A stretch of 64,000 bases of DNA from Clostridia bacterium. Its GTDB lineage: Bacteria > Bacillota > Clostridia > Oscillospirales > Acutalibacteraceae. Made by a program: the position numbers and the translations under genes. The DNA lies in assembly GCA_030532035.1 (NCBI GenBank), contig JAUNLX010000002.1, forward strand, positions 62,001 to 126,000. Direction: 5' to 3'. Numbering within the stretch: the stretch's first letter is position 1; each line of letters opens with the position of its first letter. The notes under the pieces are model-generated. The model searched no databases, was not told the origin of the DNA, and saw only the letters and a list, made by a program, of their open reading frames with translations. This document shows positions 1 through 64,000 of this stretch, piece after piece.

Positions 1-1
1 T

Positions 2-841
2 GGAAAACAAAATTTGGGAGATATGTTATCGAGCGTTATCCTTGCAGACGAGGGGGAGATGAATGCCGAAGACTACAAAGCTTTGATTCGCAGTTATGCA
101 CCATCTATTCCGTTTAATTCTTTGAAATATACTTTCACAACAATGGCAAATCCAACAGCCAAACCAATAACAGGACAACTTAAAGTTGTAGGATTTTACT
201 TTAAAACTGGAAGTGAACAGAATTTTTATACTGGAGTATTGAGTGACCAATTTATTAAAAAGCTTAATATTCAACAACCTGGAAAATATAGCGCTTTAAT
301 TTCCAATATGCCTGAAAAACAAGAAGATATAAAGAAAATCGTTGACTTTTCATTTGCAGAAAAAAATGACGCTGTTTATCCGATGAAAAACAGCGCTGCT
401 ATATCCGTTGATTTTATTGACAATGTCGTTAAGATTTTATTGCCTACTTTCGTTGCAATCGGAACCTTGCTTGCAATTTTCGCTTCTGTATTATTTATGA
501 CCTTTATCTTTACAAGTATTAAATATAAGCAACATGATATAGGAATTTTAAGAGCGATAGGAGCAAGAGGAACAGATATTTTAGGAATATTCTTATCTGA
601 AAGTTTGATTATTTCATTAATAAATGGAGTCTTGGCTTGTATCATTGCTGGCGTGGGTATTTACAGTATCAATAGAACCATTGATAAAATTTTACAGACA
701 GGAATAACTTTATTTGATTTTGGAATCATGCATATAGCTCTTGTACTTTTAATCTCAATAATTTCAGCTGCAATTGCGTCATTTATACCTGTATTTACAA
801 TCTCAAAGCAAAAGCCAATTGATGCGATAAGAAGCCGTTAA
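2..841 (+). CDS. ABC transporter permease, FtsX-like C-terminal part (5' truncated by window edge)
   Basis: The reading frame is open to the left edge, so the start lies outside the window; the visible part is about 280 residues. After about 130 extracytoplasmic residues there are three hydrophobic segments. The stretch between the first two carries the FtsX/MacB permease signature (KQHDIGILRAIGARGTDIL), and the protein ends in a short basic tail (PIDAIRSR), the usual end of this domain. Such permeases pair with an ATPase and work in lipoprotein, peptide or drug export, or transduce ATP hydrolysis across the membrane. The partner is presumably encoded upstream. It converges with the next gene, with only 10 bp between stops. 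Confidence 0.85.
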   Translation, partial: GKQNLGDMLSSVILADEGEMNAEDYKALIRSYAPSIPFNSLKYTFTTMANPTAKPITGQLKVVGFYFKTGSEQNFYTGVLSDQFIKKLNIQQPGKYSALISNMPEKQEDIKKIVDFSFAEKNDAVYPMKNSAAISVDFIDNVVKILLPTFVAIGTLLAIFASVLFMTFIFTSIKYKQHDIGILRAIGARGTDILGIFLSESLIISLINGVLACIIAGVGIYSINRTIDKILQTGITLFDFGIMHIALVLLISIISAAIASFIPVFTISKQKPIDAIRSR

Positions 842-851
842 TTAACGACTC

Positions 852-1727
852 TTATTTCGGCTGCTCAAAATCTAAGAGTTTGCCAGCAAAATTAGATTTT
901 TTCTTTTCCTTATATGGCTTTGGATTATTGTATTTTTTCAAGTCGGTTTTTCCGGCCGGTGAATTGAGTCTTTTCATTCCCGCTTTTACAATATCTGCTA
1001 TGGATGAATCGAGATATTCTGCAATATTTGCAAAAGCTTCTTTGTCATCATAGAGGTTAAACATCAAAAGTGTTACGGCAATTAAGCTCTGAGTATCTTT
1101 TTCTCCATCTTCATAATATAAATTAAAGGCATTTGCAAGTTTCTTAATTGTCTTTTGCTCTTTGTTTTTTATACTGTTTTTCAATTTGTCGGAGATTTGC
1201 TCTTTCATAAAAAGTTCAGCATAAAAGATTTGATTTTCATCAATATATTTATCTATTTCTGACTTTGTTTCAGGATAGATATTTGTAAGTCGGAGAGCCA
1301 AATCAATGGGTGCATAATCTTGTGCACCTTTTTGCTTTTTTCTCTTGATTTTTGCTTTCGGAGCATTTTGTTTGTTTGCACCAGTTGCTTTTGTAGAAGC
1401 AAGTTGTAAATCAAAAAAGTTTTCTATTGCAAAAGAAAATTCTGTCGCAACGGATTTGATTGTTTTTTCGTCAAATTGTTCATCGTCAAGTTGCCAAAGG
1501 CAAGAAGATTTTTTGCTAAAATCATCTTCTTTTGGGTCTTCAATATTTGTGCAGAACAAAGAAAGCGTATTTGATTGCTTTTCTATTTTGAAAGTACCTA
1601 ATTCAGAATCGTAAACAAGGTCCTGAGTATTTTGGTCTATTTCTTCTTGTAATTTAAATTTACCTATTGATATAATTTCTTGTAATTCTCTATCAAGTAA
1701 TTTTAATGCATTAAAATTATCGAGCAT
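852..1727 (-). CDS. hypothetical protein, 291 aa
   Basis: I do not recognise this family. The ATG follows a strong ribosome site (GGAGG, 7 nt upstream). The protein is soluble, with no signal peptide or membrane segment. Residues 1-110 are acidic, residues 115-140 form a Lys/Ala-rich linker, residues 140-250 look helical, and the C-terminus is Lys-rich. The linker separating two halves suggests two domains. It is transcribed away from ddl and has no operon partner in view. Base composition resembles its neighbours, so recent transfer is not suggested. Confidence 0.7.
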   Translation of the reverse strand: MLDNFNALKLLDRELQEIISIGKFKLQEEIDQNTQDLVYDSELGTFKIEKQSNTLSLFCTNIEDPKEDDFSKKSSCLWQLDDEQFDEKTIKSVATEFSFAIENFFDLQLASTKATGANKQNAPKAKIKRKKQKGAQDYAPIDLALRLTNIYPETKSEIDKYIDENQIFYAELFMKEQISDKLKNSIKNKEQKTIKKLANAFNLYYEDGEKDTQSLIAVTLLMFNLYDDKEAFANIAEYLDSSIADIVKAGMKRLNSPAGKTDLKKYNNPKPYKEKKKSNFAGKLLDFEQPK

Positions 1728-1785
1728 TTTAATCCTCCGATATTATTTTTTTGTATTTTAACATAAGAAAGCCCCTTTGTCATCA

Positions 1786-1814
1786 TTGATAAGCCTTAGT
1801 CTCTGTGTTATTAT
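1786..1814 (+). promoter_or_regulatory. sigma-A type promoter for ddl-argS
   Basis: TTGATA (1786-1791) and TATTAT (1809-1814) are separated by exactly 17 bp and lie about 30 bp before the ddl start. The next three genes are packed with gaps of 2 nt or less and probably share this promoter. Confidence 0.7.
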
Positions 1815-1843
1815 GTGTGAGGAAATAACAATGTGGAGGAACA

Positions 1844-2914
1844 ATGAAAATAGAACTATTAGTTATTTTCGGTGGACAATCTACTGAACATGAAATTTCA
1901 AATTTTTCTGCTTTTTCAGTTATAAATACATTAGACAGAGAAAAATATAATATTAATAAACTCGGAATAACAAAAAGTGGAGCTTTTTTTCTATATGAGG
2001 GAAGAGAAGAAAATATAAAAACAGGACAATGGGCACAAGATTTTAAGAATTTAAAACCAGCTTATATTATCCCAGAAGAAGACGGGGCAAAACTTTTAGT
2101 AAAAGAAAAAGATAAATTCGAAAAGAGAAAAATAGATGTCGCTTTCCCCGTTTTACATGGACAAAATGGAGAAGATGGAACGATTCAAGGGTTATTTATG
2201 CTCTATAAAATTCCATTTGTAGGCTGTGATATGACTTCGTCTGCTGTCTGTATGGATAAAGTTTTGACGAATACTTTGAGTGATTATTTTAATATTCCTC
2301 AAGCAAAATGGCAGGCAATGACAAAAAAAGAATATATAGATAATCCCAATAAATTAAATGAAATTGCGGAACTTTTATCTTATCCTATTTTTATAAAACC
2401 AGCACGAGCAGGTTCATCTGTTGGCGTTACAAAAGCAGAAAATAAAGATATGTTAATTTCTGGAACAGAAAAAGCTTTTCAACAAGACGATAAAATTTTA
2501 TTTGAAGAATTTATTGACGGTTATGAAGTGGAATGTGCTGTTTTGGGAAATGATGATTTGATTTTGGGTGTTCCAGGACAAATAAAATCTGCAGGAACTT
2601 TTTATGACTATGAATCAAAATATAAAAATGCTGAAAGCAAAACCATAATTCCCGCTGAAATAGACGAAAAAATACAAAAAGAGATTATGAACTGGTCGAA
2701 AAAAATATATTTTGCCATGGGCTGTAGTGGACTTTCCAGAGTTGATTTTTTTGTTGAAAAGCAAACAGGAAAAGTCAAATTTAATGAAATCAATACAATT
2801 CCCGGTTTTACAGACATAAGCATGTACCCTAAGATGATAGAAAAAGCGGGAATAGAGTACGAAGAATTGCTAAATCGACTGATAAATTTAGCAAAAGAGA
2901 AATGGAGTAAATAA
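1844..2914 (+). CDS. ddl: D-alanine--D-alanine ligase
   Basis: ATP-grasp ligase joining two D-alanines for the peptidoglycan stem peptide. The N-terminal motif STEHEIS carries the conserved Glu15. The ATP-grasp core includes KPARAGSSVGV, and the Mg-binding end is FNEINTIPGFT. The omega-loop reads YDYESKY (about residues 251-257), the form seen in D-Ala-D-Ala ligases; VanA/VanB-type D-lactate ligases have a His-containing loop there, so a resistance ligase is unlikely. Length (356 aa) is normal. The start follows GGAGG. It is first in a tight ddl-DUF1934-argS cluster. Confidence 0.95.
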   Translation: MKIELLVIFGGQSTEHEISNFSAFSVINTLDREKYNINKLGITKSGAFFLYEGREENIKTGQWAQDFKNLKPAYIIPEEDGAKLLVKEKDKFEKRKIDVAFPVLHGQNGEDGTIQGLFMLYKIPFVGCDMTSSAVCMDKVLTNTLSDYFNIPQAKWQAMTKKEYIDNPNKLNEIAELLSYPIFIKPARAGSSVGVTKAENKDMLISGTEKAFQQDDKILFEEFIDGYEVECAVLGNDDLILGVPGQIKSAGTFYDYESKYKNAESKTIIPAEIDEKIQKEIMNWSKKIYFAMGCSGLSRVDFFVEKQTGKVKFNEINTIPGFTDISMYPKMIEKAGIEYEELLNRLINLAKEKWSK

Positions 2915-2916
2915 AT

Positions 2917-3342
2917 TTGAAAAAAGATGTAAAAATAGAAATATATAATTCACATAGTGACGACGATATATCTAAAATAGGTAGAACGATTACAACAAAT
3001 GGGACCTTTGAAACATATCCGGGAGGATACCTAATTAACTATACTGAGTTTTTAGATGAAAAAAATGGGAGCAATACAGCTCTTCGAATAAACAAAAAAG
3101 ACCAAACTGTTGTTATGAATAGAACGGGATCTTTTTCGGCTAATATGATTTTTGAAAAAGGAAAGAGAACGAACTGTCAATATAAGACGCCGGTTGGAGA
3201 ATTTGTTTTGGGCGTCTTTGCTAATGAAATAAAGAACAATTTACATGATGACGGCGGAGAACTGTCTTTTAATTATACTTTAGATTTTAATAGTGGATAT
3301 ACTTCAGATAACGAACTTAAAATATCAGTAAGGCGGGTGTGA
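2917..3342 (+). CDS. DUF1934 / YwiB-like beta-barrel protein
   Basis: A 141-residue soluble protein starting at TTG, 2 nt after the ddl stop and 1 nt before argS. Its beta-rich pattern (GGYLINYTEF, a central VVMNRTGSFSANM strand, and CQYKTPVGEFVLGVFA) matches DUF1934 proteins such as Bacillus YwiB, a calycin-like fold of unknown role. In Bacillus ywiB is also immediately upstream of argS, so the neighbourhood supports the assignment. The biochemical function is not known. Confidence 0.8.
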   Translation: MKKDVKIEIYNSHSDDDISKIGRTITTNGTFETYPGGYLINYTEFLDEKNGSNTALRINKKDQTVVMNRTGSFSANMIFEKGKRTNCQYKTPVGEFVLGVFANEIKNNLHDDGGELSFNYTLDFNSGYTSDNELKISVRRV

Positions 3343-3343
3343 A

Positions 3344-5026
3344 ATGCAGGATATTCAGAGTCTTTGCATTGCAAATATCAAAAAAAGTGTCTATGATGCT
3401 GCTTTGAAATTTGCGCAAGAAATATCTATACAAAATGATATAGCAATGGATAATATTTCTGTTGAGATTCCAGCAGATGATAAAAATGGAAATTTTGCCT
3501 GCTCTTTTCCTCTATCTGCGGCAAAAATTTTTCGTAGAGCTCCATTTGAAATTGCTGAAAAAATTGTTTCATATATGAATAAAGATATTCAATTTATTGA
3601 AAATATAGAAATTGCTAAGCCCGGATTTATAAATTTTTTCTTAAAAGAAAATTATTTTTCAGAAGTAATTTCCAAAATAAATACTCAAAAAGATGAGTAC
3701 GGAAAAACAGATTATGGGAAAAATAAGAAAGTAAATTTAGAATTTGTATCTGCAAATCCTACAGGACCTATGCATATGGGAAATGCCAGAGGAGGTGCTT
3801 TGGGAGATTCTCTTGCCAGCATAATGCAAGCGGCAGGATATATTGTTGACAGAGAATTTTATATAAATGATGCAGGAAATCAAATTGATAAATTTGCGCT
3901 TTCTTTAGAGATAAGATACCTTCAACATTTTGAGGGAGAAGAAAATCATCTTTTGCCAGAAGACTCCTATCATGGAGAAGATATAAAACTTCTTGCTGAA
4001 AGATATATAGAAAAATATGGAGATGTTCTCTTAAACAAAGATAGCGAAGACAGAAAAAAAGCCTTGGTTTTATTTGCTCTGCCGATAAATATAGAAAATA
4101 TACAGAAAACAATGGCAAAATATCGTATTGACTATGACACTTGGTTTCACGAAAGCGATTTATATAAAAGTGGAGAAATAGAACAGACGATAGAACTTAT
4201 GAAACAAAAGGGACTGACTTACGAAAAAGACGGAGCTCTTTGGTATAAAGCAACAGAACATGGTGGAGAAAAAGACGAAGTCTTAGTCAGGGCAAACGGG
4301 ACTCCTACATATTTTGCGGGAGATATTGCTTATCATAGAAATAAAATTTCCAAAAGAAAATATGATCTTTGTATAGATGTATGGGGAGCAGATCATCACG
4401 GTCATGTATCAAGACTCAAAAATGTTTTGAGTGCCCTTGGCATTGACTCATCAAAATTAGAAGTTGTTTTAATGCAACTTGTTAGGCTCGTTAGAGATGG
4501 AGAAGCTGTTAGAATGTCTAAAAGAACAGGTAAAGCTTTGACTTTATCAGATTTACTTGAAGAGATTCCAATAGACGCTTCAAGATTTTATTTCAATATG
4601 CGAGAAGCAAATAACAGTATGGATTTTGATTTGGATTTGGCAGTTAAGAAAACAAATGATAACCCCGTTTACTATTGCCAGTATGCATATGCGAGAATTT
4701 GTTCTATTTTCAGAAATACAGATTTAGAGCCTGCGAGTAAAATCAATTTTGAAAAATTAAATACGACAGAAGAAAAGCGTCTTATTTTCACACTCTCTTC
4801 TTTTCCAAAAACAATAATAAATGCAACCGAAAAAAGAGACCCGTCTGAGATAACAAAATATGTTCTTACAGTTGCCAACGAATTTCATTCCTATTATTCA
4901 AAAGCGAAAATTATAACGCAAGACAAAGAAACAACGGAAAATAGATTAGCTTTATGCAAAGCCTGTGCTCAAACTATGAAAAATGCTCTTTCTTTAATGA
5001 AGATAGACGCTCCAGAAAAAATGTAA
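3344..5026 (+). CDS. argS: arginyl-tRNA synthetase
   Basis: Class I synthetase charging tRNA-Arg. The N-terminal Add-1 domain occupies about residues 1-110. The HIGH-equivalent is in SANPTGPMHMGNARG (about 137-151), DVWGADHHGHVSRLK is a typical ArgRS segment, and the KMSKS-equivalent is RMSKRTGK (about 390), followed by the helical anticodon-binding DALR-type domain. The length of 560 aa is normal. The start codon overlaps the DUF1934 stop region. A clear terminator follows. Confidence 0.97.
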   Translation: MQDIQSLCIANIKKSVYDAALKFAQEISIQNDIAMDNISVEIPADDKNGNFACSFPLSAAKIFRRAPFEIAEKIVSYMNKDIQFIENIEIAKPGFINFFLKENYFSEVISKINTQKDEYGKTDYGKNKKVNLEFVSANPTGPMHMGNARGGALGDSLASIMQAAGYIVDREFYINDAGNQIDKFALSLEIRYLQHFEGEENHLLPEDSYHGEDIKLLAERYIEKYGDVLLNKDSEDRKKALVLFALPINIENIQKTMAKYRIDYDTWFHESDLYKSGEIEQTIELMKQKGLTYEKDGALWYKATEHGGEKDEVLVRANGTPTYFAGDIAYHRNKISKRKYDLCIDVWGADHHGHVSRLKNVLSALGIDSSKLEVVLMQLVRLVRDGEAVRMSKRTGKALTLSDLLEEIPIDASRFYFNMREANNSMDFDLDLAVKKTNDNPVYYCQYAYARICSIFRNTDLEPASKINFEKLNTTEEKRLIFTLSSFPKTIINATEKRDPSEITKYVLTVANEFHSYYSKAKIITQDKETTENRLALCKACAQTMKNALSLMKIDAPEKM

Positions 5027-5046
5027 TATCCGTTTGATATAGACAA

Positions 5047-5085
5047 AAGGAAAAAGGTCACCCATTGTGGATGACCTTTTCCTTA
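5047..5085 (+). terminator. Rho-independent terminator after argS
   Basis: A long hairpin, with arms 5047-5063 and 5069-5084 containing AAAAGGTCA and TGACCTTTT, closes the ddl-argS operon. The A-rich left and T-rich right sides could let it work in both directions. Confidence 0.75.
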
Positions 5086-5224
5086 TAAAACGAAGGGGCA
5101 AAGAAGATAGCAACGTGGTCAAAATATGACCAAAATAATTATAACGATTTAATTATATAAAGTCAATTGATACAAAAAGTATTATTTTTTATAAAGTATG
5201 CGTATATTGTTAATAAAACGCTCT

Positions 5225-5253
5225 TTGACTTTATAACACTATTGATATAGAAT
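5225..5253 (+). promoter_or_regulatory. promoter for the antiporter gene
   Basis: TTGACT (5225-5230), 17 bp spacer, TAGAAT (5248-5253), about 30 bp before the start codon. Confidence 0.65.
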
Positions 5254-5281
5254 TTGCTGTGAATCAGGAGATGATATTGAA

Positions 5282-6607
5282 ATGTTAAGTGCATCATATC
5301 TGTTTGATATAGCGATTATTCTGCTAAGCACAAAATTCTTGGGACTTGCTACTCGTAAATTTAATATGCCTCAAGTTGTTGGCGCATTAATGGCAGGATT
5401 AGTTTTAGGCCCTTCGATTTTGAATATCACTACACAGACAGATGTTTTGAAAGCTCTTGCAGAACTCGGCGTAATTTTGCTGATGTTCAATGCTGGAATG
5501 AGCACAGATGTGCAAGATTTGAAAAAAAGTGGGAAAGCTTCATTAGTTATTGCAGCAGCGGGCGTTATAGTCCCAATGTTGGCCGGCTTTGGATATGCGC
5601 AAATATTCAATCCTGGATTAAGCCATCAACAAATTTTACAGAATATTTTCATAGGAGTAGTTTTGACGGCTACTTCTGTGAGCATAACAGTAGAAACTCT
5701 AAATGAAATGGGCAAATTACATACACATTCTGGAAACGCCATTTTAGGAGCGGCTATTATTGACGACCTTATTGGTATCATCGTTTTAGCTGTTGTCATG
5801 GAATTTAGCGAAGGAAAATCAGGAATTGGTATAATTATCGCGAAGATATTAGGATTCTTTATTTTCGCTGCTATTGCCCATACTCTTATTCAGAGAATTT
5901 TAATTCCTATAATAGACAAGAGAAAGGGTCTTTTGAGACGCTATTTAATTGTTGAACTTTCGATTTGTTTCTTAATGGCTTATGCTGCAGAAAAAATCTT
6001 TGGAGTATCAGACATTACGGGAGCTTTTGCAGCAGGCATTATGTTTTCAACTTCTAAAAAAAGTTCATATGCTCTATCAAAAATGGAGCCTCTTTCAGTA
6101 TTGCTCTTGTCTCCACTTTTCTTTGCGAGTGTCGGATTAAAAATAGATATAAAAACAATCAGCTGGCAAATGGCGCTGATGACATTGCTCTTACTTATTG
6201 TCGCAATTGCAAGTAAAATCATCGGCTGTGGTTTAGGCGCAAAAGTGATGGGATATACGAATTTGCAGAGCAAAAAAATAGGCGTGGGAATGGTACCGAG
6301 AGGGGAAGTTGCACTTATTGTTATAAATAAGGGATTGCAGGCAGGAATAGTTCACGAACAATTTTTGGCGCCTCTTCTTGTGTCAATTATAGGTTCTGCA
6401 ATTATCACACCTATATGGCTAAAACAAATTTACAAAAAGCAGGCGAAGATGAAATATGAAGACCATATGTTAAACTCTGCTTTGATAGATAATATAACTG
6501 ATAGAGAACATATAGAAGCTTTGACAGAATCTGTTGTTTATAGCAATGAAAAATTAAACAGAGAAAATAGTCTGAAGAACAAAAAAAAGAAGAATAATAT
6601 GTTCTGA
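5282..6607 (+). CDS. CPA2-family monovalent cation/proton antiporter
   Basis: A 441-residue membrane protein with about 12-13 hydrophobic helices, starting ALMAGLVLGPSIL as in Kef/NapA-type exchangers. The double aspartate in GAAIIDDLIGIIVL (about residues 159-160) is the ion-binding pair typical of electrogenic Na+/H+ antiporters such as NapA. MVPRGEVALIV in the C-terminal bundle is another family mark. There is no TrkA-N or TrkA-C nucleotide-binding domain; the C-terminus is only about 60 charged residues ending in a Lys run. It is monocistronic with its own promoter. The likely role is sodium or pH homeostasis; the ion cannot be read from sequence. Confidence 0.88.
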   Translation: MLSASYLFDIAIILLSTKFLGLATRKFNMPQVVGALMAGLVLGPSILNITTQTDVLKALAELGVILLMFNAGMSTDVQDLKKSGKASLVIAAAGVIVPMLAGFGYAQIFNPGLSHQQILQNIFIGVVLTATSVSITVETLNEMGKLHTHSGNAILGAAIIDDLIGIIVLAVVMEFSEGKSGIGIIIAKILGFFIFAAIAHTLIQRILIPIIDKRKGLLRRYLIVELSICFLMAYAAEKIFGVSDITGAFAAGIMFSTSKKSSYALSKMEPLSVLLLSPLFFASVGLKIDIKTISWQMALMTLLLLIVAIASKIIGCGLGAKVMGYTNLQSKKIGVGMVPRGEVALIVINKGLQAGIVHEQFLAPLLVSIIGSAIITPIWLKQIYKKQAKMKYEDHMLNSALIDNITDREHIEALTESVVYSNEKLNRENSLKNKKKKNNMF

Positions 6608-6684
6608 TATTTTTGCAAAATATACTTTTATTTGCTAATATAATGGGAGTTTACAATTTATTTGCAAAAAAATAAAAAAAAGGC

Positions 6685-6713
6685 TTGCATTTAAATTTGA
6701 TCGGTGCTATACT
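6685..6713 (+). promoter_or_regulatory. promoter of the 5S rRNA gene
   Basis: TTGCAT (6685-6690), 17 bp, TATACT (6708-6713), about 22 bp before the mature 5S end. The isolated 5S gene therefore has a dedicated promoter. Confidence 0.8.
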
Positions 6714-6734
6714 GTAGAAGTTCTCGAGAGAGAA

Positions 6735-6851
<117 letters not shown>

Positions 6852-6857
6852 CTGACG

Positions 6858-6887
6858 ACCGATCCAAAAGGATCGGTTATTTTTTTT
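6858..6887 (+). terminator. terminator of 5S rRNA
   Basis: An 8-bp perfect stem (ACCGATCC / GGATCGGT) with an AAAA loop is followed by a run of T interrupted once by A. It ends 11 nt before the next start codon. Confidence 0.92.
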
Positions 6888-6898
6888 AGGAGAAATTT

Positions 6899-7858
6899 AT
6901 GAAAAAAACTAATAAGAGAGTTTTTATTGTAGTTTTAACTTTGATTTTAATTTTTGCCAGCGCTTGCTCTAAAGCTTTGGCGGTGAGAATTCCCGAAGAT
7001 ATTTTTACTTATCAACTCAATGTAGTTATGGATGAAAATCCTGGAATAAAAGAAGAAGAGGCAATTAAAAAAGCTGAAAATTTATCGATAGTATATTATA
7101 AAGTCAATAGAAAATTTAAAGAATCCAAAGCAACTTTAAAAAATAATGAAAAAAAAGAAATCTCTGACAAAACAAATAATTATTGGGATCTTTTTTACAA
7201 ATTTTATGAGAGCATAGGTATTGAAAAAAAGACATTGACAAATGCTTCACAGGCAGCTGTTTTTAGACGAGTTTTGATACAAAACGAATATGAAAAAAAA
7301 GGTGGACTAACAGACGAGGTTTTACAGAAATATTTCAATGATAATTTTGTCTGCTTCAAATCCGTTTCTTTTCCAATAACAACTGTAAACAACTTTGGGC
7401 AAAAAGTTAAATTAAGCGATGAAGAAATTAAAAAATTAGTAGACACTTTAAATAAAATGAAAGCTTCTGTAACAGAAGATAAATCTTTTGAAGAAGTGGT
7501 TGCAGAACATTATAAAAATACAGGAGAAATTTCGCCGGACGCCATTGACTTGAAAGTCACAAATAAAATTGATAAGCGTTATTCTAAAGAAAATCTTGAT
7601 AAAATCGTCAAGGCAAAGGTTGACGCAATTGAAATTATAAAAGATGAAGAGGGATATTATCTCATTCAAAAAGTAGATAACGCAAAAGAATTTGCGAACA
7701 ACAAAAATCTTGCTATTGAAGCAAAAACTAAGCAAGACGCAGAGAGTATGACGGCGTCTTGGTATAAAGATGAAAAATTTACGTTCAACAAAGCAAAGGA
7801 AAAAAGAATATATAATAAAATAAAAACACAAAAAGAAAAATTTAATGAAAATGGCTAA
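6899..7858 (+). CDS. PrsA/SurA-like lipoprotein, possible extracytoplasmic chaperone
   Basis: The 319-residue protein begins with a lipoprotein signal peptide: basic MKKTNKR, a hydrophobic core, and lipobox FASAC with the lipidated Cys near residue 23. The rest is hydrophilic and helical with an N-terminal part like the SurA-N/PrsA chaperone fold (residues 35-150). The region around 150-260 could be a degenerate parvulin domain (EVVAEHYKNTGEIS, GYYLIQKVDNAKEF), but I see no clear catalytic signature. Expected on the outer face of the membrane, assisting folding of secreted proteins. Its ribosome site (AGGAGA) directly follows the 5S terminator, leaving no obvious space for a separate promoter. 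Confidence 0.65.
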   Translation: MKKTNKRVFIVVLTLILIFASACSKALAVRIPEDIFTYQLNVVMDENPGIKEEEAIKKAENLSIVYYKVNRKFKESKATLKNNEKKEISDKTNNYWDLFYKFYESIGIEKKTLTNASQAAVFRRVLIQNEYEKKGGLTDEVLQKYFNDNFVCFKSVSFPITTVNNFGQKVKLSDEEIKKLVDTLNKMKASVTEDKSFEEVVAEHYKNTGEISPDAIDLKVTNKIDKRYSKENLDKIVKAKVDAIEIIKDEEGYYLIQKVDNAKEFANNKNLAIEAKTKQDAESMTASWYKDEKFTFNKAKEKRIYNKIKTQKEKFNENG

Positions 7859-7909
7859 ACGGTTTCATAATCGGATGAATGGGGAAACTAAATAATTGCT
7901 GAAAACATT

Positions 7910-7947
7910 GACAGATAAAGGATAAAAGCCTTTATCTGTCTTTTTTT
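7910..7947 (+). terminator. Rho-independent terminator
   Basis: A 12-bp perfect stem (GACAGATAAAGG / CCTTTATCTGTC, loop 7922-7928) is followed by seven T. It separates the lipoprotein gene from the Tad operon. Confidence 0.95.
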
Positions 7948-7959
7948 AAAAATTTTTAT

Positions 7960-7988
7960 TTGTTTTACAGAAAAATTTTTTCTAAACT
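7960..7988 (+). promoter_or_regulatory. candidate promoter of the Tad operon
   Basis: TTGTTT (7960-7965), 17 bp, TAAACT (7983-7988), 20 bp before the ribosome site of tadZ. It is a modest match; no other promoter is evident before the ten-gene cluster. Confidence 0.5.
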
Positions 7989-8011
7989 AACATTACAAAA
8001 GAGGTGTAGTG

Positions 8012-9034
8012 ATGAGAATAAAAGTAGGTTGTTTAGATTTAGATGAAATTTATGCACGCAGTTTTGCTGAAAGTTTTTCTGTTAAATATGACTATATTTT
8101 TGAAATTTATATATTTCATAATACGGAAAATTTAATTGCTGAATTACAAAAATTTGATATAGATATTTTAATTGCAGATAGCACTTTGCAAAATAAAATT
8201 AAAAAAGTAAATTGTCCAATTTTATTTTTAGACAAGGAAGCTATGCCACCGAATAAAATCAAAAAATTCTCCAAAGCAGAAGATTTTTGTGAAGCTATTA
8301 ACGCCTTATACATAGAAAAATCTGGAAATAAACAAAAATTAAATAAAAGCCAGACAAAATTTATTTTGAGTACCGGGGCGTTTGGTGGAGCGGGAATGAC
8401 AACCATTTCATCTTCTTTAAGTTTATTTTTATCAAAGCAATATAAGGTTTTATATTTGAATTTAAATCCATATGAAAATGTTGGAAATTATATAGAAGGT
8501 GAATTTGATAGCAATTTTGAGGATATTATTTTCAACTTAAAAAGTAGAACTAAAAATAAACCTAAGGCAAAATTTGGTACATCTAAAAAATTTAACTCTC
8601 TACATTTATCTCCTCCATATGAAGACCCGAGTTCTTATTTAAGCTTGACAGATAAAGAAGTTGAAGACTGGATAGCATTCTTAACAGATGGCAACGAGTA
8701 CGATTACATAATTTTAGAAATAGGAAATAGAGAAATTTTTAGATTTCCTGGGCTGATGAGAAGAGCATATAGGATACTTGTTATTACAAATGACAATGCA
8801 AATTATTTTGAAAAAACAGAAAAATTTTTATCTACATTCAAACAATTTGAAAAAACACAATCGAGCCGAATGACAGATAAATTAAGGCTAATATACAATC
8901 GCAGTGAAGATAGAGAAGAGAGTGTTGCAAAAGAATTTAAGATAAGCGGAGTTATGCCAGAAATAGATATTAAAGATGAAAAACAGATTATTGATCATAT
9001 AGCAATATCAAAAATGTTTATGGACTTTATTTGA
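8012..9034 (+). CDS. tadZ: TadZ/CpaE-like pilus localisation ATPase
   Basis: A receiver-like N-terminal domain (about residues 1-105) precedes a MinD/ParA-type ATPase with a deviant Walker A, STGAFGGAGMTTISSSL (about residue 120). In Tad systems this protein positions the assembly machine at the membrane. Two start codons abut: GTG at 8009 and ATG at 8012. I chose the ATG because GAGGTG (8001-8006) gives it a 5-nt spacing. First gene of the Tad operon; the next gene starts 10 nt downstream. Confidence 0.8.
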   Translation: MRIKVGCLDLDEIYARSFAESFSVKYDYIFEIYIFHNTENLIAELQKFDIDILIADSTLQNKIKKVNCPILFLDKEAMPPNKIKKFSKAEDFCEAINALYIEKSGNKQKLNKSQTKFILSTGAFGGAGMTTISSSLSLFLSKQYKVLYLNLNPYENVGNYIEGEFDSNFEDIIFNLKSRTKNKPKAKFGTSKKFNSLHLSPPYEDPSSYLSLTDKEVEDWIAFLTDGNEYDYIILEIGNREIFRFPGLMRRAYRILVITNDNANYFEKTEKFLSTFKQFEKTQSSRMTDKLRLIYNRSEDREESVAKEFKISGVMPEIDIKDEKQIIDHIAISKMFMDFI

Positions 9035-9043
9035 GGTGATTTT

Positions 9044-10258
9044 TTGATAAAAGAAATAGAGTCAAAAATAAATAAAATTCTTTTAGAAAAAGATTTTACG
9101 GATTCAGAAGTTTTTTCCCTCATAAAAAAGGAAATTGATAAATCATCAAAAAAAGAATATCTGAGCATAGATCAAAAAATTGCTATGGCAGATAAAATTT
9201 ATAGTCGTATTAAAGGATTTGGAATTTTAGATGATTTACTTTCAGATGATACAGTCAGTGAAATTATGATAAATGGATACAATCGAATTTTTATAGAACA
9301 AAACGGTAAGCTTTTATTGTCTCCGTTACAATTTGAAAGTAAAAAACAACTGGAAGACATTGTTTTCAAAATGGTCGGAAAAGCTGGAAGAGAAATAAAT
9401 ACTGCAAATCCGATAGTAGATATTAGACTGTGTTCCGGAGAAAGAGTCAATGTTGTAATTGAGCCAGTTGTATCTACTGGACCTACGGTAACGATAAGAA
9501 AATTTCCTGAAAAAGCTATAAATGCAAAAGACTTAATAAAAAATAACACTGTTACCATTGAGGCTATGAATTTTTTGGAAAAATTAGTCAAAACCAAGTA
9601 CAACATTTTCATAAGCGGAGGAACAAGTGCAGGTAAAACAACTTTATTGAATGTATTGACGAATTTTATAGGAGAAAAAGAAAGAATAGTTCTAATTGAA
9701 GATTCCGCAGAAATAAGACTAAATTCAAAGATAAAAAACTATGTTTCTATGGAAGTCAGGCAGGTAAATTCTGCGGGAGTAGGAGAAATTACGGTTAGAG
9801 ATTTAATTAAAACTTCACTTAGAATGCGACCAGAAAGAATAATTGTTGGCGAAGTGCGAGGAGCAGAAGCCATAGATATGTTGCAAGCTATGAATACAGG
9901 ACATGAAGGATCTATGTCAACAGGTCATTCAAATTCTGCAAATGATATGTTTTCGAGACTTGAAACTATGATTTTACAAAGTTACGACAATATTCCACTC
10001 ATTGCAATTAAAGATATGATTGCAAGCTCTATTGATATAGTTGTTCACATCTCCAGAATGAGAGATTTTTCTAGACATATTACTGAGATTAGTGAAGTAA
10101 CGGGTCATCAAAATGGGAAAATATCCTTAAATCCGATTTATCTTTTTAAGGAAGATGAAAAATCTAAAATCGATAAGGTGAGCGGAAAACTTGTTAGAAC
10201 AGATAGACCGTTTATAAATGATTTTAAATTAAAGTTGGGAGGTTTTTATGAAAATTAA
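9044..10258 (+). CDS. tadA: TadA/CpaF pilus assembly ATPase
   Basis: A type II/IV secretion hexameric ATPase powering Tad pilus extension. Walker A is FISGGTSAGKTTLLNVL (about residue 190), the Asp box and Walker B region include RIIVGEVRGAEAIDML, and the His box is GHEGSMSTGHSNSA. The N-terminal domain (FGILDDLLSDDTVSEIMING) is characteristic of the CpaF branch. Length (404 aa) is normal for Gram-positive members. It starts at TTG after GAGGTGA and overlaps tadB by 11 bp. Confidence 0.95.
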   Translation: MIKEIESKINKILLEKDFTDSEVFSLIKKEIDKSSKKEYLSIDQKIAMADKIYSRIKGFGILDDLLSDDTVSEIMINGYNRIFIEQNGKLLLSPLQFESKKQLEDIVFKMVGKAGREINTANPIVDIRLCSGERVNVVIEPVVSTGPTVTIRKFPEKAINAKDLIKNNTVTIEAMNFLEKLVKTKYNIFISGGTSAGKTTLLNVLTNFIGEKERIVLIEDSAEIRLNSKIKNYVSMEVRQVNSAGVGEITVRDLIKTSLRMRPERIIVGEVRGAEAIDMLQAMNTGHEGSMSTGHSNSANDMFSRLETMILQSYDNIPLIAIKDMIASSIDIVVHISRMRDFSRHITEISEVTGHQNGKISLNPIYLFKEDEKSKIDKVSGKLVRTDRPFINDFKLKLGGFYEN

Positions 10259-10949
10259 ATTATTTCTCATCTTTATATCATGTTTTCTGCTATCTGCTTT
10301 TTGCCTATATTCTTTATTTGAAAATATCTATATAAGCCTTGTTGGGACAATAGTTTGTGGAATTTTACTTATGAAAAGCGTGGTTCAAACTTTACATAAA
10401 AAACAACAAAATGTTCTAAGACTTCAATTTGTAGATTTTTTAGATTTTATAAATTCTTCAATACTTGCAGGAAACAATACATTTATATCATTACATCAAG
10501 TACATAATGAAATGGTGAGAATGCATGGAGATAAAAGTTTGATAGCAAGAGAGAGCTTAAAAATAAAAAGAGGCTTAGACAATTCTGTAACACCGGAACA
10601 ATTATTGACAGATATGGGTAATAATTGCGGCGTAGAGGAAATAGAAATTTTTGCTGATGCTTTTCACATCTGTAATCGAAATGGCGGCAATATCGCAAAG
10701 TTAATTTTTGACAGCAAAAAAGTTATAAGTGAAAAAATACAAACGGAAAACGAGATAAGCACGATTTTGGCATCATCTAAAAATGAAGTATATTTACTTT
10801 TTATTATGCCTTTTATAGTAAGTCTGGCTATGAAGTATTTGCTGAATTATACAGTAGATAATATGAGTTTGATAGTGAGAATAATAGCGGAAATCATCTT
10901 TGTTTTTTCGTTTTACATAGGTCAGAGGATAACGGATTTTAAGATATGA
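10248..10949 (+). CDS. tadB: TadB-like inner membrane platform protein
   Basis: A T2SSF-domain protein of 233 residues: two N-terminal hydrophobic helices, a cytoplasmic helical domain (LRLQFVDFLDFINSSILAG through GGNIAKLIFDSKKVI), then two C-terminal helices. It forms the membrane platform with TadC, on which TadA acts. Overlaps with both neighbours (11 bp upstream, 4 bp downstream) show translational coupling. Confidence 0.85.
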   Translation: MKIKLFLIFISCFLLSAFCLYSLFENIYISLVGTIVCGILLMKSVVQTLHKKQQNVLRLQFVDFLDFINSSILAGNNTFISLHQVHNEMVRMHGDKSLIARESLKIKRGLDNSVTPEQLLTDMGNNCGVEEIEIFADAFHICNRNGGNIAKLIFDSKKVISEKIQTENEISTILASSKNEVYLLFIMPFIVSLAMKYLLNYTVDNMSLIVRIIAEIIFVFSFYIGQRITDFKI

Positions 10950-11809
10950 TTAATTTTTATATGGTTTTACTCTGCCAAATTTTAGCAACCTTACTGTTAT
11001 TGTTTTTTATAATGGCAGAAAAAAATAATTCTAATCAAATAAAAACAGAAGAAAAAATTTTTCTTCTGAGAGACAGCTTTTTTATAGGAGATTTTTTGAT
11101 AAATAGATTAGAAAAAACCTTTATTATACAAGCTTTAATAAAATTAAATTTTAATTTCCTAACTGACACGCTTAGTGCAGATGAAAAAAAACAAAAAGCA
11201 AAGACGATAGCTGCAGCACAGCTCAGTTATCTGCTGATTTTTCTTTACCTTTCTCTGCAAGTGGCGGCTCTATCTGAAAATTACAAAGTTATATTTTATA
11301 TAAATATCGTTTCAATCTTTTTGTGTTTATATATTAGTCTTTATTTTAATTTAGAAAAAAAGCGTCTTGCAGATGAAATTTATTCACAGCTACCGTCTAT
11401 TTATTTGAAATTTACTCTATTACTTGGTTCTGGAATCATTTTAAAAGAGGCGTGGAAAGAAGTTGCCTACAGTTCACAAGGCCAGTTTTACAAACTTATG
11501 CAGAAAACTGACAGAGAAATTGAAAATGGAAAAAGTTTTACTAAAGCCTTAGAGGACTTATCTAAAAATACAAGCAATCATGAAGTTAAAAAATTTGTCT
11601 TTCTTATTTTAGAAAACCTAAAAAAAGGTGGTGATAATCTGAGAGAAACTTTTTTAATGACATCGGGAGAAAATTTTGAATTAAAAAAACAGAGAGCAAA
11701 GAAGAAAGCGATAATAGCAGATCAAAAATTACTATATCCGATAATTTTAATGTTTTCGGGAATTATATTTATGATAATCGTACCGCTTTTTTCAGATATT
11801 GTGAAATGA
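10946..11809 (+). CDS. tadC: TadC-like inner membrane platform protein
   Basis: A second T2SSF protein, 287 residues, with an N-terminal membrane helix, a helix pair near residues 90-125, the F-domain (YSQLPSIYLKFTLLLGSGI through KKGGDNLRETFLM) and a C-terminal helix. It starts in an ATGA overlap with tadB, and the order tadA-tadB-tadC is the standard Tad arrangement. Confidence 0.82.
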   Translation: MINFYMVLLCQILATLLLLFFIMAEKNNSNQIKTEEKIFLLRDSFFIGDFLINRLEKTFIIQALIKLNFNFLTDTLSADEKKQKAKTIAAAQLSYLLIFLYLSLQVAALSENYKVIFYINIVSIFLCLYISLYFNLEKKRLADEIYSQLPSIYLKFTLLLGSGIILKEAWKEVAYSSQGQFYKLMQKTDREIENGKSFTKALEDLSKNTSNHEVKKFVFLILENLKKGGDNLRETFLMTSGENFELKKQRAKKKAIIADQKLLYPIILMFSGIIFMIIVPLFSDIVK

Positions 11810-11816
11810 GGTAAAT

Positions 11817-11987
11817 ATGAAAAGAAAAATTATGGAATTTATAAAAAATAACAGAGGGGAAACTAATATTATCGCTATCATTTTGATAATAATAGTCGTT
11901 ATAGCTTTAGTTGCTATTTTTGAAGGACAGATGGGTGAAGTTTTAACTGGTCTGTTCCAAAAAATGAGAGAGGGAATGGGCATTTAG
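11817..11987 (+). CDS. flp: Flp-type type IVb pilin (56 aa)
   Basis: A short gene, ATG at 11817, preceded by GAGGT. The 56-residue product has a basic leader (MKRKIMEFIKNNRG), then GETN followed by an uninterrupted hydrophobic stretch rich in Ile/Val and a short amphipathic end. That leader plus Glu-containing cleavage region plus hydrophobic helix layout is the Flp1-type pilin form, and it sits exactly between tadC and tadE. Cleavage after the Gly of RGE is inferred. Its stop TAG shares its G with the GTG start of the next gene. No prepilin peptidase gene is present in the window. This is probably the major pilus subunit. Confidence 0.85.
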   Translation: MKRKIMEFIKNNRGETNIIAIILIIIVVIALVAIFEGQMGEVLTGLFQKMREGMGI

Positions 11988-12451
11988 TGAAAGCTCTTAA
12001 AATTTATTTAAAGCAAAATTCAGGTGCCGCTGCCGTTGTCGAAATGACAATGATTTTACCCATAGTGATTAGTGTTTTGTTTTTCTTAATCACAATCAGT
12101 TTAACTGTAGGATATTATCTTTCCTGTTATTCTAATGCCGGAAAGATGATGACAAAACAAATTGAGCAGATAGAAAACGGAGAAAAAGGCAATATTGATA
12201 CACCTAATTTTGACTATGACTTACAAAGAGATAGAGAATTTTTATCCGAAAAAATTACAGTAACAGTTAACCGTGGAGCAATGAAAGACAGAGTTTATGG
12301 TAAAGCGATAAAAGGTGCTCGGGTTGTTGATCAAATGAATTTTGTAAAAGAAATTTTTGATAAATATCTTTCCGAAAACAAAACAAACAAATTGAAAGAA
12401 AAAATATTAAACACCAAAAACAAGGTGGTGAGTGGGGCATATGAAAAATAA
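11987..12451 (+). CDS. TadE-like pseudopilin
   Basis: A 154-residue protein starting at GTG that overlaps the flp stop by 1 nt. The N-terminal GAAAVVEMTMILPIVISVLF is the TadE signature: a small residue and Glu at the cleavage region followed by a membrane helix. The remainder is polar and extracytoplasmic. It is a probable minor pilin initiating or priming pilus assembly. Confidence 0.85.
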   Translation: MKALKIYLKQNSGAAAVVEMTMILPIVISVLFFLITISLTVGYYLSCYSNAGKMMTKQIEQIENGEKGNIDTPNFDYDLQRDREFLSEKITVTVNRGAMKDRVYGKAIKGARVVDQMNFVKEIFDKYLSENKTNKLKEKILNTKNKVVSGAYEK

Positions 12452-15032
12452 ATATGAGGGCAGCATATCTATATTCTTAACCTTGTGTTTACTTCCGATG
12501 GTTTTATGTGCGGGATTAATTATAGACGCCTTTAAGATTGCAACTGCTAAAACTCAAGTGGCTAACGCTGACGAACTTGCGTCTAACGCAATAGCGACAA
12601 TGTATGACAAGGATTTATACGAAACTTATGGACTTTTTGCAATAGATAAAAATAATATAGAACTTTCAACTTTGGGCGGATATTATTTCGGCGCAAATTT
12701 GTTGTCTACAAATGTCTCTTTTAATCAAAATTCATATAGCAGAAATTTTATTAACGGTATTTTTTCAAAAAAAATAAAAAATGACGGAAAAGACAATTTA
12801 ACAAATATAAGCCCTCAAGATTTTAATGTGACTTTTGATAAAATGTCCTCTATTTCCAATCCGACTATTTTTGAAAAACAAATCAAAGAACATATGAAAT
12901 TAAGAGGACCTCTGTATTTAAGCGAAGGTATTTTAGAAAAAGCAAATGTTATAAAAACAGCTAAAGACGCTGTTGATTTTAATAACAATCAGAAAAAAAG
13001 AATCAAAGAAGTAGAGGGCGAACTGAAAAATATCGAGACAATTTCGGAAAAAATAAACCCTCTGAGACAGTCAAATTTTTCAGAAGATCTCAAAATATTA
13101 AAATCAAATATAAATAATCCAAATGCAATTGAACTTGCTAAATTAAGAAACAAAATAAAAGCTCTTATGAAAGACATAGAGGATATAAAAAAACAAGCAC
13201 AAAAATATTATAGTAAAGAAAAAACATACGATAAATCTACAACCAAAAATTATGAAATACAGGTTATGGATAAAGATTATCTTAAAATTGTTGACGAAAA
13301 AGAGGCTTATTTATCGCTTATAAAATCTTGCGATCAAGACTTAACTTTTTTACGAAATTTATACAAAAAGTCGGCAATTAAAGATTTTACTTTGACTGAA
13401 AAAGATTTTATATACGATGATTTGAATGTAACTAAAAATCAAAATTTTATTCAAACAAATTTTTCTGCAACAGCAGAAGAAAAAAAGCAAGCAAAGGAAA
13501 TTGTTGATAACCTTAAAAACTTGGCAAAAGAAAAGGATAAAATTTTAGGAAAAAACAATAAAAATATAAATACATATATTTCTAAAGAAAAGAGAAATGC
13601 AATATATGGCTTTGTTAATTTGCCGGAAGAGCCTGCCAATGTAAGTCAAAACTTAATTTCAAAAATAAATATAGCGGGACAGAAAGCTTACGACAATTTA
13701 CTTGTTACAGAATATCTTTCAAAATTTTTTCCCTGTGAAACTGATGTTAAGGGAATTGATGGTAGATTTGGGGAAAGTGAGTATATTCTGTGGGGAAAGG
13801 AAAACTTAGATCAAAATATAGCTTTAACACAGTCTGCGATATTTGCTATTCGCCTTGCAGCCAACAGTTTATATATTTTTAGCAATCCACTAACAAGACA
13901 AAAAGCACTCGCCTTGGCTACTGCTCTTTCTTCAGCTGTAGGTATTGGATTACCAGCAGTGCAGTATATTATTTTGTTTACTTGGTCGGTAGCTGAATCA
14001 ATTATAGATTTAATTTCTTTGTCTAACGGAGACTGTGTTCCGATTTTTAAAAACTCAAAGACCCTTGCTCTTAGTCCTGAGGGAATAAATAAAATTGTCG
14101 GCAAAACTTTGAAAGATTTAAGAGCTAATAAAATTGACGATATTTATGATTATGTTACGAATCTTACGATGAAAAATATAGATAAAGCCGAAAAAACACT
14201 CTATGATTATTCAGATAATTTGATAGAGAGCAAAGCAGAACAAATTTTGTCATTTGTTGTAACCCCCGTTGAACAGAAAATAACATCTCTCGTTTACTTA
14301 GGTACCAACAAACTGACTCCAGCTCAAGCAGAGCAACAGATAAATAAAATTTTTGATTCACAGTTAAATAAAATATCGAACAACAAAAATAGCAAAGTAA
14401 CTCAAATTGTTTTACAAAAAACAAAGGCTGAATTCTCACAAAAATTGGGGCTGAGTATAAGTAATTTAAGGAAAGCAATATTAGAAAAAAATCAAAAATT
14501 AATAAATGAAGAAAAGTCAAAATTAGAAAAAATAAAAACGGAAATGGTAGAGAAAACAAAAAATCAGATTTATAAATTGACAAATCCAGTGATTGATGGT
14601 TTTCGCAATAATGTGAAAGAAATTATATTAAATAATAGAGAAAATATATGTGATTCATTAGATAATCAAATAAAAAATTTTCAAAAAAACATCTCAAAAA
14701 TTGAAACGGAAAAAGTTGTAGAAAGCACAAATGAATCTGGTGGGGGTTTGGGATTGACATATAAAGAATACTTGAAAATTTTTACTTATGTTTCATTAAA
14801 ATCGAATTCCAAAAAACAAAAAATGTTGTCAAGAGCCTCAGAGTGTATTGACATAAATATGAGAACAAAGATTTCTTCATTTAATGTAGTTTCACATTAT
14901 ACGAGTTGGAGTGACACTGTGTCCGTTAATGTAAACACAATTTTTATAAGTATGTTTGACAAAAAATATCGTGGAAATCAAAACGCAAATAATTTTTATC
15001 GCTTGAATGATAAGTTTCTGAGGAGTTTTTAA
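12441..15032 (+). CDS. large Tad-associated protein, DUF5702-like
   Basis: 863 residues. The N-terminus (KYEGSISIFLTLCLLPMVL) is a single pilin-like membrane helix, followed by TADG-like text (ANADELASNAIATMYDKDL, YETYGLFAI) seen in DUF5702/TadG-type proteins. The middle (about 170-420) and the part after about 560 are long Lys/Glu-rich probable coiled coils, with a hydrophobic pair near residues 455-515. I chose ATG 12441; a GTG at 12432 is the alternative. It overlaps the TadE gene by 11 bp. Likely a large surface or scaffold component of the pilus; the role is not established. Confidence 0.75.
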   Translation: MKNKYEGSISIFLTLCLLPMVLCAGLIIDAFKIATAKTQVANADELASNAIATMYDKDLYETYGLFAIDKNNIELSTLGGYYFGANLLSTNVSFNQNSYSRNFINGIFSKKIKNDGKDNLTNISPQDFNVTFDKMSSISNPTIFEKQIKEHMKLRGPLYLSEGILEKANVIKTAKDAVDFNNNQKKRIKEVEGELKNIETISEKINPLRQSNFSEDLKILKSNINNPNAIELAKLRNKIKALMKDIEDIKKQAQKYYSKEKTYDKSTTKNYEIQVMDKDYLKIVDEKEAYLSLIKSCDQDLTFLRNLYKKSAIKDFTLTEKDFIYDDLNVTKNQNFIQTNFSATAEEKKQAKEIVDNLKNLAKEKDKILGKNNKNINTYISKEKRNAIYGFVNLPEEPANVSQNLISKINIAGQKAYDNLLVTEYLSKFFPCETDVKGIDGRFGESEYILWGKENLDQNIALTQSAIFAIRLAANSLYIFSNPLTRQKALALATALSSAVGIGLPAVQYIILFTWSVAESIIDLISLSNGDCVPIFKNSKTLALSPEGINKIVGKTLKDLRANKIDDIYDYVTNLTMKNIDKAEKTLYDYSDNLIESKAEQILSFVVTPVEQKITSLVYLGTNKLTPAQAEQQINKIFDSQLNKISNNKNSKVTQIVLQKTKAEFSQKLGLSISNLRKAILEKNQKLINEEKSKLEKIKTEMVEKTKNQIYKLTNPVIDGFRNNVKEIILNNRENICDSLDNQIKNFQKNISKIETEKVVESTNESGGGLGLTYKEYLKIFTYVSLKSNSKKQKMLSRASECIDINMRTKISSFNVVSHYTSWSDTVSVNVNTIFISMFDKKYRGNQNANNFYRLNDKFLRSF

Positions 15033-15033
15033 T

Positions 15034-16281
15034 GTGTGCAAAGATAACAGAGGAAATTATACCGTTGAATCTATTTTGACTCTTACTATTTTTATTGTAT
15101 TTTTTTCAGTTTTATTGTCCTTTGCATACATAATCAAAACAGAGAGCATAATTCAAAATGCTATTTCTCAATCTGCAAAAGAAATTTCTATGTATTTGCA
15201 AATAGCAGATCAATATGTGGTTTTGAATACAGATGTCAATGGAGATGAAAGAACAGACCAATTGATTGGTAATATCTATGAAATGTCTGATTTAGTGCAA
15301 AGTGATTTAAATGATATTAAAAATTTGAATGATATAGAGGGTATTTTAGAATATAGCAAAAAGTTGTCTGAAAATAAGGAAAATTATCTTTCTGTTTCTA
15401 AGTCTATATCTGAAAAGTACAAAAATATTTGTGATAATCCCGCAGCGACAATTAAAACTTTGAGCTTGATGAGTGCAAAACAAATAAGTAATGAAACTGC
15501 AAATCTTATTATTGCTCCTTTAATTTGTAAAAATATTTCAAAGCAATATTTAAATGGAGCAAAGTCAATAGATAAATATCTTATAAAACAGGGAATAGAA
15601 AATGGATTTGATGGAATAGATTTTTCAATGTCAAATTTTTTAGCAGATCAACAGAGCGTCAATATCGTAGTGTCATATAAATTAAAGCCATTTGGAATTG
15701 TAAGTTCAAAGAAAACTTATAATATAAGGCAAGCGGCGTCTACAAAAGCCTGGGTTCAAACTGATGATTTATCAAAGCTTATAGAGAATTTTTCAATTTG
15801 GAATTTACATAATTTTCAGAGAGGCAAAATATTTGTCAAAAAATTTAAATCAAATTCCGAAATTGTGCCCGTAAAGGAAGGGCAGGGAATAGACGGATAT
15901 AAAAATAAAGGCGACAACATTTATTTATATGAAGTCTTTTCTATCAACTTGTTTGCAGAAACCTACTCTTCCTTTCACGATATAAATTCTACTGAAAATG
16001 CAAAAAACTATGTTTTGAAAACAACAGAGGTAAAAAAACACCTTATTCATCTGTCAAATAAGTTCAATAAAGATATAAAGCAGGCTAAAAAAATAACGAC
16101 AGCTGACGGACAAGAAATAAATATAGAAAAAGTTCCATCAAAAATTATGGTTATTTATTTGCCAGAAGAAGTACAGAACAATCAAGGAATGTTACAACAG
16201 CTAAAGGAAATTGAAAGCGAAATTTCAAATAAAAAGGGAGTTAAAATAGTATGGATATATTCTCAAAAAGCTTTAAATTAA
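15034..16281 (+). CDS. TadE/TadG-like pilus protein, 415 aa
   Basis: GTG start 9 nt after AGGAG. The N-terminus DNRGNYTVESILTLTIFIVFF has the pseudopilin pattern, with Glu at the expected position followed by a membrane helix. The rest (about 370 residues) is extracytoplasmic and polar, with no recognised domain; the last 60 residues (KIMVIYLPEEVQ, GVKIVWIYSQ) form beta-alpha-like segments. Third pilin-like protein of the operon. It overlaps the next gene by 31 bp in another frame. Confidence 0.72.
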   Translation: MCKDNRGNYTVESILTLTIFIVFFSVLLSFAYIIKTESIIQNAISQSAKEISMYLQIADQYVVLNTDVNGDERTDQLIGNIYEMSDLVQSDLNDIKNLNDIEGILEYSKKLSENKENYLSVSKSISEKYKNICDNPAATIKTLSLMSAKQISNETANLIIAPLICKNISKQYLNGAKSIDKYLIKQGIENGFDGIDFSMSNFLADQQSVNIVVSYKLKPFGIVSSKKTYNIRQAASTKAWVQTDDLSKLIENFSIWNLHNFQRGKIFVKKFKSNSEIVPVKEGQGIDGYKNKGDNIYLYEVFSINLFAETYSSFHDINSTENAKNYVLKTTEVKKHLIHLSNKFNKDIKQAKKITTADGQEINIEKVPSKIMVIYLPEEVQNNQGMLQQLKEIESEISNKKGVKIVWIYSQKALN

Positions 16282-17570
16282 ACAAGCGAAAAAAAGTTAT
16301 ATTAGTTTTATCATTTATTTTACTGTTTTTTTGGACAACTATTTTGGCAACTAATGGTCATAGCGAATTGAGATACAGAAATCTTATTAAAAAAGCTGAA
16401 AATTTTGAAAATCAAAAAATTTACTACGACGCACAAAATATTTATATTGAAGCTTTTGAAAAAAGACCGTCAGAAAAATTGGCATTTAAGATAGCTGATT
16501 TAAGTTTATTAAACGATGACGAAAAATCATTTATAAAATTTTGCGACTATATTATAAGCAAAGGGCAGAAGAAAGATGAGGCCCGCATAAAGAAAGCTAA
16601 TTTTTATTATTCAAATGAACAATATAGTGAGTGTTATAAAGAAATTCAAAAAATAAAAAATCTTAAAAATAATCAAAGAGCCAAAGATTTAGACTATCTT
16701 TTAGACGGCAAATATTATATTAAATATTTGCCATATACACAGGGTAATCGCTTGATAGAAACAGAGGACAAGTCTTATTTTACTGTACTTAAAAGAGATG
16801 AGGTTTGTTTAATTGATGAAAAATCTAATGTTCTATTGTCGAATTTTAAAAAATTAGGAGATATACATGCGGATAAAAAATTGATTGCTGGATATAAAGA
16901 TTCTAATTACTCATATTATGATTTTAACGGAAATAGAAGATATAAAAATTTAGATGTCGATTACTTAGGCAGATATTCAGAAGTTGTACCGACAATGAAA
17001 GAAAACAAATTTTCTTTTTTGAATACTCAAACCGGAAAGAATTTTGGCGAATATTTATTTGCATCCAATTTTTCTGATAAAAGAGCGGTTATCTTAAAGG
17101 AGAACCATTGGTCAGTTGTTGATTTTTCTGGAAAAATTGTAAAAAATCTTGAAGTAAAAGACTTTAGATTTAACAACAACGATTTTGAAAATTATGGATA
17201 TATAATAATGAAAACAGATAAATTTTATATTTACGATAAAAAGTTCAATAAAATCTGTGATATACCCTTTGATGATATTTTGCCTTTATTAGAAAAAGAC
17301 GGTTATTTTGCGGCAAAGAAAAATCATAAATGGGGTCTGATAGACGCCAAGGGTAAAACAATAGTTGATTTTAAGTATGATAATTTACACTCGTCCAAAC
17401 TGGGATATGCCTGTGCTATGAAAAATGGGAAATGGGGATACATTAAGACTGACGGAAGAGAAGTTATTGATTTTGATTTTGAATCTGCAACTGATTTGTC
17501 TAAAAATGGAAAAGCTATAGTAAATAAAGACGGCTCCTGTATTATGATTACACTGTGCAAAAAACTATAG
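16251..17570 (+). CDS. membrane-anchored TPR-like plus WG-repeat protein
   Basis: 439 residues: one N-terminal membrane helix (about 17-34), a helical TPR-like stretch (about 40-150), then beta repeats from about 170 to the end. The repeats end in clear WG units: HKWGLIDAKGKTIVDFKYD and GKWGYIKTDGREVIDFDFE. WG repeats are surface-associated beta structures common in Clostridia. The 31-bp overlap with the upstream gene ties it to the Tad operon, so an accessory role in pilus assembly or surface binding is plausible but inferred. Confidence 0.75.
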   Translation: MDIFSKSFKLNKRKKVILVLSFILLFFWTTILATNGHSELRYRNLIKKAENFENQKIYYDAQNIYIEAFEKRPSEKLAFKIADLSLLNDDEKSFIKFCDYIISKGQKKDEARIKKANFYYSNEQYSECYKEIQKIKNLKNNQRAKDLDYLLDGKYYIKYLPYTQGNRLIETEDKSYFTVLKRDEVCLIDEKSNVLLSNFKKLGDIHADKKLIAGYKDSNYSYYDFNGNRRYKNLDVDYLGRYSEVVPTMKENKFSFLNTQTGKNFGEYLFASNFSDKRAVILKENHWSVVDFSGKIVKNLEVKDFRFNNNDFENYGYIIMKTDKFYIYDKKFNKICDIPFDDILPLLEKDGYFAAKKNHKWGLIDAKGKTIVDFKYDNLHSSKLGYACAMKNGKWGYIKTDGREVIDFDFESATDLSKNGKAIVNKDGSCIMITLCKKL

Positions 17571-17572
17571 TT

Positions 17573-17761
17573 ATGACAAGGCGGGAAAAATTGCAAACGG
17601 CAAAATTATATTTAGACAGACTCTCTTTTGGTCAAGATCCAATCAGTGGAAAAGATTTACCAAATAATTCTCTTTTTGATGATAAAAATATTATGGAAAC
17701 TTTTAAATTTTTATCTTATGAAGTAGAAAAACTTATTTGTGTTTGCAAAAAGCCGAAATAA
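17573..17761 (+). CDS. small hypothetical protein, 62 aa
   Basis: ATG at 17573, 2 nt after the WG-repeat stop (an in-frame GTG at 17555 is the alternative). The soluble product has a helical N-terminus (RREKLQTAKLYLDRLSFG), a central QDPISGKDLPNNSLF loop, and a C-terminal helix with CVCKK. Small Firmicutes proteins with a similar NP-I-TG-E/K-P loop exist, but I know of no function. Last gene of the Tad operon. Confidence 0.55.
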   Translation: MTRREKLQTAKLYLDRLSFGQDPISGKDLPNNSLFDDKNIMETFKFLSYEVEKLICVCKKPK

Positions 17762-17793
17762 AGAGAATGAAAGCCTGAGATAGTTGAGTTTTC

Positions 17794-17822
17794 TTGACTT
17801 TTTGAGTCCGCTATATTAAGAT
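17794..17822 (+). promoter_or_regulatory. candidate promoter of glyQS
   Basis: TTGACT (17794-17799), 17 bp, TAAGAT (17817-17822). The remaining leader is only about 25 nt, too short for a T-box. Confidence 0.55.
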
Positions 17823-17854
17823 TTCTATTGTATTTACTTACATAGGGGGATTAA

Positions 17855-19234
17855 ATGTTAAATAGCGATAAGACTATGGATAAAATTGTTGCTTTGTGTA
17901 AATCACGGGGCTTTGTTTATCCTGGAAGTGAAATTTACGGAGGGTTGTCTAATACTTGGGATTATGGCCCCTTAGGTGTTGAATTCAAAAAAAATATAAA
18001 AGAAGCATGGTGGAAAAAATTTGTTCGTGAAAATCCATATAATGTGGGTTTAGACGCAGCAATTTTGATGAATCCTCAAACTTGGATAGCTTCAGGGCAT
18101 GTAGGTGGATTTTCTGATCCGCTTATGGATTGTAAAGAATGTAAAACAAGACATCGTGCAGATAAATTGATAGAAGACACTGGTGTTAATCCAGCTGGTT
18201 GGTCTGCCGAAAAAATGAGTGAATATATTAAAGAAAATAATATTGTCTGTCCGAATTGTGGAGAATGTAATTTTACGGATATAAGGCAGTTTAATCTTAT
18301 GTTCAAAACTTTTCAGGGTGTAACGGAAGACTCTCAAAGTCAACTTTATTTAAGACCTGAAACTGCTCAAGGCATTTTCGTCAATTTTCTCAATGTGCAG
18401 AGAACGACCAGAAAAAAAGTTCCATTTGGAATTTGTCAAATAGGTAAGTCTTTTAGAAATGAGATTACTCCTGGAAACTTTATTTTCAGAACAAGAGAAT
18501 TTGAACAAATGGAGTTAGAATTTTTCTGTAAACCAGGAGAAGAACTTGAATGGTTTGATTATTGGAAAAATTATTGTAGAGATTGGTTACTTTCTCTGAG
18601 TATAAAAAGTGAAAACTTGCGTATGAGGGATCATGAGAAAGAAGAACTTTCACATTATTCCAATGCGACGACCGACTTTGAGTATCTGTATCCATTTGGT
18701 TGGGGAGAACTTTGGGGTGTTGCTTCCAGAACAGACTTTGATTTGACTCAACATCAAAACATTAGCAAAAAAAGTATGGAATACTTTGATCCAGATACAA
18801 ATGAAAGATATTTACCATATGTTGTAGAACCGTCTGTTGGCGTTGAGAGAGTTGGATTAGCTTTACTTGTTGAAGCTTATGATGAAGAAGTTATTGATAA
18901 AGAAAAAAATGATGTTAGAACAGTGCTCCGTTTCCATCCAGCAATAGCTCCTGTAAAAGCGGCTGTTTTGCCTTTATCTAAAAAACTTCTCCCCGAAGCT
19001 GAAAAAGTATATTCGACTCTTGCCAAACATTTCAATGTTGAACTTGATGCAGCTGGCTCTATAGGAAAGAGATATAGAAGACAAGATGAAATTGGAACAC
19101 CATATTGCATAACATATGATTTTGATTCTCTTGAAGATGCCTCTGTTACAATTCGTGATAGAGATAGTATGCAACAAGAGAGAATTAAGATAACAAAGCT
19201 TGTAGATTATCTGAATTCTAAAATGCAATTCTAA
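17855..19234 (+). CDS. glyQS: glycyl-tRNA synthetase (single-chain dimeric type)
   Basis: Class II synthetase. The N-terminal [23 protein letters not shown] is the motif-1 lead-in. Zinc-type cysteines appear in CKECKTRH (about residue 92) and CPNCGE (about 131). Motif 2 is in [20 protein letters not shown] (about 200), and motif 3 lies in [13 protein letters not shown]. The C-terminal anticodon-binding domain starts near residue 350. The length of 459 aa fits the homodimeric bacterial/eukaryal type rather than the alpha/beta GlyQ-GlyS type. Ribosome site AGGGGG. Confidence 0.96.
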
Positions 19235-19257
19235 TCTGTTATATATAAATAATATTT

Positions 19258-19292
19258 GCCCTTTTTACAAATTTGTAAAAAGGGCTTTTTTA
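19258..19292 (+). terminator. terminator of glyQS
   Basis: A perfect 28-bp palindrome (19258-19285; GCCCTTTTTACAAA and its complement) followed by T-rich sequence. It could also act on the minus strand. Confidence 0.9.
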
Positions 19293-19422
19293 TAATAAAT
19301 TACATTATTTATATATTAAAATATGATATGTAAAACATAAATTTATAAAAAAGATGAGCAAAGGTTAGCAAGAGAAATATAAGATTATTTATATTGATTA
19401 TTTAGCAAGCTTAAATGACGTT

Positions 19423-19457
19423 ATAAAAAAACAACTCCCACAATTGTGAGAGTTGTT
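19423..19457 (-). terminator. terminator of the methionine-rich gene
   Basis: On the minus strand, AACAACTCTCACAA pairs with TTGTGGGAGTTGTT with one mismatch, followed by a run of seven T. The rest of the gap between 19293 and the gene at 19488 shows nothing else I can identify. Confidence 0.88.
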
Positions 19458-19487
19458 GTAATTTGTCTCTATATATCAAGAGAGGAA

Positions 19488-20330
19488 TTATCCAAAGAAG
19501 TTTAGGATTTTTTCCATAGCAGAAGCAAACTTTTGCATTGATGAAACCATAATGTTCATCAGTGTAGTTCCTGCATCCATAAGACCACTCATGTCAATGT
19601 TCTGCAAGCCTTCAAACATACTATTCATGCCTTCAACTGCACCTGACATCATATTACCGATATTAGAAACCATACCAGTTATAACATTTGGATCAATGCC
19701 ATCGAGAATAGAGTTGATAAGGTCGCCGCCTTTACCCATCATCTCGGACATACCTTGCATCATATCGCCACCCATGTCAAGCATAGGAGCTAACATATCT
19801 CCAACGCCGCCGAGCATTTTCGGAAGACCCTTCATCATGCAATTCATTCCTTGCATCATATCAACAACAGTCAAAAGAAGAACATTGAGAGTTCCAAGCA
19901 TTTGTCCAAGTTGTGAAAGCATTCCTCCGAGGTTGAGACTATTAAGACCTTTCATGGTTATGATCAATTGATCGAGCATTTCAGTCATCTGTCTAACAAG
20001 AACGGGTAGATAGTCAGAAGAATCTAACAAGTTGTTGAACAATCTATCTAATCCTGTAAGCATGTTGCCCATGAATGGCATTAACTTGTCTTGTACGGGA
20101 CCAGCAAATTTCATCAAAAGAAAAGTTGCAGCGCCAGTAAGAATTAACAACATCAAGAGAACAATAAGTAAGATTATGGAAATAGTAAACTTAGTATTTG
20201 TTCTTTTTCTTAACTTTTCTTGATAATCCAAAGATTTTGTCAATCTTTGTGCTTCAAGAGTATTGCTAACTCGCATCAGGGCTTCGCCTATCATATTTTC
20301 TTCAGAAGAAATCATAGGTTTCTCATTCAT
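19488..20330 (-). CDS. methionine/glycine-rich one-TM protein of unknown function
   Basis: 280 residues, not recognised. Residues 1-47 are cytoplasmic-like and charged; residues 48-74 form one strong membrane helix (SIILLIVLLMLLILTGAATF). The remaining 200 residues are almost free of charge clusters and consist of short amphipathic stretches dense in Met, Gly, Leu and Asp, such as DMMQGMNCMMKGLPKML and GGDMMQGMSEMMGKG. About 39 of 280 residues are Met. Start chosen at ATG 20330 after AGAGGGG. It has its own promoter and terminator, so it is monocistronic. Membrane-bound oligomerisation, metal or hydrophobic ligand binding are all conceivable. Confidence 0.75.
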   Translation of the reverse strand: MNEKPMISSEENMIGEALMRVSNTLEAQRLTKSLDYQEKLRKRTNTKFTISIILLIVLLMLLILTGAATFLLMKFAGPVQDKLMPFMGNMLTGLDRLFNNLLDSSDYLPVLVRQMTEMLDQLIITMKGLNSLNLGGMLSQLGQMLGTLNVLLLTVVDMMQGMNCMMKGLPKMLGGVGDMLAPMLDMGGDMMQGMSEMMGKGGDLINSILDGIDPNVITGMVSNIGNMMSGAVEGMNSMFEGLQNIDMSGLMDAGTTLMNIMVSSMQKFASAMEKILNFFG

Positions 20331-20721
20331 TTGTCTTTACCCCTCTCTTTCGTTTAGTTTCAACAGGTCTTTACAACCATAAAGACAACTAATAATTTTC
20401 ATTTAGAGTAAATTAATAAAAAATATAACTTTATTAAACAAAATGAAAATTTAATTACCTATTTATGTCCGCAAAGACTTTCGTGTGTACTGATTATAAT
20501 ATACTTTTTTCAATAAATCAAGAAAAAAATAGCAATTTTTTGTATTAAATGATAAAAATCATTAAAAGCTGTTCAAAAATTAGAAAATAATTTGTCAATA
20601 TAGTTTTTCTTTTTGATTATGGTTTATTGTTTTGTTGTATTAAATCTGTTAATATATTTATTAGTTGTACGCATTTGAAAAATTTTATTAAAAATAGCCG
20701 GGAAACCGTAGAAGAGGTAGC
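20331..20721. other. divergent intergenic region between the Met-rich gene and glgB
   Basis: This 391-bp gap holds the minus-strand promoter at 20493-20521 and a roughly 155-nt leader for the Met-rich gene. The leader contains a perfect 7-bp hairpin (20367-20386, GTCTTTA / TAAAGAC) close to the ribosome site. For glgB only a weak plus-strand promoter can be proposed (TTGTCA at 20592-20597, GATTAT at 20615-20620). No gene is visible. Confidence 0.5.
20493..20521 (-). promoter_or_regulatory. promoter of the methionine-rich gene
   Basis: Read on the minus strand: TTGATT (20521-20516), 17 bp, TATAAT (20498-20493). Confidence 0.72.
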
Positions 20722-22602
20722 ATGTCCGTAGAATATCCTGCTTTCCTGTTTCATCAGGGTAATAATTTCAAATCATACGAATTTTTGGGTTGCCATAGAG
20801 ATGGGAATTCCTTTGTATTTCGGACTTGGGCGCCGAATGCCACTGCTGTTTTTGTAGTGGGTGATTTCAATGGTTGGAACGAAAAATCCGATCCGATGGA
20901 AAGAATAACAGATAAAGGAATTTGGGAAGTTTATATAGATAAAAAAATAAATGAATTTGATAATTATAAATTTCTAATCTGCGATAAATCTGGAAAAAAA
21001 CACTATAAAAGTGATCCATATGGCGTACATATGGAACTTAGACCGTCCACTGCGTCTAAGGTATATGATATTAATGGATATAAGTGGAATGATGAAGAAT
21101 ATTATAAACAAGTAAAAAATGTAGATGTATATTCTTCTCCTATCAACATATATGAAGTTCATCTCGGCTCATGGAAAAAATATCCGGATGGTAATTTTTA
21201 TTCATATAAAAAGCTCGCCGAAGAATTAGTACCCTATGTTAAAAATATGGGATATACCCATGTTGAATTTATGCCAATAAGCGAATTTCCCCTTGATGCA
21301 TCTTGGGGTTATCAGATTATTGGCTATTTTGCACCCACTTCTCGATTTGGGACGCCAAAAGATTTTATGTATCTTATCGATAAATTTCATCAAAATGGAA
21401 TAGGCGTAATTTTAGACTGGGTACCTGCACATTTTCCCAAAGACGAAGCAGGTCTTTCTGAGTTTGATGGAGACTGCTGTTATGAATATAAAAATCCTAA
21501 AAAGGGAGAACATAAAGGTTGGGGCACTAAGGTCTTTGACTATGGAAGAGAAGAAGTTCAAAGCTTTTTAATTTCAAATGCTTCATATTGGTTTGAAAAA
21601 TATCACGTTGATGGACTGAGAATCGACGCAGTATCTGCAATGATTTATCTCGACTATGGAAGAGAGGAAGGCGAGTGGGAAAAAAATGCCTTTGGCGGAA
21701 AAGAAAATCTCGAAGCCACAGCCTTTATAAAAAAACTCAATACAGAAATTTTTTCAAAATTCCCCAAAGCTCTTATGATTGCTGAAGAAAGCACTTCGTG
21801 GCCTATGATTACAAAACCTATAGAAGTGGGCGGATTGGGCTTTAACTTTAAGTGGAATATGGGCTGGATGAATGACACAATAAAATATTTGAATTTAGAC
21901 GGACTTAGCAGAAAATACAACCATAATTTATTGACTTTTTCGATGTTTTATGCTTTTTCTGAAAATTATATTTTGCCAATTTCTCATGATGAAAATGTTT
22001 ATGGGAAAAAATCTTTAATAGATAAAACGCCGGGAGATAACGGCATTTCGTATGACTATATTCGAAAATTTGCAGAAAATCGCACATTCTTTGCCTATAT
22101 GTTTGCTCATCCTGGGAAAAAACTTCTGTTTATGGGTACTGAAATAGGACAATTTGCTGAATGGAATTACAGCTCGTCTATAGAATGGTTTTTAACTGAT
22201 TATGAAAAACATCATCAGCTTCAAAAATTTGTAAAAGATTTAAATAATTTTTATAGAGAAAATTCTCCATTTTGGGAAAATGATCAAGATTGGAATGGAT
22301 TTAAATGGATTGTAAGCGACGACAATGTAAATTCTGTAGTCGCATTTGAGAGAATAGACAAAAACGGAAAATCAATAATAGCCGTATTTAATTTTACCCC
22401 AGTAAATAGAGAAAATTATAAAATAGGGGCGGACAAGGGAAAATACAAGGTGATTTTCAGTACGGACAAAGTTTCTTATGGAGGAACAGGATTTTCGTCC
22501 AAAGGCAGAGTCAAACTTCAAAATGAAGCTCTGCATGGTAGAACGAACAGTCTGAATCTGAAAATCGCAGGAAACAGCGCCATATATATAGCAAAGGAGT
22601 AA
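20722..22602 (+). CDS. glgB: 1,4-alpha-glucan branching enzyme
   Basis: GH13 enzyme that introduces alpha-1,6 branches in glycogen. A CBM48-type domain covers about residues 15-110 (FRTWAPNATAVFVVGDFNGW). In the catalytic barrel, the nucleophile Asp lies in DGLRIDAVSAMIYLDYGR (about 301), the acid/base Glu in IAEEST (about 354) and the stabiliser Asp in ISHDEN (about 421). An all-beta C-terminal domain ends the protein. Length 626 is normal for the short N-terminal form. First gene of glgB-glgC-glgD-glgA, 3 nt before glgC. Confidence 0.96.
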   Translation: MSVEYPAFLFHQGNNFKSYEFLGCHRDGNSFVFRTWAPNATAVFVVGDFNGWNEKSDPMERITDKGIWEVYIDKKINEFDNYKFLICDKSGKKHYKSDPYGVHMELRPSTASKVYDINGYKWNDEEYYKQVKNVDVYSSPINIYEVHLGSWKKYPDGNFYSYKKLAEELVPYVKNMGYTHVEFMPISEFPLDASWGYQIIGYFAPTSRFGTPKDFMYLIDKFHQNGIGVILDWVPAHFPKDEAGLSEFDGDCCYEYKNPKKGEHKGWGTKVFDYGREEVQSFLISNASYWFEKYHVDGLRIDAVSAMIYLDYGREEGEWEKNAFGGKENLEATAFIKKLNTEIFSKFPKALMIAEESTSWPMITKPIEVGGLGFNFKWNMGWMNDTIKYLNLDGLSRKYNHNLLTFSMFYAFSENYILPISHDENVYGKKSLIDKTPGDNGISYDYIRKFAENRTFFAYMFAHPGKKLLFMGTEIGQFAEWNYSSSIEWFLTDYEKHHQLQKFVKDLNNFYRENSPFWENDQDWNGFKWIVSDDNVNSVVAFERIDKNGKSIIAVFNFTPVNRENYKIGADKGKYKVIFSTDKVSYGGTGFSSKGRVKLQNEALHGRTNSLNLKIAGNSAIYIAKE

Positions 22603-22605
22603 CAA

Positions 22606-23832
22606 ATGAAGCAGAGAAAAGAAAATATTGCAATGCTACTCGCTGGCGGACAGGGTAGCAGGTTGGGAGTGCTGACTAAAAAAATGGCTAAACCAGCTGT
22701 CCCGTTCGGAGGAAAGTATAGAATAATCGATTTTCCTCTTTCCAACTGTGTCAATTCCGGAATTTTTACAGTCGGAGTTTTGACTCAATACCAACCTCTT
22801 GAACTGAATGATTATATAGGAAATGGAGCACCATGGGATTTAGATAGAAACTTTGGTGGAGTTCATATTTTACCTCCATATCAAAGGCAAAAAAACACAC
22901 AATGGTATAAAGGCACTGCGAATTCCATTTATCAAAATATACATTTCATAGAAAAATATGATCCAGAATATGTTGTGATTTTATCTGGAGATCATATTTA
23001 CAAAATGAATTACTCTAAAATGATTGAGTATCATAAAGAAAAGAAAGCAGATTGCACAATCGCTATGATTGAAGTTGAGTGGGAAGAAGCTTCGAGATTT
23101 GGGCTTATGGTTGTAGATGATGAAAATAAAGTTTGTTCCTTTGAAGAAAAACCTGAAAAGCCAACGACCAATAAAGCTTCAATGGGAATTTATGTTTTCA
23201 GTTGGGATGTTTTGAAAAAAGTTCTGATTGAGGATGAAAATAACCCGGATTCAAGCAATGATTTCGGAAAAGATATAATACCGAAAATGCATTCTGAGGG
23301 AAGACCGATTTATGCTTACCCATTTGAAGGATATTGGCGAGATGTAGGTACTCTTGACAGTCTTTGGCTTGCAAATATCGATCTTTTATCTCCGTCAATT
23401 GGATTTGATATAGGAGATCCTACCTGGAAAATTTATTCTCGCAGTCCCTCTTCTCCGCCTCAATATCTTGCAGAGTCTGCCTGCGTGCAAAATTCAATGT
23501 TAGCAGAGGGCTGCTATGTTGAGGGAAATATTGATTTTTCTATTCTTTCTGCAAATGTTACTGTCGAAAAAGGCGCTGTAATTAGAGATTCCTTTATAAT
23601 GCCTGGATGTACAATAAAGAAAAATGCGGTTATTGAATACTCGATTATCGCCGAAAATGTAGTTGTCGAAGAAGGCGCTAAAATCGGTGGTCGCCCAGAA
23701 GATATGGATGTGGATAAATGGGGAATTACCGTTATAGGAGAGGGCGTTACAATAGGCGCTAATTCAATAATAGGCACTAAGCAAGTAATAGATCAAGATG
23801 TTGAAAAGGGGGCTAAATATGAGACCGAATAA
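22606..23832 (+). CDS. glgC: glucose-1-phosphate adenylyltransferase, catalytic subunit
   Basis: Makes ADP-glucose for glycogen. The nucleotide-binding motif [20 protein letters not shown], the conserved [13 protein letters not shown], and the catalytic Asp in [11 protein letters not shown] are all intact. The C-terminal third is a left-handed beta helix ([14 protein letters not shown]). Normal length (408 aa). It overlaps glgD by 14 bp, as expected for subunits made together. Confidence 0.95.
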
Positions 23833-24943
23833 TGTATTGGGACTTATTTATTCCAGCTCATATGAGCAAGCATTAAACCAAATGACAGCGCTTAGAACGA
23901 TAGCTTCCGTTCCATTTGGTTGTAGGTATAGAATGATTGATTTTCCTCTTTCGAATATGGTAAATGCGGGTATGACACAGGTTGGAATAATTACTAAAAG
24001 TAATTATCGTTCTCTGATGGACCATATAGGTGCTGGGCGTCCTTGGGATTTAGATAGAAAAAGAGAAGGATTATTTTTACTGCCACCGTATAGCGTGAGT
24101 GGATTATCCGATCATGGAGCTGATAACAAAGTTGCAGCCTTACATTCTAATATGCATTTTGTCAATCGTTCACAAAAGGACTATGTTTTACTTACTGATG
24201 CAAATTCTGTTTATAATTTTGATTTTCGAGATTTAATGGAATTTCACGAAAAGAAAAAGGCAGATATAACTATTGCCTATAAAAATGGAATAGTGCCTAA
24301 TCTTCAAGGAATAATGAAACTCTCTGTTGAAAAAGACGGCAGAGTAACAAAAATCAAAACAGCAAAATCTGAAAATCAAAGTCCAGAAAATTATTCTTTT
24401 AATATAATGATAATGAAAAGTTCTCTATTAGAAGATCTGATAAATGAAGCTCATATGAAAGAAAGAAAACATTTTTCGGAAGATGTCATAGCTCCACGAG
24501 CAGACGATCTCAAGATTTTTGGTTATAAAATTGAGGGATACTCAAATATGGCCTCATCACTTTTAGATTATTACAATATGAATATGGATTTGCTTCAACT
24601 TAAAAATAGACAACAACTGTTTAACAGAGCAAACCCAATAACAACAAAAGTATTAGACAATATACCTGCGACCTATGGTCTAAATGCAGATGTACACAAT
24701 TCTCTTATCGCAGATGGTTGTAAAATAAATGGAATTGTTGAAAATTCTATACTATTTCGTGATGTTGTAGTAGAAGAGGGAGTTCACATTAAAAATTCTA
24801 TTTTAATGCAGGGAACAATTGTGCGTAAAAATTCTAATTTAAATGCAGTCATAGCCGATAAAGAAGTCATTATCAATGAAGATCGTTATTTGTCTGGAGA
24901 CGCAGTTTTTCCAGTATATATTTCTAAAAAAGCAACAGTTTAA
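23819..24943 (+). CDS. glgD: GlgD, non-catalytic ADP-glucose pyrophosphorylase subunit
   Basis: A paralogue of GlgC that keeps [16 protein letters not shown] and the beta-helix C-terminus but lacks the GGxGxRL nucleotide motif; the catalytic SGDH region reads [10 protein letters not shown]. This is the known Firmicutes pattern in which GlgD modulates GlgC in a heterotetramer. Start chosen at ATG 23819 (AGGGGG upstream) rather than the in-frame ATG at 23798. Confidence 0.92.
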
Positions 24944-24957
24944 GAGAGGTATAAACA

Positions 24958-26376
24958 GTGAAGATTTTATATGCAACTTCAGAAGCGTATCCTTTTGCAG
25001 TTAGTGGTGGACTTGGAGAAGTCGCCTATGCATTGCCCAAACAATTAAAAAAAGATAGGGTAAATATAAAGGTGATAATGCCGTTGTATTCGTCAATTGC
25101 GAAAGAATATAGAGATAAAATGAAATTTTTGACGCATTTTTATGTTCCACTCGCTTGGAGAAATTGTTATTGTGGTCTATTTTCGCTTAGATTAAATGGC
25201 GTAGAATTCATATTTGTAGACAATGAATATTATTTTAAACGAGATGGATTGTATGGGCATTTTGATGATGCAGAGAGATTTGCTTTCTTTTCTAAAGCTG
25301 TTTTAGAAACTCTGTTACATATTTCATTCAAGCCAGACATAATACACTGTAATGATTGGCAAACTTCGCTAATACCTGTATTTTATAGACTTTTTTATGC
25401 TGATGTTGATGGATTTGAAAATATCAAAACATTGCTGACAATTCATAATATTCAGTATCAAGGCACCTATGGAAAATTTATTTCCGGAGATGTTCTCGGT
25501 GTAAGTGAACAAGATGAGTCTATTTTAGAATACAATAATGATATTAATTTTATGAAAGGCGGAATAGAGTGTGCTAACAGTGTAAATACTGTCAGTCCTA
25601 CATATGCAACAGAAATTTTAGACCCTTGGTTTAGCTATGGTTTAGACTATATTTTAAGACAAAATGTCTGGAAATTGACGGGCATAATAAATGGAATAGA
25701 TTTAGATACATATAATCCTGAAACACATTCTTATTTTCCTTTTTCTGCTGATAAACCGAAAAATAAATCCAAAAATAAAAAAGCCCTTTTAAAAGACTTT
25801 GGAATGGAGGATGACGGCTCCCCTGTTATAGCTTTTATTTCAAGGCTGGTAAGTCAAAAGGGAATTGATTTAATCTGTGCCGTTATGGATGAACTTTTAG
25901 ATAATTACAATTTCAAATTTTTAGTTTTAGGTACCGGCGATCAATATTATGAAAATTATTTCAGAGACTTAGAGCAAAGGCATTCTGATAAGGTGAGAGT
26001 GAAAATTGAATTCTCAAGTGATTTGTCTAAAAAAATGTATGCTGGCAGTGATTTGTTCTTAATGCCATCTAAATTTGAGCCCTGCGGAATAGCCCAAATG
26101 ATTGCAATGCGTTATGGAACTTTACCGATTGTGCGAAAAACAGGAGGTCTTTCAGATACGGTAGTAGATTGTGGAGACGAAAATGGATACGGATTCACTT
26201 TCGTAACATATAATGCTCACGATATGAAAGATGCAATCATTCGTGCAGTAGAATTATATTATAATGATAAAAAACGGTGGGCAAAGGCTGTAAAGACAGC
26301 ACTTTCAAAAGATTTTAGTTGGAAAAAACCGTCTCTTGCATATAGAAAATTATACGATAAAATAAAATCTTCCTAA
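24958..26376 (+). CDS. glgA: glycogen synthase (ADP-glucose type)
   Basis: GT5 enzyme extending alpha-1,4 chains from ADP-glucose. Family marks include NDWQTSLIPVF, LLTIHNIQYQG, the C-terminal nucleotide-binding segment MPSKFEPCGIAQM and KTGGLSDTV. Oddity: the N-terminal KxGGL motif reads AVSGGLGEV, so the Lys equivalent to E. coli Lys15 is Val. GTG start after GAGAGG. It converges with the XRE gene, with 1 nt between stops, so no separate terminator is visible. Confidence 0.94.
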   Translation: MKILYATSEAYPFAVSGGLGEVAYALPKQLKKDRVNIKVIMPLYSSIAKEYRDKMKFLTHFYVPLAWRNCYCGLFSLRLNGVEFIFVDNEYYFKRDGLYGHFDDAERFAFFSKAVLETLLHISFKPDIIHCNDWQTSLIPVFYRLFYADVDGFENIKTLLTIHNIQYQGTYGKFISGDVLGVSEQDESILEYNNDINFMKGGIECANSVNTVSPTYATEILDPWFSYGLDYILRQNVWKLTGIINGIDLDTYNPETHSYFPFSADKPKNKSKNKKALLKDFGMEDDGSPVIAFISRLVSQKGIDLICAVMDELLDNYNFKFLVLGTGDQYYENYFRDLEQRHSDKVRVKIEFSSDLSKKMYAGSDLFLMPSKFEPCGIAQMIAMRYGTLPIVRKTGGLSDTVVDCGDENGYGFTFVTYNAHDMKDAIIRAVELYYNDKKRWAKAVKTALSKDFSWKKPSLAYRKLYDKIKSS

Positions 26377-26377
26377 A

Positions 26378-26986
26378 TCATATAAGCCCTGCGACTGAAA
26401 TGTTGAAATATTCATCGACATAAGATTGCAGGGTTTTAATACATTCAGGTGTAGCTCCTTTTATCGTTTTATTATCTATGCTTTGTTTGACTTTTCCTAA
26501 ATTAAAAATACTAACAGCATTTAAAAAATTTAACTGTTCTGTTCTCTTTTGATTGCCAATCCAAGAAGCAGGAAATACGCCAGATTTTATCCCGTAATTT
26601 AATAAAAAATAATCAGAAACGGCAAATAACTCTAACATCTTTTTTTTGTTTTCTTTTGAAAAAGAAAGATTGTGTATAATGAAAAAGGTAATTTTACATA
26701 GAGTTTCAATGGACATCTCTCTATCGCTTTCTTCATCTTCAATTTTATGAACCCTTGTCATTGCCACTTTGCCTGCATCTCGTCCCAATAAATAATCTGC
26801 GCTGACTTTATAATAGTCTGCTATTTTTTTCAAAAAATCTAAGCCACATTCTCGGATACCATTTTCATAATGGGATAATAGAGATTGTGAAATACCTAAA
26901 TCGCTTGCAACTTGTTTTTGACTTTTCTTGCTCTTTCTTCGAAGTTTAGAAATTTTCAGGGCAAAATCAGATACAGTTGTATTCAA
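26378..26986 (-). CDS. XRE-family transcriptional regulator
   Basis: An N-terminal helix-turn-helix (ISKLRRKSKKSQKQVASDLG, then ISQSLLSHYENGIRECG and YYKVSADYLLGRD; about residues 8-68) as in SinR/Cro-type repressors. The C-terminal 130 residues are helical and unassigned, perhaps for dimerisation or ligand sensing. I place the start at TTG 26986 because GGTGAT lies at suitable distance; a TTG at 27010 would add eight residues without a ribosome site. The coding start overlaps the promoter of the divergent phosphatase gene, so repression of that gene is a reasonable inference. Confidence 0.8.
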   Translation of the reverse strand: MNTTVSDFALKISKLRRKSKKSQKQVASDLGISQSLLSHYENGIRECGLDFLKKIADYYKVSADYLLGRDAGKVAMTRVHKIEDEESDREMSIETLCKITFFIIHNLSFSKENKKKMLELFAVSDYFLLNYGIKSGVFPASWIGNQKRTEQLNFLNAVSIFNLGKVKQSIDNKTIKGATPECIKTLQSYVDEYFNISVAGLI

Positions 26987-27006
26987 AAATATCACCACGC
27001 TATAAT
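26977..27006 (+). promoter_or_regulatory. promoter of the histidine phosphatase operon
   Basis: TTGTAT (26977-26982), 18 bp, TATAAT (27001-27006). It lies over the first codons of the divergent XRE gene. Confidence 0.55.
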
Positions 27007-27045
27007 ACAAATAGTAATATTATTATATGTTAAAAGGAATAAAAA

Positions 27046-27678
27046 ATGAAGACTTATAGAATTTATTTGTTAAGACACGGGCTAACAGAAGAAAATACAC
27101 AGGGAAGATATGTTGGCCATATGGATCCATCATTGAGTGAAGAGGGAAGAAAACAACTTGTTGAAATGAAAAAAACAATGGTATATCCCAAGGCACAAGC
27201 CTTAATATCAAGCCCTTTAAAAAGAGCAATTGAATCTGCAAAAATTTTATATCCATCTCTAAATCCAATTGAGATAAATCAATTTATGGAATGTAATTTT
27301 GGAGAATATGAGGGAAAAACAGCGGAAGAACTGGAACATGAAGATACATTCCCGAGATGGCTTGCGGGAGATAAAGAAACAGCCCCTCCAGGTGGTGAGA
27401 GTTCGGAAGAATTTGGAAACCGTATATGTGAGGGATTTGAAAAAGCCATTGACGGTATTTTCAAGAGCGGTATAACGGATACAGTTATAATGACGCATGG
27501 CGGTGTTATTATGAGCTTACTTTCCCGATATGGATTGCCGTCACTACCTGCAACTTCGTGGATGACGCCGAATGGTTGTGGATATGCTTTGCATATAAAT
27601 GCTCATCTTTGGAGTATAATGAGAAAATTTGAAATTGTGGGCGAGTTACCCATGGAAAAATTAGATGAGGAAGAATGA
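27046..27678 (+). CDS. histidine phosphatase family protein (phosphoglycerate mutase-like)
   Basis: 210 residues with the catalytic RHG motif in YLLRHGLTEENTQGRYVGH, followed by SLSEEGRKQL, the second Arg in ISSPLKRAIESA, and the later conserved His in MTHGGVIMSLLSRYG. Substrate cannot be read from sequence: the family includes CobC/PhoE-like phosphatases and cofactor-dependent mutases. It is 4 bp overlapped with the HAD phosphatase gene downstream (ATGA). Confidence 0.85.
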   Translation: MKTYRIYLLRHGLTEENTQGRYVGHMDPSLSEEGRKQLVEMKKTMVYPKAQALISSPLKRAIESAKILYPSLNPIEINQFMECNFGEYEGKTAEELEHEDTFPRWLAGDKETAPPGGESSEEFGNRICEGFEKAIDGIFKSGITDTVIMTHGGVIMSLLSRYGLPSLPATSWMTPNGCGYALHINAHLWSIMRKFEIVGELPMEKLDEEE

Positions 27679-28331
27679 AAAATACAATAATATTTGATTT
27701 AGACGGTACTTTGTTAGATACACTGGAAGATTTACATAACAGTGTTAATTTTGCACTATCAAAATATGGATATAAAGAGCGAACTCTTGATGAGATAAGG
27801 ACTTTTGTGGGAAACGGAGTAAAGGTTTTAATTGAAAAAGCTCTACCGAATTATATAAATAAGGAAGAATTCGATAAAGTTTTTAACGCTTTTAAGGAGC
27901 ATTATTCTAAAAATTGCAATGTAAAAACAAAGCCGTATGATGATATTATAAAAATTATAAAAATCTTGAAAAATAAAAAATATAAAGTAGCGGTTGTATC
28001 AAACAAAAGTGACAGAGAAGTACAAAATTTAACAAAAATATATTTTGACGGACTCGTGGATGTTGCAGTGGGACAAAGCGATGATATACGAAAAAAGCCA
28101 TATCCAGATGAAGTTTTTAAAGCTTTAAATATTTTAAATTCAAATGAGGAAGAGAGCATATATATAGGTGATTCAGAAGTAGATGTTCTGACTGCTAAAA
28201 ATTCTAATTTGGATTTGATTGCTGTTTTATGGGGCTTTCGTGACGAAAATCAACTTAGAGATAGTGGTGCAAAAATTTTAGTTGAAAAACCAGAGGAAAT
28301 TTTGGGAGTTATTGAAAAATATAATGAATAA
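27675..28331 (+). CDS. HAD-superfamily phosphatase (Gph/PGP-like)
   Basis: 218 residues with the HAD motifs in order: IIFDLDGTLLDT (nucleophile DxD), VVSNKSD (Thr/Ser motif), Lys in IRKKPYPDEVF, and YIGDSEVDVLTA (acidic motif). The alpha-helical cap between motifs I and II is C1-type as in phosphoglycolate phosphatases. ATGA overlap with the upstream phosphatase; overlaps the response regulator gene by 8 bp. Confidence 0.88.
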   Translation: MKNTIIFDLDGTLLDTLEDLHNSVNFALSKYGYKERTLDEIRTFVGNGVKVLIEKALPNYINKEEFDKVFNAFKEHYSKNCNVKTKPYDDIIKIIKILKNKKYKVAVVSNKSDREVQNLTKIYFDGLVDVAVGQSDDIRKKPYPDEVFKALNILNSNEEESIYIGDSEVDVLTAKNSNLDLIAVLWGFRDENQLRDSGAKILVEKPEEILGVIEKYNE

Positions 28332-28995
28332 TATTTTGATAGTCGAAGACGACAAATCGATTTTAGAAAATTTAAATAGCCTGCTAAAAAGCGAGGGATA
28401 CTCTGTTTTGACGGCAAGTGGTCAAAGAGAAGCAGAGAATATCCTCTCTCAAAATGAAGTAGACTTAATTCTCTTGGATGTAACATTAAAAGACGGCAAC
28501 GGTTTTTCTTTTTGTCGACAGATAAAGGAAAATACACCAAATATACCAATTATATTTTTAACGGCTTTAGATGACGAGTCGAGCCTTATAACTGGGCTAT
28601 CTTTAGGTGCCGACGATTATATATCAAAGCCGTTTAGATCTGGAGAATTACTGGCAAGACTTCATAGGCGCTTGCAGAAAAAATCTGGGATTTCAAAGAT
28701 GAAAATTCAAAATTTAATTGTAAATTTTGATACGGCACAAGTCTTAAAACAGGGAAAAGAGATAAATTTATCGGCACTTGAATATAAAATATTTTTATTA
28801 CTCATAAGACGCCCTGGAATAATTTTAAGCCGGGAACAACTTTTAAGTGAAATTTGGGATTTTGGTGGAGATTTTGTAAACGACAACACTTTGACTGTAT
28901 ATATAAAAAGGCTCAGAGAAAAATTAGAAGACGACCCCAAAGAGCCAAAGATAATTGTAACCGTCAGGGGAATAGGATATAAGGTGATTAAATAA
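28324..28995 (+). CDS. OmpR/PhoB-family response regulator
   Basis: The receiver domain has the acidic pair Asp9/Asp10, phosphoacceptor Asp52 (LILLDVTLKDG) and Lys102 (ISKPFRSGELL). The C-terminal winged helix carries SREQLLSEIWDFGGDFV and VYIKRLREKLEDDP with a final VRGIGYKVIK. Start chosen at ATG 28324, which gives the standard MNNILIVEDD opening; an in-frame upstream start would add 14 residues. Immediately followed by its kinase gene. Confidence 0.93.
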   Translation: MNNILIVEDDKSILENLNSLLKSEGYSVLTASGQREAENILSQNEVDLILLDVTLKDGNGFSFCRQIKENTPNIPIIFLTALDDESSLITGLSLGADDYISKPFRSGELLARLHRRLQKKSGISKMKIQNLIVNFDTAQVLKQGKEINLSALEYKIFLLLIRRPGIILSREQLLSEIWDFGGDFVNDNTLTVYIKRLREKLEDDPKEPKIIVTVRGIGYKVIK

Positions 28996-30006
28996 GTGTG
29001 GATTTTTAAAAATAGACGATTTATCGTAACTCTTTTATCTGACATTATTTTGATTGCCTTATCTTTTGGTGCTACTTTTTTTATAGATAAAAAAGCTTCA
29101 GTCGTAATTTTCTTTTTTGTAATTGTTATCTCTGTTAGAGATATAATTATGAATTATGATTTTTATAAAAAATTGCGAACTCTCACACAACAAATAAACA
29201 GGCTTTCTCAAAATGATATAATGATGAGCTTAAAAGATTATGCAGAGGGAGATTTGTCAATTTTAAGCTCGGAAATATATAAAATTGTAAGAGAATTAAA
29301 GGGTTTGACTGAAGAATTGACAAAGGAAAAAAAGCTTTTGTCTGACGCTTTGGCAGATATTTCTCATCAGATTAAAACTCCTCTGACTTCAATTGAACTT
29401 ATGTTGTCTCGAATTTTGACACAAGATTTATCCGAAGATGAAAAAAGAAAACTTTTTTATGAAATAAAAATCAAAATACAGAGTTTGGAATGGATGATTT
29501 TAGCCTTATTAAAATTATCTAAAATCGAAAATAAAATAATAAAATTACATTTTGAAAAAATTTCATTAAATAATCTTATTTCTAAAGTAATTTCCGACGA
29601 TTTAGGAGTTATAGCAGAATTTAAGAAAATTAATTTCATTACAGACAGTTCCGCAGAATACTTTGTTCAAGGGGACAAGCAATGGATAAGTGAAGCTTTT
29701 TCAAATATTATAAAAAATTCCATTGAACATACGCCTTTTGGCAGCAACATAAAAATTTATATTTATAATTCTCCCTTGTATATAGGCGTTAAAATAGAAG
29801 ATTCTGGAGATGGTTTTGCAGACAAAGATATAAAATATATTTTTGATAGATTTTATAAAGATGAAAACGCTCCTGACAAGAATATTGGAATTGGTTTAGC
29901 GATTTCAAAATCTATATTTGAACGACATAATGCGACCGTAGAAGCATATAACAGCAATTCTGGCGGAGGCTGTTTTGATATAAAATTTTATAAGGGAATT
30001 TTGTAA
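28996..30006 (+). CDS. sensor histidine kinase, short intramembrane-sensing type
   Basis: GTG start directly after the regulator stop. Two membrane helices (about 9-30 and 35-52) are joined by only a few residues, so there is almost no extracytoplasmic sensor. The phosphoacceptor is His124 in LADISHQIKTPLTS. The ATPase domain has NIIKNSIEHTPFGS, EDSGDGF and GIGLAISKSI. This architecture is known for kinases that sense cell-envelope stress through a partner transporter (VncS/BceS-like), fitting the ABC genes directly downstream. Confidence 0.9.
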   Translation: MWIFKNRRFIVTLLSDIILIALSFGATFFIDKKASVVIFFFVIVISVRDIIMNYDFYKKLRTLTQQINRLSQNDIMMSLKDYAEGDLSILSSEIYKIVRELKGLTEELTKEKKLLSDALADISHQIKTPLTSIELMLSRILTQDLSEDEKRKLFYEIKIKIQSLEWMILALLKLSKIENKIIKLHFEKISLNNLISKVISDDLGVIAEFKKINFITDSSAEYFVQGDKQWISEAFSNIIKNSIEHTPFGSNIKIYIYNSPLYIGVKIEDSGDGFADKDIKYIFDRFYKDENAPDKNIGIGLAISKSIFERHNATVEAYNSNSGGGCFDIKFYKGIL

Positions 30007-30030
30007 GTGACTAAAGAGTCACTTTATAAT
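30001..30030 (+). promoter_or_regulatory. promoter with embedded operator for the ABC transporter genes
   Basis: TTGTAA (30001-30006), 18 bp, TATAAT (30025-30030). The spacer holds a perfect 8-bp inverted repeat, AAGTGACT (30005-30012) and AGTCACTT (30017-30024), separated by 4 bp. The -35 overlaps the kinase stop codon. The upstream response regulator is the obvious candidate to bind here, but that is inferred. Confidence 0.6.
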
Positions 30031-30080
30031 CATTCAGTTGTCATCCGATAATGTTTTTATATTAATCGGGAGGAATTTTT

Positions 30081-30773
30081 ATGGAAATTTTAAGAGTAGA
30101 AAATTTAGTAAAAGAATATAAAACGGGAGAAAATGTTGTCAAAGCTGTGGACAATGTTTCTTTCACAGTTCAAAAAGGCGAATTTGTCGCTATAATAGGA
30201 GCCTCTGGCTCTGGTAAATCAACACTTTTACATCTTATTGGCGGAGTGGATAAACCAGATGGCGGAAAAATTTATGTTGACGGTGTAGATTTATATTCTC
30301 AAAACAATGAAAAACTCGCAATATTCAGAAGACGAGAAATAGGACTAATTTATCAATTTTATAATTTGATTCCAGTTCTAACTGTATCGGAAAATATCAC
30401 ATTGCCGTTACTAATGGACAATAGAAAATCGCCTAAAGCAGAATTAGAAAAAATGATTGAAATGTTAGATCTGCAAGGCAAGGAAAATCAATTACCCAAC
30501 CAATTATCTGGTGGGCAACAACAAAGAGTTGCAATAGGTCGTTGTCTTATAACTTCGCCTGCCATTGTTTTAGCAGATGAACCGACAGGGAATCTCGATA
30601 GCAAAACATCTTCGGGAATTATAAATTTACTTAAAACATCAAATCGAAAGTTTAATCAAACTCTGATTATCGTTACGCATGATAAAAATATTGCCGAACA
30701 GGCTGACCGAATAATTGAAATTTCCGACGGAAAAATTCTAAGAGATGAGGTCATAAAAAATGAATATATTTAA
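30081..30773 (+). CDS. ABC transporter ATP-binding protein (MacB/LolD/BceA type)
   Basis: 230 residues with Walker A IGASGSGKSTLLHLIGG, Q-loop in LIYQFYNLIPVLT, signature LSGGQQQRVAIGR, Walker B IVLADEPTGNLD and the switch His in IIVTHDKN. This subfamily couples to FtsX-like permeases. Ribosome site CGGGAGG; overlaps the permease gene by 14 bp. Confidence 0.95.
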   Translation: MEILRVENLVKEYKTGENVVKAVDNVSFTVQKGEFVAIIGASGSGKSTLLHLIGGVDKPDGGKIYVDGVDLYSQNNEKLAIFRRREIGLIYQFYNLIPVLTVSENITLPLLMDNRKSPKAELEKMIEMLDLQGKENQLPNQLSGGQQQRVAIGRCLITSPAIVLADEPTGNLDSKTSSGIINLLKTSNRKFNQTLIIVTHDKNIAEQADRIIEISDGKILRDEVIKNEYI

Positions 30774-33378
30774 GAAACTCACTCTCAAAGAATTAAAATT
30801 AAATAAAAAGCGAACAGCTGCGACGATTATAGGTGTAATTTTAAGTGCCGCTCTGTTCACTGCTGTTATATCATTTATTTCGTCTACTCTTTTTAATATG
30901 GAAAAAGAAGTCAGAAAGACGTCTGGAAACTATCATATAACGGTTTCAGATGTCACAAAATCAGACTTTGACAAAATATTGAAAGAAACAGAAATAGAAA
31001 ACCCCAATTATTTGTTGCACGTAGGATATGTGCCGCTAAATTTAACTAATAAAAGCGCTAAACCATATTTGAGCATTGAAAGTATGGATAATAATTTTAG
31101 AGAAAATATAGTTTTTTCTATAATTTCGGGGAGAATGCCACGAAATTCATCTGAACTTATTTTACCATCAAATTTCAAAAATGATGATATGGGAAATTAT
31201 AAGTTAAATGATGTTGTTAAATTTGATATTGGAGAAAGAAAATTTAACAATGATATTCTCGGACAAGGCCATCAATTTTTTGGAAACGATGAAAAATTCG
31301 AGAAAAAATTTCAAAAAGAGTATAAAATCGTTGGATTTTATACTTCTGAGTCCTATGGTTTATTCTCTGGAGCAGCATATACTGCTTTAACTATTGAAGA
31401 CGCAGAGACAAATAAAGACAATACATATAAATTATTTATTTCATTGTCTAAGCCTCTGACACAAGGGGGAAAAGTTTACTCAAAATTATTCAGAATAAGC
31501 GATTTTGTAGATAAAACTTTATTGTTCGATATAGAGTGTATTGCATTAAATAGCTCATTTAAGAAATCATTATATTTATTGGCTTTAATTTTCATCATTA
31601 TAATTTTTGTTGGCTCTGTTTCACTCATATATAATTCTTTTTCAATCTCTGTGGCTCAGAGGACAAAAGAATTTGGTATGTTGGCTTCCATTGGAGCGAC
31701 AAGGAAACAATTATTTAAGAGCGTGTTATTTGAAGCAAATATCATATCTATTGTGGGAATGATTTTTGGATTTGCACTCGGCTGTGTCGGTATAGGAGTT
31801 ACGCTGTGGAAAACAGGAGATATATTTAACAGCCTTCTTATGATGTCTGGAGACAAATTTGTTTTTCACATATCTTGGCCAGTGCTTGTGCTTGCAATAT
31901 TATTAACATATATTACTGTAGTTGTTTCTGCTTCTATTCCAATTATTAAAGGGACTAAAGTTGCGCCGATAACAGCAATTAAGGAAAACAATTTTGTCAA
32001 AATAAAGAAGAAAAAAAATTATAAAACGCCAAAATTAGTATCTAAAATTTTTGGATTTGAAGGAACCTTATCTCACAAATACTATAAGCGTTCTAAAAAT
32101 CAATATCGCACAACAATAATCGCTATATCAATGTCAGTTATTTTATTTGTTTGTTCAAATAGTTTTGTCACTTATCTCAACAATATTTTTTCTTCGCAGG
32201 TGGCTATGAGCCCAGATATTTTTGATTATTTTATAACATATATTGATGAAAATGAAACTGGAGAAAAACATATATTAGAAATGGCCGACAAAATTGCTAA
32301 TAATGAAAAAATATCTCAAACAGAAATTGTCTATGAAATGGGAACTGAATTTGGATATTTTGAAGCAGATAAAAAAGAAATTTTGCCTAAAGCTTTGAAT
32401 GAAGCGAAAAAGACTGCTGAAATAAGAGCGGAAGCAGGAGATATATCCTTAACTCCAGTAAAAGATAATAATGATAGATTATATTTAAGCGGAAGCGTAT
32501 TTTTTATGGATGAAGCGTCCTTTAAGAACATATTGAAAGCAAATAATATAAAAAATTATGGCAATGAAGCACTAATCTATTTACCTAAATATTCCATGGA
32601 TAGCAAGGGCAAAAAAATTGCCAATGAAGAACTTACTAAAAAGCTTACCCATATATATTATTCTGCTCAAAAGACAAAAGAACCAAAGAAAATAGAAAAT
32701 ACTATAATGATTAAAGAATTGCCGTCAATCAGTAATTTGGAATATGGAAGTAGTAATAATATTACGATTTGTTTGCCACTGTCACAGGCGCCTAAATATC
32801 GCTCTTCGTTAGTTTTGCAAAATCCACATACTCTTTTTATTAAAGCAAAAGATGGGCAGGAAAAACAACTTGGGCAAGATCTTGATAAAATTATAGAAAA
32901 AGAAAATAGCAATTATCATCTGATCAATTTTTATGAACAGATTGAACTCATTAAAGGTGCTATATTCGTTCTAAAAGTTTTCTCCTATGGTTTTACGATT
33001 TTAATTTCGCTAATTTCTTTGGCAAATTTATTCAATGTTATTTATACAAATGTTATGCTTAGACAAAAAGATTTAGCAGTTTTAAGATCTGTGGGAATGA
33101 CGGAAAAATCTATAAAAAAATCAACGATATATGAAGCACTAAATTACAGTGTTCGATCGCTATTTTGGGGCGTGTCTTTGTCAATGGGGCTCAATTATTT
33201 GATGTTTATGGCGTTAAATAAAGCAAATGATATGGTTTCAAGTTTTTATGTGCCCAAATTCCCGGTTATCTTTGCTATAACAAGTGTAGTACTTTTAATA
33301 TTCATTACAATGTTATATTTTATAAAACAGACATCAAAGCAAAACATAATTGAAACCATTCGCAATCAAAATGTATAA
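30760..33378 (+). CDS. FtsX-like ABC permease, 872 aa
   Basis: Two FtsX domains: after one N-terminal helix there is a large outer domain, then three helices (about 270-400, with RTKEFGMLASIGATRKQLF), a further helix near 450, a second outer domain of about 250 residues, and three final helices with RQKDLAVLRSVGMTEKSIK. This matches the long permeases of resistance or envelope-stress transporters controlled by an adjacent two-component system. The substrate, perhaps an antimicrobial peptide, is inferred from context only. Confidence 0.9.
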   Translation: MNIFKKLTLKELKLNKKRTAATIIGVILSAALFTAVISFISSTLFNMEKEVRKTSGNYHITVSDVTKSDFDKILKETEIENPNYLLHVGYVPLNLTNKSAKPYLSIESMDNNFRENIVFSIISGRMPRNSSELILPSNFKNDDMGNYKLNDVVKFDIGERKFNNDILGQGHQFFGNDEKFEKKFQKEYKIVGFYTSESYGLFSGAAYTALTIEDAETNKDNTYKLFISLSKPLTQGGKVYSKLFRISDFVDKTLLFDIECIALNSSFKKSLYLLALIFIIIIFVGSVSLIYNSFSISVAQRTKEFGMLASIGATRKQLFKSVLFEANIISIVGMIFGFALGCVGIGVTLWKTGDIFNSLLMMSGDKFVFHISWPVLVLAILLTYITVVVSASIPIIKGTKVAPITAIKENNFVKIKKKKNYKTPKLVSKIFGFEGTLSHKYYKRSKNQYRTTIIAISMSVILFVCSNSFVTYLNNIFSSQVAMSPDIFDYFITYIDENETGEKHILEMADKIANNEKISQTEIVYEMGTEFGYFEADKKEILPKALNEAKKTAEIRAEAGDISLTPVKDNNDRLYLSGSVFFMDEASFKNILKANNIKNYGNEALIYLPKYSMDSKGKKIANEELTKKLTHIYYSAQKTKEPKKIENTIMIKELPSISNLEYGSSNNITICLPLSQAPKYRSSLVLQNPHTLFIKAKDGQEKQLGQDLDKIIEKENSNYHLINFYEQIELIKGAIFVLKVFSYGFTILISLISLANLFNVIYTNVMLRQKDLAVLRSVGMTEKSIKKSTIYEALNYSVRSLFWGVSLSMGLNYLMFMALNKANDMVSSFYVPKFPVIFAITSVVLLIFITMLYFIKQTSKQNIIETIRNQNV

Positions 33379-33435
33379 ATTTCGATTATGAAATAAATTA
33401 TAGATAATAAAATCATATTATAAAAATTATATATT

Positions 33436-33463
33436 TTGAACTTTTTTCTCCCTTTGCTATAAT
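33436..33463 (+). promoter_or_regulatory. promoter of the cyclase-family gene, framed by an inverted repeat
   Basis: TTGAAC (33436-33441), 16 bp, TATAAT (33458-33463). A perfect 10-bp inverted repeat, CTCCCTTTGC (33448-33457) and GCAAAGGGAG (33468-33477), flanks the -10 with a 10-bp centre. The right arm also supplies the ribosome site. Confidence 0.7.
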
Positions 33464-33484
33464 TATGGCAAAGGGAGTGATTAT

Positions 33485-34099
33485 ATGAGCTTTTTAGATA
33501 TTTCAGTAGATTTTTTTGAAGAAAATGACAACGAGATTACTGCTCGTATTCAGAAGTTTTTCCAAATAGAAAACGGAGATGAGTTTAATCAAACAGCTCT
33601 ATATACTGGATTACAAAATGCAACTCATATTTTAACCCCGAGTTTTTGTTTTGAAAATGAAAAGACGATTGCAGATTATGATTTGTCTACATTTATAGGA
33701 CCTTGCGAAGTTATTGAATTAAAAGAGCCTTATATAACTGGAGATTTAATAAATCGTTATTTTTCAAAATTCGCCAAAAAATTGTTGATTAAATCCACAC
33801 AAAATATTGAATTTATGCCAGGAGCAGCGGACGATCTTGCCTTTTGTGGATATGAACTTATAGGTTTTGATAAAAATATTAATTTAGAAATAGACAAAAT
33901 AAATACGCATCGTGCACTGATGAGAGACGGATGCGTACTTTTGAAAAATCTTGATTTGTCGGAAGTTGAAAGTGGAGAATATTTTTTATTCTCCAGTGTA
34001 CTCAAATTAGGAAAAACTGAGGCTTCTCCGACAAGGGCTATTTTATTTACAGAATATATAAATTGGCCGCCGAGAAAAGACGAACCACTTTATTTTTGA
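33485..34099 (+). CDS. cyclase/kynurenine formamidase-like protein with degenerate metal site
   Basis: 204 residues. The fold-defining segments of the cyclase family are visible: STFIGPCEVIELKEPYITGD, LIKSTQNI, YELIGFDKNINLEIDKI, then HRALMRDGCVLLKNLDLSEV and the ending LGKTEASPTRAILF. The metal-binding motif HxGTHxDxPxH is reduced to LQNATHILTPSFC (about residues 43-55), keeping only His48. It is probably not an active hydrolase of the usual type. Monocistronic, converging with lysC. Confidence 0.65.
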   Translation: MSFLDISVDFFEENDNEITARIQKFFQIENGDEFNQTALYTGLQNATHILTPSFCFENEKTIADYDLSTFIGPCEVIELKEPYITGDLINRYFSKFAKKLLIKSTQNIEFMPGAADDLAFCGYELIGFDKNINLEIDKINTHRALMRDGCVLLKNLDLSEVESGEYFLFSSVLKLGKTEASPTRAILFTEYINWPPRKDEPLYF

Positions 34100-34102
34100 A
34101 AA

Positions 34103-35314
34103 TTAGTTGTTGGGAAAAAATTTATCGTAAACGGCGCGGACAGCTTTGTCTGCGTCTTCTTCATTTATTAAAACAGAAATTTTAATTTCGGATGTCGCTA
34201 TCATTTGAATGTTTACATTTGCAGAATATAGAGCCTCAAACATATCACTTGCAACTGCTGGATGAGATTCCATACCAGCACCGACAACGGAAACTTTTGC
34301 GACATTATTATCTACAAAAATATCGTCGTCGTCGATTTCTGAAAAAGCTTCAAGCAAAAGTTTTTTTGCCTCTTCTCCATGAGACCTTTGGACAGTAAAG
34401 GAAATATCTTTTGTTCCGTCACGACCTACAGACTGTAAGATGATATCTACATTTATATTTTTTTGAGCAAGCTTAGAAAACATCTTGAAAGCAATTCCGG
34501 GAACATCCGGCAATTTTATAACGGCAATTCTGGAAACATCGGTATCTTTTGTAACGCCTCTAATTAACATTTTTTCCAATTCAATGACCTCCTTGATTTT
34601 AGTTCCTGGTTTATTTGTTATCGAAGATAGAACTTCGACCTCAATATTATATTTTTTTGCCATTTCAACAGAACGATTGTTCAAAACTTGTGCACCTAAG
34701 GTTGCAAGTTCGAGCATTTCGTCATAAGTGATTTCGTCGAGTTTAGGAGCAGTGGGAATTTTGCGTGGATCGGCAACAAAAACGCCCTCAACATCGGTAA
34801 AAATTTGACATTTATCTGCCCCAACAGCAGCGGCAATGGCAACAGCCGTAGTATCGGAACCACCTCGACCGAAAGTTGTTATATTATCTCGTTTGTCTAT
34901 CCCCTGAAATCCAGCAACGATAACAATATTATTCTTTGCAATTTCAGAAGTAAGTCTCTCTGTATCAATATTTTTAATTCTGGCGGAACCATAGACTGAA
35001 TTTGTTGAAAAACCTGCTTGCCAGCCCAAAAGAGAAATTACCGGAAAATCCATTTTTTCAATTGCCATGGCTAAAAGAGAGGCTGATATTTGCTCTCCAG
35101 CAGATAATAAAACATCCATTTCTCTTTTTGACGCATTGGGATTTATTGCATTTGCTTTTTCAATAAGCTCGTCGGTTGTATCTCCTTGAGCAGAAACGAC
35201 GGCAATTACATTATTTCCCTTTTTATATGTATCAGTTATAACTTTTGCAACATTTCTAACTTTTTCGTCTGTGGCTACTGAGCTACCACCAAATTTTTGA
35301 ACTATCAAGCTCAT
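34103..35314 (-). CDS. lysC: aspartate kinase
   Basis: First step from aspartate to lysine, threonine and methionine. The N-terminal VQKFGGSSVAT is the ATP-binding motif, TFGRGGSDTTAVAIAAA and TDVEGVFVADPR are kinase-core motifs, and the last 150 residues hold paired ACT domains that bind inhibitory amino acids (VVGAGMESHPAVASDMFEAL). Length 403 is the monofunctional form. It overlaps hom by 4 bp (ATGA), so the two are coupled. Confidence 0.96.
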   Translation of the reverse strand: MSLIVQKFGGSSVATDEKVRNVAKVITDTYKKGNNVIAVVSAQGDTTDELIEKANAINPNASKREMDVLLSAGEQISASLLAMAIEKMDFPVISLLGWQAGFSTNSVYGSARIKNIDTERLTSEIAKNNIVIVAGFQGIDKRDNITTFGRGGSDTTAVAIAAAVGADKCQIFTDVEGVFVADPRKIPTAPKLDEITYDEMLELATLGAQVLNNRSVEMAKKYNIEVEVLSSITNKPGTKIKEVIELEKMLIRGVTKDTDVSRIAVIKLPDVPGIAFKMFSKLAQKNINVDIILQSVGRDGTKDISFTVQRSHGEEAKKLLLEAFSEIDDDDIFVDNNVAKVSVVGAGMESHPAVASDMFEALYSANVNIQMIATSEIKISVLINEEDADKAVRAVYDKFFPNN

Positions 35315-36549
35315 ACATTTTCCTCCAAACAGCGTAATATAGCTACAATTGATGATTTTTTGATTTTGCTTTTTAGATTTTCAATATTTCGCTCTGTATC
35401 AATCGGTGTAATAAACGCAAATTGACCGTTTTTTTCTTCGGAAATGGTGCACTTTCCTTCAAATATCTGTTGTATTTCTTCAACCGATTTTTGATAATTT
35501 TCAGTTTCTGCGCGTAAATAAAAAGCTGATTTTCTATCAAGATAATCTGCAACAAAATTATCTATATGTTCTCCCCAACCAAAATTCTTTCTTTTTTTAA
35601 GATGATTTGCACAATCGAGGACATCAGCAACAACTGCAGAAGCCGTAGGCATTTTTCCAGCACCTTTACCGTAAAATAAGACTTCACCTGTGGCATCGCC
35701 ATTGACTAAAACGGCATTAAATACGCCGTTAACATTTGCCAGTTGATTGTGTTTGTCAACAAGCATTGGAGCAGTTATAACTTGAATTTTATCATCCTCA
35801 ATTTTTTGAGAATCTGCAATAAGTTTTATTACGAAGCCTAAATCATTTGCAAAATAAATATCTTCATTTTTGATTTTAGAAATTCCCTCACTGTAAACTT
35901 CTTTAGGATATATATGATGACCATAGCATAGCGATGACAAGATACAAATTTTTCTCATAGCATCAAAGCCCTCGATGTCATCTGTTGGATCTTTTTCGGC
36001 ATATCCATTGTCTTGAGCAAGTTTTAGAGCCTCTTCAAAGCTCATTTTATCATCAATCATTTTTGAAAAGATGAAATTAGTTGTTCCGTTGAGAATACCA
36101 GTAACTCGATCTATTTTATTTGCGGCAAGACAATTTGAAATTGGGCGTATAATCGGAATACCTCCGCCAACACTTGCTTCAAAGAAATAATTTACATTAT
36201 TTTCCTCTGCAGCTTTGAGTATCTCAAATCCTTTAGTGGCAACCAGTTCTTTATTTGAAGAAACAACAGACTTTCCTTTTTGTATTGCCTGCATAGTATA
36301 TTCAAAAGCAGGATTTATTCCGCCGATGGTTTCCACTACAACTTTTACAGATTCGTCATTTAATATAACTTGAAAGTCCTTTGTAAATTTGTCGCAGTAT
36401 GAGAGTTCAGGAAAATCATTCAAATCAAGAATATATTTAATATCGATGCTATTGTCTGGCGTTTTATCGGAAAGCTTTTTGTTTTTGCTTTCTATCGTTT
36501 CGACTACACCACTACCTACTGTTCCGTGACCTAAAACGGCTATGTTCAT
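35311..36549 (-). CDS. hom: homoserine dehydrogenase
   Basis: Converts aspartate semialdehyde to homoserine. The N-terminal nucleotide motif is VLGHGTVGSGV, SSNKELVA and GGGIPIIRPISN mark the dimer and catalytic parts, GILNGTTNFI is the family signature, and EKDPTDDIEGFDA the substrate region. A C-terminal ACT domain (about 330-412) suggests feedback control by threonine. Length 412 normal. Operon with lysC and the AI-2E-type gene. Confidence 0.96.
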   Translation of the reverse strand: MNIAVLGHGTVGSGVVETIESKNKKLSDKTPDNSIDIKYILDLNDFPELSYCDKFTKDFQVILNDESVKVVVETIGGINPAFEYTMQAIQKGKSVVSSNKELVATKGFEILKAAEENNVNYFFEASVGGGIPIIRPISNCLAANKIDRVTGILNGTTNFIFSKMIDDKMSFEEALKLAQDNGYAEKDPTDDIEGFDAMRKICILSSLCYGHHIYPKEVYSEGISKIKNEDIYFANDLGFVIKLIADSQKIEDDKIQVITAPMLVDKHNQLANVNGVFNAVLVNGDATGEVLFYGKGAGKMPTASAVVADVLDCANHLKKRKNFGWGEHIDNFVADYLDRKSAFYLRAETENYQKSVEEIQQIFEGKCTISEEKNGQFAFITPIDTERNIENLKSKIKKSSIVAILRCLEENV

Positions 36550-36570
36550 AAAACTATCAAACCTCGTTAT

Positions 36571-37782
36571 TTATATTTTCGTCTGACTTGAATTGTCTTT
36601 TTCAACAATTTCAAGCTTATTCAAATCATCGTTTTGTGAGCCGCCTATGTATCCCTCTTTTTGCAACATCTTTATCAAGAACAACATCATAGGAAATAGG
36701 AAGAGACCTACGAAACCCAGTAATTTAGCGCCAATAAACATTGACATGAGAGATATTGCAGGATTTAAATCAAATTGAGTGGCAATAAGCTTTGGCTCAA
36801 TTATTTGTCTTACTACCGTTATTATTATATATGTTATTGCAAGAGCAATAGCAAGCTTATAATCTTGAACAACTAAGCTATAGAGAATCCATGGTCCAAG
36901 AAATGTTCCAGTTCCCAAAATGGGAAGAATATCAAAAAGGGCGATAATCAAAGCTAAAATCAATTTATATTTACCGTCCATAATTTTTGCCCAGGTTATG
37001 ATGTTAAAAGCAATATATAATTCGCAAAAAGTAACAAATAAAATAATTACATAAGATTTTAGAATTTTCTTGATAGAAGCAAAGATAGTATTTTTCATCA
37101 AGAGAAAAGTTTCTCGTTTTTCCGGTTTTATAAAAGAGATGAAAAGTTTTTTAAGTTCATCATAGTCAACAGCTATAAAGCAAGTGAGCACAACCGTTAT
37201 TACAAATCCGAAAAAAGCGGCTGGTATATTTTTGGCAAGATCATATACCTTGGGAACCCCTGCAGAAATAAATTTATTTATATTAAATGTGTTTGTTTGC
37301 GTTGAAACTGCCGCACGATATTGAGGGTCTACTAATTTTTTTAAGCCCTCCGAGGCACTGCGCAAGAAATTTGAAACATAATTTTTGAATATATCTGGAG
37401 TTATATCTAAAATTTTATTTGAAATGGTTTCGAGCCACATAGGTTCAGACACTTTTTGAAAAAAGAAATCCTTAAATGATATGAGTTCGCTGATTATCTT
37501 TTTCCCCGAAAAATATATCACCGTCAATACAAGAGTATAAGTCAAAACGACAACAAGTATAGCAACTATTGCTTTTACAGATTTCTTTTTTATATTAAAT
37601 TTTGCAATAGGCCACTGTGAAACGGCAGCAATAATTATCGCTATTAGTATTGGCGCAATTGTCGGCAATACATATTTAACTACTAAAAAAAGTAAAACTG
37701 ATATTATTGCGACATATAAAACATTTATTATAAAAGTTCTTTTAGACTCAACATTTTCAGTGGAGAAAAAATCTCTTTTCAT
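36571..37782 (-). CDS. AI-2E family transporter
   Basis: 403 residues with about eight membrane helices in the pattern of this family: an N-terminal helix pair with VVKYVLPTIAPILIAIIIA, a central amphipathic part, and the C-terminal signature ILPILGTGTFLGPWILY with LNPAISLMSMFIGAKLLG. Members include exporters and Na+/H+ antiporters; the substrate here is unknown. The link with hom-lysC suggests amino-acid export or ion balance, but this is only an operon inference. Ribosome site AAGGAG. Confidence 0.85.
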   Translation of the reverse strand: MKRDFFSTENVESKRTFIINVLYVAIISVLLFLVVKYVLPTIAPILIAIIIAAVSQWPIAKFNIKKKSVKAIVAILVVVLTYTLVLTVIYFSGKKIISELISFKDFFFQKVSEPMWLETISNKILDITPDIFKNYVSNFLRSASEGLKKLVDPQYRAAVSTQTNTFNINKFISAGVPKVYDLAKNIPAAFFGFVITVVLTCFIAVDYDELKKLFISFIKPEKRETFLLMKNTIFASIKKILKSYVIILFVTFCELYIAFNIITWAKIMDGKYKLILALIIALFDILPILGTGTFLGPWILYSLVVQDYKLAIALAITYIIITVVRQIIEPKLIATQFDLNPAISLMSMFIGAKLLGFVGLFLFPMMLFLIKMLQKEGYIGGSQNDDLNKLEIVEKDNSSQTKI

Positions 37783-37812
37783 AAAAGGCTCCTTATAAAC
37801 AAGCTGAAATAA

Positions 37813-37841
37813 ATTATAAACGATTTTCCGTTATATGACAA
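37813..37841 (-). promoter_or_regulatory. promoter of the AI-2E/hom/lysC operon
   Basis: Minus strand: TTGTCA (37841-37836), 17 bp, TATAAT (37818-37813). Confidence 0.75.
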
Positions 37842-37941
37842 TAATCAAGTACTTTTATATAAAAAGAAATTTTCAATAAATTTTAATGGCAGATATTTTT
37901 GTATAATCTGATTTTTATTACGATATGTAAAACCGCGATTT

Positions 37942-38039
37942 AAGTTAACTTGATTTTTAACACTTAAATCAAACAGCCCGCTTCTGCGGGCTGCTTTAAC
38001 ACTTTCGTTTAATTTACTTAAGGTAAATTGATTTTTACC
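37942..38039. repeat. cluster of palindromes and hairpins upstream of rpe
   Basis: The 300-bp gap holds a 10-bp palindrome AAGTTAACTT (37942-37951), a stem TTGATTT/AAATCAA, a GC-rich hairpin CAGCCCGC/GCGGGCTG (37974-37993), and the inverted repeat AATTTAC-N5-GTAAATT (38011-38029). No run of T follows the GC-rich hairpin on the plus strand, and only weak T-rich sequence on the minus strand. Confidence 0.55.
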
Positions 38040-38056
38040 CCTTCAATTGCTATAAT
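38028..38056 (+). promoter_or_regulatory. promoter of rpe and downstream genes
   Basis: TTGATT (38028-38033), 17 bp, TATAAT (38051-38056), 27 bp before the start. The inverted repeat at 38011-38029 runs up to and overlaps the -35, a usual repressor or activator position. Confidence 0.75.
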
Positions 38057-38083
38057 TATTTCATCAAAATTTGGAGGCAAAAG

Positions 38084-38737
38084 ATGAAAATTTCTCCCTC
38101 GGTATTATCTGCCGATTTTTCAAAATTAGACAGAGAACTCGAAAAAATGTGGAATTCTGGTGCAGAATGGATTCATTATGATGTAATGGATGGCCTTTTC
38201 GTTCCCAATATTACTTTTGGAGCTCCAGTTATCAAGTGCCTGAAAGATAAAACGAAGGCCGTAAGTGATGTACATCTCATGATAGAAGATCCCATAAAAT
38301 ATATTGAAGATTTTGCAAATGCTGGTGCAGATTATATTACTTTTCATATTGAATCAAAGTCCGACATAAAACAGACTATTCAAAAAATAAAAGATTGTGG
38401 CTGTAAAGCTGGTCTTACTTTGAGGCCTAAAACTGATATTAACAAACTTCTCCCATATCTTGAAATGATCGACCTTGTTTTAATTATGACTGTTGAGCCT
38501 GGATTTTCAGGTCAAAGCTTTATGGCTGATCAAGTTGAAAAAATAAAAATCGTCAGACAAAAAGCTAAAGAGTTGAATTTAGATTTAATAATAAATGTTG
38601 ATGGTGGGATAAATACGGAAAATATCAATATCGTTTCCAAAGCGGGAGCAGATGTTGTTGTTTCAGGAAGTACAGTTTTCAAATCGGAAGATCCTGCAAA
38701 GACTATTGCCGAATTAAAGAAAAACGCTGTTGTTTAA
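38084..38737 (+). CDS. rpe: ribulose-phosphate 3-epimerase
   Basis: Interconverts ribulose-5-P and xylulose-5-P in the pentose phosphate pathway. A TIM barrel with SPSVLSADFSKL, the metal/catalytic Asp and His in HYDVMDGLFVPNITFG and DVHLMI, MTVEPGFSGQ, and the second catalytic Asp in NVDGGINTEN; the phosphate-binding end is VVSGSTVF. Length 217 normal. Ribosome site GGAGG. Confidence 0.97.
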   Translation: MKISPSVLSADFSKLDRELEKMWNSGAEWIHYDVMDGLFVPNITFGAPVIKCLKDKTKAVSDVHLMIEDPIKYIEDFANAGADYITFHIESKSDIKQTIQKIKDCGCKAGLTLRPKTDINKLLPYLEMIDLVLIMTVEPGFSGQSFMADQVEKIKIVRQKAKELNLDLIINVDGGINTENINIVSKAGADVVVSGSTVFKSEDPAKTIAELKKNAVV

Positions 38738-38738
38738 T

Positions 38739-39791
38739 ATGGTAAAAGAAGAACAAATTGAAAAGAAAAAATTCACAATAAAAGAATATATGATAGATTT
38801 GATAATAATGTTATCTTGTCTGTCTATTATGGGTATTTATCTAAACGGAGCGAGAGCTCTATTTATAATTCTTATTTGTATTTTTACAGGAGTTCTTTCA
38901 GAGAGTTTTATTGATTTTGTAATAAGAAAAAAAATTCGTACCTCGGTCGTTGATTTAAATACGGTTGCACATTCTATGATAGTGGCTCTGTGTATGCCAG
39001 TTTCTATACCTTTGTTTTTTCCGATAATTGGTACCTTGGTGACTGTTGTAATAGGTAAAATTCCTTTCGGAGAATCAAAAGAACAAATTTTTGTTCCCTC
39101 GGCTGTTGGGCTTTCTTTTTTAAGCGTTGCTTATGGAGAATATCTTTTTACTTTTAGAGCTTTTGAATTTATAAAAAGTAAAGAGATAAGTGGAATAAAC
39201 GATTTATCGTTGGCAGGTATGTTAAAGCAAGGCAAATCCATAATGCCCGATGCGATGAATGTTATACAAGTTATAATTGGCAGAGTTACAGGACCGATTG
39301 GAACTACTGCTATAATTTTATTTTTAGGCTGTTTTATCTATCTTGCTATAAAGAGGAGAGAACAGCTTGTGGTCATCTTTTTCTACCTTTTTGCAATTAC
39401 TCTGGTAGCAATTATTTCTCCCAGAGTTTATACCGGAAGAAAAATTTCTATATTAATGGAATTGAGCGCAGGTTATGTTTTATTTGGCTCAATATTTATG
39501 CTGTCTGATTTAATTACTTCGCCAAAAAATCCTATAGCTCGTGGGGCATATGGTTTCTTTGCCGGCATACTCACTATGTTATTTAGGCATTTTGGAAAAT
39601 TTGAAGATGGCGTATTTTTTGTTGTTATTTTGATGAATGCTATGTCTGATTTTTTCGAACGATTGGGCTTGAAAATTGAAAGTCTTTCGGACGAAAACAA
39701 AAAGAATAAAGGAGCAGTTAAAAAAGTTGAAAAAAAGCACAGAAACTACAGAAAAATTAAAAAAGGACAAGAAAAACAAGAAATTAAGTAG
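38739..39791 (+). CDS. RnfD/NqrB-like membrane protein lacking the flavin motif
   Basis: 350 residues with 8-10 membrane helices. It matches the NQR2/RnfD/RnfE family in FVPSAVGLSFLSVAYGEY (canonical NPAAVGLAF), RVTGPIGTTAIILFLGCFIYL (canonical GxIGETSALAxLLGGxYL) and SDLITSPKNPIARGAYGFFAG. I find no S-G-A-T-like motif, the site of covalent FMN attachment in RnfD/NqrB; the corresponding stretch reads NDLSLAGMLKQG. The C-terminus adds a Lys-rich tail. The start is ATG 38739, 1 nt after the rpe stop; there is no strong ribosome site, so coupling to rpe is likely. Role unknown; redox activity doubtful. Confidence 0.75.
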   Translation: MVKEEQIEKKKFTIKEYMIDLIIMLSCLSIMGIYLNGARALFIILICIFTGVLSESFIDFVIRKKIRTSVVDLNTVAHSMIVALCMPVSIPLFFPIIGTLVTVVIGKIPFGESKEQIFVPSAVGLSFLSVAYGEYLFTFRAFEFIKSKEISGINDLSLAGMLKQGKSIMPDAMNVIQVIIGRVTGPIGTTAIILFLGCFIYLAIKRREQLVVIFFYLFAITLVAIISPRVYTGRKISILMELSAGYVLFGSIFMLSDLITSPKNPIARGAYGFFAGILTMLFRHFGKFEDGVFFVVILMNAMSDFFERLGLKIESLSDENKKNKGAVKKVEKKHRNYRKIKKGQEKQEIK

Positions 39792-40848
39792 AGAACTTTT
39801 TTCTGAAATCTTAATTAAAAATCCTGTTTTAGTTGGTGCTATTGGGCTTTGCCCGATTGTCGCTATAAGTAATTCTTTGGAAATTGCCTTTGTGTTTAGC
39901 TTAATAACCATAATTATGATGATTTTTACTCAAGTTTTAACCGCTCTTATTTTTTCAAAATTTCCGCAGTGGATAAGATACGGATTATATGCACTGTCTA
40001 ATATGATTGTTGTAACCGGTGCAATGTTTATAATATATAAGTTTTTGCCCAATAAAATGTCTACTTTTGGAATATATCTACCTTTGCTCGCTGTAAATCC
40101 CGTCATTACAAGACAGTGTGAGCTTGTGGCAGTTTTTTCAAAAGCTTCTTCTGCGCTTAAAAATGCAATAGCTTCGTCTTTAGGATATGCCTTGATAGTT
40201 ATGATTGTTGGATTTATAAAAGGCTTATGGGGAGCGGGGAAAATTTTTGGAAATGGAATAGATTCTTACATAACCTCTAATGCGGCATTTATGCCTTTTA
40301 CTGGATTTATTATACTTGCTTTTTTAGCCGCTCTTTTGAGAATATATTTTAGAAAAATAGATCCTATGTATGCAGAAGAACTGACTGTTCGTTCAAGAAG
40401 TTCACTGAAATCAAGAATTACAGAGAGGGCAAAGCCCACTGAAGAAAAAATAAATGTTGAAGAAAACAACGAAACTTTTGACAAAAAGAAAGAAAATAAT
40501 AAGAAAATTGAAATTATAAATTTGAATTTAAAAGATGAAAAGAAAGAAAAACAGCAAGCGACTGATTCAAATTCAGCGGATAGCGATATAAAAGTAAAAA
40601 TTAAAAATATAGAAAATATAGAATTGGAAGAAAAACCATCTGAGAAAAACGAAAATTTAGAAAAAGAAGATAAAGAAAAAAATAATATAGTAGATGAAAA
40701 AGCAGAAGAAAAATTAGACGAAAAAAAAGAAAAAACTAAAGAGAAAGAAAAAACTACCGACAAAATAGCAAATTTAGATATGCTTACAAAGATGTCCGTT
40801 GAAGAAATTATAAAGAGATCAAAAACAGATAAAGGGGCCGACAAATGA
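39727..40848 (+). CDS. RnfE/NqrD-like membrane protein with long charged tail
   Basis: 373 residues. Helices with ILIKNPVLVGAIGLCP, ATISNS-like AISNSLEIA and IYLPLLAVNPVITRQCELV align with RnfE/NqrD. The first iron-sulfur Cys is kept (GLCP, about residue 42) but the second is Pro (N-C to N-P, about 125). After the last helix (about 220) comes a 150-residue tail very rich in Lys and Glu, absent from canonical RnfE. It starts within the end of the RnfD-like gene; TTG 39727 preceded by GGAG is my choice, and TTG 39676 is possible. ATGA overlap with the next gene. Confidence 0.7.
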   Translation: MKKSTETTEKLKKDKKNKKLSRELFSEILIKNPVLVGAIGLCPIVAISNSLEIAFVFSLITIIMMIFTQVLTALIFSKFPQWIRYGLYALSNMIVVTGAMFIIYKFLPNKMSTFGIYLPLLAVNPVITRQCELVAVFSKASSALKNAIASSLGYALIVMIVGFIKGLWGAGKIFGNGIDSYITSNAAFMPFTGFIILAFLAALLRIYFRKIDPMYAEELTVRSRSSLKSRITERAKPTEEKINVEENNETFDKKKENNKKIEIINLNLKDEKKEKQQATDSNSADSDIKVKIKNIENIELEEKPSEKNENLEKEDKEKNNIVDEKAEEKLDEKKEKTKEKEKTTDKIANLDMLTKMSVEEIIKRSKTDKGADK

Positions 40849-41459
40849 ATATTTTTCTTGGATTTTTATCGGCAATTTTTTATATGGGCTTAAGTCAAAA
40901 CCTTGTTTTTTCTGGTGGCTTTGGCTCAAGTGAAGTAATTAGAACTGCCGCAAGACCTGGTCAGCTTAAAATTTTCTTTTTGAGCATAACTTTTTTCTCG
41001 ACGATAACAGCTCTTGTTTCGAGATTGTTTTTGCTCTTCCCACGACTTAAAACTGCAGAAGAATTTATAATTGTAATAGTTTTTGTTTTGATTTTAATTG
41101 CTATTTACTTTTTGACTTTGATTTTTGTAAAAATAGCACTTTCTAAGTCTTCATGGAAACAAGAACAGAAAGAAAAATTTTATAGACAAATATCTATTGC
41201 CGCTCTAAATACCATTGTATTGGCTCTGCCATTCATTTCAAAGAAAACAGCTTTTGGAATTTTAGATTCAGTTGGTGCAGGACTGGGTGCTGGGCTCGCT
41301 TTCATTATAGCGACATTCTTCTTAAATGAGGGAATGAAAAGGCTGGAAAAAAAGACGAGTATTCCTAAAAGTTTCAAGGGAACAGCGATAGTTTTTTTAT
41401 ATATGGGAATTATAGCTATGGCATTTACCGGATTTTCAGGTAAATCTTTGTTTTTCTAA
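40845..41459 (+). CDS. RnfA/NqrE-like membrane protein without iron-sulfur cysteines
   Basis: 204 residues, six membrane helices. The C-terminal half aligns well with RnfA: DSVGAGLGAGLAFIIATFF, MKRLEKKTSIPKSFKGTAI and MGIIAMAFTGFSG (canonical LAFMGFSG). Both cysteines that hold the RnfA/RnfE iron-sulfur centre are missing: the FLGLCP region reads SGGFGSSEV (about 23-31) and the NCAVLG region reads NTIVLA (about 122-127). Ends 8 nt before the desulfurase gene. Confidence 0.75.
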   Translation: MNIFLGFLSAIFYMGLSQNLVFSGGFGSSEVIRTAARPGQLKIFFLSITFFSTITALVSRLFLLFPRLKTAEEFIIVIVFVLILIAIYFLTLIFVKIALSKSSWKQEQKEKFYRQISIAALNTIVLALPFISKKTAFGILDSVGAGLGAGLAFIIATFFLNEGMKRLEKKTSIPKSFKGTAIVFLYMGIIAMAFTGFSGKSLFF

Positions 41460-41467
41460 GGAGAAAG

Positions 41468-42580
41468 ATGATTTATTTTGACAACGCTTCTACAACAAAA
41501 CCAACCAAAGATGTAATAGATATAATGGCGCAGGCAAATTATACAAATTTTGCAAATGCGTCATCATTACATAAAATAGGAAATGATTCAAAAAATCTGC
41601 TTGAAGCTTCAAGAAAGCAAATTGCGGATTTTTTATCTATTAAATCAGATGATTTATATTTCACTTCTGGAGGAACAGAGTCGAACAATATTATGCTCAT
41701 TGGCTCTGCACTTAAAAATTTAAAAAGTAGAGGCAATATAATAACTGATCGACTGGAGCATCCGAGTGTGATAGAAGCCTGTAAAATAGCTGAACTTTTA
41801 GGCACAGAAATTCGCTTTGTCAAAAGTGACAAGGACGGAAAAATTGATTTGGCAAATTTACAGGAACTGATTGATGAAAAAACTCTGCTTTGCAGTTTTA
41901 TGTTAGTAAATAATGAAACTGGAGTTGTGAATCCGATTGAGCAAGCAGCTGAAATTATTCATTCTAAAAATCAAAAAACTCTTTTGCACTGTGATGCAGT
42001 ACAGGGATTTACCAAAATAAACTTGCCGACAAAAGATATTGATGCTTTTTCTGTAAGTTCGCATAAAATACATGGTCCCAAAGGAATAGGCGCATTATAT
42101 TTAAAAAATAAAAATGCTGTTAGAACACCGGTTACAGGTGGTGGGCAAGAAAAAAACTTGCGTGGTGGAACTGAAGCTTTGCCAATAATAATGGGTTTTG
42201 CAAAAGCCGTTTCTGCGAGTGTTAAACAAAAGAAAAATGTTTATGAGATAAACAAATATCTGAGAAAAGAATTGACGAAAATCAAAGATGTTGTGATAAA
42301 TTCTCCTGATGATGCTTCAGATTATATTTTGAATATTTCTATTTTGCCACTACCGTCAGAAGTTGCAAGAAATGCCCTTTCCATGGAAGAAATTTATGTT
42401 TCTTCGGGTTCTGCTTGTACTAAAGGACATGAAAGTCATGTGCTTGTAGGATTGAATTTACCTAAAGATAGACGGCAGTCGGCAATAAGACTCAGCTTTT
42501 CCGATTATAATACTTTAGATGAAGCGAAAGTATTTGTTGAAAAATTAAAAGAGATTATTACAAAGTATGGTGTGAAATAA
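41468..42580 (+). CDS. cysteine desulfurase (NifS/IscS family)
   Basis: PLP enzyme giving persulfide sulfur from cysteine. N-terminal YFDNASTTKP, SGGTESNN, the PLP Lys in SVSSHKIHGPKGIGALY (about residue 199), and the catalytic Cys in SSGSACTKGHESH (about 316). The insertion around the active-site loop fits the class seen paired with thiI (Bacillus NifZ-like). It lies 0 nt upstream of thiI, so sulfur delivery for 4-thiouridine and thiamine thiazole is likely. Confidence 0.94.
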   Translation: MIYFDNASTTKPTKDVIDIMAQANYTNFANASSLHKIGNDSKNLLEASRKQIADFLSIKSDDLYFTSGGTESNNIMLIGSALKNLKSRGNIITDRLEHPSVIEACKIAELLGTEIRFVKSDKDGKIDLANLQELIDEKTLLCSFMLVNNETGVVNPIEQAAEIIHSKNQKTLLHCDAVQGFTKINLPTKDIDAFSVSSHKIHGPKGIGALYLKNKNAVRTPVTGGGQEKNLRGGTEALPIIMGFAKAVSASVKQKKNVYEINKYLRKELTKIKDVVINSPDDASDYILNISILPLPSEVARNALSMEEIYVSSGSACTKGHESHVLVGLNLPKDRRQSAIRLSFSDYNTLDEAKVFVEKLKEIITKYGVK

Positions 42581-43741
42581 ATGAAAAAAATGATTTTAAT
42601 TAAACCTGGAGAACTTTATCTCAAAGGCAAAAATAGATATATTTTTGAAAATCGTCTATCTGATAATATAAAAAAGGCGATTTCGGGAATGGGCGATTTT
42701 GAAGTCAAAAAATCACAATCTGCCATAACTGTAATTCCGAGAGGTCAGGAAGATACAGATCCTGTTTTTCAAAGACTTCAAAAAGTTTTTGGAATAGCCA
42801 GACTTTCCACAGCTTATATTTTCCCAAAAGATTTAGATGTAATTTTTAGCGAGGGAGCAGACTTAGCTGTTTCTCTTTTGCAAAATGAAAAAACTTTCAA
42901 AGTTGAAAGCAAAAGATCGGACAAAAAATTCAAATTAAAATCTCCTGAAATATCTAAACTTATGGGAGCGGAAATTTTAAAAAGAAATGGTAAGCTTAAA
43001 GTTGATGTCAATAATCCGGACAGAACGATTTTTGTGGAAATTAGGGATTCGGCTTTTATTCACACTAATCAAACAAAAGGAGCTGGTGGATTGCCTTTGG
43101 GAAGCTCTGGCAAAGGAACTCTACTTTTGTCTGGTGGAATAGACAGTCCAGTTTCAGCTTATTTAATGGCAAAAAGAGGACTTAAATTGAATGCTGTTCA
43201 CTTTACTTCCCCTCCATTTACCAGCCCTGCAGCAGAAGACAAGGTAAAAAGACTGGTTGAAAAGTTAAATGTTTTCACCGGTTCAATGGATTTATATTTG
43301 GTTTATTTTACTGAAATTCAACAAGCAATTCGTGAAAAATGCAAAGAGGAATATTTCACCCTCATAATGCGTCGATTTATGATGAGAATCGCAGAAAATA
43401 TAGCTTTTAAAACAGGCTCTAAGGCTCTAATTACGGGGGAAAGTTTAGGTCAGGTTGCGTCTCAGACACTTCCTGCTTTAAATTCGACAGACTCTGTTGC
43501 CACAATGTCAATTTTAAGACCACTTATAGGGCTTGATAAATTTGAAATATCAGAAATTTCTCAAAAAATTGATACTTATGATATTTCCTGTGAACCATAT
43601 GAAGACTGTTGTACTGTTTTTACTCCAACGCATCCAAAAATAAATCCCAAAATGGAAGATGTTATTAGAGAAGAGCAAAAGCTCGACATAGATGAACTTA
43701 TTTCAAAGGCTTTGGAGAAAACTCGAAAGGAAATAATTTGA
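42581..43741 (+). CDS. thiI: tRNA 4-thiouridine synthase ThiI
   Basis: An N-terminal ferredoxin-like/THUMP region (about 1-165) precedes the PP-loop ATP pyrophosphatase, LLLSGGIDSPVSAYLMAKRG (about 184-190), and a conserved GESLGQVASQTL and DYSDPYEDCCTVF-like segment (SCEPYEDCCTVFTP). Length 386 shows no C-terminal rhodanese domain, the normal form in Firmicutes, where the desulfurase donates sulfur directly. Its stop overlaps the next start (TTGA). Confidence 0.95.
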   Translation: MKKMILIKPGELYLKGKNRYIFENRLSDNIKKAISGMGDFEVKKSQSAITVIPRGQEDTDPVFQRLQKVFGIARLSTAYIFPKDLDVIFSEGADLAVSLLQNEKTFKVESKRSDKKFKLKSPEISKLMGAEILKRNGKLKVDVNNPDRTIFVEIRDSAFIHTNQTKGAGGLPLGSSGKGTLLLSGGIDSPVSAYLMAKRGLKLNAVHFTSPPFTSPAAEDKVKRLVEKLNVFTGSMDLYLVYFTEIQQAIREKCKEEYFTLIMRRFMMRIAENIAFKTGSKALITGESLGQVASQTLPALNSTDSVATMSILRPLIGLDKFEISEISQKIDTYDISCEPYEDCCTVFTPTHPKINPKMEDVIREEQKLDIDELISKALEKTRKEII

Positions 43742-44205
43742 ATTTAGTTGAACTTTTACAGAAAAAAAACTTAACACTTTCTGTCGCAGAATCTTGTACT
43801 GGAGGGCTTATAAGTAGCTTAATAACTGATATACCTGATTCTTCAAAAGTTTTTGTCTTTGGAGCAGTAACATACTCACTTTCGATGAAAGAAAAATTGT
43901 TGTCAGTTTCTCATACTCATTTGGTGAAAAATGGGCCATATAACTATGAAACCGTAATTGAAATGGCAAAAAACATCAAAAAATATTCAAAAACCGATGT
44001 GTCTATTGCAGTTAGTGGCGTAGCAGGTCCGTCAGATGAAATTGATACAAAGGCTGGAGTTTGCTATGTGGCAGTAGACTTTTGTGGAAAAATATATACC
44101 AAAATTATAGACACAAAAACGAACAAAAGAAAAACAAATAAAGAAAAATTTGCAAGAAAATCTATAGAATTTTTAATTGAAATTATAGAAAATCATTGTG
44201 ATTAA
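43738..44205 (+). CDS. CinA C-terminal domain protein (nicotinamide-nucleotide amidase, PncC-like)
   Basis: 155 residues, stand-alone. The catalytic Ser motif SVAESCTGGLISSLITDIP is intact, followed by VFGAVTYSLSMKEKLL, the SIAVSGVAGPS motif and GVCYVAV. This domain deamidates NMN to nicotinate mononucleotide. It starts at TTG overlapping thiI, so it belongs to the nifS-thiI operon. The sequence supplies an intact reference for the degenerate CinA relative two genes downstream. Confidence 0.92.
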   Translation: MNLVELLQKKNLTLSVAESCTGGLISSLITDIPDSSKVFVFGAVTYSLSMKEKLLSVSHTHLVKNGPYNYETVIEMAKNIKKYSKTDVSIAVSGVAGPSDEIDTKAGVCYVAVDFCGKIYTKIIDTKTNKRKTNKEKFARKSIEFLIEIIENHCD

Positions 44206-44241
44206 TCTTCAACATAAAATATACAAAAAACTTAAATTGTG

Positions 44242-44258
44242 TTATCATTAAATGATAA
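44242..44258. promoter_or_regulatory. palindrome before the sortase gene
   Basis: TTATCATT-A-AATGATAA, a perfect 8-bp inverted repeat around one base, lies 17 nt before the TTG start. It is a candidate operator or weak hairpin; no clear promoter is visible beside it. Confidence 0.4.
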
Positions 44259-44274
44259 TAAAAGAGGTGATATC

Positions 44275-45867
44275 TTGGCTTTTTCATATTCTAAACCCGA
44301 ACCTTTGAATAACGATTTTCTGTCTTCCATGGATGAAATTTATAAATCTATGGGAGAATTGAGCGAAGTTGAAAATTTTGTAAAACCTGATATATCGGAA
44401 TCTGAACAAATAACAAATGAAAAAAAAGAAGAAAATTTAATTGAAAATAATTCATCAAACTATCAAGAAGAAAAAGCAAAGCAAAGACAATATTGGTCTT
44501 TTATGGACGAAGTAGCACCTATACAAACAGAAAATTCTAAAGAAAATGAAGATAAGACTTCAGATGAAGATTTTCAAGCTTTGGAAAATTTTGGTAAATC
44601 TTTTTCTCCATCTTTGGTAGAAAAATTAAAGAGAGATTTTAATAAAACAGAAATTTCCTACGATGAAGAAGATGAAGAAGAGGAAACGCAAGAAGAGGAA
44701 ATTTTTGAAGAAAAATCCGTCAAAAAAAGTTTTAAGGAAAAAAGAGCCGAAAAAAAACAGCTTAAAGAAGAAAAAAGAAAGCAAAAAGAATTAGAAAAAG
44801 AACAAAAATTGGAAATAAATACAAAAAAGATGAAAAAAGAAGAAAAAAAAGAAAATCAAGAATCAACAGATATTTTAGCTCAAGCTTTCAATGAAAAACC
44901 GATTAAAGATCGTTCGTTTGGCGAAGCTTTTAGAATTTTTGTTATCATAGTTTCTGTTATTGCAATGCTTGGTAGCCTTGGCTTTTTAGCCTTTAAGGGA
45001 TACCAATCATGGAAAAACAAAAAGGTAAATGAACAAGTCAATCAAAGTATTGATACTACAGCGACATGGGATAAAATACATGCTAAATATCCAAATATAA
45101 ATTTTCCGCCTATGATGAATGTAAAATATGCAGATTTATATGCTCAAAATCAAGATTTTGTAGGCTTTGTTTCAGTTGATGGTTTAGGTATCAATTTACC
45201 TGTAGTTCAAGGTAAAGACGACAATTTTTATCTTCACCATAATTTTCAAAAAGAAAAAAATCCCTATGGTACAGCTTTTTTAAGTGCTATCAATAGTTTT
45301 CCCAAAACAGGAACACAAGAAGAAGTTGAATCATTTAAACCCGATTTTAATACTGTTATTTATTCACATAGTCTTAAATCTGGACAACAGATGTTTACAA
45401 ATCTAAAGCAATATAAAGATGTTCGAAATTTTTCTAAAATCCCTATTATAAAATTTGAAACTCTATATAAAACTCATCAATATAAAATTTTCGCCGTTTT
45501 TATAACCAATGGTGGAAGAAATGGTGATTTAAATGGATATGTATTCAATTACTTTTTTGCAAATCTTGCAAGTCCAGAAAAGAAAGCAGAATTTTTAGAT
45601 GAAATTATGCAGAGAAGATTATATGATACAGGCGTTGATGTAAATGTTAACGACAATATAATCACTTTATCTACTTGTACTTATGAATTTGAGGACGCGC
45701 GACTGGTTGTTTTGGGAAGAGAGCTTCGTCCTGGAGAAAGTACACAAATAGATCAGTCTAAAATAAAATTAAATAACAATCCCCGTATGCCTCAAGCATG
45801 GTATACAAAGCGTGGAGAAAATAATCCGTTTGCCAATAGTCCACAATGGATTTTTAATTCTAAATAA
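44275..45867 (+). CDS. srtB: class B sortase with a long cytoplasmic N-terminal domain
   Basis: 530 residues. Residues 1-218 are cytoplasmic, very rich in Glu and Lys (coiled coil about 140-205); one membrane helix follows (about 219-243); the sortase domain is about 285-505. Catalytic residues are His365 (VIYSHSL), Cys468 (TLSTCTYEF) and Arg476 (DARLVVLGRE); LPVVQGKDDNFYLHHNF is a class B feature. It anchors proteins to the wall or assembles surface structures. Usual SrtB enzymes have about 30 residues before the helix, so the N-terminal domain is exceptional. TTG 44275 is preceded by AGAGGTGA; ATG 44239 would add 12 residues. Confidence 0.88.
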   Translation: MAFSYSKPEPLNNDFLSSMDEIYKSMGELSEVENFVKPDISESEQITNEKKEENLIENNSSNYQEEKAKQRQYWSFMDEVAPIQTENSKENEDKTSDEDFQALENFGKSFSPSLVEKLKRDFNKTEISYDEEDEEEETQEEEIFEEKSVKKSFKEKRAEKKQLKEEKRKQKELEKEQKLEINTKKMKKEEKKENQESTDILAQAFNEKPIKDRSFGEAFRIFVIIVSVIAMLGSLGFLAFKGYQSWKNKKVNEQVNQSIDTTATWDKIHAKYPNINFPPMMNVKYADLYAQNQDFVGFVSVDGLGINLPVVQGKDDNFYLHHNFQKEKNPYGTAFLSAINSFPKTGTQEEVESFKPDFNTVIYSHSLKSGQQMFTNLKQYKDVRNFSKIPIIKFETLYKTHQYKIFAVFITNGGRNGDLNGYVFNYFFANLASPEKKAEFLDEIMQRRLYDTGVDVNVNDNIITLSTCTYEFEDARLVVLGRELRPGESTQIDQSKIKLNNNPRMPQAWYTKRGENNPFANSPQWIFNSK

Positions 45868-45881
45868 GGAGACAAATAAAT

Positions 45882-47162
45882 ATGAATCTGAAGTTACTGA
45901 GTTTGATGATTGATATGACTCCTGAGCTTGCTGAAACACAGGCGGGAATTTCTGAAAGAATCAGCAAAGCATCGGGAATTTATGTAAACTTCGATAATTT
46001 CTATAAAGAGACAGATTTTATCGAAGCTCTTTCCAAGAATTTCATTGAAAGCGATACAATTTTGCTTTTTGCAGAGATTGATGTTTATCTCAAATTCAAA
46101 CCATTTTTGAATAAAATATTTAAATTTAAAACAAAAGAAAACAGAACTCTCACAAAATTAATAAAACAAAATTATCCGGATATGGGAAATAGTAAAATAA
46201 AACTCCATTCAGTTTTTCCAGTAGGAGCGGAAATACTTGAGTCGCCTGACGGGCTCTACTCTTCCTATATGATGAAATCAGAAAAGCAGACTCTTATTGT
46301 TATGCCATTGGATTCAGATAGAACAGATACGATTTTTGATATGTATGTTTTGCCTGAATTAAAAAAGTCAACTGCCCAAATGAAAATTGAACAGCTGAAT
46401 GAAATAGAGGAATCTTCCGATATTGAAGAGAAAAATGATTTTATTCAAGAAGAACAAGAAAGAACGGAAATCAATAAAATTTTAGAAGACGAGAATAAAG
46501 ACCCAGAAACAAAATTTATTGAAATCTGTAAAGCACAACTTAAAACTGTTGCTTTAGCAGATACGAATACAGTTGATTTTATTAGAAAAAAAGCAATAAA
46601 AAATCCAGAATTAAATGATGTTGTTTCATATTCTGATTATTTTGAAAAAAACGAGCATGAAGATAATATGGAATATTGTAAACAACTTGCCTTTGGTGCA
46701 TGGCAAGCTTCGTCGGCAGATATAGGTTTGGCAATTACAAATGTATATGCATATCAAAAAGACGGACAAAAAAAATACTATATTTTAGTTGCGGCTTATG
46801 ACGGAGAAAAATATTTTACCGACAGAATAGACGCAGTTGAATATCAGTCTTTGCCATTATTTATAGATAAAGCTGTTTTATCTCTCTTTTCTTTGGCGAC
46901 TGAAGCTGTTGTTGCTCAAAGAAAACAGCCGATTGACACTGTAGAAAATGAAGTTTCAGAAGTTGAAACAACAGGCAAAAAGAAAAAAGACAAAAAAGAA
47001 AAAACATCTAAACTTCGTAACAAAAAATCGGCAAAAAATAAAGCCCCAAACAAAAAGAGTAAAAAAGCAAGTATTGGTCAAAAACTGGCAATTACTTTCG
47101 CTGCTCTATGTTTTGCTGGAGCAATAGGTGGTTCAGTGTATATTTTCTTGAATTATATGTAA
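45882..47162 (+). CDS. CinA-derived membrane-anchored pseudoenzyme
   Basis: 426 residues. The order of segments follows full-length CinA: residues 1-165 resemble its molybdopterin-binding-like domain (ending IVMPLDSDRTDTIFDMYVLPEL, canonical PGVPSEMKPMFEEYVLP) and 211-345 its amidase domain (CKQLAFGAWQASSADIGLAI). The motifs that matter are changed: GGLGPT is LLFAEID, GTAPG is GLYSSY, and the catalytic ESCTGG is DTNTVD (227-232). A Lys-rich linker (365-395) leads to one C-terminal helix (401-422), a tail anchor or an outward end. Ribosome site AAGGAG; directly follows srtB. Confidence 0.65.
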   Translation: MNLKLLSLMIDMTPELAETQAGISERISKASGIYVNFDNFYKETDFIEALSKNFIESDTILLFAEIDVYLKFKPFLNKIFKFKTKENRTLTKLIKQNYPDMGNSKIKLHSVFPVGAEILESPDGLYSSYMMKSEKQTLIVMPLDSDRTDTIFDMYVLPELKKSTAQMKIEQLNEIEESSDIEEKNDFIQEEQERTEINKILEDENKDPETKFIEICKAQLKTVALADTNTVDFIRKKAIKNPELNDVVSYSDYFEKNEHEDNMEYCKQLAFGAWQASSADIGLAITNVYAYQKDGQKKYYILVAAYDGEKYFTDRIDAVEYQSLPLFIDKAVLSLFSLATEAVVAQRKQPIDTVENEVSEVETTGKKKKDKKEKTSKLRNKKSAKNKAPNKKSKKASIGQKLAITFAALCFAGAIGGSVYIFLNYM

Positions 47163-47996
47163 TTTATTTGATATGTGAGCAAATTGTTCAAAAGATAAAT
47201 TTTCTGCTCTCAAATTTGGACTTAAATCGAGACTTTCAAAAGTCTCGATTATTTTTTCTTTGGATATATTGCAACCTCTACTGATTGAATTTATTGCCGT
47301 CTTTCGTCTATATAGATAAGCGGATTTTATTATATTAAAAAATAAGTCTTTGTCAGAAATATTGTAGTCAACATTTTGTTTAATATCAAAGGAAATAACA
47401 GCACTGTCAACTTTTGGGATAGGATAAAATAGAGACGCCTGAACAACAAACTCAAATTTTGGCACAGTATAATAATTGATTGCACCACTAATTGCACCAG
47501 CACTTTTTTCTCCAAGTTTAGCAGTCAGGCGTACGCCAGCTTCTTTTTGCACAAGTACAATTATTTTTTCAATAGGAAAATTTTTTTCGATGAAAAACAT
47601 TAAAATATCAGTTGTTATATAATACGGTAGATTTGCAATTACTGCGACTTTTAATCCCTTAAAATTTTCGTCTATTATTTTTTTTATATCAGTTTTCAAA
47701 ACATCGTCAAAAATTATTTCGACATTGTCAAAGTCAGACAGAGTTTCTTGCAAAATAGGTTTTAAGCTCGTATCAATTTCGATTGATATAACTTTTTTTG
47801 CTTTTGTTGCAAGTACGGAAGTCAAGCTGCCAATGCCAGGGCCAATTTCGATTACTCCGTAAGTTTCGTCAATGTCTTTTGCCATCTTAGAACAAACCTC
47901 TCGGCTTAAAATAAAGTTTTGACCGAGAGATTTTGTGAAATTGAAATTATATCTGCCAAGTAAGGCTTTTATATGATGTAAATTATATAAGTCCAT
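47133..47996 (-). CDS. rsmA: 16S rRNA dimethyladenosine transferase
   Basis: Methylates the two adjacent adenosines of the 16S 3' hairpin (KsgA). SAM motif VIEIGPGIGSLTSVL (about 48-62), acidic loop SIEID, and the catalytic NLPYYITTD (122-130). N-terminal FTKSLGQNFIL is the family lead-in. Length 287 normal. Its 3' end overlaps the 3' end of the convergent CinA-like gene by 30 bp. It lies 1 nt behind the DUF3048 gene. Confidence 0.96.
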   Translation of the reverse strand: MDLYNLHHIKALLGRYNFNFTKSLGQNFILSREVCSKMAKDIDETYGVIEIGPGIGSLTSVLATKAKKVISIEIDTSLKPILQETLSDFDNVEIIFDDVLKTDIKKIIDENFKGLKVAVIANLPYYITTDILMFFIEKNFPIEKIIVLVQKEAGVRLTAKLGEKSAGAISGAINYYTVPKFEFVVQASLFYPIPKVDSAVISFDIKQNVDYNISDKDLFFNIIKSAYLYRRKTAINSISRGCNISKEKIIETFESLDLSPNLRAENLSFEQFAHISNKLHIIQENIH

Positions 47997-47997
47997 T

Positions 47998-49026
47998 TTA
48001 AGAAATTGAAGTGAGTCCAGAATTTGCTTGAGGAATCAAAGCTATATAAGATTTTCCTTTGTTGAGTTTAATTTGATTGCCATTTTCATCTTTTAAGACA
48101 AGTTTTGCGTTTTTGTCATTCCCCTTAGTCCATTTGATTTTACTTACAGTACCATTTGTGAAAACATAACCGTTGCCTGCAGACAAATCCATATCAATGG
48201 AGCCGGATTTATTGATGATTTTATATGAGGGGAAGTATAAAATTATAAGATTTTTAACTCTAAAAGGTTTGCCCTCAAAGGATTTAAGTTGCTTAGAGCC
48301 ATACTGACCACCATATGTTTTACTTTCTGAATCATATGAATATTGATAGGAAGCATAGTGGGAAAATTTGAAATTTACTTTTGTTGCCGAGTCGGCAAAA
48401 CTTTTATCACTATCATTAAAGGCAAAATATGGTTGCAAACCGTCTTTTGCAGATGTTCTAAATTTTTTGTCTGATATAGCCTTTTTTATGAGTTCATTAT
48501 TTGAGTACCCAGTGTGTTCCGAGGGGACATTTCTGGAAAAATCTCGTTTGAAATATACTCCATGCATTCCGTCTATATGGTCAGTATTGTTTCTGCGCAT
48601 CATGGCTTGTGCAGTATCTGAGCAGCCCCAATGAACGAAAATAGAATCAAAATTTTCTGCTAATTCTACAAAATCGATTCTTGCACTTCTGATAGAACCT
48701 GCTTTGGGAATTTTATTTACATCAGCATAAAGCCAAAGCATTCTCGTTACTCCGCCCTCGGCTAACCCCTCTATCACAACATCTGGAGAATCAAAACCCC
48801 ATTGAGGTCTTGCAGGATAAGCGTTATTTATTGAAATGGCAATAGGTCTTTTTCCCACAGCATTGGAATCAAAACCATCTTCGCCAGTCAATGGATTTAA
48901 AACTGAAACTTTCTTTGGGGGATCTTGTTTAGGCGTTGCTGATTTGCCCTTTTTCTTTTTACATGAAGTAAAAGAAAAAATTAAAGTCAGACAGATACAA
49001 AATATTAAGAGTTTTTTTGCTTTCAT
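47998..49026 (-). CDS. DUF3048 lipoprotein (YerB-like)
   Basis: 342 residues with a lipoprotein signal ending in FTSC and a Lys-rich linker after the Cys. The mature part has the DUF3048 marks: NPLTGEDGFDSNAVGKRPIAISINN, PQWGFDSPDVVIEGLAEGG, TRMLWLYAD and KAGSIRSARIDFVELA. Members are surface lipoproteins of unknown activity, common in Firmicutes. Own promoter upstream; rsmA follows by 1 nt. Confidence 0.9.
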   Translation of the reverse strand: MKAKKLLIFCICLTLIFSFTSCKKKKGKSATPKQDPPKKVSVLNPLTGEDGFDSNAVGKRPIAISINNAYPARPQWGFDSPDVVIEGLAEGGVTRMLWLYADVNKIPKAGSIRSARIDFVELAENFDSIFVHWGCSDTAQAMMRRNNTDHIDGMHGVYFKRDFSRNVPSEHTGYSNNELIKKAISDKKFRTSAKDGLQPYFAFNDSDKSFADSATKVNFKFSHYASYQYSYDSESKTYGGQYGSKQLKSFEGKPFRVKNLIILYFPSYKIINKSGSIDMDLSAGNGYVFTNGTVSKIKWTKGNDKNAKLVLKDENGNQIKLNKGKSYIALIPQANSGLTSIS

Positions 49027-49058
49027 GGGACACCCCCGAAAAATATATATTTTTAATA

Positions 49059-49087
49059 ATTATAGTTATATTTTACTTTGTTTTCAA
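49059..49087 (-). promoter_or_regulatory. promoter of the DUF3048-rsmA pair
   Basis: Minus strand: TTGAAA (49087-49082), 17 bp, TATAAT (49064-49059). Confidence 0.75.
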
Positions 49088-49101
49088 GTCTTTCAGGGCG
49101 A

Positions 49102-50880
49102 TTAGTGACTTATGTTAAATTGCGCATTATACAATTTGTAATAATCTCCTTTTAGTGTCATCAATTCTTCATGAGTTCCCTGTTCTTTAATTCCATGATC
49201 GTCAAGATATACGATTTTATCAGCATTTTTAATTGTAGATAACCTGTGAGCGATTACGAGGACTGTGCGTCCTTTCGATAAAAGATTTAAGGACTTTTGA
49301 ATATTTATTTCTGTTTCAGTGTCGAGAGCACTTGTCGCTTCATCTAAAATCATTATTGGTGGATTTTTAAGAAAAATTCTTGCAATACTGATTCTCTGTC
49401 TTTGACCACCAGAGAGCGTCATACCACGCTCGCCGACGATAGTTTCATATTTATCGGGTAAAGAATCAATGAAATTATGAATTTCAGCGGCTTTTGCAGC
49501 AGAGATGACTTCTTCCATAGTTGCTCCTGGTCTGCCATAACGAATGTTTTCTAAAATACTGTCGGCAAAAATAAATACATCTTGTTGAACAATTCCAACT
49601 TGTTCACGAAGAGAATTCAAAGTCAAATCACGAATGTCAGTGCCACCTATAGTTATTTTGCCGTCAGTGATTTCATAAAATCTCACTAATAGTTGACACA
49701 AAGTCGTCTTTCCAGAACCAGACGGTCCCACAACAGCAACTTGACTTCCCTGTTTTACGGTTAGATTTATATCTTTTAATACTTTTTTGTTCTCTGAATT
49801 ATCTTCTGTTTCTCCATACGAAAAGCTTACATTTTCATATACAATATCACCATTTAATGGTCGTATATCTAAAGTGCCATCAGAACCGAAAATAATAGGA
49901 TCAGTTCTCATTATTTCTGCCAATCTTACAAGTCCTGCTTTTCCATTAGAGAACATCTCAAAAAAAGTTATTATTTGGTTTATCGGCATCAAAAAAGCAT
50001 TGACAAACATAACAAAAGTCATCAAGTCGACAAGACTCATTGTATTTTTTGCAACATAATATCCGCCCACAGATATTATTATTAAATTTAAAATACCTGC
50101 AGTGGCAATTACTCCACTCTGAAAAGCTCCCATAACTTTATAAAAAGTTTTTTTAGCCGATTTATAGAGATTATTTGCGGTGTCAAATTTTTCAGCTTCT
50201 AAACTTTCGTTGTTAAAAGCTTTTGTTGTTCTTATGCCTGAAATGCTACTTTCTATATTTGAGTTTATAATTGCAACTGTGTTTTTTAATTTTAGAGAAC
50301 TTTTTTCCATTCTTTTTTTCATTGCAAAAATTAAAATTAAAAGAAAGGGAATTAAGATAAATAAAATTAAAGCAAGTTGCCATCGTATTACCAGCATACA
50401 AATAAAAGAACCAACGAGTGTAGTCGTTGAAATCAAAGCCATTTCTGGGCCATGATGAGCAAGTTCTGAAATTTCAAATAAATCTGAAATCATACGAGAT
50501 AACAAAGTTCCAGTTCTATTTTTATCAAAAAAGCTGAAATCCATATGTGATATATGTATAAATAGATCACGACGCATATCGGCTTCCATTTTTACACCCA
50601 TCATATGACCTCGATAAGTTACAATATACTGAAATATTGCTCTTAAAAATAAAGAAAACATTAATCCGAGCATTATGAGAAGAAAGTAAAGATATTTTTT
50701 CTCTGCCAAAACATTTTGAAGTGCAAATCTTGTTATCATTGGAAAAGCAAGAGTGATGAGTGAAATGCCCAGTGCGCAGACAACATCCAAAATCAAAATA
50801 TTTTTATATGGTTTAAAATAACTTGCAAAAATAGAAAATAAAGATTTCTCAAATCTCGACTTTCGCTGCAATTCTGTCAT
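49102..50880 (-). CDS. ABC exporter, fused permease-ATPase
   Basis: 592 residues: six membrane helices (about 20-320) of the type I exporter fold, then the ATPase with Walker A VVGPSGSGKTTLCQLL, Q-loop VGIVQQDVFIFADSI, signature MTLSGGQRQRISIAR, Walker B IMILDEATSALD and His in VIAHRLSTI. Half-transporters of this MdlB/LmrA-like group act as dimers and export lipids or drugs. 22 nt behind the NERD gene, so likely co-transcribed; the substrate is unknown. Confidence 0.92.
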   Translation of the reverse strand: MTELQRKSRFEKSLFSIFASYFKPYKNILILDVVCALGISLITLAFPMITRFALQNVLAEKKYLYFLLIMLGLMFSLFLRAIFQYIVTYRGHMMGVKMEADMRRDLFIHISHMDFSFFDKNRTGTLLSRMISDLFEISELAHHGPEMALISTTTLVGSFICMLVIRWQLALILFILIPFLLILIFAMKKRMEKSSLKLKNTVAIINSNIESSISGIRTTKAFNNESLEAEKFDTANNLYKSAKKTFYKVMGAFQSGVIATAGILNLIIISVGGYYVAKNTMSLVDLMTFVMFVNAFLMPINQIITFFEMFSNGKAGLVRLAEIMRTDPIIFGSDGTLDIRPLNGDIVYENVSFSYGETEDNSENKKVLKDINLTVKQGSQVAVVGPSGSGKTTLCQLLVRFYEITDGKITIGGTDIRDLTLNSLREQVGIVQQDVFIFADSILENIRYGRPGATMEEVISAAKAAEIHNFIDSLPDKYETIVGERGMTLSGGQRQRISIARIFLKNPPIMILDEATSALDTETEINIQKSLNLLSKGRTVLVIAHRLSTIKNADKIVYLDDHGIKEQGTHEELMTLKGDYYKLYNAQFNISH

Positions 50881-50902
50881 TGTATCCTCCTAATAAATCG
50901 TA

Positions 50903-51514
50903 TTATGATAATATTTTTTTTATTTCATTGATTTTATTTTTATTTAATTTAATTTTTCTATTGGTGTGAATTTCTCGATTAAGCTCTTCAATATTTTGTA
51001 AAATATTTTCACTTTTTATGGGAGAATTTTTATGTATCATATATGCATAACCACGAACCCAAACTTTGACACCGTAATAGTCCAAGTAATTTGCCAGCAA
51101 ATAAATTTGCCTTTTTACTTGCTTTATGGGGTTGCGTACAGCTTTTTTGTAAGTATTTCCCGCTTGTGTAGTCTTGTATTTTAACCACTCGTAGTCTTCT
51201 TCATTACCAACAATTTTTCCTATATAATTTTTAATTTCAATTATAAAAACACCGTTTTGATTTACGATGACATTGTCAAGTTCAGTTAATCTCCCATCAA
51301 ATGAAATTTCAACATTTGTAAAAAGTAAGTCATTTTTAGAAAGTATACTTTTTATCAATTTTTCGGCTTTTTCTTCCCCGATTATACCTGCGATATGTTG
51401 CTCATCAATATAATTTGTAAATTTTTTGTTTTTATAATCAGCAAATATTGAGATTAAAATTAAGAGTAAAAAGAGTAAAAAAATCAAAAAAATTATTAAA
51501 ATTAATTTTGTCAT
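50903..51514 (-). CDS. NERD-domain protein
   Basis: 203 residues. An N-terminal membrane helix (about 3-24) is followed by a NERD (nuclease-related) domain: GIIGEEKAEKLIKSIL, FDGRLTELDNVIVNQNGVFIIEIKNY with the catalytic-type D and E-x-K pattern, then NPIKQVKRQIYLLANYL. It is likely a membrane-tethered nuclease-like protein of unknown role. Its stop is 22 nt from the ABC exporter start. Confidence 0.85.
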   Translation of the reverse strand: MTKLILIIFLIFLLFLLLILISIFADYKNKKFTNYIDEQHIAGIIGEEKAEKLIKSILSKNDLLFTNVEISFDGRLTELDNVIVNQNGVFIIEIKNYIGKIVGNEEDYEWLKYKTTQAGNTYKKAVRNPIKQVKRQIYLLANYLDYYGVKVWVRGYAYMIHKNSPIKSENILQNIEELNREIHTNRKIKLNKNKINEIKKILS

Positions 51515-51552
51515 GGATAAAGTTCATCTCTTCGTTTTCATATATTTTAAAC

Positions 51553-51582
51553 ATTATATCTGATAAAATCAATTAAACACAA
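51553..51582 (-). promoter_or_regulatory. promoter of the NERD-ABC pair
   Basis: Minus strand: TTGTGT (51582-51577), 18 bp, TATAAT (51558-51553). Confidence 0.55.
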
Positions 51583-51601
51583 GAAGACTTAAATTGAATG
51601 C

Positions 51602-51637
51602 AAAAAGAACGCCTATAAAAATCTAAGCGTTCTTTTT
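51602..51637 (-). terminator. terminator after the Spx/ArsC-like gene
   Basis: An 11-bp stem, AAAAAGAACGC (51602-51612) and GCGTTCTTTTT (51627-51637), about 14 bp behind the stop. The A/T-rich stem base provides the T run in both directions. Confidence 0.75.
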
Positions 51638-51650
51638 AAATTTTTATTGT

Positions 51651-52007
51651 TTATTTTAGGAATTTTTCTTCCCATTGCGTTTGTTTGAATCCGACAAGTA
51701 TAAAATCGTCGCCGATTACCAAAGGTCTTTTAACTAACATTCCGTCAGTTGCAAGTAATTTTAACATTTCATCTTCAGTCATTTTTGGGAGCTTGTCTTT
51801 TAGATTTAATTCTCTGTATGCCATACCACTTGTGTTGAAAAATCTTTTTATTGGTAAATCACTTTTACCATACCATTTTTTTAATTCTGTATAATTGGGG
51901 TTATCAATTTTTATATCTCGAAATTCGTATTCTATTTTATTTTCATCTAACCAATTTTGTGCTTTTTTACAAGTTGAACATTTAGGATAACAGATAAATT
52001 TAATCAT
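51651..52007 (-). CDS. ArsC/Spx-family thioredoxin-fold protein
   Basis: 118 residues. The redox motif CSTCKKA is at about residues 8-14, with the conserved RDI, the Arg in LVKRPLVIGDDFILVGF, and the SGMAYRELNLKDKL stretch of the Spx/MgsR/YffB branch. Most likely an ArsC-like reductase or Spx-like regulator. Start at ATG 52007 (GAGGTG upstream); a GTG at 52016 is less well spaced. Confidence 0.88.
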   Translation of the reverse strand: MIKFICYPKCSTCKKAQNWLDENKIEYEFRDIKIDNPNYTELKKWYGKSDLPIKRFFNTSGMAYRELNLKDKLPKMTEDEMLKLLATDGMLVKRPLVIGDDFILVGFKQTQWEEKFLK

Positions 52008-52042
52008 AATCTTCACCTCAAATAAAATTTTTAGACAAATTT

Positions 52043-52071
52043 AGAATATCATATATTTTAATATAATCCAA
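52043..52071 (-). promoter_or_regulatory. promoter of the Spx/ArsC-like gene
   Basis: Minus strand: TTGGAT (52071-52066), 17 bp, TATTCT (52048-52043). Confidence 0.6.
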
Positions 52072-52160
52072 AATATATTTATTAAATTAATATTTTTTGT
52101 AACAAACGAATATTGTTTACTTATATTAGTTATTGCTTTGATTTTCTATTACTCTTATTT

Positions 52161-52208
52161 AAAAAATACGGTAACTGATATTTAAATCAATTACCGTATT
52201 GATATGTG
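52161..52208 (-). repeat. 48-bp repeat, copy 1 (terminator hairpin)
   Basis: Identical over 48 bp to 53596-53643. It contains a perfect 10-bp inverted repeat (AATACGGTAA / TTACCGTATT) with inner pairing, and on the minus strand is followed by six T. It therefore works as a minus-strand Rho-independent terminator, here behind the gene at 52266-52556. Confidence 0.9.
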
Positions 52209-52265
52209 TAGTATCACCTAACAATTGATACAATGCACCCTCTAATGTGATAGAGGGCGCAAACT

Positions 52266-52556
52266 TCAATAAATGACCGTTACTGTAATGTCTTTTTCAA
52301 TATCTAAGAAAGACTGACCATTGAAGCATTTTTCAGAAAGCACTTTTTGGATAATTTCCTGTGGGATATCGCCCTCTTCTGGAATTTCATATTTGCAAAT
52401 ACATTTACCATTCTCTGAAATATCCCAAATGACAAGCCACGCTTTTCCTTCAGATATCTCTGGTTGGAGTACATAAGTTGTACCGCTATATTCAAACTCT
52501 GCTTCATGAGAGTGTGAAATTAAATCCACCAATTCATCCATTTTAATACCTATCAT
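52266..52556 (-). CDS. hypothetical protein, 96 aa, possible immunity-type protein
   Basis: Not recognised with certainty. A small acidic soluble protein with a beta-sheet pattern: EFEYSGTTYVLQPEI, GKAWLVIWDI, then KYEIPEEGDIPQEIIQKVL and DIEKDITVTVIY. GGGG precedes the ATG at a good distance. Its size, acidity and position inside the toxin-debris island suggest an orphan immunity protein, which is an inference. Divergent from the toxin remnant. Confidence 0.6.
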   Translation of the reverse strand: MIGIKMDELVDLISHSHEAEFEYSGTTYVLQPEISEGKAWLVIWDISENGKCICKYEIPEEGDIPQEIIQKVLSEKCFNGQSFLDIEKDITVTVIY

Positions 52557-52840
52557 ATTTTAACCCCCTTAAATAATCTTTTATGTTTTTCATAAATTGT
52601 GTCGCTCGGAAAAATCTTTGTTGGATTTTGACTACGTTTTCCATTTGGATAAAAATGCACATGCAATGACTTTTTCTATCTTATTAACTATAATCAATAC
52701 CATATATAAGCATTTCGTACTTGTCAAATGTTATAAAGGTAAATAATCTTCGCTTTACTGAAAAAATAAAGTTTACAGCATTATATGTAAAAGAATAAAA
52801 CATTGTTTTTTATTAAAAAATTTCGCATTTACTATTGACA
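52557..52840. other. non-coding stretch inside the island
   Basis: Nearly 300 bp between the 96-aa gene and the toxin remnant. I see no gene, RNA or strong hairpin here; it is very AT-rich. Confidence 0.4.
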
Positions 52841-53035
52841 TTTACTAAATTTATTGGCAGGGATAAATATGATAATTCTTGAAATGCAGAAACAGTGGAT
52901 GACGGCACTCAAAATTGGGTACACTATCGGAATGGTACAATTAATGAGGGAGAAAAAAATAAAAACCCTCGTATATGGAACAAAGACACTGGTCTGAACA
53001 ATAACCCTGTCAAAAGGAGGAAGAAGAAAAAATGA
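52841..53035 (+). pseudogene. polymorphic toxin C-terminal remnant with internal stop
   Basis: One frame reads FTKFIGRDKYDNS, then TGA (52880-52882), then AETVDDGTQNWVHYRNGTI continuing through PRIWNKDTGLNNNPVKRR to a stop at 53033-53035. The text resembles the C-terminal end of secreted Rhs/WapA/LXG-type toxins, with a Trp codon probably turned into the TGA. There is no start codon, leader or N-terminal delivery domain. The stop overlaps the start of the next gene (ATGA), the usual toxin-immunity arrangement. Confidence 0.7.
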
Positions 53036-53367
53036 ACCAATTTGAACTTTTTACGATGATATTTTATGTTTTGGATGCAGAGTGGGATGAAACACAAGAT
53101 AGAATTTTAGGAGATTTTCTTAGTGGTGCGAATCCTTTTCTATTCGAAGATTTGAGCTCTGCCGACCCGGAAATATATAAGCAATTCTGTGAAATTGTAA
53201 CAGAGCCTATCACAGTTGAAAACAGCTATATTATTGCTTCAAAATATATTGCGTCATTAAATAGCAATATTATTTCTAAAGCATTTAAGAGCATTACTGA
53301 AGATGAATGGGTGGATAGTGTTAAGGAATTTCTATCAGAGGAGCATAAAGGCGAAACAAGAGCATGA
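53032..53367 (+). CDS. probable immunity protein, 111 aa
   Basis: An acidic, soluble protein (MNQFELFTMIFYVLDAEWDE, then RILGDFLSGANPFLFEDLSS). Its ATG lies in the stop codon of the toxin remnant and has a strong ribosome site (AGGAGGAAG). Small acidic proteins with an NPFLF motif directly behind a toxin tip are typical immunity proteins; I cannot name the family. It is intact, so it might still protect against related toxins from other cells. Confidence 0.65.
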   Translation: MNQFELFTMIFYVLDAEWDETQDRILGDFLSGANPFLFEDLSSADPEIYKQFCEIVTEPITVENSYIIASKYIASLNSNIISKAFKSITEDEWVDSVKEFLSEEHKGETRA

Positions 53368-53450
53368 AAGAATTAGATGTTGTTAGATTAACAGAGCAAT
53401 ACAAAAATATACCAGCTGATACGGAAGGAACCATCGTTTTTGAATATTAA
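53364..53450 (+). pseudogene. truncated DUF4926-like immunity gene, 28 aa
   Basis: Starts in an ATGA overlap with the upstream gene. The product MKELDVVRLTEQYKNIPADT plus EGTIVFEY matches the N-terminal half of DUF4926 proteins, which are roughly twice as long and found in toxin-immunity loci. The stop follows where the family continues, so the gene is probably a decayed fragment. The 145 bp behind it shows no recognisable gene. Confidence 0.6.
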
Positions 53451-53595
53451 TGATTATGCCCAGGGAGAACTAACTTAATATTTCAATAATCTAAAATCTC
53501 TATAATGAAACAGCCAAATAACGTCATCCTCGATGATTCCGCTATCTAGCTTATTATCTTTTAGATATATTATTACGTAACAGTCAATTTTAGAG

Positions 53596-53641
53596 AAAAA
53601 ATACGGTAACTGATATTTAAATCAATTACCGTATTGATATG

Positions 53642-53643
<2 letters not shown>
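53596..53643 (-). repeat. 48-bp repeat, copy 2 (tRNA terminator)
   Basis: Identical to 52161-52208. Read on the minus strand it begins at the last two bases of the tRNA 3' end and forms the tRNA terminator: a 10-bp stem with a run of six T. The two copies are direct repeats 1435 bp apart. Confidence 0.9.
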
Positions 53644-53717
<74 letters not shown>

Positions 53718-53734
53718 AAATTTTGACAAAAATT

Positions 53735-53762
53735 ATTATAACACAAATTTTACAAAAAGCAA
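53735..53762 (-). promoter_or_regulatory. promoter of the tRNA gene
   Basis: Minus strand: TTGCTT (53762-53757), 16 bp, TATAAT (53740-53735), about 18 bp before the tRNA 5' end. Confidence 0.65.
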
Positions 53763-53802
53763 ATAAAATTACCCTACTTACTGACAATCAATAAGTAGGG
53801 TA
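53763..53802 (-). terminator. terminator of the pnt operon
   Basis: An 11-bp perfect stem (TACCCTACTTA / TAAGTAGGGTA) with an 11-nt loop, followed on the minus strand by AATTTTATTT. Confidence 0.88.
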
Positions 53803-53822
53803 GATATTCATATTAAATATTC

Positions 53823-55868
53823 TTAGAAATACTTAAAGAGTTTTTGAATATTCTCTTTAGCATCGCCGAGACTTAAAATAACATGGTTATTCGATTTGTT
53901 AGCTTCTTCATAGAGGGGGTTGTCAACACCAGCATAACCAGGTTGTAAATCGTAATTTAAAATCAGTACATGTTTAGCTTCATTTACGCTTAAAACAGGC
54001 ATTCCATAAATTGGCGTGCCTTCAGCTGTATTAGCGGCGGGGTTTATAACGTCATTTGCACCAATTACGATTGCTAAATCAGTTTCTTTAAATTTGCAGT
54101 CAATTTCATCCATCTCATGAAGTTTTTCATATGGAATATCAACTTCAGCAAGTAAAACATTCATGTGACCAGGCATTCTTCCAGCAACTGGATGAATTGC
54201 AAATTCAACATTTTTACCATTTTGTTCAAATTCTTGTGTGAGTTGTTTAACAAGAGGCTGAGCTTGAGAAAGAGCCATTCCATATCCAGGAACAATGATG
54301 ATGTTTTTAGCTTCATCAAACCATGAATGAAGTGTATCTTCGTCACTTCCCGCTTGTACATTTGCTCTTGCTGCTGCCTTTTCTTCGGGAGAAACGCTTC
54401 TTGCTTTTTTAATTTCAGTAAGGCTGTCTTTTGCATCTCCTAAAAGTAAAACAACGTGTTCATTTGATTGTTGAGCTTCCTTGTATAGCGGATTTTCAAC
54501 GCCAGCATAACCAGGTTGTAAATCGTAATTTAAAATCAATACATGTTTAGCTTCATTTACGCTTAAAACGGGCATTCCATAAATTGGCGTACATTCAGCT
54601 GTATTGGCAGCGGGGTTTATAACGTCATTTGCGCCGATAACAATAGCCAAATCAGTTTCTTTGAATTTGTCATCAATTTCGTCCATTTCGTGAAGCTTTT
54701 CATATGGAATATCAACTTCAGCAAGTAAAACATTCATATGACCAGGCATTCTTCCGGCAACTGGATGAATTGCAAATTCAATATTTTTTCCTTCTTGTTC
54801 AAGCTCTTGAGTAAGTTGTTTAACAAGAGGTTGAGCTTGGGAAAGAGCCATTCCATATCCAGGAACAATGATGATGTTTTTAGCTTCATTTATAAATTCT
54901 GCAGCTATATCTTGTGGATTTTCTGAAACAACTTCTTCGACTTTTTCTGACTCAACAGGTTCTACAGGAGCTCCTTTAGTTTCTTGTTTCTCGCCTGGTT
55001 TAACACTACAAGCAGCTGAAGTTTTTCCGAGAAGAATATCGAAGAGTTTTCTGTGCATTGCATTACACATTATTTGTGTTAAGAGTAATCCAGAAGCACC
55101 AACGATAGCTCCTATGGAAACGAGTAAGAGGTCGGAAATAGCTAAACCAGCTATAGCACCTGCAACACCAGAACAAGAATTCAAAAGAGAAATTGTTATT
55201 GGCATATCTGCTCCGCCAACTCTGATAGCGAAGAAATAACCAAATAAATTAGAAGCTAAGATATCAACTAAAATTAAAATTGTTTGTGCTGTTCCAGGGA
55301 CATTGAAAGGTGGGAAAGCAAACATTATTGTAGAAACTACGGCTACAGCAAGGCAAATACCGGTAAATATAGCGTGGCCTTTGAAAACTACAGGTTTTTG
55401 TTTTATTATTCTTTGAAGTTTTCCGGCAGCAATTGCTGAACCTAAGAAAGTAAGACCGCCGACAAAAATAGCAAGACCAGAAGTAACATTTGCAAAAACA
55501 TTATTGTCATTATGCAAAATCAAAGTCAAAATACCAGCTATCATTGAAGCTAAACCACCGAAACCATTTAGCAAGGCTACCATTTGTGGCATTTGAATCA
55601 TTTTTGTCTTTCGTGAAATGACAACTCCGATTAATCCACCGATTAACATTGCTATATATAGTTCTTTGGCAGTAAAAATTTTGAAATTCCAAAGAGTTAA
55701 CACAATTGCTCCGAGCATCGCTCCAGCACCGAGCAAATTACCTTTTACAGATGATGAAACTTTCGACATCATATTTATGCCGACCATAACTAAGATTACG
55801 AGAACAGCAGATATAATGTAATAAAAAGCGCCATTTGTAATAGAAGGATCTAATGAAAAATTACCCAT
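53823..55868 (-). CDS. pntB: transhydrogenase beta subunit PntB with duplicated domain III
   Basis: 681 residues against about 460 for ordinary PntB. Residues 1-280 are the proton-conducting membrane domain (MVALLNGFGGLAS, ISLLNSCSGVAGAIAGLAI). A Pro/Glu linker (285-320) leads to two NADP(H)-binding domains III, about 325-490 and 516-681, offset by 191 residues and nearly identical. Both have VPGYGMALSQAQ, HPVAGRMPGHMNVLLAE, GANDVINPAANTAE and QPGYAGV. Where the family has Lys-Arg-Ser for the 2-phosphate of NADP(H), both copies have Asn-Tyr-Asp (447-449, 638-640). Sits last in pntAA-pntAB-pntB. Confidence 0.93.
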   Translation of the reverse strand: MGNFSLDPSITNGAFYYIISAVLVILVMVGINMMSKVSSSVKGNLLGAGAMLGAIVLTLWNFKIFTAKELYIAMLIGGLIGVVISRKTKMIQMPQMVALLNGFGGLASMIAGILTLILHNDNNVFANVTSGLAIFVGGLTFLGSAIAAGKLQRIIKQKPVVFKGHAIFTGICLAVAVVSTIMFAFPPFNVPGTAQTILILVDILASNLFGYFFAIRVGGADMPITISLLNSCSGVAGAIAGLAISDLLLVSIGAIVGASGLLLTQIMCNAMHRKLFDILLGKTSAACSVKPGEKQETKGAPVEPVESEKVEEVVSENPQDIAAEFINEAKNIIIVPGYGMALSQAQPLVKQLTQELEQEGKNIEFAIHPVAGRMPGHMNVLLAEVDIPYEKLHEMDEIDDKFKETDLAIVIGANDVINPAANTAECTPIYGMPVLSVNEAKHVLILNYDLQPGYAGVENPLYKEAQQSNEHVVLLLGDAKDSLTEIKKARSVSPEEKAAARANVQAGSDEDTLHSWFDEAKNIIIVPGYGMALSQAQPLVKQLTQEFEQNGKNVEFAIHPVAGRMPGHMNVLLAEVDIPYEKLHEMDEIDCKFKETDLAIVIGANDVINPAANTAEGTPIYGMPVLSVNEAKHVLILNYDLQPGYAGVDNPLYEEANKSNNHVILSLGDAKENIQKLFKYF

Positions 55869-56174
55869 TTATTTATCCTCCTTTTTGCCGCTATCTTTTT
55901 TGTGGAACATTCTAAGCATTCTATCTGTAACACCGAATCCACCTACAACATTTATCATTGCAAGAATTATGGCAATACAGCCCAAGATTTTACTTGATGT
56001 TGCTACAGCTAAAGCGGTTGCGCTTAAACAACCTAAAACAGTTACGCCCGAAAATGCATTCATTCCACTCATAAGTGGGGTGTGAAGCAAACTCGGAACT
56101 TTACTGATTATTTTATATCCGACAAAGGCGAATACAAAGAAAATAATAAGTAATATTCCTTGAAATAAAGTCAT
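55869..56174 (-). CDS. pntAB: transhydrogenase alpha-2 subunit
   Basis: A 101-residue membrane protein with three hydrophobic helices (ILLIIFFVFAFVGYKII, MNAFSGVTVLGCLSATALAV, IAIILAMINVVGGFGVTDRM). The last motif is typical of the PntA membrane part; HTPLMSGMNAFSGV is family-diagnostic. Split PntAA/PntAB is a known bacterial arrangement. Abuts pntB with no gap. Confidence 0.93.
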   Translation of the reverse strand: MTLFQGILLIIFFVFAFVGYKIISKVPSLLHTPLMSGMNAFSGVTVLGCLSATALAVATSSKILGCIAIILAMINVVGGFGVTDRMLRMFHKKDSGKKEDK

Positions 56175-56203
56175 TTATTGCACTCCTTTTTTCCTAAAAT
56201 AAA

Positions 56204-56238
56204 GCCGTGGCCCAAAGCGTCAGCCCAAGGCACGCGGC
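56204..56238 (-). other. GC-rich hairpin between pntAA and pntAB
   Basis: An imperfect long hairpin (GCCGCGTG on one side, CACGGC on the other, with CTTGGGC/GCTTTGGG pairing inside) in an otherwise AT-rich 80-bp gap, without a T run on the minus strand. Possible mRNA processing or stability element. Confidence 0.4.
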
Positions 56239-56257
56239 ATTCATTTATATTTTTGTT

Positions 56258-57418
56258 TTAGTCGAGATTCATTGCTTCTCTTGCACCTTTGTGAACGATT
56301 TCACCGTCAATTGTGCAGAGAGATTTTGCAATAATTTCGTCAGCGCGATCTAATGTAATTTGACCGTCTTTAACGAGATATTTAACAAAGTTAGCAATGT
56401 TCTTAGAGAACATCCATGTTGAGCTCTTTGGAAGCATTCCTGGAATATTTTTAATTCCAATAAGAGTAACATTATGTTTAACTTCAACTGTTCCGGGAGG
56501 AGTGATTTCACAGTTTCCACCTTGGTCGATAGAAATATCAACGATTACAGAACCGGGTTTCATGGTCTTTACCATATCTTCTGTTATAAGAATTGGTGCA
56601 AGACAACCGGGAACTAAAGCAGAACAGAAAATAACATCCATTTCAGGAACGATTTCTGCGAGTTTTTCTCTTTCAGATTTGAGTGTATCTTCAGGTAATT
56701 CTAAAGCATATCCACCTTCGCCGATAGCTTGTTCTTCGGGAACACCGAGGTCAACAACCTTAGCACCGAGGGATTTTGCTTGTTCTGCAGCAGCAGGTCT
56801 GATATCAGCTGCGTGAACAACAGCACCAAGTCTCTTAGCTGTTGCAAGAGCTTGAAGACCGCCAACACCTGTTCCGATAACTAAAACATTTACAGGATCA
56901 ATTCTACCAACAGCAGAATAAATCATGGGCATAAATGATGGAAGATGATTTGCTGCCAACAAGATACCTTTATATCCTGCACAGGTACTCATTGATGTAA
57001 GTGCATCGAGATTTTGTGCTCTTGAAATACGGGGAACACCGTCAAGAGTAAGGGAGATAACACCTTGTTTTGCCATTTCTTTAACCATGTCGTGATTCAC
57101 GGGAGCTGCAGGGTGAATGAATGTAATTAAATATTGTCCCTCGTGCATCATCGAAACTTCAGATCTACCTTTTTCTTCATTGAAGAGCGGTTCTTTAACC
57201 TTTAAGATAAGATCAGATTTTGCGAAAACTTCTTCGCAGTCGTCTACCATTTCAGCGCCAGCAGCTTTGTAATCTTCATCGTGATAAAAAGATCCAACGC
57301 CAGCATTTTTTTCAACTAAAACAGTGAGACCCAAATCAACCATATCTTTTACAGTTTCGGGAGTAGCCGCTACCCGATATTCGCCGGGCATAATTTCCTT
57401 AGGTACGCCAACTATCAT
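56258..57418 (-). CDS. pntAA: transhydrogenase alpha-1 subunit (NAD(H)-binding domain I)
   Basis: 386 residues. It has IVGVPKEIMPGEYRVAATPE, the loop RISRAQNLDALTSMSTCAGY (the Arg-Gln-Asp set of PNT domain I), and a Rossmann motif VLVIGTGVGGLQALATAKRLG ending in an acidic strand end (AADIRPAA), as for NAD(H). The family is close to alanine dehydrogenase; the adjacent pntAB and pntB decide for transhydrogenase. Start at ATG 57418 behind GGAGG; the frame is open further upstream. Confidence 0.92.
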   Translation of the reverse strand: MIVGVPKEIMPGEYRVAATPETVKDMVDLGLTVLVEKNAGVGSFYHDEDYKAAGAEMVDDCEEVFAKSDLILKVKEPLFNEEKGRSEVSMMHEGQYLITFIHPAAPVNHDMVKEMAKQGVISLTLDGVPRISRAQNLDALTSMSTCAGYKGILLAANHLPSFMPMIYSAVGRIDPVNVLVIGTGVGGLQALATAKRLGAVVHAADIRPAAAEQAKSLGAKVVDLGVPEEQAIGEGGYALELPEDTLKSEREKLAEIVPEMDVIFCSALVPGCLAPILITEDMVKTMKPGSVIVDISIDQGGNCEITPPGTVEVKHNVTLIGIKNIPGMLPKSSTWMFSKNIANFVKYLVKDGQITLDRADEIIAKSLCTIDGEIVHKGAREAMNLD

Positions 57419-57480
57419 TTTTAACAACCTCCAAAATTTTATTAATTGTGTATAAAAATTCAGACAATTTAGCAACAATC

Positions 57481-57509
57481 AATATAACACTCGGTTAATG
57501 ACCTGTCAA
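57481..57509 (-). promoter_or_regulatory. promoter of the pnt operon
   Basis: Minus strand: TTGACA (57509-57504), 17 bp, TATATT (57486-57481); an almost consensus promoter, suggesting strong expression. Confidence 0.85.
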
Positions 57510-57617
57510 TTAAAAATTAACATTTTTTTTTATAAAATGCACGATTTTTTTTATATGATAAATAAATAATAGTAAGATAAGCACAAAAAACTTAAATGAC
57601 TTTGTTTAATTTAAGGG

Positions 57618-57646
57618 TTGATTTTTCTTAGTATTTACACTAAAAT
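57618..57646 (+). promoter_or_regulatory. promoter of the transketolase operon
   Basis: TTGATT (57618-57623), 17 bp, TAAAAT (57641-57646), about 70 bp before the start. Confidence 0.6.
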
Positions 57647-57717
57647 TTTATCCAATTGTATAAATATTTTAAATTGAATTTATACAAATTATTATATCGT
57701 ACAGGGGAGGAAACAGT

Positions 57718-58548
57718 ATGAATAAGGAAATTTCGATTTCCGAGCTTAAAGACAAGGCTAAAGAGCTTCGTCTCAAAATCATTGAAACGACAGCTAACGC
57801 CGGAAGCGGACATCTCGGAGGATCTCTCAGTGCTGCAGATATGTTTACTATTCTTTATTTCAAATATCTCAACGTTGATCCTAAGGACCCAGAAAAAATT
57901 GACAGAGACCGTTTCATTTTGAGTAAAGGACACACAGCACTCGGCTATGTTCCCACACTCGCACTTGCAGGATTTATTCCTATGGACGCAATTACACAGT
58001 TCAATAAATTCCTTTCAGGATATGGAATTCACCCTGACAGCAATAAAATTGCTGGTTGTGACGCCTCAACAGGATCTCTTGGACATGGACTTCCTATGGC
58101 AGTTGGAATGTGTTTAGGTCTTAAATATCAAGGATATAACGATGCTAAAGTTGTATGCTTGATGGGAGACGGTGAACAGCATGAAGGAAGCATTTGGGAA
58201 GCTGCTATGGCAGCAAGCAAATATAAGCTTGAAAATCTCATTGCAATCGTTGACAGAAATAAATTCTGTATTGACGGACCTACAGAAGAGGTTATGCCGA
58301 TTGAACCACTTGACGAAAAATATAAATCTTTCGGATTCGATGTAATCGAATGTAACGGAAATGACATGGAAGATCTTGACAAAGCTATGGAAACAGCTTG
58401 GAACCACAAAGGTGGTCCGATTTGCATTATTGCCCATACCGAAAAAGGATTCGGAGTTAAACGCTTCCAAGGTCATGTTGAATGGCATTATGGTGCACTT
58501 GATGAAGATCTTAAAAAAGAAGCCATTGCCGACATCGAAGCACTTTAA
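57718..58548 (+). CDS. transketolase, N-terminal (thiamine diphosphate-binding) subunit
   Basis: 276 residues with ETTANAGSGHLGGSLSAADM, FILSKGHTALGY, GHGLPMAVGMCLGLKYQ and the ThDP motif GDGEQHEGSIWEAAMAA ending in VDRNKFCIDG. Together with the next gene it makes a split transketolase of the pentose phosphate pathway; the split form is frequent in anaerobic Firmicutes. Fewer rare codons than the flanking genes suggest high expression. 12 nt before its partner, whose ribosome site is AGGAGG. Confidence 0.96.
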   Translation: MNKEISISELKDKAKELRLKIIETTANAGSGHLGGSLSAADMFTILYFKYLNVDPKDPEKIDRDRFILSKGHTALGYVPTLALAGFIPMDAITQFNKFLSGYGIHPDSNKIAGCDASTGSLGHGLPMAVGMCLGLKYQGYNDAKVVCLMGDGEQHEGSIWEAAMAASKYKLENLIAIVDRNKFCIDGPTEEVMPIEPLDEKYKSFGFDVIECNGNDMEDLDKAMETAWNHKGGPICIIAHTEKGFGVKRFQGHVEWHYGALDEDLKKEAIADIEAL

Positions 58549-58560
58549 GGAGGGGTAATA

Positions 58561-59562
58561 ATGGGAACTTTATGGAACGTATATGACGCTAACTCCATGT
58601 CAGCCAGAGAAGTTTATGGACGTGTTCTTGCTGAACTTGGAAAAGAAAACGATAAAATTGTTGGTGTAACAGCTGACCTTGCAAAATCTACAAATATTGG
58701 CCTTTTTGGTGAAAAATTCCCAGAGAGACTTTTCAACGTAGGTATTGCTGAACAAAATATGTTCGGTGTTGCTGCCGGACTTGCAAAGACTGGACTTATA
58801 CCTTTTGCTTCAACCTTTGCTATTTTCTGCTGTCTTCGTGGCGGCGAACAAGTAAGAACTGATATTTGTTATCAGAATTTACCAGTTAAAATAATCGCTA
58901 CACACAGTGGTGTTTCATTCGGTGTTTCTGGTTCAACTCACCATGCTCTTGAAGATATAGCTATTATGAAAGCTATCCCGAACATGACAGTTGTTGTTCC
59001 TGCTGACGGATTTGAAACTGCTAAAGCTGTTGAACAATGTATCGATATACCTGGTCCTGTATATATCAGAATTGGAAGAGGTTTTGAACCACCACTACAT
59101 GATAATCAAGATTTTGATTTCCAAATTGGAAAAGCTCAAATTCTTAGAGAGGGAACAGACCTCACAATTATTTGCTGTGGAACAACTGTTCTTCAAGCAA
59201 TGGACGCAGCTGAAGAAGCTTCTGCAAATGGCGTTGAATGTCGTGTTATCAACATGCACACAATCAAACCTTTAGATGTTGAAGCTGTTCAAAATGCAAT
59301 TCAAGACACGAGAAGAATTCTCACAATTGAAGAGCACAATACAATCGGCGGACTTGGCGACGCAGTTGGCTCAGTTATTGCTGAAAGCGGTAAAGGATGC
59401 GTATTTGTTAAGCATGGTATTGCCGACACATTCTCACCAATCGGACTTCCGGAAGACTTATATGCTCACTTTAAACTTGACAGCACCGGAATTGCTGAAA
59501 AGATTTCAGAAGTTATGGGTAAAGAATTCGAGGAAGACGACGACTGGTCAGACGAAGATTAA
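58561..59562 (+). CDS. transketolase, C-terminal (pyrimidine-binding) subunit
   Basis: 333 residues: an N-terminal Pyr-type domain (VTADLAKSTNIGLFGEKFPE, the catalytic Glu in NVGIAEQNMFGVAAGLA), THSGVSFGVSGSTHHALEDI, then a C-terminal domain with ILTIEEHNTIGGLGDAVG. Length and motifs match 1-deoxyxylulose/transketolase C-subunits; the preceding partner makes transketolase the best call. Ends in an acidic tail. Confidence 0.95.
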   Translation: MGTLWNVYDANSMSAREVYGRVLAELGKENDKIVGVTADLAKSTNIGLFGEKFPERLFNVGIAEQNMFGVAAGLAKTGLIPFASTFAIFCCLRGGEQVRTDICYQNLPVKIIATHSGVSFGVSGSTHHALEDIAIMKAIPNMTVVVPADGFETAKAVEQCIDIPGPVYIRIGRGFEPPLHDNQDFDFQIGKAQILREGTDLTIICCGTTVLQAMDAAEEASANGVECRVINMHTIKPLDVEAVQNAIQDTRRILTIEEHNTIGGLGDAVGSVIAESGKGCVFVKHGIADTFSPIGLPEDLYAHFKLDSTGIAEKISEVMGKEFEEDDDWSDED

Positions 59563-59576
59563 AAGGGGGTTTTTTC

Positions 59577-60482
59577 ATGAGCGCAGCTAAAGCTGAAGAT
59601 GTTCTCGCCGCAAAACTTTTTATGTCGGCAGCATTTCCTGTTATGAAAATTCCGCTAACAGAAGATGAAAGCTTTGTCAAAAAATTTGAAAATGTAAATC
59701 TTGTTGTAGAATTTGATGTAGATGACGATAAAGAGCCTTTGGCTTGCTATTTAGTATTCTTAAGCGAACAGAAAGCTAACGAATTACATGACGGAATTCG
59801 CTTCAAGGTTTATCAAGGCAAATATGACAATCGTTTTAACGGTATCAAAGTGGCAACACTTCACTTTAAGACAGTTGAAAGCTTCTTAGGTGTTTTGAAA
59901 GGTAATAATCCTTCTGAAATGCTTGGAATAGTACCACCAATCATCAAAAATATTGTAAAGCCTGGATTTTTGAACTTTGTATTCTTATTCCTCTCTCTTA
60001 CAAAGATGATGCCTGATAATGTTCCGGAAAAAGATAAGCCTTTTGAACAATATCTTAAAGTTAAGATGTCTCTCTATATGATTACAACTGCTATGTCTAA
60101 AGCTAACCGCTTAGGATATAAGCCTTTTGCAGACTGGTGTGCACCTCAAACTGATAGAATTTATCAATTCAAAGTTGGTCCAACAAAAGATGCAAGTGGA
60201 AAAGAAATTTATCCTGAAATCGGCGCTTTCCTGAGAATAAAAAAAGGTAAGACTAAGGCAGGTAGAGGATTTTATGAAAGAAAGAAACCTTTTGTTCTTC
60301 TTTCATTCCCCGATCCAGACGGATGTATTGCTGTTCTTTCCAATAAATACGGCGGATTCGTTGAAGCTGTTGCACACAATTGTGTACAGATTGTCGGAGC
60401 AGGAGACTCTTATGCAAACCAATTTAATGACCAAATGACAGGAATTCAAAATATGTTGATTCCCTCAAAATTTGTTCAATAA
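59577..60482 (+). CDS. hypothetical protein co-transcribed with transketolase, 301 aa
   Basis: I do not recognise this family. No signal peptide; one moderately hydrophobic stretch near 130-150 (KPGFLNFVFLFLSLTKMM). N-terminal third: beta-type with VNLVVEFDVDDDKEPLACYLVFLSEQ; C-terminal third: EIGAFLRIKKGKTKAGRGFY, VLLSFPDPDGCIAVLSNKYG. The composition of the first part faintly resembles an SCP2-like lipid-binding domain, but I would not assign it. Strong AAGGGGG ribosome site, 14 nt behind the transketolase stop, before a shared terminator. Confidence 0.75.
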   Translation: MSAAKAEDVLAAKLFMSAAFPVMKIPLTEDESFVKKFENVNLVVEFDVDDDKEPLACYLVFLSEQKANELHDGIRFKVYQGKYDNRFNGIKVATLHFKTVESFLGVLKGNNPSEMLGIVPPIIKNIVKPGFLNFVFLFLSLTKMMPDNVPEKDKPFEQYLKVKMSLYMITTAMSKANRLGYKPFADWCAPQTDRIYQFKVGPTKDASGKEIYPEIGAFLRIKKGKTKAGRGFYERKKPFVLLSFPDPDGCIAVLSNKYGGFVEAVAHNCVQIVGAGDSYANQFNDQMTGIQNMLIPSKFVQ

Positions 60483-60495
60483 TTGATTTTCGTTA

Positions 60496-60528
60496 AACAG
60501 CCATAGAAAGCTCTATGGCTGTTTTTTA
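60496..60528 (+). terminator. terminator of the transketolase operon
   Basis: An 11-bp perfect stem (ACAGCCATAGA / TCTATGGCTGT, loop AAGC) followed by six T. Confidence 0.95.
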
Positions 60529-60533
60529 TATTT

Positions 60534-60586
60534 TTTACAGATTTTGTTTTAGATTTTACATAGATTTTACAATAACAATATATAAT
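60534..60586 (+). promoter_or_regulatory. Pho-box-like direct repeats and -10 of ppx-ppk
   Basis: TTTACA occurs at 60534-60539, 60555-60560 and 60566-60571, the last two inside AGATTTTACA units spaced 11 bp. TATAAT is at 60581-60586, 9 bp behind the last repeat, and no proper -35 is seen. This layout, TT-ACA repeats of helical period replacing the -35, is that of PhoP-activated promoters in Bacillus. Confidence 0.55.
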
Positions 60587-60610
60587 GTAACGAAGAAACG
60601 AGGTGTTCTT

Positions 60611-61516
60611 ATGTATGGAATCATCGACATTGGTTCAAATACAATGAGACTTAACATATATAAATATGAAAATCAAAGTCTTTATTTGATGTTGTCAAAA
60701 AAATTAACTGCTGGACTTGCTTCTTATGTAGAAGATGGAAGTTTAAGTGATAAAGGTATAAAAAAAGCTATTAGTTGTTTAGAAGAATTTAAATTGATAT
60801 TGGAAAATGTCCCCGTAGACAATTTATATGTTTTTGCCACAGCTTCACTTAGAAATATTAAAAATTCAGATGAGGCAACAAAGCAAATTGAAGATGAAAC
60901 TGGTTTTTCGATTGAAATAATAACTGGAGAACAGGAAGCGTTACTTGATTTTTACAGTGCTGGTATAAAATTTGACTTAAATACTGGACTTTTACTTGAT
61001 ATAGGTGGCGGAAGTACGGAGATAGTTTTATATGATGACAGTAAAGTAAAAGACGCACTCTCATTAGAATACGGAAGTCTGTCTCTTTATAAAAAATATA
61101 TAGATGGTATTTTCCCATCTGACAATGAATTGGAAAAAATTCGTGAAAAAATTTCAAAAAGTCTAAAAAAAGTACCTAAAGATAATTTTCCTCATAATAC
61201 CAAGTCAATTTGTGCAGTAGGTGGAACCGCTCGTGCTGTTTTGAAACTTGTAAATGAGATGAAAGATGAAAATAAATTTGAGTTTGAAGTGTCTGATTTA
61301 AAAAAGATTCTAAAATTATATAAAAAAGACAATAATAAATTTTTGCAATTAGTCGTTAAAACAGCTCCCGATCGTGTACATACAATTTTACCGGGAATGA
61401 CGATTTTAGATACAATAGCGAAGTTTTTTGATAGTAAAACAATTTTAGTGAGTGATTATGGTATTCGTGAGGGATACTTACTTAAATCATTACATAGTGA
61501 GGTAAAAAATGTCTAA
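60611..61516 (+). CDS. ppx: exopolyphosphatase / guanosine pentaphosphate phosphatase family
   Basis: 301 residues of the ASKHA fold: the phosphate-1 motif IIDIGSNTMRL, then ATASLRNIKN, the catalytic EITGEQEALLDF Glu and the phosphate-2 motif LLLDIGGGSTEIVL. Only the two core domains are present, as in short Ppx proteins. Start at ATG 60611 behind ACGAGGTG; the frame is open 96 nt further upstream but that part lacks a ribosome site and would cover the promoter. Overlaps ppk by 8 bp. Confidence 0.92.
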   Translation: MYGIIDIGSNTMRLNIYKYENQSLYLMLSKKLTAGLASYVEDGSLSDKGIKKAISCLEEFKLILENVPVDNLYVFATASLRNIKNSDEATKQIEDETGFSIEIITGEQEALLDFYSAGIKFDLNTGLLLDIGGGSTEIVLYDDSKVKDALSLEYGSLSLYKKYIDGIFPSDNELEKIREKISKSLKKVPKDNFPHNTKSICAVGGTARAVLKLVNEMKDENKFEFEVSDLKKILKLYKKDNNKFLQLVVKTAPDRVHTILPGMTILDTIAKFFDSKTILVSDYGIREGYLLKSLHSEVKNV

Positions 61517-63626
61517 TAAAGAAATAATTTTCAAACAAAATCGTGAAAGGTCGTGGCTCAAATTCAATGAGCGAGTTTTGGAAGAAGCTTATGATGACGA
61601 TATGCCGATTTTGGAAAGAATTAAATTTATTTCGATTTATTCGACAAATTTAGACGAGTTTTTTATGATTCGTGTTGGAAGTTTGTGGGCTAAATCTGTA
61701 TACACGCCAAATACGAGAGACGATAAAAGCAATTTAACCCCCAAAGAGCAATTAGAAAACATATATAGAATGGTGCGCTCTCTAAATATTCGGTATAACG
61801 AAAGCTGTAATCTTATAAAAACGCTACTGAGACATCGAGATATTTTTAGCCTTGATTATTCAGAACTTGCTAAAACTGAAAAAGAGTATATAGAAAATTA
61901 TTTTCAGACCAATATTCGCCCAATTTTGTCTCCGCAAATTGTGGATATTCATCATCCTTTTCCGTTTATAGACAATAAGAGAATATATATTACATCTATA
62001 CTTAAAACTAAAAAAGACAACAGACTTTTTGGAATAATAGCATTACCCGATACTCTACCTAAATTTGTTGTCTTACCTGGAAATAATTTTCGATATATAT
62101 TAATAGAAAAAATTATTTATCATTACATAGATGAAATTTTCAATATGTATAAAACTGAAGAAAAAAATATTATTTGCGTTACGAGAAACGCTGACATAAG
62201 TCCAGAAGATGACAGCGACAACGAGACTGCAGATTTTAGAAAGCAAATGCAAAAATTGCTACATTTACGAAAAAAATTAGCTCCCGTTCGATTGGAAACT
62301 AATTTTGAAATGAGCAATAGATTCAGTAAATATATATGTGAAAAATTAGAAATAACAGAAAACCAATGCTATGTAGTAAACAGTTCTCTAAATATGAAAT
62401 ATATATTTTCTCTTGTGAAGACGATACAAGAGAAAAGACCTTATCTTGTGCATGAAAAACTAAAACCCGTTGATATTTATAAAAATACAAAGTCAATGAT
62501 TGAAAAAGTAAATGAGCATGATATTTTGTTGCACTACCCCTATGAGAGTATGAAACCATTTTTAAGGCTCATAAAACAAGCTGCCAACGATAAAGACGTT
62601 ATCTCAATTAAAATTACAATATATAGATTGGCATTTAAGGCGACTTTAGTAGATTATCTGTGTAGTGCAGCTGAAAATGGAAAAGATGTAACAGTAATAA
62701 TAGAATTGCGTGCAAGATTTGACGAACAAAATAATATTGACTGGTCAAAAAAATTAGAAGACGCAGGTTGTCGTATAATATATGGTTTTGAGGAATATAA
62801 AGTTCATTCTAAAGTTTGTCTTATTACATATAAGAAGAACAATAGATTGAAATACATAACTCAAATAGGCACCGGAAATTACAATGAGAGTACCGCTGAG
62901 CAATATACAGATCTCTGTTATATTACTGCTAACAGGGAAATTGGCGAAGACGCAAATTTATTTTTCACTAATATGGCAATAGGCAATCATGACGGAGATT
63001 ATAAGCACTTGTTAGTTGCACCGTTATATATGAAAAATAAAATCGTTGAACTCATAGATGAAGAAATAAAAAAAGGCAAAAATGGAAAAATATTTTTCAA
63101 AGTAAATTCTGTTACCGATATAAAAATAATAAATAAATTAAGAGAAGCTTCTGAAAACGGAGTTCAGATTGTAATGGTTGTGCGTGGAATAACCTGTATT
63201 TTGCCTGGAATAGAAAATTATACAGAAAACTTGCAAGTCAGGAGCATAGTTGGAAGATTTTTAGAGCATAGTCGTATTTATTCTTTTGGTCAGGGAGATA
63301 GTCAAAAAATTTATATATCTTCTGCTGACTTAATGACGAGAAATTTAAATCGAAGAGTTGAAGTGGCTTGCCCAATTTATACCCCATATATAAAGAGAAA
63401 GTTAAATAATATTATTGAATATAATTTAAAGGATAATAAGAAAGCCAGAATTCTAAATTCCAATGGAAATTATGTGAAAATTAACCACGAAGGTAAAGAG
63501 TTTGTGGCACAGGAAGAGTTTATCGAGCAAGCTAAAAAACTTGAACCTGCTAAAAAAGTAAATAAGCGCAGTTTTGTAAGATATTTAAAAAACTTCTTCA
63601 AAAAATTTAATAAAAAATATAAATAA
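61509..63626 (+). CDS. ppk: polyphosphate kinase 1
   Basis: 705 residues. The N-terminal RERSWLKFNERVLEEA and STNLDEFFMIRVG, middle domain HHPFPFIDNKRIYI, and the two C-terminal domains with DVISIKITIYRLA, the phosphoacceptor His region EEYKVHSKVCLI (about 432) and the second His in FLEHSRIYSF (about 587) mirror E. coli Ppk His435 and His592. Makes polyphosphate from ATP. The last 25 residues are Lys-rich. Pairing with ppx means synthesis and degradation enzymes are made together. Confidence 0.96.
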   Translation: MSNKEIIFKQNRERSWLKFNERVLEEAYDDDMPILERIKFISIYSTNLDEFFMIRVGSLWAKSVYTPNTRDDKSNLTPKEQLENIYRMVRSLNIRYNESCNLIKTLLRHRDIFSLDYSELAKTEKEYIENYFQTNIRPILSPQIVDIHHPFPFIDNKRIYITSILKTKKDNRLFGIIALPDTLPKFVVLPGNNFRYILIEKIIYHYIDEIFNMYKTEEKNIICVTRNADISPEDDSDNETADFRKQMQKLLHLRKKLAPVRLETNFEMSNRFSKYICEKLEITENQCYVVNSSLNMKYIFSLVKTIQEKRPYLVHEKLKPVDIYKNTKSMIEKVNEHDILLHYPYESMKPFLRLIKQAANDKDVISIKITIYRLAFKATLVDYLCSAAENGKDVTVIIELRARFDEQNNIDWSKKLEDAGCRIIYGFEEYKVHSKVCLITYKKNNRLKYITQIGTGNYNESTAEQYTDLCYITANREIGEDANLFFTNMAIGNHDGDYKHLLVAPLYMKNKIVELIDEEIKKGKNGKIFFKVNSVTDIKIINKLREASENGVQIVMVVRGITCILPGIENYTENLQVRSIVGRFLEHSRIYSFGQGDSQKIYISSADLMTRNLNRRVEVACPIYTPYIKRKLNNIIEYNLKDNKKARILNSNGNYVKINHEGKEFVAQEEFIEQAKKLEPAKKVNKRSFVRYLKNFFKKFNKKYK

Positions 63627-63749
63627 GTTTTTCTTACATTTAACGAGAGGCTCTCTGCAATTTAACACGCTACTCATAGAATAACTCCCGAATCATGTTA
63701 TACATCAATCAATCTTAGGTGTATCAGTAAAATGAACAGGAGAATTAAA

Positions 63750-64000
63750 ATGCAGAGAGCAAAAAACAAAAAAATTATGACTTTTGTCGTATTGCTATTA
63801 GTTGCCTTTATGATTTTGTCAATATTGCCAATTTTTAAGGCTGTTAAGGCAAACGACGAAAAACCACAAAATTTGAAAATCGCACATGTGACGGATACTC
63901 ATTATCTTGCACCTGAATATGTAAATCCCAACAATCCGAAATATGTAAAGTATGTGAAGACAGAACAAAAACTTTTCACAGAGAGCGGAGCTATTATTGA
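63750..64000 (+). CDS. secreted metallophosphoesterase (3' truncated by window edge)
   Basis: ATG 63750 behind AGGAGA. The first 36 residues are a signal peptide (basic MQRAKNKK, hydrophobic core MTFVVLLLVAFMILSILPIF, AVKA cleavage-like end). The mature start NLKIAHVTDTHYLAPEY has the D-x-H metal motif of calcineurin-like phosphoesterases. The frame is open to the right edge (83 codons seen). Neighbourhood with ppx-ppk is compatible with phosphate scavenging. Confidence 0.82.
   Translation, partial: MQRAKNKKIMTFVVLLLVAFMILSILPIFKAVKANDEKPQNLKIAHVTDTHYLAPEYVNPNNPKYVKYVKTEQKLFTESGAII

Follow-up and report, generated by a model that had tools for sequence, protein, structure and literature searches.

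An RNF-derived membrane core largely stripped of its redox residues in one order of Clostridia

RNF (RnfABCDGE) is a ferredoxin:NAD+ oxidoreductase whose reaction is coupled to Na+ or H+ transport. In the window, by which the whole stretch of 64,000 nucleotides of clostridial DNA analysed here is meant, three adjacent genes (D', E' and A') encode relatives of its membrane subunits RnfD, RnfE and RnfA. The locus raises the question of what such a membrane core may do when the other subunits are not encoded beside it and most of its own redox residues have been replaced. The trio and the genes that border it are:

38084..38737, + strand: rpe (ribulose-phosphate 3-epimerase), first gene of the apparent operon (open reading frame)
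38739..39791, + strand: D', RnfD/NqrB-like membrane protein of 350 aa (PF03116, PDB profiles, site table, structural model)
39727..40848, + strand: E', RnfE/NqrD-like membrane protein with a Lys/Glu tail (PF02508, PDB profiles, translation)
40845..41459, + strand: A', RnfA/NqrE-like membrane protein of 204 aa (PF02508, RnfA matches in the PDB, alignment)
41468..42580, + strand: iscS-like cysteine desulfurase, first gene 3' of the trio (open reading frame)

The rpe and D'E'A' genes are tightly packed and apparently form one operon. The ATG of D' lies 1 nt past the rpe stop, E' probably starts with a TTG at 39727 that follows AAGGAG inside the end of D', and the ATG of A' overlaps the E' stop. 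An earlier note, made from the sequence alone, had described a trio in the order that D, E and A have in rnfCDGEAB, located between rpe and a desulfurase gene and lacking C, G and B. The open reading frames bear out this location, the absence of the three subunits holds at the locus, and the assignments were confirmed by Pfam, NCBIfam and PDB profile searches. D' matched the Pfam family NQR2_RnfD_RnfE (PF03116; 188 bits, E 4e-55), and both E' (92 bits, E 5e-26) and A' (48 bits, E 1e-12) matched Rnf-Nqr (PF02508), all far over the curated cut-offs. PF03116 was the only Pfam domain found in D', which has no match to the NAD-binding domain PF00175. According to NCBIfam the three proteins are RnfD-, RnfE- and RnfA-like, each scoring well under the cut-off of the true subfamily model, and the PDB profiles assigned D' to RnfD/NqrB, E' to RnfE/NqrD and A' to RnfA/NqrE. 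A structural model of D' (pLDDT 70) matched chain 7zc6_D (TM 0.62/0.71), with TM values of about 0.6-0.7 for RnfD and NqrB, and at low significance also urea transporters; the A' model was of low confidence (pLDDT 62) and was left out of the detailed reading. The Lys/Glu tail of about 150 aa that the note had seen at the C terminus of E' is real, occurs with varying length across the whole derived clade described below, and contains short conserved segments. The same gene series also includes a sortase-like protein (named by eye; window positions 44239-45867) with a long acidic and Lys-rich N-terminal part.

The trio is not the only RNF-related locus of its genome. Two of the four Rnf-Nqr proteins encoded there belong to the trio, and the other two, which are strong matches, lie on contig C17 within a complete rnfCDGEAB operon, which contains a separate set of D, E and A; apbE and related genes immediately precede its rnfC. 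The note had allowed that rnfB, rnfC and rnfG genes elsewhere might belong to the same complex as the trio; a complete rnf locus does exist, and its rnfB, rnfC and rnfG sit inside the full canonical operon. This operon contains the only FMN_bind (RnfG-type) protein of the genome, its single full-length RnfB and its only RnfC, the other SLBB match being a protein of 635 aa. Since the full RNF on C17 has its own C, G and B, the trio is a paralogue, and the subunits missing from it belong to the other complex. The canonical RnfE of this genome (L005:7029-7775) carries a Cys-rich C-terminal tail (GCAGCPMSKTCASC).

Relatives carrying this unit were found by whole-genome searches, after which their neighbourhoods were read. 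A contig scan with the A' of the window as query matched no relative, whereas the A' of a relative did find them. Among 391 sampled genomes of the class, the best-scoring derived-type A' matches belong to the order of the window. The weaker matches have scores that overlap with those of canonical RnfA, which blurs the edge of the distribution. The named matches are uncultured Oscillospiraceae and Clostridia, several of them from rumen or gut samples. The resulting comparison set consisted of 30 derived loci and 12 canonical RNFs of the order. All canonical loci not cut by a contig end have the six rnf genes. In contrast, neither rnfG nor rnfB was present at any derived locus (25 of which were classified by best match), and an RnfC-like gene (C') was found at 10 of them, leaving the window and 19 other loci without it. 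In a tree of the concatenated D, E and A proteins (42 rows, 735 columns) the derived loci were split from the canonical ones with a support of 100/100, and they still formed one group in a wider E + A tree that also included 18 canonical RNFs from other parts of the class (30 canonical in total). The derived branches are long, and their exact attachment is therefore unsure. The presence of C' requires three changes on the tree, which fits a single ancestral quartet followed by repeated loss of C'. The derived complex thus has a single origin, in the duplication of an rnf operon within the order.

The sites at which RNF carries electrons and ions were mapped from the structure of the Clostridium tetanomorphum complex (7ZC6; PMC9588780). 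In its RnfD, FMN is attached to Thr153 and its ring is contacted by Gly237; the proposed Na+ path includes Glu185 and Asn90, and riboflavin lies between Asn124 and Asp248 (PMC9588780). The four cysteines of the [2Fe-2S] cluster and Thr153, Glu185, Gly237, Asn124 and Asp248 are present in 12/12 canonical rows. Among the derived complexes, the first and second cluster cysteines of RnfE are found in 9/30 and 0/30 and those of RnfA in 0/30 and 7/30, respectively, and never more than one per complex. In the window the four positions read C-P-S-T: E' keeps its first cysteine and has Pro at the second, and A' has lost both (Ser29 and Thr123). The claim that only the cysteine of the GLCP motif in E' survives thus stood up to alignment with canonical RNF, which placed the missing cysteines at no shifted positions either. 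As judged from these residues, an intramembrane [2Fe-2S] cluster would be unable to form in the RNF manner in the derived complex. Beside the first cysteine position of A', Glu30 and Arg33 are conserved in the clade of the window (Arg being replaced by Lys in one row), and may constitute a polar site at the former cluster location.

The RnfD sites are similarly affected. Glu185 is absent from all 30 derived loci and Gly237 is found in one of them (0/30 and 1/30), whereas Asn124 persists in 11/30 and Asp248 in 20/30. D' of the window has Ser157 at the position of Thr153, Thr at Glu185, Tyr at Gly237 and Val119 at Asn124, and keeps Asp248. The earlier statement that no SGAT-like FMN site exists is correct as far as the motif is concerned, but it overlooked a serine at the position of the FMN-bearing threonine, which is shared by 24 of the 30 derived loci (Thr in 4, Ala in 1 and Leu in 1). 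The covalent FMN of RnfD was probably lost; this is likely rather than proven because the serine found there is, in principle, open to modification.

The C' protein leaves room for a residual redox device, in which C' and riboflavin in D', perhaps with a Ser-linked FMN, would move electrons on the cytoplasmic side or over part of the membrane and might serve as a one-way reductase or a flavin-based sensor, to name two examples. The GGAGFP loop of RnfC belongs to its FMN/NADH domain. An alignment of five C' sequences with RnfC showed that both [4Fe-4S] motifs, with eight cysteines in all, are conserved and that the GGAGFP stretch is replaced; C' could accordingly hold [4Fe-4S] clusters, and the FMN/NADH site is probably absent from it. 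A hydroxyl residue occupies the FMN position in 28/30 derived loci, and Asn124 occurs in 8/10 loci with C' as opposed to 3/20 without it. This correlation between loss of C' and loss of Asn124 is striking in the raw counts, but on the tree it amounts to two independent contrasts only and is not significant. Moreover, C' is missing from many loci, that of the window among them, C' itself is without the loop of the FMN/NADH domain, and Glu185, Gly237 and the cluster cysteines are gone. A device of this kind is rather unlikely. Some of its evidence nevertheless speaks against the explanation favoured below: with a serine at the FMN position, and with Asn124 and Asp248 retained at the riboflavin site of most C'-bearing relatives, a flavin may still be bound, and since C' has kept its [4Fe-4S] ligands some redox role may persist in those relatives.

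The gene neighbourhood is conserved as well. Its most constant member is rpe, which adjoins D'E'A' or C'D'E'A' in nearly all loci. The fullest locus (L118) comprises rpe, a divergent MecA-like gene, C', D', E', A' and a gene for a DUF4015 putative glycosyl hydrolase; L106 is the same with rpe not in view, and the set in about 10 loci of the clade that includes the window is rpe, a divergent gene (with a MecA match in most), D'E'A' and DUF4015. The place of the iscS-like gene 3' of the trio is taken by DUF4015 in many relatives. The ancestral locus was probably rpe-mecA'-C'D'E'A'-DUF4015, of which the window would be the most reduced form. In the C'-less clade, the DUF4015 protein has a SYYxFSKxYPG-like motif before its single predicted membrane helix. 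In three genomes (G018, G014 and, more weakly matched, G015) the N-terminal and helix part stands alone beside A' and the enzyme domain is gone. Short single-pass proteins of this type, DUF4015-like, without the enzyme domain and encoded beside A', are located at:

L040:8020-8424
L043:9586-9882
L041, about 9225-9450

RnfG, too, spans the membrane with one helix and has an outer domain (PMC9588780). By its place and topology, the DUF4015 protein or its anchor may take the place of RnfG in most relatives. Genome searches of the window's organism detected neither DUF4015 nor the anchor nor C', and these partners are therefore not essential there. Two other families of the order have a DUF4015 gene directly after canonical rnfB (genomes G019 and G020; L108:5495-6433, - strand, and L111:1030-2106, + strand), and the link of DUF4015 to RNF is thus wider than the stripped complex. 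In genome G007 (L112:9164-12262), rpe, the MecA-like gene and DUF4015 occur together and no Rnf-Nqr protein is present, as if the core had been deleted between them. Three genomes of a sister family (G582, G619 and G683) have 7 to 15 FMN_bind matches each, which suggests multi-flavinylated proteins. In Caproicibacterium, putative Rex sites have been reported at rpe and rnf (PMC9600882). A search for a Rex-type operator upstream of rpe found none close to this gene in the window, and matches were fewer than expected by chance. A link to sporulation, considered on account of ypeB near one relative, was rejected as essential, the window genome having no Spo0A yet keeping the trio.

These anchors, together with the clade-wide E' tail and its short conserved segments, would also suit a purely structural role, with the trio serving as a platform for the charged tail and the single-pass DUF4015 anchor and moving neither ions nor solutes. 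The retention of the anchor part without the enzyme domain in three genomes agrees with such a role. Conservation, however, lies in the transmembrane cores, including Asp248 of D' beside the proposed ion path (20/30), and the window genome has kept its trio without any DUF4015 anchor. We consider a mere scaffold improbable.

The derived core might instead be an accessory or alternative one that uses the C, G and B subunits of the complete RNF in its cell, and indeed 29/30 genomes that encode the derived complex also encode an RnfG-like FMN_bind protein. The one exception, G590 (99% complete, 2 contigs), argues against such borrowing. It carries the quartet (in L116), its Rnf-Nqr proteins are the two derived ones only, and searches of it revealed no FMN_bind protein, no canonical RnfA or RnfE and no full-length RnfB, only short ferredoxin-like matches. 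The derived complex is therefore not reliant on borrowed subunits in this lineage. A cultured counterpart may exist: among chain-elongating isolates, strain BL-6 was reported with no more than four Rnf genes annotated, besides an Ech hydrogenase (PMC7764203), and these four may be the derived quartet. As the cysteine partners for electron exchange with RnfB and RnfG are missing too, borrowing is very improbable. Least credible is a decaying, functionless remnant of a duplicated rnf operon, which would account for the long branches and the stepwise loss of G and B and then of C', DUF4015 and mecA', but not for a trio intact over deep divergence in 30 loci, with three open frames and overlapping starts even in the reduced 1.13 Mb genome of the window.

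The explanation we favour, with moderate confidence, is that D'E'A' is an RNF paralogue that is dead for transmembrane redox chemistry and now serves as a membrane machine linked to ions or solutes. After duplication of the rnf operon, RnfG, RnfB, the [2Fe-2S] centre and very probably the covalent FMN were lost, followed in the window's lineage by RnfC, and electron transfer across the membrane would have ended with these losses. The parts left over are the ion-pathway subunit RnfD and the alternating RnfA/E pair. RnfD/NqrB holds the proposed ion path and RnfA/E switches between inward- and outward-open states in RNF and NQR (PMC10643135, PMC9588780, PMC12174285), and the RnfD/NqrB fold is related to urea and ammonium transporters (PMC10643135). 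Assembled with one another, the remaining parts could work as an ion-gradient-linked or solute-linked transporter or as a conformational machine. The data establish the descent of the complex, its losses of genes and residues, its conservation and, for one lineage, its independence of canonical RNF; that the three proteins assemble, move ions or solutes and are coupled to DUF4015 is inferred. A more specific version, in which cofactor-free Na+ or H+ flow through D' drives the switching of E'A' and thereby moves an extracytoplasmic partner (DUF4015 in most relatives) in cell-envelope work, is speculative and rather doubtful.

The phrase of the earlier note that the complex kept its body and lost its electron path is supported across the whole clade, including the genome without canonical RNF. 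Its suggestion that the complex became a transporter, channel or scaffold is more tentative. That nearly all redox residues were lost and the membrane core nevertheless stayed intact suggests that a redox machine was turned into another kind of membrane device in gut and rumen bacteria of one clostridial order. A literature search, with most subscription journals outside it, found no publication describing the derived complex. New here are the extension of the pattern over a whole clade, the loss of subunits in steps, the quartet that includes C', the genome with the derived complex alone, and the conservation of neighbouring genes. The coupling of electron transfer to ion movement in RNF and NQR is still under study, and a core that has shed its cofactors but is maintained by selection would allow the ion-moving and conformational parts to be examined in isolation. 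For genome annotation, counts of rnfD, rnfE and rnfA matches overstate RNF-based energy conservation in gut clostridia, and genomes like G590 might be listed as RNF-positive although a working RNF is missing.

Among known systems, the urea and ammonium transporters show a weak fold likeness to D', accompanied by no significant sequence relation. With RNF the complex shares homologues of D, E and A in the order of rnfCDGEAB, the same sequence-profile families and, by the model of D', the same fold. It differs in the window by lacking G and B, three of the four [2Fe-2S] cysteines and the original residues of the RnfD FMN pocket, by the long charged tail of the derived RnfE, and by the loss of C in the window's lineage. 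Na+-NQR, which has a homologous membrane core, has also been proposed to stem from duplication of the rnf operon followed by loss of rnfB (PMC4014512). It kept the membrane redox centres and gained NqrF, whereas the derived complex lost these centres, and the neighbourhoods read contained no counterpart of NqrC or NqrF (the latter judged by similarity of the open reading frames and by known neighbours). Partial NQR/RNF gene clusters are likewise known from NQR/RNF-like flavinylated systems, which are defined by fusion of an NqrB/RnfD domain to an NAD-binding domain within a flavinylation cluster (PMC8238504). The derived complex, in contrast, has neither the NAD domain nor a flavinylated partner and keeps its RnfE and RnfA homologues.

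Follow-up and report, generated by a model that had tools for sequence, protein, structure and literature searches.

A clade of transhydrogenase-like complexes with one to four domain III copies and an alanine dehydrogenase-like active site, predicted to bind NAD(H) at both nucleotide sites

The beta subunit of the membrane transhydrogenase PntAB normally carries a single nucleotide-binding domain III (dIII). In a 64,000-nucleotide stretch of a Clostridia bacterium genome (the window), the corresponding protein carries two behind one membrane domain (dII), which raises the question of what such an enzyme does with both. The gene forms part of a consecutive minus-strand series, pntAA-pntAB-pntB (Table 1), in a genome of 1.13 Mb that is 96% complete and encodes one PntB; a search of that genome found no second protein of the AlaDH/PNT N-terminal family besides PntAA, the domain I (dI) subunit. 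The start of pntAA is most likely the ATG behind a GGAGG sequence, as given in Table 1, and not the upstream TTG of the listed reading frame. Two identical palindromic repeats of 48 bp, the only two in the genome, were also observed at 52161-52208 and 53596-53643; each has the score of a terminator-like hairpin on the minus strand, and a tRNA-Met gene (53642-53717) immediately precedes one of them.

Table 1. Features of the pntAA-pntAB-pntB locus, in window coordinates.
Feature	Position	Strand	Basis
pntB, 681 aa: dII and two tandem dIII copies	53823..55868	-	ORF, Pfam profile, repeat alignment
dII, residues 1-284, nine membrane helices	55017..55868	-	structure alignment and model
dII-dIII linker, residues 285-314, low-confidence in model	54927..55016	-	predicted structure
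dIII copy 1, residues 321-490	54399..54908	-	repeat alignment
Asn447-Tyr448-Asp449 replacing K-R-S, copy 1	54522..54530	-	alignment with solved structures
Linker between dIII copies, residues 491-511	54336..54398	-	repeat alignment, model
dIII copy 2, residues 512-681	53826..54335	-	repeat alignment
Asn638-Tyr639-Asp640 replacing K-R-S, copy 2	53949..53957	-	alignment
pntAB (alpha2), 101 aa, first dII membrane helices	55869..56174	-	profile and alignment
pntAA (alpha1, dI), 386 aa, start ATG at 57418	56258..57418	-	profile, alignment
TG-extended promoter match ahead of pntAA, TTGACA-17-TATATT	57481..57509	-	pattern match only
Terminator-like hairpin just past pntB	53770..53802	-	pattern match only

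The Pfam profile PF02233 matches the 681-residue PntB at 3.4e-229 in two stretches, and a whole-genome profile search placed both dIII copies in a single open frame. The direct repeat inside the gene has a spacing of 573 bp and a nucleotide identity of 86% over a 300 bp core, so the tandem pair reported in a preliminary description of this DNA is borne out by the repeat, the reading frame and the profile search alike. The copies are near-identical over approximately residues 328-470, with dissimilar linker and C-terminal tail regions; the difference of Cys426 against Gly617 that had been remarked upon was recovered in the alignment. Between the copies (residues 325-480) Ks is 0.51, Ka 0.064 and Ka/Ks 0.125, from which it follows that the duplication is old and that both copies are under purifying selection. 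Each retains the counterparts of E. coli Y315, R350 and D392 and folds as a dIII in the predicted structure, in line with the earlier view that neither is obviously dead; judged by residues and model, both look functional. The possibilities that one copy is dead, or that the copies differ in specificity, were considered and rejected, as the same residues are retained in all copies.

The duplication had been presented as an addition to a normal PntB, with a search for further examples proposed. That search was productive, and a duplication private to the window was rejected: one scan of genome contigs, using patterns first drawn from the window protein and hence favouring near relatives, yielded 61 relatives whose reading frames carry one, two, three or four tandem dIII domains. 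In a survey of 398 genomes of the same phylum, PntB was matched in 53, and tandem dIII occurs in many of these. Two and four copies occur in the single-contig genomes G634 and G641, respectively, and two assemblies named Porphyromonas uenonis (L019 and L021) have three each. The carriers are labelled as Bacillota, Bacteroidota, Desulfovibrio, Riflebacteria, Atribacteria and Kosmotogaceae, groups known for anaerobes. Tandem dIII was absent from a sample of 60 plasmid-borne PntBs taken along the full ranking: in each, the two window copies match the same stretch, no longer than about 600 bp. Neither tandem dIII nor the clade formed by these relatives was found described in the open-access literature searched.

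Metagenome assemblies account for most of the relatives, and gaps or frame changes interrupt several arrays. Copies were counted in the 66 complete, unbroken PntBs of the clade, leaving out L026, L044, L049, L059 and L063: one dIII was found in 29, two in 16, three in 15 and four in six. Tandem copies are thus not required for function, since single-copy members exist. The PntBs that retain the K-R-(S/G) motif discussed below (K-R-type) have one dIII in 11 of 11 cases (Fisher p = 0.0005 against the clade, for related and so not independent sequences). Four of the broken arrays (L026, L049, L059 and L063) run over two or more reading frames in different phases, which may reflect sequencing errors, decay or real frameshifting. 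In six PntBs (L028, L035, L048, L053, L062 and L064) the membrane domain is preceded by some 80-140 additional N-terminal residues, which may represent alpha2 fused to beta.

On the dII tree, which separates the clade from the K-R-type enzymes with 99% support, copy number changed at least 23 times within the clade, and the state changed between tandem and single at least 14 times. The dIII copies of one protein are often each other's closest match (92-98% in L009, 94-99% in L102), suggesting that duplication has recurred or that gene conversion has taken place. A different pattern is seen in L017, L018, L022, L057 and L120, where the two copies are 55-63% alike and the best counterpart in another species reaches about 90%; here copies 1 and 2, though clearly diverged, keep separate identities across species, position by position. 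Copy 1 of these five reads NYD and copy 2 NLD at the motif described next. In the window's own order a PntB match was found in 10 of 394 genomes, the only tandem one seen being the window's, and horizontal acquisition of this gene is likely.

Although dIII was initially described as NADP(H)-binding, this is probably not the case here. The K-R-S motif, together with loops D/E, sets the specificity for NADP over NAD (PMC9529548), and in alignments with solved structures E. coli Lys424-Arg425-Ser426, T. thermophilus K-R-G and sheep K-R-S all fall on Asn-Tyr-Asp in the window protein, neither copy of which has the K-R-(S/G) motif for the NADP 2'-phosphate. An N-x-D triplet, with Tyr, Leu, Phe, Arg or Met in the middle, was found in 139 of the 139 readable dIII copies of the clade, and the Y315, R350 and D392 equivalents are present in every copy where they could be read. 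At the cut-offs used, only five dIII columns separate the clade from the K-R-type proteins, and two of these are the first and third residues of the motif. The replacement of the 2'-phosphate motif in every copy leads us to predict that dIII of the clade binds NAD(H) and not NADP(H).

A second departure was found in dI. The window PntAA has Arg15, Lys75, His102 and Asp298, equivalent to Arg15, Lys75, His96 and Asp270 of L-alanine dehydrogenase (AlaDH), in addition to the RQD loop of transhydrogenases. In AlaDH, pyruvate is bound by Arg15 and Lys75, the catalytic residues are His96 and Asp270, and Ala substitution of these four abolishes activity (PMC4691113, PMC10401832). While Arg15 is common to all groups compared, Lys75, His96 and Asp270 (AlaDH numbering) are present in 71 of 71 fully readable clade dI sequences and 15 of 15 AlaDH, and in 0 of 17 K-R-type dI; this K-R-type comparison set is small (17 dI; 11 PntB plus those of E. 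coli and T. thermophilus). Of the columns conserved in AlaDH, 18 are shared with the clade dI only and none with the K-R-type dI only. Across the whole of dI, the clade is barely closer to AlaDH (34% identity) than the K-R-type is (28%), so that the active site stands out. The transhydrogenase side of dI is also retained, with the RQD-loop Gln and Asp and the NAD-type Asp202 each in 73 of 73 clade sequences, and the AlphaFold2 model of the window PntAA (pLDDT 93) has R. rubrum dI as its best match. With the AlaDH catalytic set and the RQD loop and Asp202 coexisting, dI appears to keep both hydride partners, an organic substrate and dIII. The AlaDH-like site and the N-x-D motif co-occur without exception.

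These observations are best combined in a mechanism to which we give a little less than an even chance: a lineage in which hydride passes between an amino or 2-oxo acid, the NAD of dI and the NAD of dIII, coupled to ion movement through dII. Both nucleotide sites would bind NAD(H), and the NAD of dI would act as a relay. With no dIII docked, its hydride partner would be an amino/2-oxo acid, as it is in alanine dehydrogenase; with dIII docked, the partner would be the NAD(H) of dIII, which in turn would equilibrate with the cytosolic pool. Movement of dIII would gate ion transfer through dII, as in the ordinary transhydrogenase, and extra dIII copies would provide more hydride shuttles for each dI and membrane domain. 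An organic substrate is proposed because NAD at both sites would by itself give no net chemistry, while a substrate would supply the driving force. If the complex runs in the probable fermentative direction, NADH would drive the reductive amination of a 2-oxo acid and an ion would be pumped out of the cell, the model case being the conversion of pyruvate to alanine. NADH-dependent reductive amination of pyruvate releases about 35-40 kJ/mol under standard conditions, which is enough to export an ion.

The substrate, direction and coupling ion of the clade enzyme are what we infer, and alanine may not be the substrate, given that the substrate loop of the clade dI reads H-P-A instead of the H-L-A of AlaDH. 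No conserved neighbour gene indicating a substrate was found in the gene neighbourhoods of the clade loci; genes resembling those of aromatic amino acid metabolism, recognized by eye, lie near some members of the L017, L018, L022, L057 and L120 subgroup. Ordinary AlaDH is also present in some carriers (G423, G495 and G500), and a complementary distribution of the two enzymes was considered, with no conclusion kept from the few genomes.

The same residues could also belong to an NAD(H)-type transhydrogenase that has no organic substrate and serves as a redox-gated ion conductance or NADH sensor, the AlaDH-like residues being a relic or a docking surface. The universal N-x-D and the NAD-type dI agree with this, and the AlaDH-like residues may be merely ancestral. 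In trees with AlaDH as outgroup, the K-R-type dI form one clade. A quick tree had nested the NADP transhydrogenases within the clade described here, an arrangement that was dropped when holding the clade dI together gave a better likelihood than the free search (AU p 0.85). Either the AlaDH-like site is ancestral and disappeared from the NADP transhydrogenases, or it was regained; the first course is the simpler one, but the long AlaDH branch leaves it unproven. Against this explanation, an enzyme without substrate would bring about no net chemical change, and a gated leak would dissipate the ion gradient to no purpose. Moreover, Lys75, His96 and Asp270 are invariant even though dI identity within the clade falls to 48%, which argues for a working active site. 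We consider this explanation unlikely.

If the substrate is organic, it could still be turned over by a membrane-anchored amino/2-oxo-acid dehydrogenase with no ion coupling, in which dII is a scaffold and dIII an NAD(H) reservoir. The complete set of dI active-site residues would suit such an enzyme, as would the state of the proton channel: across most of the clade, the window included, Asn replaces E. coli beta His91 and Ser replaces T. thermophilus alpha2 His42. With these pumping histidines missing in most members, coupling may have been lost or another ion may be used. Their absence is not decisive for placing the enzyme outside PntAB, because some K-R-type PntBs of Clostridia lack both too; L003, L065, L066, L067 and L075 are K-R-type with one dIII, Asn at beta 91 and Ser at alpha2 42. 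Loss of the channel histidine was accordingly rejected as a mark of the clade, the more so as Desulfovibrio members have His at beta 91, which itself speaks against a lack of coupling. So does the conservation of dII, in which Asp213 is found in 77 of 77 and Arg265 in 74 of 77 clade PntBs (the pair is kept in the window), together with the clade-specific Arg at 208 (75 of 77), Thr at 217, Ser at 98 and alpha2 Thr at 45. An uncoupled dehydrogenase is rather unlikely on this evidence. The window genome encodes a V-type ATPase rotor subunit (G000 contig C12, 5957-6373, locus L143) whose LPGTQG...VETY pattern appears to resemble that of sodium-type enzymes, so the coupling ion of the clade enzyme, if there is one, may be sodium as well as the proton.

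An ordinary proton-translocating NAD/NADP transhydrogenase with a spare dIII would require N-x-D to bind NADP(H) in another way. The overall fold and most catalytic residues are indeed those of a transhydrogenase, and many clade members have a Lys at position 428, near the site. The window copies, on the other hand, have no positive residue at 424-429 and place an Asp at the presumed phosphate position, and N-x-D is always paired with the AlaDH-like site. The NCBIfam transhydrogenase scores also fall below their cut-offs (535 against 689 for PntB; 363 against 383 and 325 against 444 for PntAA), and this alternative is quite unlikely. A mis-assembled second copy can practically be discounted: tandem repeats assemble poorly and many relatives are metagenome assemblies, but a duplicated assembly would give identical copies, whereas those of the window differ at 14% of DNA positions and, in the silent-site comparison that had been suggested earlier, at the Ks reported above, and arrays of two and four copies stand in single-contig genomes.

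We return, then, to the ion-coupled amino/2-oxo-acid mechanism. More tentatively than the mechanism itself, the clade may represent a widespread and undescribed class of bioenergetic enzyme of anaerobes, in which transhydrogenase parts make up an amino-acid (2-oxo acid) dehydrogenase that pumps ions. It would bind NAD(H) at each of its nucleotide sites, use dIII shuttles in varying number and possibly resemble the ancestor of the NADP transhydrogenases. If both inferences are true, the present annotation as NADPH-producing transhydrogenases is wrong for many proteins of anaerobes from the gut, mouth, rumen and digesters; these proteins would link amino-acid/2-oxo-acid metabolism to the ion gradient, and metabolic models would change. 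The path from a soluble dehydrogenase to an ion pump might also come into view. The stoichiometry question that two dIII domains per membrane domain first raised still stands and has become sharper. In the dimer of the ordinary enzyme, the two dIII are thought to alternate, one facing dI and the other the membrane (PMC5742237), and natural variants in dIII number per membrane domain would be a direct test of this model.

Among known systems, the closest in organization is the three-gene type of PntAB/NNT represented by Thermus thermophilus and Rhodospirillum rubrum, with which the window locus shares the gene set and the order alpha1-alpha2-beta, the folds of dI, dII and dIII, the RQD loop and Asp202, the Asp213-Arg265 pair and the GYGMA and GAND motifs. 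The clade differs in having dIII one to four times, N-x-D for K-R-S/G, AlaDH catalytic residues in dI and, in most members, neither of the known channel histidines. With L-alanine dehydrogenase (Ald, TIGR00518), PntAA shares the Pfam families AlaDh_PNT_N and AlaDh_PNT_C and, besides the four active-site residues, the equivalents of E76, Q271, M133, S134 and N300; it differs in its RQD loop, which Ald lacks, in His-Pro-Ala for His-Leu-Ala, in the membrane subunits encoded alongside, and in a TIGR00518 score of 208 bits where the cut-off is 392. Eukaryotic transhydrogenases are likewise rearranged, there by fusion of alpha and beta in either order (alpha-beta, beta-alpha), and what is mentioned for them is tandem whole genes, not tandem dIII domains (PMC7614955). 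From these comparisons of sequence, the clade is best read as a lineage of its own among membrane transhydrogenase complexes.
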